Part shown: in pieces, positions 1-40,394 of the stretch
Layout: each line of letters opens with the position of its first letter
Position numbering within the stretch: the first letter of the stretch is position 1
NCBI GenBank assembly: GCA_028565635.1
Contig: JAOXYB010080276.1
Location: 1 to 40,394, forward strand
Length of the DNA stretch: 40,394 bases
Reading direction: 5' to 3'
Origin: Phoronis ovalis
Taxonomy: Eukaryota > Phoronida > Phoronidae
Translations under genes and position numbers: made by a program
The notes under the pieces: generated by a model
Seen by the model: only the letters and a program-made list of their open reading frames with translations
What the model was told of the DNA's origin: nothing
Database searches by the model: none

Positions 1-396
1 ACAGTTTCTGTTAGAGATGGGCTTCAGGTAAGACATGAAAATTGTATAGCACACGTTGTTCTATAGTGCATGATAACATGACACAGTTTCTGTTAGAGAT
101 GGGCTTCAGGTAAGACATGAAAATTGTATAGCACACATTGTTCTATAGTGCATGATAACGTGACGCAGTTTCTGTTAAGAGATGGGCTTCAGGTAAGACA
201 TGAAAATTGTATAGCACACGTTCTATAGTGCATGATAACGTGACGCAGTTTCTGTTAGAGATGGGCTTCAGGTAAGACATGAAAATTGTATAGCACATGT
301 TGTTCTATAGTGCATGATAACATGACACAGTTTCTGTTAGAGATGGGCTTCAGGTAAGACATGAAAATTGTATAGCACACGTTGTTCTATAGTGCA
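1..396. repeat. 82-bp tandem repeat, 4.8 copies, carrying a splice donor
   Basis: Five copies start at 1, 83, 166, 245 and 327, with unit lengths 82, 83, 79 and 82; the last breaks off near 396. Each copy contains CTTCAGGTAAGAC, a near-perfect splice donor (CAG|GTAAGA), preceded by about 24 nt that can be read TVSVRDGLQ in copies 1, 2 and 5. Copy 3 has one extra A before the donor, which would shift that frame. The array runs off the left edge, so its true length is unknown. I infer that it duplicates the 3' end of a coding exon plus the start of its intron; the exon at 1253 begins in the compatible phase. Confidence 0.9.
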
Positions 397-409
397 TTGT
401 ATCTACAGG

Positions 410-463
410 ATGTTACTATACACATATTTTTAAAAATCTTTAAAAAGATGTGTATAGTAACAT
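410..463. repeat. 54-bp inverted repeat (hairpin)
   Basis: The arms 410-424 and 449-463 are perfect 15-bp reverse complements (arm ATGTTACTATACACA). Pairing continues inward through A/T runs with about one mismatch. It lies just after the last copy of the 82-bp array, inside the presumed intron of the left-edge gene. It could be a small MITE relic or a cruciform-forming site. The rest of this intron, 464-1252, shows nothing I can interpret. Confidence 0.8.
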
Positions 464-1252
464 ACTAAGCATGCATATTTTATTAAATCTTACAGTAATC
501 TTCATTTTTAGTTCGTTCGTCTTCCATGACCGGTAATGTATTCTTGTAAGTGTTGTTGTGTGAATAGCACCATTCCTGGTAATGAAATCAGGTGCTTACT
601 TAAAGATAAAAAATTTATGCTGTGGTTGTTTGGAATTGAATATCCAATGATTTTATTTTCAGACTTGAATACGAATTTATTCTAAAAGGGTATTTATTTA
701 GAAAAGGCAGAATGAAAGTTGTGGTTTCAAAAATATTTAAGGTAAATTTAACTATTAAGATTTGAAATCTGGTTCCTTGAAAAACACCCATCTTTAATAA
801 CAGAAGGAAACTGCATAACTTTGTGATGCTTTTTGAGAGGATGATCTGAACATCAGAAATGGACAAGAGCTAATATAGTCACAGGACATAATGTATGGCA
901 TTTTAATGTTTTTGTGAGCTTAGAAGTCCTTTAAAAAAAAATTATTAAGGGGTCACGAAACTGTTTTCATTATGGAAGGGTTGTATAAGTAACTACTTCC
1001 AAGAAGAGTTGGGATAGGAACAGTTTCTGTTATTTACTAGTTTATGGTAATTATGAGGTGGTGAGTAATAGTTCAGATTACTAGAGAAGAGCGTGGCAAA
1101 CTATTCCAAGCCCACCGTTGTGGTAATTTTTCAGTGGAACTGCCATTAAAACTAGTTCTGCAGCCTGTTTTCAATAATTCATCCCTGTCCATAAGGATAC
1201 TGGTCTGTAAAATGTTATGCTATTAAGCTTGGTAATTTATTTTATTTTATAG

Positions 1253-1654
1253 CTTCTTCAGCCGAATAATACTGAAAAGTTTGAGGCATTATCATTGTCA
1301 CACCTGGTAGAGTTAAGCGTTGTAGCTCAGGCAGGACAGGAACAAATACAGGAAGACATGAAAAATTTTGCGGAGCAACTCAAACCGTATCCTTTTTATT
1401 AGGTCTTTTCGTAAAGGCCTTAAATGAAGCATCTCATTTAATTCATATTAATTTTCAATAACGTGTAGCACATACACACACAAGTTACAGAAATTTAGAA
1501 GCCACGTTATCAAGCTAAATTCCAGATTCCCGTGCTCATCAATGTAATGAGTACATCAATACTATTAATTGACAATGATTCACATTCTCCTTAATTACTG
1601 TTCAGTCTTGTACAGCTGGAAAAAATTGATCCAAAGAGATTGCCACAAGTGTAA
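1253..1654 (+). CDS. 3' end of an unidentified protein-coding gene (partial)
   Basis: Two plus-strand exons are read. The first is 1253-1386, after the acceptor TTTTATAG and before GTATCC; the second is 1606-1654, after TTACTGTTCAG and ending in TAA. They join in phase (CC|T) and give about 60 residues, with a helical stretch around LSHLVELSVVAQAGQEQ and the C-terminus IDPKRLPQV. A preceding exon probably ends at one of the donors in the tandem array at 1-396. I do not recognise the family. A loose positional similarity to the C-terminal helix of dynactin p24 (DCTN3) was considered and is too weak to use. A possible ATTAAA poly(A) signal lies at 1965-1970. The gene ends about 700 bp before the CTR9 start and points the same way. 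Confidence 0.5.
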
Positions 1655-2099
1655 TGGTTGCTGATTCTATTCATCTTATGATCTGAAGAGATAGAACACT
1701 TTACCAAGTAGAATGAGAAGAAACAGAATGAAAAACATTTCAGCAGATATCTCAATCATGTATATAGGATATATTAAACTTCACTGCGAGAAACAACCTT
1801 CTCAAACGAAACAGCAGTGTACTGAAGTAGAATTATAAAAGACACCTTTAATGTACAGTGGTGTAATATTTTATGCTATTTGAAATGAGTTTATTTTGCA
1901 GAATTACTTCTTCAAGTGTCATGATTTGTTATACTTTACTTATATTTTGTATATTATGTTTTAAATTAAATGTGTAAAAAATCATTTGTTTTATCCAATA
2001 TTGTTTTATGCAATAAGTGAAAACAATCCAAGTTATTATCCTTTGTTTGCTTCATATCTAAAAGGATTCCTTGGTAAGAATACAATACATTTTGTGCCC

Positions 2100-2356
2100 G
2101 TATTTAGTCCCACATTTTTTCAGTAATGACACTGAACCTCAGAAAGTCTCCTCTCTGAGTCAACTACAAAATTTCCGCATCCGATTGTGATACATGGTGC
2201 GGTCTGCAGTTTATTCCGAAGGCGGGCAAACCTGTTAAACTTCGCATTTTAACAAAGCCTTTATTTGGCTGATTTGTCACCAGAGGGCGGATTCGTACAG
2301 AACAAAGTACAATTTAACCGAATCTGCTATCGCGGTACCACACTGAAATCTGCAAG
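2100..2356 (+). promoter_or_regulatory. Probable TATA-less CTR9 promoter and 5' UTR
   Basis: This stretch directly precedes the CTR9 start codon and is more GC- and CpG-rich than its surroundings. No TATA box is visible at a useful distance, as is common for housekeeping genes. The sequence CACCAGAGGGCGG at 2278-2290 resembles the core of the animal CTCF motif and lies about 67 bp before the ATG. The start context is GCAAGATGG, with G at +4. Promoter function is inferred from position only. Confidence 0.4.
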
Positions 2357-14232
<11,876 letters not shown>

Positions 14233-15070
14233 ATGAGAATTGTGACTGACCTTAACCTGAAATTATGGACTTGGAATAGCCTTGTCAGAGTCTCGAAATA
14301 AGGATTGGATTAATTCAGGGAGGCACTGCACTGACAGACAGGGACTTATTAAAACTTGAAACTTAAACATTGGAATAGTACATGTTAAGTTTGTAGCACT
14401 TATAATTTTTTTTAACTTTCAAATATCCTTGTAGTACTGAAATTGAGGAAGTTTTTCATCTACCAGTGATACTTGTGACGACAAAATTTGATGTATTTTA
14501 AGCTAAAATCTTAAAACGTGATGTGAAAATGTGCATTGAAGAATTTAAGAAGTTTTATTAGAATATTCATTGAAAGATATTCTCGTTTAAATCACTTAAA
14601 TTGAGTTTACGAATGAATAATCTCTATAATTGTGAATTAAAAAGATGTGAAAGCTTTACAATTACAAGTAGCCAGCTTCTAAGCTGTGCAGAGAGATGTG
14701 AATTCAACATATATGTTTTTCATTATCTAAATGCAAGTAATAGAAATCTTGAAATGTGACACTACCTATATTATACACTGTGTTGTGGTTCTAATTTCAG
14801 ATGTGCACAGGGAATTATTAGGTCAAATAGATTGTAGATGGCTTTCAAAAGCAAAAATTTCAAAAACGTTGTTTCTTGTTCTTGCATCCTTAGAACAGTG
14901 ATTGCATATCTATTTGTCTCACATCTACTGCTGGTACTACAGTTAGCCGAATATTTGCAAATAACAGAACATAAAATAACAGAGCTTTGTACTGATTATG
15001 TTCTCCTCTGATATTTATCTTCAACTGTTAATAAAAAAATCTGAAAATAAATTTTCAATTTATTAATTTA
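14233..15070 (+). other. CTR9 3' UTR with two poly(A) signals
   Basis: AT-rich sequence follows the CTR9 stop. AATAAA occurs at 15030-15035 and 15046-15051, followed by a T-rich stretch with TTTTTTTTGTG, as expected for a cleavage site near 15070. No earlier canonical AATAAA was noticed, so the 3' UTR is estimated at about 840 nt. Confidence 0.6.
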
Positions 15071-15569
15071 GTTTTTTTTGTGATATACATGTTCTTTGAT
15101 AAATTGTTATGTTTTTGACCAAACGATTTCATTTGGAATAGTGTTTTTAATCAAAGATCGTGCGTTATATAACACTATAAATATTATTTAAATGACTTTC
15201 CCATCTAATTCAATAGTAATAGCATCAACTTCATTTTTTGTTGGAAAATATAACTGACAGCGTGGTTTAATTTATCCAGTCCAGTCACAAAGCAAGAAAA
15301 TTGTTTCGCTTCCGATATCTGCAGCTGATATTTAGTACGCACATGTAAAATATTGTCACGTTGGAACATCATGAGTCGCAGTTTCCATGTGTATCAAGGG
15401 TCAGTCATGTTACCCACCTGTTTCTTAGAACATTGCTAGGAGAAAGGGAGGGACATTATTGACGAAAGAACAGGGAGAAAATACTTACGCTGTTCTTTTA
15501 TATTTAATAACATCTCACACGATATCCCATGCGATTCAATCCAAACTGTTGTAACACGCGAACTAACGT

Positions 15570-16028
15570 ATGGCGTCTACAATTGGGCTAAGAATACAGC
15601 TATTTATTTTATTTTTCTTGGTCGATATATGCTTAGACCTATTGTCAATTTTGTTTAAAATTAGTATAACATTTCCAATAACATAATTTGCCACGGCTTG
15701 AGCAAGAAACGGTTTTAAAATTATCCTGTTACATTATCACTACAATTGTGTCTCATGTTTTCAACTATTATTTGCACATGTTTAAACAAGTAAGAAATTT
15801 AGGCGACTTGAGACCACCTGGTGGACATATCAGGAAACCCAGCTTCACACTTCCCAAACACAATTTAATAAATAGATTAAGAAAAGTAGCACCACAATTG
15901 CAATGCCGGTATTTACCGGGTAGGTAATAAAGGGGAGATTTGTTTTTGAAACAAGAATTTAATTGTTCGTTAATACCTAATTGTTTAATATATATTGTGT
16001 TGTTGCAGCAAACCAAGTAGAGGTATAG
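15570..16028 (+). CDS. Candidate small secreted-peptide gene (three-exon model, speculative)
   Basis: An ATG at 15570 opens a signal-peptide-like frame, MASTIGLRIQLFILFFLVDI, that stays open for 38 codons. A donor-like GTATAA at 15664 and an acceptor-like AAATTTAG ending at 15802 would join it in phase to a basic, proline-containing exon (15803-15919; DLRPPGGHIRKPSFTLPKH, then an NRLRK stretch and QCRYLP). This can splice at GTAGGT to the good acceptor TTGTTGCAG (exon 16009-16028, ending NQVEV and TAG) for 76 residues in all. Unspliced, it reads LPGR and stops at 15927, which resembles a terminal amidation signal. A TATA-like TTATATTTAA lies at 15498-15507. Against it: the first acceptor has a poor pyrimidine tract and I know no homologue. 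The upstream 15070-15569 holds nothing else. Confidence 0.25.
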
Positions 16029-16397
16029 TTCTTCTCTAGATATCTGGCATGACAACTACTACTGTGTCAGGATATAATCCCAGCTGTATATTAGTGGACA
16101 GTTTTCCTTGTAAATTTCTTGTTTTCTTTCTATGCGCCCATGGTTATTTGATATTTATAGGTAACGCGATGTTTGAAGAATATAAAGAAACATGAAATAT
16201 CATATTTCATAGAAAAGCAATGCGATTCCTTCGAGTAAGGTGCAGATGTGATCTGTCTGAATGCGGTTTCCAACATTTCTCAAGTCAGCCATAATAGAAA
16301 AAAAATCCACACACGAAGAGCGCGGCTGTAGGCATGAGATACACGATTGTTATGATTATTTTGTTACTGGCTAATTACTGTAAAGAGATTTGTTTAT

Positions 16398-16606
16398 ATT
16401 GACGTAGAATGGAAATTAATTGTGCCCTTACGTCATAGTTTTTTATAGAAATGAATACATACTTTAAAAATTTACTGCATGAAATAAATAAACTCATTTG
16501 AAGATGCTAGTGAGTAAACCATGCGGAAATGCAAGTGTTTACTGGTCAAACAGATCGACTGTAAAGGGATGTTTTGGTTTACTTGACGTCACACCTTTTT
16601 ATATAA
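16398..16606 (+). promoter_or_regulatory. CRE cluster plus TATA box (promoter-like)
   Basis: A perfect palindromic cAMP-response element, TGACGTCA, lies at 16584-16591. A TATA motif, TATATAA, begins 9 bp further on at 16600-16606. Two related sites precede them: TTGACGTAG near 16399 and TTACGTCAT near 16428. A CRE just upstream of a TATA box in plus orientation is typical of CREB-driven promoters of secretory peptide genes. I could not attach a convincing downstream gene, so this may be an orphan promoter or chance. Confidence 0.3.
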
Positions 16607-16934
16607 TACATAGAAAAATACAAATTTAAGGAACATAGAAATGAAGATATTATCAAAGAAAAACTGTTTCCTTGATGTCATTTAAACTTAAACCACAACA
16701 TTATAAAAAGTGCTAGACATATCTGAGTGAGTGATACTCATGTAAATTATCATTATTCATAATTCAGATTCGCCTGTTTTTAGAACAGCAAATATTGTAT
16801 AAAAACAGGTGGCATTTGTTAATAAAACTCATTCAAGGATCAAACTAAACTTTTAAAATTTTTAGTATCATTCCAGTCTTTTTTAAATCACTTTTTACTT
16901 CGGTAGCTTGCCATTTTTAATTAAAACCCCAGCA

Positions 16935-17160
16935 TGCCCTGATCACGATTATCCAGAAACAGGGATTCATTTTGACTACAGCCAGCTGATCTCATATATC
17001 AATAGGTCAATAGGTAGTTGGTTGAGGTAAAATACTATCGTATTTAAGCATAAAACTGGATGTGCATCTACACTTCGGCCTCACAACAGCTGCCGTAGTG
17101 TCCGTTAATCTTTCTTCTAATCCTCGAGAAACCCGGGGACCACCTTTAGAGCTGCTGAAT
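16935..17160 (+). other. Locally GC-richer segment with two open frames, origin unknown
   Basis: This block differs from its AT-rich surroundings. After the acceptor-like AATTAAAACCCCAG near 16932 the frame reads CPDHDYPETGIHFDYSQLI and stays open for about 33 codons. A second frame about 40 nt later, around 17030-17165, contains HLHFGLTTAAVVSVNLSS before a TAA. They are in different frames and too close for a normal intron, so a pseudogene or decayed transposon is as likely as real exons. I recognise neither peptide. From 17166 to 18713 the sequence is AT-rich and I see nothing in it. Confidence 0.15.
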
Positions 17161-18713
17161 ATTCCAAATTAACGTACTACGTAATAGATGAGGCAATACT
17201 GCAATCTCTTATACACGTTTTCAGGAAAATGTCGTGCTCCTAGTAATAATTAAGGTCCGTTTGCTGGTTATTTTTTTAATGTACTCATATCATTTTATGC
17301 CTTTGGTTATTGATTTGAAATGACATGTATGTTGTTATTTATAGTGCATGTTAACTTTATTTTTAGTATTTGGAGTAATATAAAATCACTACAAAAGCCA
17401 TCGACGGTTTCCGCAAAACATGCTAGTTACTCCATACATGACCCCTAATCTTTTTTATTTTAACACTTAAAAAATATATGTCACGCTTTAAATTAGAATT
17501 CTATTTTTTTACAATATGTACATAAAAAACTTTATAATCTATAAAATAATTATTTTCATCAGCTACAATTGTTATCAAATTACATCTCTCATTAAAATGT
17601 AATGGTAATTAATATCAAAGTTGAAAAGTAATAATAAATTCCGAGAATAAGAACATAAAAAAAGAATAAATATGGCATATTACTAAAGACATATCTTCTA
17701 ATAGTATCAGTGTGAATGTTTAGGTTTATGTTGCCTATAGAATTTAAAAAATTCAGTGTTTTTTTTCCTTGAAAACTTATTTCTAATTAAAAAGTACTTA
17801 AAAATAACTCAAGCGGAAGTAAGAATGTTCTGTTACTATTATACGTATATTTCTGCTACTGTTCGCCTCAAAATAAATAAGAATCACTTTTTTAAAATAA
17901 CTTAAGAAAACATAATTATCCAAGCTGCACATTACATAATTATTAGATCTAGTACTGGTGTCAAATGCTTGTATGAAACGCACATTATTGTCTCTGAAGC
18001 TTATTTGTTTCATTTCCACCGCTATTACTTTAGTTATTAACTGAGATTACCTTGGGATTTATTTTTGTATGCTCAGCTTTGCATACTGCATTGTTTAATT
18101 ACTTTGCTATTACTATATTTGCTGATTTAGATTTTGTCTATATATTATAAAATGATTATTTCACTTAATTTTGTAATGACTGACAATAAATCTGTTTCGT
18201 TGTACCTCTACTGGGATAATTGTGAGCTAAAGATTCTCCCTGGATAATTCTCATTGTGATTTTGCTTAATTATTTTGTTATTTACACACTATTTAATTAA
18301 TTTTTTCCTGGATATTTCTTTATGTGTTGCCAAACTTTTCGTTTATATTGCTATACCTTTTCTTTATTAATTTACTAATTTATTGACACCCTTATTTTCT
18401 GCTTGTTAAATAGATTGTCCACATTTTTAAACTTGATTATTCTTGTATTGCATCTAGTTACACCCTTTTAAACTTTGTTAATTAATTTGTTTATGATATT
18501 TTCATTTATTTGATGAATAACTTCTTATTGAAAGATCATTATTGTCGCTTATTACTTATTAATTATAGCTTTCTGTCCAAGCATTCTGCTGGTGCACACT
18601 TTTTAGCATATTTTCCGCAACACTTGTTGAACAAATTAGAGTTTGTTTTTAGTTGTTTTTTTTTTGTAATAGTAAGCAATACCGTGGTGAACTGTAAGCT
18701 TCAACAAACAAAA

Positions 18714-18839
18714 CAGGCTGGTTATATGAGGCAGGTTATATAGGCAGGTTATGTAGGCAGGTTATATAGGCAGGTTATATAGGCAGGTAATATAGGCAGG
18801 TTATATAGGCAGGTTATATAGGCAGGTTATATAGGCAGG
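18714..18839. repeat. 13-bp minisatellite
   Basis: About 9.5 copies of GGCAGGTTATATA stand head to tail, with single-base variants (ATGTA, GGTAATATA, and a first copy GGCTGGTTATATGA). Each unit contains CAGGTTA, which resembles a weak splice donor, and TATA on both strands. The candidate exon at 18844-19026 begins immediately after the array. Confidence 0.95.
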
Positions 18840-18843
18840 CCTA

Positions 18844-19026
18844 GCTGACAACGAACTAGATCAGCAGCGTGCTACATCTCAGTCGTCATCATTACAACAT
18901 GTTTTACTGCTTCGAAGCATATTTGCATCTTATTTGCATGATGTATGTTATACGATCAAAAAAGCTCGCTGTGATCGATACATGAATGAGCTATATAACA
19001 GAATTAGTAATTATCTACTTTCCCAG
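18844..19026 (+). CDS. Candidate orphan coding exon
   Basis: A frame open from just after the 13-bp minisatellite runs 61 codons and ends exactly at a good donor, TTTCCCAG|GTAATC. The peptide is complex and helical in character, with segments SSLQHVLLLRSIFASYLHD and RCDRYMNELYNRISNYLLSQ, and two cysteines (VCY, ARC). Possible acceptors lie after CTACATCTCAG near 18892 or at the array edge. Downstream, TTTTTACAAATTCATAG at 19060-19076 could be the next acceptor, leading to a short in-frame end (EMFHVA and stop). I know no homologue and no initiating exon, so this is exon-like sequence, not a gene call. From 19100 to 20615 I see nothing further. Confidence 0.22.
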
Positions 19027-20614
19027 GTAATCAGCGTGTAGACATATAATTAGTACTTTATTTTTACAAATTCATAGGAAATGTTTCATGTTGCATAGTA
19101 TTGATTAACATGTGCATTGAAAAACCTTGATAAAGAAATTTTCATTAAATAACGCTGGAGCCATTAAATTTTCTTTTTGCATTTTAAGTAGAAACAATAA
19201 GCTGTTTAAAAAGTATACAAATGGTCATGAAGATATCATAAAATATCCATTTGTGGTTAATTACTCTGTTACTGCGCCGTTGCGTGCTAGTAGTTCTATC
19301 CAATTATGATATCCTGGACACCTGGGAGTTTTTTTTCTTGCATATTACGCTCTAAGTTGAATCATCTAGCAATACTTTTTGCGTAATGAATGTAAATTTA
19401 TATATAAAAAAGGAAATGATAAAACATAGTGTTTAGAGATGAGGGAGCTATATACTACATTTGTGGAACATGGAGTACAAACCGGGTAATAAATACAATC
19501 CTTAATGTTTCGAGTGTCTCGACTACATGTATCTTGCAGGGTACTTGATCTTAATCTGGAATAATATGGATATTGCCTTGTTGCTAATAAAGACAGCCCC
19601 CGTTATTAAATTATATAAAATTTGCCTTGTCCCTTACAGGAAATTTGCCTCTTAGAACTGTAAAGCTATCACGCACCCCGAACCAACTGATAATGTATTA
19701 ATTAAAAAGAAGATTTTTCCAATAGTTTTAATAGAGAATTAAGATTATAATTATAAATTACCTGTGCATTATAAAACACTGCAAAATTACATATATATGA
19801 CGTTCTTTTCAGTCTTCAGTGATAAATATACAGATCTTTAATAGTATTTATTTATTTATGGGGTATACAGGTGCGTTATGTGTAAGACGTTCATAATATT
19901 AAAATCTATTTTACTACCTACGTGATTAGAATAAAGCTGACTGGATTAGTAGAAACGCGACAATTCACGTAACATTAGGCCAGGAATTAGCCTAATTACA
20001 TGAAATCTATTAGACAGTTGCCAGTCTTTGCCAATCGCCTCTGGAATAACAAATTTCTTATAATATATAAATGTCATCAGATGCCCAGAGGCAAAATTAA
20101 TCATTGGCTGCTATATTATCTAAATGATGCACAAAAAAATGCCATTTAGGTTTTTATTTATTCAACTAAAATTATAGCACTTGTATTAATTAGAGGAAAT
20201 AATTTTATCTCGTATTTGAAAAGATAGCTTAATTTATTTTATTTATGCTATCAGATCATAAAAATACGGATTTCTCTCCCACAGCGATCTTATAGAATCT
20301 GAAAATTGCATAGTAATTTAAAAAGATACGATTAAAAAATATAAGAAATCAGTGTAATTACATAATTTCTCATAAAAACTTGCATAATAACAAAATCACA
20401 TTTGTGATAAATGTGTTAATAGTTAATAATTCAACCGTTTACAAGTTGTGATCACTTTGTTAGAAACAAGCACAGTATATTCATAACAAAGAAATTCACT
20501 CTGAAGCACGTCAATTGTTTGAGTAGTGCAATTTCTACGACAACTAGACAAACTCCCTCATTTGTTCATAAAGGCTTTGAGCCCGGAGAGGCCACTGCCA
20601 TTCACAGCCACTGT

Positions 20615-20950
20615 ATAACGTACTTCCCCATAGGCCCTCCTTTTTCAACCTCCTCTCTCACCAAGGGTATCTTTTTCACGTTTATTTCCATGGAGTGTTT
20701 TTTTGCAAATAAAGTCTAACCATGGGTTACATATTTTTAAATAGATGATTATTTACCGCAAGGTGCCACATTTTTGGGATTTTGTCTAGTTTTTTTGCCA
20801 TCGGGCATACATTCTGGTGTTTATTCTAGGAGTTTTTACCATGGAGGTTTGTTCTTTTCAAATAAATTTTTACCATTTTTGGGTATATTTTCTGAATTCA
20901 TTTTTTACCATAGGTATTTTTATGGGTCTCACACATTCACCAAGTTTATA
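20615..20950. repeat. Decayed tandem array with 30-44-bp period and ACCATGG core
   Basis: A core of the form TTTTTACCATGG recurs nine times at about 20623, 20658, 20688, 20718, 20753, 20797, 20838, 20873 and 20907. Variants include CCCATAGG, ACCAAGGG, TCCATGGAG, ACCGCAAGG, GCCATCGGG and ACCATAGG. Two neighbouring stretches also share a CAAATAAA segment (20706-20713 and 20858-20866). The array is strongly diverged. The open frames across it are a by-product of its composition. It lies about 450 bp from the 3' end of the peptide-precursor gene. Confidence 0.55.
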
Positions 20951-21304
20951 GCAGGCCTGTTACCGCCAAAATATAATTACACGTAGAATGAACGGTACCA
21001 GTCGTTATCACTTAGCTAGTGTCTAGGATCGCATACATGTATTCTATGTATATCCTCACGTGTGACTGAGAAGACTAGAAGAATGGGATGGCAATAAAAA
21101 TATAAAAAAATATTAGTAAAAGTAGATTAAATTCATGAACAACACAAAGGAACATAAAAGTATTGTGAACATACTCGCACGTGCTTTTTCATCCATATTG
21201 AGTAATGCATGAAAACGGGATGGTGTTAACGAATTTGGTTAGGAAATAAAGGAATGAGACTTCGAATTATGACAATAAACACATCAGGTTACAGCATACT
21301 TAAT

Positions 21305-21310
21305 TTTATT
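21305..21310 (-). terminator. Poly(A) signal of the peptide-precursor gene
   Basis: AATAAA on the minus strand, about 95 nt after the stop codon of the precursor at 21405. It gives a short 3' UTR typical of small prohormone genes. Confidence 0.6.
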
Positions 21311-21404
21311 TAGGTAAAACAATACAAATAAATATTCCTCAAAATGAGCTTTCATTTACAACTTTTATCATAGCACAAACAACAACTTCACACAAAACAT
21401 AAAG

Positions 21405-22091
21405 CTACCTTTTTCCCCAGGTTAAATATGAGCGAACAGGTGGTTGAGGTTTTCGTTCTTCAGGACGAGCGTATTGTGCTTGTAACTGATAACCGAAACT
21501 TGGTGTTCGCTTGTGTTTTCTTTTATTTGATAATTTATCATTTTTTCTATCATTTACATTATATTTTCTATTTGACCTTAAATCGTACTTATTATTTTGT
21601 TGAAATAAATATGGATTAAAGCCAGTTTTGTAACCATTATCCCTCTGGAAATTTGAAAATGTATCTCTGATATTATTTTTGGTTAAATCTTCCAACCAGC
21701 TGTTTGAATACCTTGGTGACTGCAGTATGATCTTCGTCCATATACTTGACCCACCTCTCCTAGGATTTATATAGCTATTTTGATTCCGTATGCTTATGTC
21801 GGACGACTGAGGCTTAGCTTTCAAATGACGTAGCACGTCATTTAAACTGAACTGTCCATTTAAGGCGTCGGATCTTGCATAGTGTTCACTTGAGTCTCTT
21901 TTTATACCAAATGTCCTATCATCTTCATACTCATATGGAATATAACGAGCGTTAACAACCGTACTATTAATAATCAACAAAAACGTGATTTCCAGAAAAA
22001 GAGATTGTAATACATTTCTAACGGCGTATCTGTAGTAATGTTTATTATTTGTTCCAAAGCGGATCCGTGGAACCGCAGCAGCTGCGCCCAT
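21405..22091 (-). CDS. Putative amidated neuropeptide precursor (unassigned family)
   Basis: The exon begins at 22115 after the minus-strand acceptor TTTTCATTTCAG; the first ATG in frame is 22091-22089, giving 228 residues. Residues 28-48 form a hydrophobic segment (LQSLFLEITFLLI) with a likely signal cleavage after VVNA, although the stretch before it is unusually long for a signal peptide. Basic processing sites are IKR (63-65), RR (111-112), NKRKHKR (189-195) and a terminal GKR. Cleavage after residue 195 and amidation would release a 30-residue peptide ending PPVRSYLTW-amide; cutting at R220 would give SYLTW-amide. The middle is rich in N, S, Y, R and K. It fits none of the molluscan or annelid peptide families I know; kinins end WG-amide and APGWamide precursors carry many copies. 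The upstream exon is probably non-coding but could add in-frame residues. Confidence 0.72.
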   Translation of the reverse strand: MGAAAAVPRIRFGTNNKHYYRYAVRNVLQSLFLEITFLLIINSTVVNARYIPYEYEDDRTFGIKRDSSEHYARSDALNGQFSLNDVLRHLKAKPQSSDISIRNQNSYINPRRGGSSIWTKIILQSPRYSNSWLEDLTKNNIRDTFSNFQRDNGYKTGFNPYLFQQNNKYDLRSNRKYNVNDRKNDKLSNKRKHKRTPSFGYQLQAQYARPEERKPQPPVRSYLTWGKR

Positions 22092-22189
22092 CTTCAAATT
22101 ATCAGCCTTTAAGGTCTGAAATGAAAAAAAAATGTAATGTTGCTGCTTTTTTAAAGAACATGACTGAATGAAAAATATTGTTTGCTGTT

Positions 22190-22830
22190 ATTGTGTCACT
22201 AAACCTCGAGATATCTTTTCATTTGGTTGCTTGTCTTAAAATTCTGCTATTATACATTTACGAATTTGAAAATGTGAAATTGATAGTATATGAATAAAGC
22301 CAACCATCGAGATGCTAAAGAGTTATTGGACACAATCGAAACAATGACAGCAATACATAGATTCCAGGATAAGATTAACAAGAATCTGTTCCATGCACAA
22401 AACAAATATTTAGGCCATTTAGAGATGAAGGTATTCATCCCGGTATTCATTAACTCAAATCCATACAAAATAAAAATCGACCAGTGCTCCCCGCAGAATA
22501 TGCCTAGCGCATTCAAGTGGCTATTCAGGGTACGCTTCTTTCAAATTCATGTTATTTCCTTATGTATCAAAACCGTAAATTTTAAACTTTTATAGTTATC
22601 ATTGTGTCACTAACAGGACATAAGTTATCCTCTTGATTGTGGTGTCTTAATTGAATAATTTCCATAAGAGGAAAAATCATTTATTGTCATCCTTAAATCC
22701 GTAGTAATTAATTTGTTATTAAGGGTACGCTTCTTTTTAAAATAGTACCATTTTCTTATGCAGCAAACCCGTCGCTAGACTATAGACTATGTGCTCCTAG
22801 TTGATTGATTTCCAGCAAGAATGGTAGTTT
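22190..22830. repeat. Degenerate direct repeats in the intron of the peptide gene
   Basis: GGGTACGCTTCTTT occurs at 22527 and again at 22722, each followed by a similar stretch (TTCCTTATGTATCAAAACCG against TTTCTTATGCAGCAAACCCG). ATTGTGTCACTAA occurs near 22190 and near 22600 with related downstream sequence. The pattern suggests old duplication within the presumed first intron. The open frame at 22290-22595 on the plus strand has no recognisable domain. Confidence 0.5.
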
Positions 22831-23061
22831 CACTACCGTCTCATTAAAATACGCTGTAAAGCGCAAAACTGTGCTCTTCGCGAACCAGTATACTTTATCG
22901 TAATTAATGGAATACTATTACACTAAATTAAAAATGAAACCCACTGCGTTTTACATTTACCAAGAAAGTTATTATATTAGACTTTACATTTTGTGTTGGA
23001 AATTGTTAAAGGAAACTTATAATTATGAAGGTTTAGTAATAATTTGTATTGCTTAATAAAG

Positions 23062-23099
23062 CTAGGATATATAAAACTCTAGAGTTTTATATATCCTAG
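23062..23099. repeat. 38-bp perfect palindrome
   Basis: The segment is identical to its own reverse complement over all 38 bases, with no spacer. It starts CTAGGATATATAAAACTCT and is centred on TCTAGA (arms 23062-23080 and 23081-23099). It also carries TATATAAAA in both directions. It lies in the presumed first intron of the minus-strand peptide gene. Confidence 0.97.
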
Positions 23100-24068
23100 A
23101 ATAAAATAACCGTAAGTTACTTACATGTATACCGCGATTAAAAACTAATGATTTGGGTTTAAAGCTATAGGCGTGAAATACACAATAAAACTGGTACTGC
23201 AGATTGTTATCACAATTTAATAGTAAATTCCTTCTGCTCTTAATGAGTGATTTAACAAGTTTGTAAAGATTAAGACACGTGCGCTTAAGTAATATAGAAT
23301 TTTGATTACGATATTTACAAGCAGACTTGTCAAGTTTTTTGTTAATCATTCTTCTTTTATTCATTTAATAGCTTTTAAAAACGAAAATAATATTTCCTCA
23401 CACATCTACCTTATATAATTTGTGGGTTGTGTTGAATAACGAGAAAGTTATAGCTATAGTACTTGTTATTAATCAACGTTTAAAGCCACCAAACTTGAAT
23501 AAAATTGCTTTTGATAGTTTATGATTTAGTTTTAATTCGATACACTTAAACTATAGTTTTCGATACCAAAAAACAATTATGTATTTGCAAACAAAAAGAA
23601 AATTAATTACAATTTGATGACTAATTCCATTTTTACTATTAATTCTGATTAAAGTAAGAAAGAACGTACAATTGATAACACGTTCAAATATTACCTGTCA
23701 GACGTTTCGTAATCGTTACTTTTGTTAAAATAATTGTTAAATTAGAAATGAGAATACCGTACGTGAAATTATGGGTAATAACAATTTCGACTCAAATCGT
23801 TGCTTTACAGGCATCTGTAGATACACATTATTTTGAATAATTTCATACTATGGTTTCAGAATGTTTAATGGTTTTGACAAATAAATATACTGCAAGAGGG
23901 TTCTGGTGAAAACAGGAGAGTTAACATGTTTGACTCCAAGTGATTTTTGGCAAAATGTTATCTTGCTAATTAAATCCATCGCATGTACAGTAACTGATAC
24001 AAATGTATCACACACATAATTCAATCCGAATAAAAAATAGATGCTTAAAAAGTACAATACAGTATATT

Positions 24069-24268
24069 TTACTTACGTTAATAGACTGACTTAGCTTGTG
24101 AATTGCAAATCGCCTTACTATAACTTTTGTTTTTGCTATAGGCCTATAACATTACTTCAAAGCAAACTGGTACTGTCTACTGCTTATCTCGTATGACATA
24201 TTTGTAACAAGATTTAAAAATATCATTGAATTTAATGATCCGTGATAATAAGCCGTCACTCAGACGTA
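24069..24268 (-). other. Copy B of a duplicated candidate 5' exon
   Basis: This segment and 24431-24635 are diverged direct copies about 363 bp apart. Shared landmarks are GCAAATCGCCT/CCAAATCGCCT, TATGACATATTT, the AATATCATT...AATTTAATGA block and a terminal CTCAGAC. On the minus strand both copies end in a splice donor at the same relative place: here TTAAC|GTAAGT, with the last exon base at 24077. I read it as a duplicated alternative 5' exon of the peptide precursor. No clear TATA box precedes this copy; TTATATC near 24366 is weak. Confidence 0.4.
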
Positions 24269-24430
24269 TCCTGGGAATCAGACAACAGACTCCAAATGTA
24301 AACTTAAACAATTGTAAAAACCATCGCCTGTTTTGGCCAGTAAGCGAAGCTCGTATGTATACTTGATATAAACAAATCATACACATGTGTTTGAATCAAA
24401 AACATAACTCTAAACAAATTATAAAATGTT

Positions 24431-24698
24431 TTACTCACTTGTAATAAATTGATTTAGCTTAATTCAAATTCCAAATCGCCTCGGGAGAATATATCTCTTC
24501 TTTGTCAAAGTTGCTTCGCCGATAACTGCTACTTTCTTCTAGATTATTTTATTAATATGACATATTTATAACAGAATTACAAATATCATTCAATTTAATG
24601 AACCATAATAATTATAAGTCGTCTCTCAGACTACACCATAACCTGTGACAAAATGTATCTTGTCTAATTATATCGTAGAATCTCAACGTCTATTTATA
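24431..24698 (-). promoter_or_regulatory. Probable promoter and first exon (copy A) of the peptide gene
   Basis: On the minus strand a canonical TATA box, TATAAATA in GCTATAAATAG, lies at 24698-24691. Initiation is expected near 24668. A first exon would run to the donor TTACAA|GTGAGT, last exon base 24439. The next good minus-strand acceptor in phase with the precursor is at 22116, giving a first intron of about 2.3 kb. Two other minus-strand donors (GACAG|GTAATA, last exon base 23695; ACAT|GTAAGT, last exon base 23125) are possible alternatives. Orientation, TATA box, donor and upstream CRE sites agree, but the transcript is inferred. Confidence 0.45.
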
Positions 24699-24831
24699 GC
24701 ATGTTAAATCTAAAACTACATTTCCTGTAGAATAATTTGGAAAATATAGATTTAATTTATTTAAATATTAACCAAACAAATCAGAGGCCAAATATAAACT
24801 CCTACAAATATTACAACAGCTTTTACAATCA

Positions 24832-24842
24832 ACGTCACGTCA
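24832..24842 (-). promoter_or_regulatory. Tandem CRE half-sites upstream of the peptide gene
   Basis: ACGTCACGTCA on the plus strand reads TGACGTGACGT on the minus strand: two overlapping CRE half-sites about 135 bp upstream of the TATA box at 24698. A further TGACGTC lies near 25038. CREB-type sites at this distance fit cAMP/calcium control of a secretory peptide gene (inference). Confidence 0.4.
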
Positions 24843-24859
24843 TATCCGGGCTTCTTGTG

Positions 24860-27800
24860 GTTATAGATCATTTACCAATATCTAAAATAAAAGAAATTGT
24901 CTTCATAAGGAATGAATGAACGAAATGAATGCAACAAAAACAAAATTATAATTTTACAATGAAGTGATGTAAACGTAATATGACTACTCAAAACATTGAG
25001 ATCATGATGAAACTACGGGGCTGTCAAGATAATTTGATGACGTCTTCTTTTACTAGATCTAGTATTATTAAGAATTATATATGTAATTAGAAATCGAAGG
25101 TAATTTATGAAAATGAGAGGAAACTGTCGACTCTATACACCTTTAACTTTGTCATCATGAAAATATTTAATTGCGATATTTGCGTGCAAATAATTGAAAA
25201 TGCATTTTGCGAAGGACTTCCGACTCTGTATTAACGAATAAGTGAAATGCATTGTAATACAATACAGTTGATATTATAAACAATTATGTAAGTATTAAAA
25301 TCAGTATAGGAATAATATATTAATTATTTTATAATGAACTCCATCTACCCACTTTTACCATATATTTATTTAAACAAGAGTAGCAAGTTGCCTCCCTTTT
25401 TTCCTCCGGCGTGCTATATTCCGACACTAGCTTGATTCAAAGGCATGCTGCGTACTACTGATTTCTTAGAATCATAATACAATTGCCTACGGTTCTCCGC
25501 TAAAGTTATCGTGTTTAGAGAATAGCACTAAATTTGCACTAATCTCCATGCACTATTTCATTTCTATTTTTATATTATGTCTGTATTTTTAGACACGTGT
25601 ATTTAGTACAGTGATCGTTACTTTTAGGAAACGCTTAGCAAGCACACCTTAGAATGAACTTTCTAACCAATAAGTTAATAATCAAATATAAATTTAATTT
25701 AAAATAAAATTCAAAGGCTTCGCTAATGACGAAATTATTTTATGATATTTGCGTTACATTTTGTTATTTGAACTTAATTATTACACCATGTAGTCTATTG
25801 CGATTCAAAATTGAATTATACTTTTTATCATTAGCTTATTTCAAACGAAATATTCTAATTAAATTAGACAACTGAAATTATTGCAATTAAAATATATTAA
25901 TTTTAATAGGCTTTTAATATTTCTGTACTATGGGTAAATAAGTACCTAGATATAAACTTTCATGACGAAACTAACCAGAGAATGTTTCGTTGGGGTTTCG
26001 TTACATGTAGCAATTATGTTTGCCCGCGGACGGGCTTAGCTTTTTATTTAAGAGCGAGTGAAACCTGGGAGCGTCAGATTTGGGAGACAGCCAACTTATG
26101 ACGTTCTTTAAGTGGTTCATTAAATTATCATGTTTTTAATCCTGATTTTTATTAATTTCCATGAAGGTTTCGTAAATTTCCTAACCGGGGTAATGGTCGG
26201 TAATTTTAAAGCATCGTACACATTAAATGTTCTTATGTAGTCGCATCCGGGACCTCTTCCCCCCACTGAAAGGTAAATATCCTTTTACATCATGTACCTG
26301 AAATTTTCCATACACACATGTGCGGTCAGGGCGTTCCGTGAGTGAATCATCCCCGGGGAGTAGTCACTTAGAAACTTAATTCAATTATAAATATTTTTCA
26401 CATCATCTCATTAACCGAGTTGCATACTGATTTTTGACAAATCCGACAAAAAATCAAAAATGAGCAGAGCAGAGAAGAATGTAACTTATAAAGACACCCA
26501 TACCTCCCGGTATATTTGTTATAGCTACATGTTAATTGGGGACATAGTTACTCAATGCTGCCACACATTGTAGAACAATTGGTTTCATATTTTATATATA
26601 CACCCTTGTGGTAAGATGTCAAGAAATGATCGTACAAGGAAATATTTTAATAATTGTTTATTTCATAAATTAAACAACTTTTAATAAACCTGTTCATTTC
26701 CATAAATACATATCTTTCCAAAGCAACAAACTGCAAAAATAAATTTATGAGTAACCATTCAAAAATGTTGAAAACAATCATGAAATCGACTGTGCTTACA
26801 TGGAGATCTCTTTTATGGTCAGTATTTTTTGTTTACCGTTCACAGGTATCGCTTTAGTTTAAAACTGTTGACTTGATTAAACAGATGAGTCATTCATATT
26901 TGATAGTATAGTCGTGGTAACCTATGAGCGTGCATAAACAGTAAAAATTCAATAAAGATTTTACATCTTGATAAACAAACAAACTACAAATACAGAAGCT
27001 TATGAAACGGACACAAATATATAGAAGAACAGTATATTGTTTATTAAGCAAAGCGAGAAATCATAATTAAGTTACGTATCGATCACCGTCGCATGCGCTG
27101 ATCCGTGAGGACTTAAAATAATATTTGACCAATAAAGTGTTTTATGACAACATTTTATAAATTATATTTGACTTTAATTTAATGCTTTCTGGGTTACTGC
27201 AAAGTGTAATCGTAGCACGTGCTCCTTGACAACATCATTTGTTAGATGTATAGTGAGTTGCACTATTCCAAAGATCGCATGCACAACCTTTTCAAAATTC
27301 GACAGCTGCCTTCGGCCTTTGCGGTAATTTAAGTACAACGCCCAGTTTTGTGCATTCCCGTGTGTATTTTGCTGAGCCAACTTGATTCACATCTCTGAAA
27401 ACTTCTCTTTGAAGTTTCAAAAACTATTGGTACCACGACCAGAAAAGTCTTAGATATCATTTTCTGTTAAGGGTTCAATTTTCAAGCGCTGTTAAAAGAA
27501 TTAATTGTCAAGGTTTCAAAAATCAAACTTTGTTGTTTATGTTTAACATTAATGTTAAAACGTGTTCTGTGTTTCCTAACCTCCGAGTCCTCTTACCATA
27601 TTATAAGCAATATATTAATATTAAGCAATTTAATCCAATAAAAATAACTGGATAGATCGTGGTTACGAATCACACTTCTTAAATGTCACCCTACCCATGA
27701 GTCCCATCCCCATTCAAAGGCTCTCCAGGGTCTCCGGTCCTTGGGGAATCACCTAGAAGTATATAAGAGTCCATAGTTATTTCTTCCTCCCCAAATCTCT

Positions 27801-29800
27801 CTCTCTCCCCCTCCCTCCATCCCTGCCTGTTATCTTGATCGCATCTGTTATCTTGATCGCAGGCATATTCCCATAACAAGATGAAAGATGAGCGCCCCGA
27901 AACAGTCAGATAAAGACCCAAGTAAAACCCATACAATAAAAGCCTGGGTCATAAAATAAACTAGTGTCAAAAAGCTGTAAATGCTCACAGCGCAGCTACA
28001 ATGCAGTATATAGTAAATCCGTATATCATTCTATATGTTTACTGGGATATCTACTGCGGAACAACTAATGATGGTAGTTTCAAAAGCAATATAATCCCTC
28101 TTCACTTCCTGTTTTATATATTTATTAATAAAACTATGAAGTATCATAAATTTTAGATGGGACCATTCCCAATGAAAAGCTACGGCCATGTAAACATTTT
28201 GTGAATTGCGCAAATTGTTCATGCAAGATAGTAAAATCAAAGATTTTACTAAATTACTTATTAAATATTCTAGATACCTGTGGTAACTTTGGGGTGTCAT
28301 AGTTCACGCGCTTAACGCAGATGTATACCCATGATGCTGTAAGAGTTAATTAAAAATGACGAAAAATGTGAGACCAACGAAAAAGCGAATGGCCTATTTA
28401 CACCACGGATATTTATGCAAACAGACATCAAAAAGTCCTGAATCTGAATAGGTGTTTAGAAATTGAAAACATACCATTTATCTTAAATTAAATCCATAAA
28501 TAAATAATGCATACTTTCGTCTAAAAACAAAATTGTCAGAAAGCAGATCTCAGGATTTGTAAGCATATTATGAGTTAACATGTTAGTGAATTGTTTTTAA
28601 AAACTTGTGGAGAATAGTAATACTTTTTACTGGTGAATATGAAAGAAGTTTAGAAATTGGTGGTGAATTTACTTTTTTTTAAGTGGCGAATGGTGATCTG
28701 TATGGGGTATACATTCTCCTTTAGTGAAGAAGTAGAACTGCTACAAAAAAGTCAGAAAACAATCACTTTTTTAAAATCATTATTTTAATGTATCATTTGT
28801 CATCATTGAATAATAAAATGCCAATGGTACAGTCACTCATTCCTTACGGGATAAACAAAATGTATTTCGGATGAAATGACAGAAATCCTTAGTATTCGTC
28901 TGAACATTAAATTACATGCTTAGTGACTCTAAATAGAAGTATGCATAATTCCTTAAATGCTTTTCCTGTGACGATCCTCCGTATTTGAGTAAACTAAAAA
29001 ATGTATATGCAATTATCGTAAACCCGATATCTACATCTACGTCTTGCGATTGTTTTATGAAAAATGGGGGTGGTCGAATATCAGGAAGTTGAAATTAGCG
29101 AATAGGTGGGTGGCGGACTAATGGAAGGAATTTTTTCCCAAAGCCAAAGAAAAAGTGGTCAACATTTGGATGACCGCCGAATAAAGAAGATACCGTTAAT
29201 TTGGTAGAGAGGTTGCTTCTAACATGGGGGTCATTCTAGTAAGAATTTTTATTACATAAGCGCGTCGCTAAAACAATCAAACAATTAAGCGAAATTAAAA
29301 TTAAAATGGTTCCCATTTATCAAGCCACAATCAACTGCATAAAATTTAAAAAATGGGATATCTTGCTTGTATGGAGTATTTATTCCTAAAAAATCTCCAG
29401 AGATTGCTACAATTTCAAGCGGTTTCTATTCTTTAAAAGGAGTTCCTGTTTTTGTAAACATGAACTGCAACCGACAATTTCCCTATCTGCTCTTAATGTA
29501 ATATGTTTCTTAGAAGACAAATCCGATCACAACTGTAAATAATGGAAAAAAAATTGTAACAATATTTTCATTTTCATGAGCATTCTCGCGTTAATGATTC
29601 TTCATATCTCTTTTGTTGCTGCTCTGTTAACATACATGTGTAGAGGAAATTAACTTATCTACTTTGTATTATATAGCTTTGTTGCAACGCTATGTAATGA
29701 AAAAGTAAGATAGTTGAATTATGTTATTCAATAGTTTAAGGAATTTAGATACAAAAAAACACTGTTTATATTTGTCTATAATTGTATTTGTTAATTTTCA
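24860..29800. other. Long AT-rich stretch without a recognised gene
   Basis: No coding exon with recognisable protein similarity was found on either strand. Isolated open frames (for example 27174-27380 and 28031-28300, minus) lack usable flanking splice sites or familiar domains. A small GC-rich, TATA-like patch (CGCGGACGGGC, then TTATTTAAGAGCG) lies at 26025-26055. Degenerate GGTGGTCGAAT/ACCGCCGAATAAAG sequences near 29070-29190 look like an old interspersed repeat. Confidence 0.5.
27780..27861. repeat. Polypyrimidine tract and 17-bp direct repeat
   Basis: About 46 bp of nearly pure pyrimidine on the plus strand (around CTCTCTCTCTCCCCCTCCC) is followed by two copies of CTGTTATCTTGATCGCA at 27827-27843 and 27845-27861. 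On the other strand it is a GA-rich polypurine tract. No gene is attached to it. Confidence 0.75.
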
Positions 29801-29806
29801 AAACCA

Positions 29807-30355
29807 AAATGAAGAGATAGACAGGAAAAGTATACATTTTTGAAAAGTTGATGATACATGTTGATGAATCCAAAGGAAAAAAGTTGAAAATAATTCTCAT
29901 GGTCTGATGAGTGTTCATTTTGTGTAAAACTTGGTGTTTTTAGAATTTTAATTTTCAAAAAAATTTAAGTCAGAAACCACTAGCACTGCACCTACAAAGT
30001 TGAAACTGGGCGAACATTATCTTTATATATAGATCTAAAAAACTGCCTCAATTTCAGTGACTTTGATCTGACCCTTAATTTTTAAAAAATATATTTTTGA
30101 ACAAAACAAAATTTAAAAATATGAAACCCTTTTTGTTGATATATATGTTCATTTATGCAAAGTTTCAAGTTTGTAGATGCAGTAGTTTTTTACCTATATT
30201 TTTTTGAAATTAAAATTCGAAAAACTTAATTTTTCCCAAAATGGTCTTATTAGATCATATGACCGAATTCAAACTATTTAACCTCATGATTTGTAAAGTT
30301 TAGAGTATTAACTTTTTAAAAATGTGTACTTTCATATGATTGTCTATCTCTTCAG
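29807..30355. mobile_element. Foldback/MITE-like element, about 550 bp
   Basis: The ends are exact inverted copies: TGAAGAGATAGACA at the left (29810-29823) and its reverse complement at the right (to about 30354). The similarity does not stop at the termini. Left-arm blocks such as TTTCAAAAAAATTTAAG and CTACAAAGTTGAAACT recur, diverged, in reverse complement in the right arm (TATATTTTTTTGAAA, AGTTTCAAGTTTGTAG). The whole element is therefore a long imperfect hairpin centred near 30080. There is no coding capacity. A clear target-site duplication was not found. It matches the structure of non-autonomous foldback DNA transposons. Confidence 0.75.
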
Positions 30356-31186
30356 TTTATTTACTAAAATAATGTATTTACATTTCTTTGTAGTTTAATA
30401 GTAGATGGGTATGTTGCGTCAGCTTTTCATATGTGGTCAAGATCAAATTTTTTTCGGTAGATAGTATTATTTGCCAAAGCAGTCAAAATGCAATTACCAC
30501 GTCTTTTTTTGCTATGTTTTAATTAGGTGCTAGCACAAACAGGAAGACAGTGAAATGGGAAAGCATCGGCAAACCCATGCAAAATACTTTCGCACAAAAA
30601 AACAATCTAGTAGAAAATATTTAATAAGATGACAACTGTCTAGTTGATAAGAAATGGGTAGTTTAAAGTGTTAAGGTTTTTTCTCTAAAAATGCGCTTAA
30701 TTTATGTACATATTGCAGTGTTATTTTGTCACTTTTATGGTGTGGTGGGATCATTGGACTTGAATTAGTGAAATGGTTGGTGAAGGCACGGAACATATGA
30801 TCGACTTGATCACAGTAGGCATTTATTGCTTTCATTGTTTTCCATTGGCTGGGAGTATATTTTAACATTTAGAAATGGATAAATCAAGTGGAAATAGAGT
30901 TGGTCTACCGAATCATAAACAAACAAAGACGGACCGGACATGCGTTTTTGTTGATCTGAGCTTTCTTATAATATTTTGCTTATACTTTACATGATCCTTA
31001 ATTTTAATGATTTCTTGTATTCAGTGAATAATATATTTTAAAGTTCTATACATTACGCATACCCTACTCAGTATCAGGTTCAGTATCTCATTTAGTCTCT
31101 ACGCAGGCTATATATCTTATAAATAAATTTTCAAGTCTAAAAATTGCTTTTATAGTATTTACGCGGCTTTATTACTATCAGTCCAT

Positions 31187-31213
31187 ATGTGTGTGTGTGT
31201 GTGTGTTGTGTGC
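31187..31213. repeat. (TG)n microsatellite
   Basis: A TG dinucleotide run of about ten repeats with one imperfection (TGTTGTGTG), 300 bp upstream of the Rieske gene's first coding exon. Confidence 0.9.
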
Positions 31214-31383
31214 GAACTCAATTTGCTAGCATTTATCATTTGCATGACTTAAGAAAGTTGGATATGTATAACATGTATAAAAATAACAAAAAAATAAGTG
31301 TATAAACTTGGAACCGGTTGGAATATATCTCATTTGCTACTTGTTCTTAACGCCACCTAGCGCAAGTCGATGTCAATTATCGC

Positions 31384-31415
31384 GACCTTGACCTTGACCT
31401 TACAAATTATAAATA
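31384..31415 (+). promoter_or_regulatory. Rieske gene promoter: triple GACCTT and TATA box
   Basis: Three head-to-tail GACCTT units (GACCTTGACCTTGACCTT, 31384-31401) are followed 6 bp later by TATAAATA (31408-31415). On the minus strand they contain two AGGTCA half-sites, and TCAAGGTCA fits the extended site of monomeric nuclear receptors (ERR/FTZ-F1 type). Initiation is expected near 31440, about 50 nt before the ATG at 31492. Function is inferred. Confidence 0.5.
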
Positions 31416-31491
31416 TTCATGGTGGAAAACCGCTGGAAAATGGATTAAAGCGATAAGGAAAACATATCGTAAAAGATGTTGTTGTTCCTTC

Positions 31492-33177
31492 ATGACTGCT
31501 AGCAATAATAAGCTATATTTTCCTGTCAAGAATGTAAGATTTCAAGGTATGTCACGAAATCTATCACCTAATGATTTTATTTCACTAAAATCAGTATTTG
31601 ATCTAGCCTATATTTTTGTCTAGTCGGCCGGTTGGGTTCAACTTCAAGTTGCTATTGTTACTTCATATTTATTTTCTAATATTCGGATTCCTTTCAAGGA
31701 AAAATTGCTTTTTACCTGAAAACGTGTGTTACAAAAGAATTTTTAAGATACGCACAGAGTTGTCATTTATGTTAGTGTTTTAATTAATCCGAAAACCATG
31801 AGATTCTTGGCTTTATTATAGTTCGTACACTCGGGGCTTTCTAGACTATAGTATAGACTATAGTAACTCGGTTCCAAAAGTTTCGGGACTTTTCAAAAGT
31901 CCTAAAACTAAATTTAGTCATAGGCCAAATATTAAGTTTTATATATAGTGTTATAAGTAGTAATGTTATGTTTTAATGTTTAATGCAATTCCTCATCTCT
32001 TTTGCTAGAGCTGCCGAGTGAGGGATTGCATTAAAAATTAAAACATAAGATTATAACATATAACAGTGTATAAAAACAATTAAATATTGGTCTATGACTA
32101 AAATTAGTTTTGGAACTGAGTTTATTAATTTATACCGGTTTATAGCTAATGAATCCCATAATGAATGATCGGATCTACTCACAGACACTCGCGGCTGGTG
32201 AGTGTTGGATTTTTAAATAAATAAATATGATATACTATCATATGTCAGAAGGCGACATTTGATAGTATGTTAATTATATTCATTTATTTATAACGCTTTG
32301 TTTTGACATGTCATTGACATGTTAGCACTTGCATCTTCTATATTTTTCCGTCTACGAAGTTTGTGGATTTTTTTATTGTTCCAGATTTATATGATTGGGC
32401 GAACAAAGATGAACAATGTAAAACATCGTCAAGTTCGGTTCGTATATATACTAGGCAAAACAGTAAGTCGGGTACTATGACAGAAATCAATGAAGTAAAG
32501 ATCGCATTGTTTCGTTTTAGAGATAAGGTCTATTCTATCAACGAAAAATGTCCTCATGCAGGTAAGTTTTCAGTCTTATGATTAAATCAATTTCATATCC
32601 AATTGTTTATTAGAATTGTTGTCCAGTTTGGCTGCTAAAAGAATTGTTATACTACAATTTGTGTTTTACCATTTTCTTTTTGATACATATTAAATTAAAG
32701 ATAACATTTATAGTCCAGATAACTCGAGAAATCTGTTTTAAAATCGGTAAAATGCAACATCTCCGATTGCTTTTGTAAAAGGCAACTCCCAAAAGGTTTC
32801 CCCGCATTAAGGACTACTTTCATCTCACAGCACCAACAAAATTATACTCAATAATTTTCTGTCAAGAGTATATATATAGTGAAGGACACCTCCATCTGGA
32901 AGCTGAAGGCAGTAAGCTCTGCTTCAGCATTTATGTTTCTGTTACAGGTGGACCTTTACATGTTGGTGACATAGAAGTTTTACCAAACCATTCTTTATGT
33001 GTCCGCTGCCCATGGCACAGCTGGAGATTTGATCTTGAAACAGGAAAAGTTCGTCATCCACCTGGGCGAGACCTCAATGCTGAAGTTTATCCTGTAAAAA
33101 TTGATGATGATGGAAAGCTTTCTGTAGGATTTGAACAATTTTCTTCTAAATATTTTAATGGAGAGGAAGATTTTTGA
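31492..33177 (+). CDS. RFESD: Rieske [2Fe-2S] domain protein, RFESD-like
   Basis: Three exons join in phase: 31492-31546, 32385-32561 and 32948-33177, encoding 153 residues (vertebrate RFESD about 157). The 55-nt first exon starts MTASNNKLYFPVKNV and ends CAAG|GTATGT; its frame fits the second exon after TTTATTGTTCCAG. The Rieske ligands are plain: CPHAGGPLHVGD (C74, H76) and CVRCPWHSW (C98, H101), 21 residues between the two boxes. There is no oxygenase catalytic domain, signal peptide or membrane segment, so this is a small soluble iron-sulfur protein, probably an electron carrier; the family's partner is not settled. A start at M50 (MTEINEVK) is possible but would drop the N-terminal part. 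It converges with EDEM2. The first intron holds two inverted-repeat elements. Confidence 0.88.
31867..32120. mobile_element. Foldback (MITE-like) element in Rieske intron 1, 254 bp
   Basis: The left arm from CTCGGTTCC (31867) is mirrored by GGAACTGAG (ending 32120). Internal blocks also pair: TTTAGTCATAGGCCAAATATT with AATATTGGTCTATGACTAAA, then ATGTTTTAATGTTTAATGCA with the reverse complement of GCATTAAAAATTAAAACAT. The loop contains CTCTTTTGCTAGAGCTGC near 31998-32015. No coding capacity. A structured, non-autonomous element is the simplest reading. Confidence 0.75.
32214..32290. repeat. 77-bp imperfect hairpin
   Basis: TAAATAAATAAATATGATAT at the left pairs with TAATTATATTCATTTATTTA at the right, and ACTATCATATGTC pairs with GACATTTGATAGT around a short AGAAGGC loop. 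It lies about 95 bp before Rieske exon 2. Confidence 0.75.
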
Positions 33178-34690
33178 TGATATATTTGCTTTAGCTGGGA
33201 CACATAAAAACTGAGTTTTATCATTAGTCCCATGTTTTAAAAAAGGACAACGCGCAATTATGTATATGTAATTAATGCATTATGGATTTTACATAAAATA
33301 TCAATGGTCACTGGCTTTCAGTGTGTCATGAAGGACAATGGCAAATGGGCATACCAGAGATTTGCATTTTTATTTTATTCTTGATAAAATTAGTGATAGA
33401 CCATTATAGTAGATTTTAAAAAGCTTTGAACCTTTTAATTGAGATTTTAAAAAGTGAGAGAATAGAATTGTCTTTCATAGAGTTCAAAGAAAAATGTTTA
33501 TGAGTATCTAGTCTGGATATAGTTTGTATCCAAGCACAAGTATAAATTCAAACACCTAGCAAATTTTTTAAGTTGCTAGCAGACAACTGGATTACATATA
33601 TGTTATTGTATTATTTTATCGGAGCTTAACAGAACATAATTGGCCTTTATGACTTCCTTACAGATTCAATGCACCAGTAACAATATTGATGTCATTACTA
33701 TTTTATATAGTTTTTCAAACAACACTTTGTATTGATTTAATTTTGATGTCCATCATATTGGTATCAAGTACTTGACAGCATCTTCAGCACACAAAATTTA
33801 AATAACCCGTTTCTAAATGGTCAGGTAACTTGTATACAAAATATCTAAAAATTGCATTATTGGCTTTTCATAACTGAAGGGATAAGATTTAAATCTGATA
33901 CATTTTGTTATCCAACATCACATAATGGCAGAGACACTTTTCCACCTTTAAGTATCAAGTATGTTGCTTTTAGAATATTTTGTATTTTCTGGAGTGCATT
34001 CTTGTGTAGATTACTGTTTTTCGAGGTGAAGTGACCAGTGAACAAAGAACTGTTTTTAACACAAATATGCCAGTTTTAATATTTTTATTGCACAATATAC
34101 CATGGTTCCACAACAATCCAAAATAGAACGCATGCTGCTCTTCCAAAAAGACAATTTCTTTAAAGTTTCTGTGTCAGACCTTCAAAGTTACAGTAGCTGC
34201 CAATGTCAAAGCAATCTGATAATCTCTAAACCAAAATATTTTCACTGTATGTAACAGAAATCCTGTACCAATCTCTTAAAATCTTATACCAGCTATCAAA
34301 CTTTTCAAGTACTACTGAAAACTACTAATCTGTAGATATGTTGGTCTATTTGAAGTAACAAGTATGTTATAAGTTCTGGTACATGATCAGTGTTTTGTTC
34401 TCACATACTGCTAGAATTCAGCAAAGTACAGCTAAGTTTAATTCTGCTTTGAGTGGTCATAAGAATATATTGCAGTTGTCTGGAAATACCAGTAATAGCA
34501 AACATAATATAGCAAAGTCACAGAAAGTAGTTTTGTCAAAGCATTTTTTTCAATATATCAAAGGGTACTTGAACTAGTAATCTGTACTTTGCCTACATGG
34601 AATGTTTTTTTAAATTAAGATGGAAATTCCTCCCCTCGCATGCAGAAATAATCACCACTTATTTATAACAAAACTGTGGAGTTAATATCT
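33178..34690. other. Intergenic region between convergent Rieske and EDEM2 genes
   Basis: AT-rich sequence presumed to hold both 3' UTRs. No canonical AATAAA was found on the plus strand after the Rieske stop; variants such as CATAAA (33204, 33290) and TATAAA (33541) are possible. On the minus strand AATAAA occurs at 34089-34084, which would give EDEM2 a 3' UTR of about 600 nt. No other gene was seen. Confidence 0.4.
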
Positions 34691-37600
34691 TTATTGGTTT
34701 GTTTTGTCCACAAACATTTCACCTAGTACTGAAAGTCTTTGGTGGAATGGCTGAGCAGGACATGTAAACAAGTCTCCTTTGTATCTACTGCTTTTTTGAA
34801 ATATACTTTTTATCTGATTTTCTATGTTTAAACTGCTATTCTTCTCTGTTACAACTACAGTTTCAGTTTCATCTACACTTTCACTTTTATTTAATTTATC
34901 TATAGTTTCACTTTCCTCTCCAGATGTCTCTGTACTCAAATCATCATCTGTTTCTGTACTTTCTGTGTCAGGTTTCTCTCCAATTATTTCTTCAATGTGT
35001 TTTTCTTCTGCTTCTTCATCCACAGAAAGGATGACACTCTCACTTGTATCTTCCTTCTCCATATTTTCTTGAAAGGTTTTTGAAACATCAGTATATTCAA
35101 TGTCATACTCAAAGGCTCTCTGTGTATTTTCACTATCACCCACTTTATTTTTTTTCCTTATTTTTCTTCCCTTTCCTGCTTTATATATACTGTCCTCTTC
35201 ATCAATTAAATCTAAAAGTTGCAACAGATTAGCCTGATCCTGAAACAGTTGCAAATCCATCAATTCTTCATCCCGTTGAGCACTACAGCAATACAGAGCA
35301 GCTGCATCTACAGGATGAGCTTCTGTGTTGAATATGTACCCTCCAGCATCAATAATGCACTCTCCATTAGGAGTGTTAATAACTGTTCCATGGCCCCCAG
35401 TGTTATGAATGAAATTTTCAGTATCAAATAGGAGGTAAAGATATTTAGTAGTTTCTGCTAGAAAAAATGATTCCATCCTGTTGTCTAGACTATGGTTTTT
35501 GACATCTTTTACCTGAAATGCAAACAATGTGTTGAGGATCGAATACTCTTATGGTAAAGAAAGTGAACTATGATTTGGGATGTAACATAATGTATCATAA
35601 TCTAATAACAAAGATAATACATGAGCTCCTTGCATTAGATATTACCCATAGATCTTGATTTTCAGAGATCATGCAGAAGCATTGCTTCAATGTAAAAGCA
35701 TAGCATTGTATACTAAACTTTTAAAATAAAACCATAATTTATAGGACCCACATTGTGGAGGTTTTATATTATTCACAAATTGCCAATTTTAAATCCCCTT
35801 TTTGCAGAAACAACACATATTTTATTCCCAACAAACCTTATTTACTATCAAAGCAAAGAAGTAGAATTACTTACAGTTGCATAGCCACATTTGGTTTTAG
35901 TTGAATGTTCTATGGATTCCAAAATGTCAGCACCAAGATCCAGCAGGAAAGGATCTTTAGTAGCTTGATATAAATACATGGCACTTTCAATCAATTCTAA
36001 AAATAACAACAATAATGGTAAATTTATTTCTTTTAACTTGAGACAAGCAATGTAGTTAAAGTTGTTATTTTCTTGAATGACTTACAGAATGTACAATAGA
36101 AGGAAGCTGTTTTCGCAATTAAGTTTTTTTAATAAAAAATACTTGCAAATCTGAATATGAATGTTCTGTTTAATTTTTTCACACTGTAATTTGAATTCTT
36201 ACCAGGTCTAAGTGGGTATCCTTCTCTATTCTGATGAGGTTCATCCTTTACAATGTTATAAAACTCTGGAGTGAAGCCATATTGTTTCCACACCTGATGA
36301 TAGTTATGTATGGTTTTCATTGCTTTATCTGTATCTCCAACCAGACTCTGTAACATCAGGCAATATTTAAAAAACATGGTACATACAACTCCAAAATTGT
36401 ATAATAGCCATCTCACATTATACTACAATGCCTCTCATTGTTCACCAACAGAACCTTTGCACATTTAATGTTTGTATGTTTTGCTTGATATTATATATTA
36501 TAATTATGGCTTCCAACAATCCAAATAGTTGTTTCATTGGTTCTGTTTTAATAGCTTTTTTTTAGTAAATTTTGTCCAAAGCTTTTCTAAGAAAGTACTA
36601 TTCATATTTAAACACTATTTGTAGAAATGTTCATATAGACCCGAAAGAAGTGGTTGATGGCCATCTTTAATCCAAAATGGTGGCAATGTCAAAAAAATAT
36701 TCTTTGATAACTCAAAAAGCGTGAGATCGACTGCAAACAAACTTGAATTAAATATTGCTGGGTTTCTAATTCGAAAACAGTTGTAGAAAATTTAGCATCA
36801 TCTTAAATCCAAAATGGATTCCATGTCAAAAAATTTGTGTTGGAAGCCATATACTGTGTCGCCGTGCAACACTACAGGTATTTTATATTTTTTATAAATC
36901 TTATTAGTGACAAATGCAAGTCTATGAACAGCATCCTTGTTTTAGTTCTCACCCTCTCCTAACACTGTTAATGCATGAGAAGAAACACGGAAATCTAGAT
37001 CAAAATGTTTCTGTGGCAATTAACCAAGACAGTTGGATAATTGGTTTATTTCTTTGCTGTCAGTGTAAGGCTGCAGTTAAATGATCTGGGAAAACATCCA
37101 TAACTGTATTACAAATATTTACTTGCAAACCAGGCCAAAAAGCTTCCAAAGATTGGAACATAGGTAATGTTATAGTTCCTTTCTTCATATGTGTCCACAT
37201 GTACCAATCATCTCTCTTCAAGTATATTTCAAATTTCTTTGTATAATCTGCAACATTAATTGAATCAGCTTATCCTTGTTCACTTTTCACATCAATGCCA
37301 CCAATTTATTTGAAATCAACAAAACTGTGATTTTGAAAAGTTGAAAGACTGCATTCTTTGAAAATTTAATTGTTCATTGCATTATATTTACACCGTTTTA
37401 AGTCAATTATATTTCAATGTGTTTAAGGTGGAGTATAGGTAGAGGGTGCTACTGTTGCATGCATTTTTATCTGTCTATCAAGCCCATTTTTATTAATAAA
37501 CATTCCTGAAGACGAGGTTTAATAGTAGAAATGAAGGATCTGATATGGCATGCAGAATACTATGATTGCTGAACTAAACATCCCCATGCAGCCATGACTG

Positions 37601-39907
37601 TAAACTATTATTAATAAAAATGTAGTGCGAAATGTGCTTGGCTCATCAAATTTTCAAAGTATTTTTTTACATAAAAATCAATCCATTGCTATCAATGAAA
37701 CATACAAAAGTGCGTTTCAGTAAGTCTGTAAATACCTTTGAACATTTCCATAAATTCTGGTATCTGGAAAAGGATGCTTCCTTTCACTAAATATTCAAAG
37801 TATGAATCCACACCTGCTCCTATTCCTGAATCTAGAGCTGTCCACACACCTGTCTGGACATTGATGTGATTGCCAACCTACAAGCAAAACAATTATCTTA
37901 TTTTAGAGTACACATATCCACTTGAACTGACTAATATTTGCACATTGTATTATATGCACCTTTGTGGTTATGTTGTCCAATAATTGCACTTATTTCCGAG
38001 TTTGTGATGTAATATTGTGAAATTATACAGATCAAGATTTGGAACAACTTTTGACATTAATACACTCAGCTACCTTGTAATGCTGTCTTGTGTGTTTGTT
38101 CCAAGGATATAAGTAAAATAATACATATATTTAGAAAGGGAGACATTTCTGTTTCCATTCCCAGGTACACATAGAAGTTTTGTCCCAAGGTTCAGAAAGT
38201 AACTATTAAGTGATATTTATTTTAGTAAGTTCTAACTGAGAATATTTCTTTACCAATCCTATGTCTGATCGAAGATTCCATAGACCTCTCATTGCTTTCA
38301 TAGCCACTCTTTCAAATACTGGATCCCCAGTCAACCTAGATAAAGCTCCAAACTCCACAATAAATGTACCAACACCAGCCGTGCATGTCACAGCAGTCTC
38401 TCCCTTCGGTACACCATAACGCAAGTTAACTGTTCCATAAGGCATTCCAGTAGTGGTGTTAAAAGCTGAAATTAGAAATAATAATAATCAGAGATTACAT
38501 ATTTTCAGCCACAGGGTGTCTGTTCAAAATTGTTGGTAAATTTGCAAATCTGAAGTATGATGAATGGATAAATTATTACCTGGTAACAATCTTCTGGCTA
38601 CATTTTCGGCCATGTTTAGAAGTGGACCAGAACATGGCCAGCTAGGCTCAAGTTGCATACCTGCTTTTGAAGACATTAAATGGGCTGAAATCAAGCCACC
38701 CACAACTACAAATAGGAGAATACTCATTACATATACAGTTACACTGAAATATCCCGATTCTTAAGCCTTTGCAACATTGCTTTAAATAGTTTTACTAACA
38801 ACGTGGGATTGATTTGTATTTATTGTCATATGAATGTAGCTTTAAGCAGACAAATGAATATACATTCAACACTCCAGATAAAATTTAAGGAATACTTACT
38901 TCTGATATTAGTTTCAAACACTGAGGCATTGATGTCAATATCAAAATCTGATGTGTCAATAAGGAGGTGGGCAACTCGTCTAAATTCTGTATAATTTCCC
39001 ATCACAGCTAAAGTGTCCAAAGCATCAACTAAAGTTAGTGAAAAACTGAAAATGAAAAGTAGAATGTTTTATTCTCTGGTTTTGACCATTATATGTCATG
39101 ATTTCTTAATGCGCGTAACACTTTTGCATAAAGTATCTAAAACTTGTTTGCAAACTTAGACACAATTGCAATTATAAAAAGAATCATGTGCCATGCTGTA
39201 TTTTCCTTGTTTATCGTGAAGGGTAATAAAACATCTGAATTCCTTTTATTGTACTGACAATAAATTGTTTTGACATTCGACATTAAAAAAATGATTAACT
39301 AAAAAGCACATAGTTATTGCTACTATTGTAATTTAAGAAAAGCACTTTAACTGTGATTATCTACTGCAAATCATATATGGTGAGTATTTAGGTACATGTC
39401 CATAGGCGAGGTTTCCATAGGAGTTCAAAGACAACTCCCATAAGACAAAATACCTATGTCAACATCGCATGTGTATACAAATCCAGTTCCCTTGCATCTG
39501 TAGTAATATTGTTAATGTCTATAACTTGCAGAATAGGACCCTTTCAAGTTACAGTTTCAAGTCTCATCCAACATGTGAAATTTGAGGGCTGGCTTAGCAT
39601 TCAACACATTGGAAAATATCTGCAGTGTAAATTACTTAATTATAAAAAAAATCTCCCCGTTTATTGTGGGTTGCCATCTGCGCTTTTGCTTGCATAGATC
39701 TTGTATTGTTGGTCTGCTTTTTTTGTACTTCGTTTTGCCTACTTTATTTTTGAATATCACGCTGGAATCTGAAAACTATAAAAAGGTATTTTTTACCTGC
39801 CCCAAGTATCCTGACCATCACAGGTAAGAGGTCTGAGTTCATCATATGGATATGCATAGTTTAGATACCCATTATAGGCATGTTGAAACATAGCTACTAC
39901 TTTGTCC
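34691..39907 (-). CDS. EDEM2: EDEM2, ER degradation-enhancing alpha-mannosidase-like protein (5'-partial)
   Basis: EDEM2 is an ER-lumen GH47 family protein that starts N-glycan mannose trimming for ERAD. Minus-strand exons in gene order: 39907-39797, 39045-38900, 38705-38580, 38465-38254, 37877-37736, 37247-37123, 36347-36203, 35996-35875, 35512-34691. All are GT-AG and in phase, giving about 649 residues after a missing N-terminus (roughly 40 residues, signal peptide). GH47 landmarks are present: [18 protein letters not shown] (the Glu equals human E117), [34 protein letters not shown] and the calcium-site Thr in FNTEAHP. The tail carries a long acidic E/S/T/D-rich insert, longer than the human one, and ends [17 protein letters not shown]; its Cys matches human C558, reported to bond with TXNDC11. 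No KDEL. The stop codon overlaps an AATAAA. Confidence 0.95.
36507..36849. mobile_element. MITE with 12-bp terminal inverted repeats and TA target site
   Basis: TGGCTTCCAACA at 36507-36518 and its exact reverse complement TGTTGGAAGCCA at 36838-36849 bound a 343-bp element, and TA lies directly outside both ends. That is the signature of a non-autonomous Tc1/mariner-type insertion. Inside are two diverged direct copies of a short block (AATCCAAAATGGTGGCAATG near 36669; AATCCAAAATGGATTCCATG near 36806). It sits in an EDEM2 intron (36348-37122) and encodes nothing. Confidence 0.75.
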
Positions 39908-39935
39908 CTGAAATAAAGAGCAATTAATTACCACT

Positions 39936-40046
39936 TCAGTGGCAATTGATTTTAGTCAGTATTACATTTCGAAGGTCTGGCAGATTCATATCATCGTCGA
40001 GGCGGTCATAGAGCCCAAATCTAAAGGTCGAATAAGACTGTATTGT
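39936..40046 (-). other. Short open fragment of protein-like sequence in the EDEM2 5' region
   Basis: A minus-strand frame between two stops reads STFRFGLYDRLDDDMNLPDL and continues for 37 codons in all. Its base composition is less AT-biased than its flanks. It does not match the EDEM2 N-terminus and no splice donor would keep the frame into the exon at 39907. A fragment of an interspersed element is the likeliest explanation. The EDEM2 signal-peptide exon was not found in 39908-40394. Confidence 0.25.
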
Positions 40047-40394
40047 TCAACTCTTCACTAAGATAAAATTAGATATAATGGAAATGGAATTCATTTTATA
40101 TATTTTTTTATTATTTCACAGTCTGAATAAATCCATCCGTTAGTGTTCTGTACCTTCTCAACTAACGTCTGGACTTAACCATAGTCAATTTTTGTTATAT
40201 TCCTTCAGTTTTGCAAGAGCGAAATAATTATGTCGTTAAACTTTTGACTCAACTTTCCCCATTGAGATATGCCTTTCTCTCTGCGTAATCCATCGCCACC
40301 TACCATGTCTATTCTATTGTTGCGATTTTTATGTCCGGATAATCGCTTTATCCGCCTCTAACGAGTATTTTGTTAACTAAAATTGCGGAATTAT

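Follow-up and report, generated by a model that had tools for sequence, protein, structure and literature searches.

A candidate prohormone gene of Phoronis ovalis predicted to yield a single C-terminal tryptophan amide

The minus strand of a 40,394-nucleotide contig of the phoronid Phoronis ovalis (JAOXYB010080276.1, assembly GCA_028565635.1; the whole stretch is referred to here as the window) is the location of a gene for a candidate prohormone of 228 residues. The reading favored here, with a probability of roughly 0.6, is that of a lineage-restricted precursor yielding one C-terminal Trp-amide, either as a 30-residue peptide or as SYLTW-amide. The gene, presumably expressed, would be single-copy, with an intron in the 5' leader and the entire coding sequence in one exon. 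A leader around residues 28–48 would take the product into the secretory pathway, where a furin/PC-type convertase would cleave after KRKHKR (residue 195) as well as at the KR of the C-terminus. That KR would be removed by a carboxypeptidase, and PHM/PAL would convert the glycine to the amide of Trp225. The 30-residue peptide would be the main product, SYLTW-amide could arise by monobasic cleavage at Arg220, and the receptor would be a rhodopsin-type GPCR that reads the amidated aromatic C-terminus.

The probable terminal exon up to the stop, delimited by frame, start context, and acceptor score, spans 21405..22115 (−) and comprises a 24-nt leader and the whole coding sequence. The 228 codons and the stop occupy 21405..22091 (−), with the ATG starting at 22091 in a good context (TTGAAGATGG; A at −3, G at +4) and the TAG stop at 21407–21405; counted from the preceding stop, the frame is open for 260 codons. 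Upstream lies a splice acceptor with a pyrimidine tract, ACATTTTTTTTTCATTTCAG (22116..22135, −). The first base past it is 22115, from which the exon reads ACCTTAAAGGCTGATAATTTGAAG and reaches the ATG 24 nt further on. With splice matrices built from 17 introns of the CTR9 gene in the same window, this acceptor scores 11.0, placing it in the top 0.42% of 4306 AGs on the two strands of the window and inside the range of the 17 CTR9 acceptors. An internal acceptor at ACATTACTACAG was ruled out by its score of −1.0 in the CTR9-intron matrix. The exon coordinates agree with those of the preliminary description, which gave no strand; the strand is minus.

The locus is a genuine gene. In 60 first-order Markov-simulated windows the longest frame had 166 codons, and because none of the 60 reached 228, the frame is taken as real coding sequence. 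Only one open frame in the window is longer, that of 285 codons in a glycosyl hydrolase 47 gene; two overlapping frames across the serine-rich CTR9 tail come next. Codon usage in the 228-codon frame is only marginally like that of coding sequence, at 0.020 bits per codon vs. a maximum of 0.016 among 45 intergenic frames. A possible polyadenylation signal, AATAAA (21305..21310, −), is found 94 nt past the stop, and AATAAA/ATTAAA signals follow the stops of the two neighboring genes at 115 and 248 nt; on its own the signal is weak, because an AATAAA lies that near, within 100 nt, for 18.8% of minus-strand positions. A 101-residue open frame on the opposite strand (22290–22592, +), immediately upstream of the gene, is within chance length for the window and has no Pfam match.

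The window also contains a homologue of CTR9, of the Paf1 complex (2357–14232, +), whose tail is rich in serine, glycine, and glutamate; 17 introns were mapped in it from 2401 to 10700. Its top 20 matches come from gastropods, bivalves, cephalopods, and the annelid Owenia, at 81–83% identity, the best reaching 83% over the query. In a CTR9 tree of 30 rows (the window and 29 of 120 fetched proteins), 17 mollusc rows form a clade at 99/98 with the window outside. The partner of the window is the bryozoan Watersipora, with support of 92/89, which is under the program's threshold. CTR9 groups with lophotrochozoans, probably outside the sampled molluscs. Further features are the glycosyl hydrolase family 47 gene (34691–39068, −), EDEM-like by eye, with three exons matched to Pfam and a weak best match to a named EDEM structure, and an exon with a Rieske [2Fe-2S] domain above the Pfam cut-off for PF00355 (32779–33174, +). 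Two tandem arrays are present, one of an 82 bp unit in 4.9 copies (1–397) and one of a 52 bp unit in 7.1 copies (11512–11881), next to a stretch of N in a CTR9 intron.

Among 5.8 billion proteins, in a database that holds no close relatives of the species, the whole precursor gave 58 word-sharing candidates, none of them at E ≤ 1, and for its last 43 residues no candidate shared three 5-residue words. These negatives are weak, because even the highly conserved CTR9 next door has no match above 83% identity, which means that neither the species nor any near kin is in the database. Pfam has no family for the precursor, the PDB shows nothing but a single match at chance level (E = 0.34), and literature searches on SYLTW, LTWamide/YLTWG-type, and TWamide/SWamide/WGKR strings brought up no peptide that fits, as far as titles and passages show. 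The view put forward previously, that the product matches no known peptide family, agrees with the outcome of these Pfam, PDB, protein-database, and literature searches. Across the assembly (77.4 Mb, 4805 contigs; possibly part of the genome only, to judge from contigs of 10–40 kb), the precursor matches only itself, and therefore it is not a repeat.

The N-terminus of the precursor carries a putative signal sequence (residues 1–48; 21948..22091, −), with cleavage guessed at VNA|RY. Its core, LFLEITFLLII (residues 31–41; 22001..21969, −), has a Kyte–Doolittle value of 2.74 and is the only strongly hydrophobic stretch of the protein, the best 11-mer starting past residue 50 reaching 0.85. The core contains a Glu. 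A hydrophobic leader had been proposed in the preliminary description; such a stretch exists, but it is preceded by 30 other residues, and its role is predicted from hydropathy only. A type II membrane protein, or some other non-secreted protein in which residues 28–46 are an anchor or a mere hydrophobic patch, is quite unlikely, although the basic N-terminus of 30 residues would allow an uncleaved-anchor topology and the best 19-residue Kyte–Doolittle value is just 1.74. On a biological hydrophobicity scale, the best 19-mer gives a flat sum of +4.0, which is unfavorable for an anchor, and VNA|R, the guessed cleavage at 48/49, is an acceptable signal-peptidase site under the (−3,−1) rule.

Basic runs begin at KR64, RR111, RK175, RK182, KRK190, KR194, RK213, and KR227. 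Several dibasic or polybasic sites had been counted previously in favor of an amidated prohormone; they are present, but not beyond chance, with 9 dibasic pairs vs. 6.5 in shuffles (P = 0.17) and 5 KR/RR vs. 3.4 (P = 0.21). The amidated prohormone is still the best reading, to which the dibasic sites add nothing beyond composition. Because the dibasic count is not above that of shuffled sequences, the argument for processing rests on placement and not on number, that is, on the polybasic cleavage site KRKHKR (residues 190–195; 21507..21524, −) and the amidation and cleavage signal GKR (residues 226–228; 21408..21416, −). The precursor ends in KRKHKR|TPSF...VRSYLTW-GKR-stop, which is the general layout of a prohormone, with a convertase site ahead of the peptide and G-[KR]-[KR] behind it. 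WGKR occurs once in the 228 residues, and directly ahead of the stop, as first described. A G[KR][KR]-stop end is found in 1 of the 345 open frames of at least 40 codons in the window and in 25 of 78,366 simulated frames. Given the composition of residues 48–228, its probability is 0.0017, and with an aromatic residue ahead of it, as in WGKR-stop, 0.0002.

The stop itself could be bypassed if AAAAG|GTAGCT were a splice donor, which would make the exon internal to a longer protein and the GKR end an accident of a phase-2 donor; this is unlikely. The donor-like AAG|GTAGCT (21404..21412, −; the AAAAG|GT reading puts the last exon base at 21410 or 21409) scores 5.0, a value reached by 6.3% of 4314 GTs. 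The 17 real CTR9 donors range from 2.3 to 13.1 in leave-one-out scoring, 3 of them falling under 5.0, and the CTR9 donor AAG|GTAGAG resembles the candidate. In this phase, AAAAG|GTAG as a donor gives K-R-stop on its own, so that only W-G is left to explain, and AGG stands directly ahead of the stop in 8 of 350 frames of at least 40 codons. However, the donor is off consensus at +4 and +5, the spliced exon would be ~700 nt long, whereas CTR9 exon cores do not exceed ~240 nt, and AATAAA comes after the stop. On the minus strand from 21360 to 14400, down to the convergent CTR9, there is no continuation exon above background, the best scoring 14.7 vs. 14.6 on the control strand, in a scan that skips acceptors scoring <4, as 3 of 17 real CTR9 acceptors do; the real CTR9 exons in its calibration list score 41.9–61.2.

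If the prohormone reading is followed, the last peptide is predicted to be TPSFGYQLQAQYARPEERKPQPPVRSYLTW-amide (residues 196–225; 21417..21506, −; amide monoisotopic mass 3591.84), and the 30 residues first counted for it are correct. It contains 4 Arg, 1 Lys, 2 Glu, and five Pro. An amidated peptide with Arg and Pro could be antimicrobial, and the precursor a secreted protein or a source of cationic host-defence peptide and not of a signaling hormone. Amidation is common among antimicrobial peptides, and the dibasic sites of the precursor show no enrichment; against this stand the two Glu and a sequence that, by eye, is neither strongly amphipathic nor repetitive, and this role is considered rather unlikely. 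As a prohormone product, the 30-mer probably stays uncut at its internal RK because Pro comes next. SYLTW (residues 221–225; 21417..21431, −; mass 667.33) may be released as a pentapeptide amide: Arg220 has Lys214 six residues upstream, a spacing that fits the monobasic cleavage pattern reported by Thiel et al. (2021; PMC8557429) and makes SYLTW-amide a possible product. Amidated PQPPVRSYLTW would have a mass of 1341.72.

Parts of the processing machinery are found elsewhere in the assembly. An exon on contig C4780 matches PHM structures (E = 4.7e-11), and a similar one is seen by eye on C4158, while other matches to PF03712 look, again by eye, like the related DBH/MOXD enzymes. A furin-type convertase P-domain is present (E = 6e-26), together with a second P-domain match. 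7B2 was not found, but with no genome giving a match as control this negative is uninformative. Matches to 7tm_1 number 148 and those to the Srw GPCR model 29, all of them matches and not genes; the Srw model presumably covers FMRFamide- and sex-peptide-type receptors. With PHM, furin-type, and GPCR matches in the assembly, the proposed cleavage, amidation, and receptor steps would be possible in this animal.

The predicted peptide resembles members of several known families, and it departs in at least one tested defining feature from each of MIP/WWamide, leucokinin, CCWamide, APGW/RGWamide, and proctolin. With MIP, allatostatin B, and molluscan WWamide it would share the C-terminal Trp-amide, and FITW-amide is close to YLTW-amide; the closest ending seen to SYLTW-amide is that of the abalone allatostatin B NWNQFITWamide, given in a passage of PMC6523705. 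However, these families have W-x(4-7)-W-amide and several copies per precursor, whereas here R, V, P, and P occupy positions 5–8 ahead of the last Trp, and there is one copy. A search of the assembly for a multi-copy MIP precursor with the DNA pattern W-x5-W-G-[KR] gave 1 match vs. 3 in the control, which is chance; mollusc MIP peptides as queries gave nothing, a negative of no weight. The aromatic-x-x-Trp core of leucokinin and lymnokinin is present as well, but in FxxW-(G/S/A)-amide kinins the amide is one residue past Trp, as in AFHAWGamide (in the passage seen of PMC5996578), whereas YLTW-GKR would put it on Trp itself. CCWamide precursors, according to passages of Thiel et al. (2021; PMC8557429), have a signal, a spacer, a cleavage site, and then a single amidated peptide at the C-terminus. 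This layout and the amidated aromatic end are as predicted here, but the CCWamide/agatoxin-like peptides have eight conserved Cys, and the candidate precursor has none. APGWamide and RGWamide likewise end in Trp-amide, yet they have repeated GW-amide, in contrast to a single TW-amide with no Gly ahead of Trp. RYIPY (residues 49–53; 21948–21934, −), directly past the guessed signal cleavage, recalls arthropod proctolin, probably by coincidence. The proctolin motif is RYLPT, from which RYIPYEYEDD differs at 2 of 5 residues, with no basic residue directly after RYIPY, and proctolin is not amidated, unlike the predicted peptide.

A single amidated peptide at the C-terminus had been called unusual in the preliminary description. 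This does not hold, as CCWamide precursors and, in a passage of PMC9545775, the sea-anemone LRWamide precursors carry one copy each; such precursors are not rare, and the arrangement itself is unsurprising. The comparison of families drew also on passages of PMC7270403 and PMC8398477.

Spiralian neuropeptide receptors listed without a ligand in passages of Thiel et al. (2021; PMC8557429) are the trissin, kisspeptin, ETH, QRFamide, and proctolin types and FMRFamide type-1, and an amidated aromatic C-terminus is expected there for the FMRFamide type-1 ligand. That the 30-mer or SYLTW-amide is the natural ligand of such an orphan receptor, within a GPCR expansion activated by W/Y/F-amides (FMRFamide-type-1-like or proctolin-type), and descends from a MIP-like ancestor that lost copies as well as the first Trp, would be a very long shot. 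As it stands, the precursor is one more taxon-restricted candidate prohormone, predicted from sequence alone, and an amidated, lineage-restricted prohormone is plausible. As a new Trp-amide from outside the sampled molluscs, the peptide would be a concrete ligand candidate for the spiralian orphan receptors.
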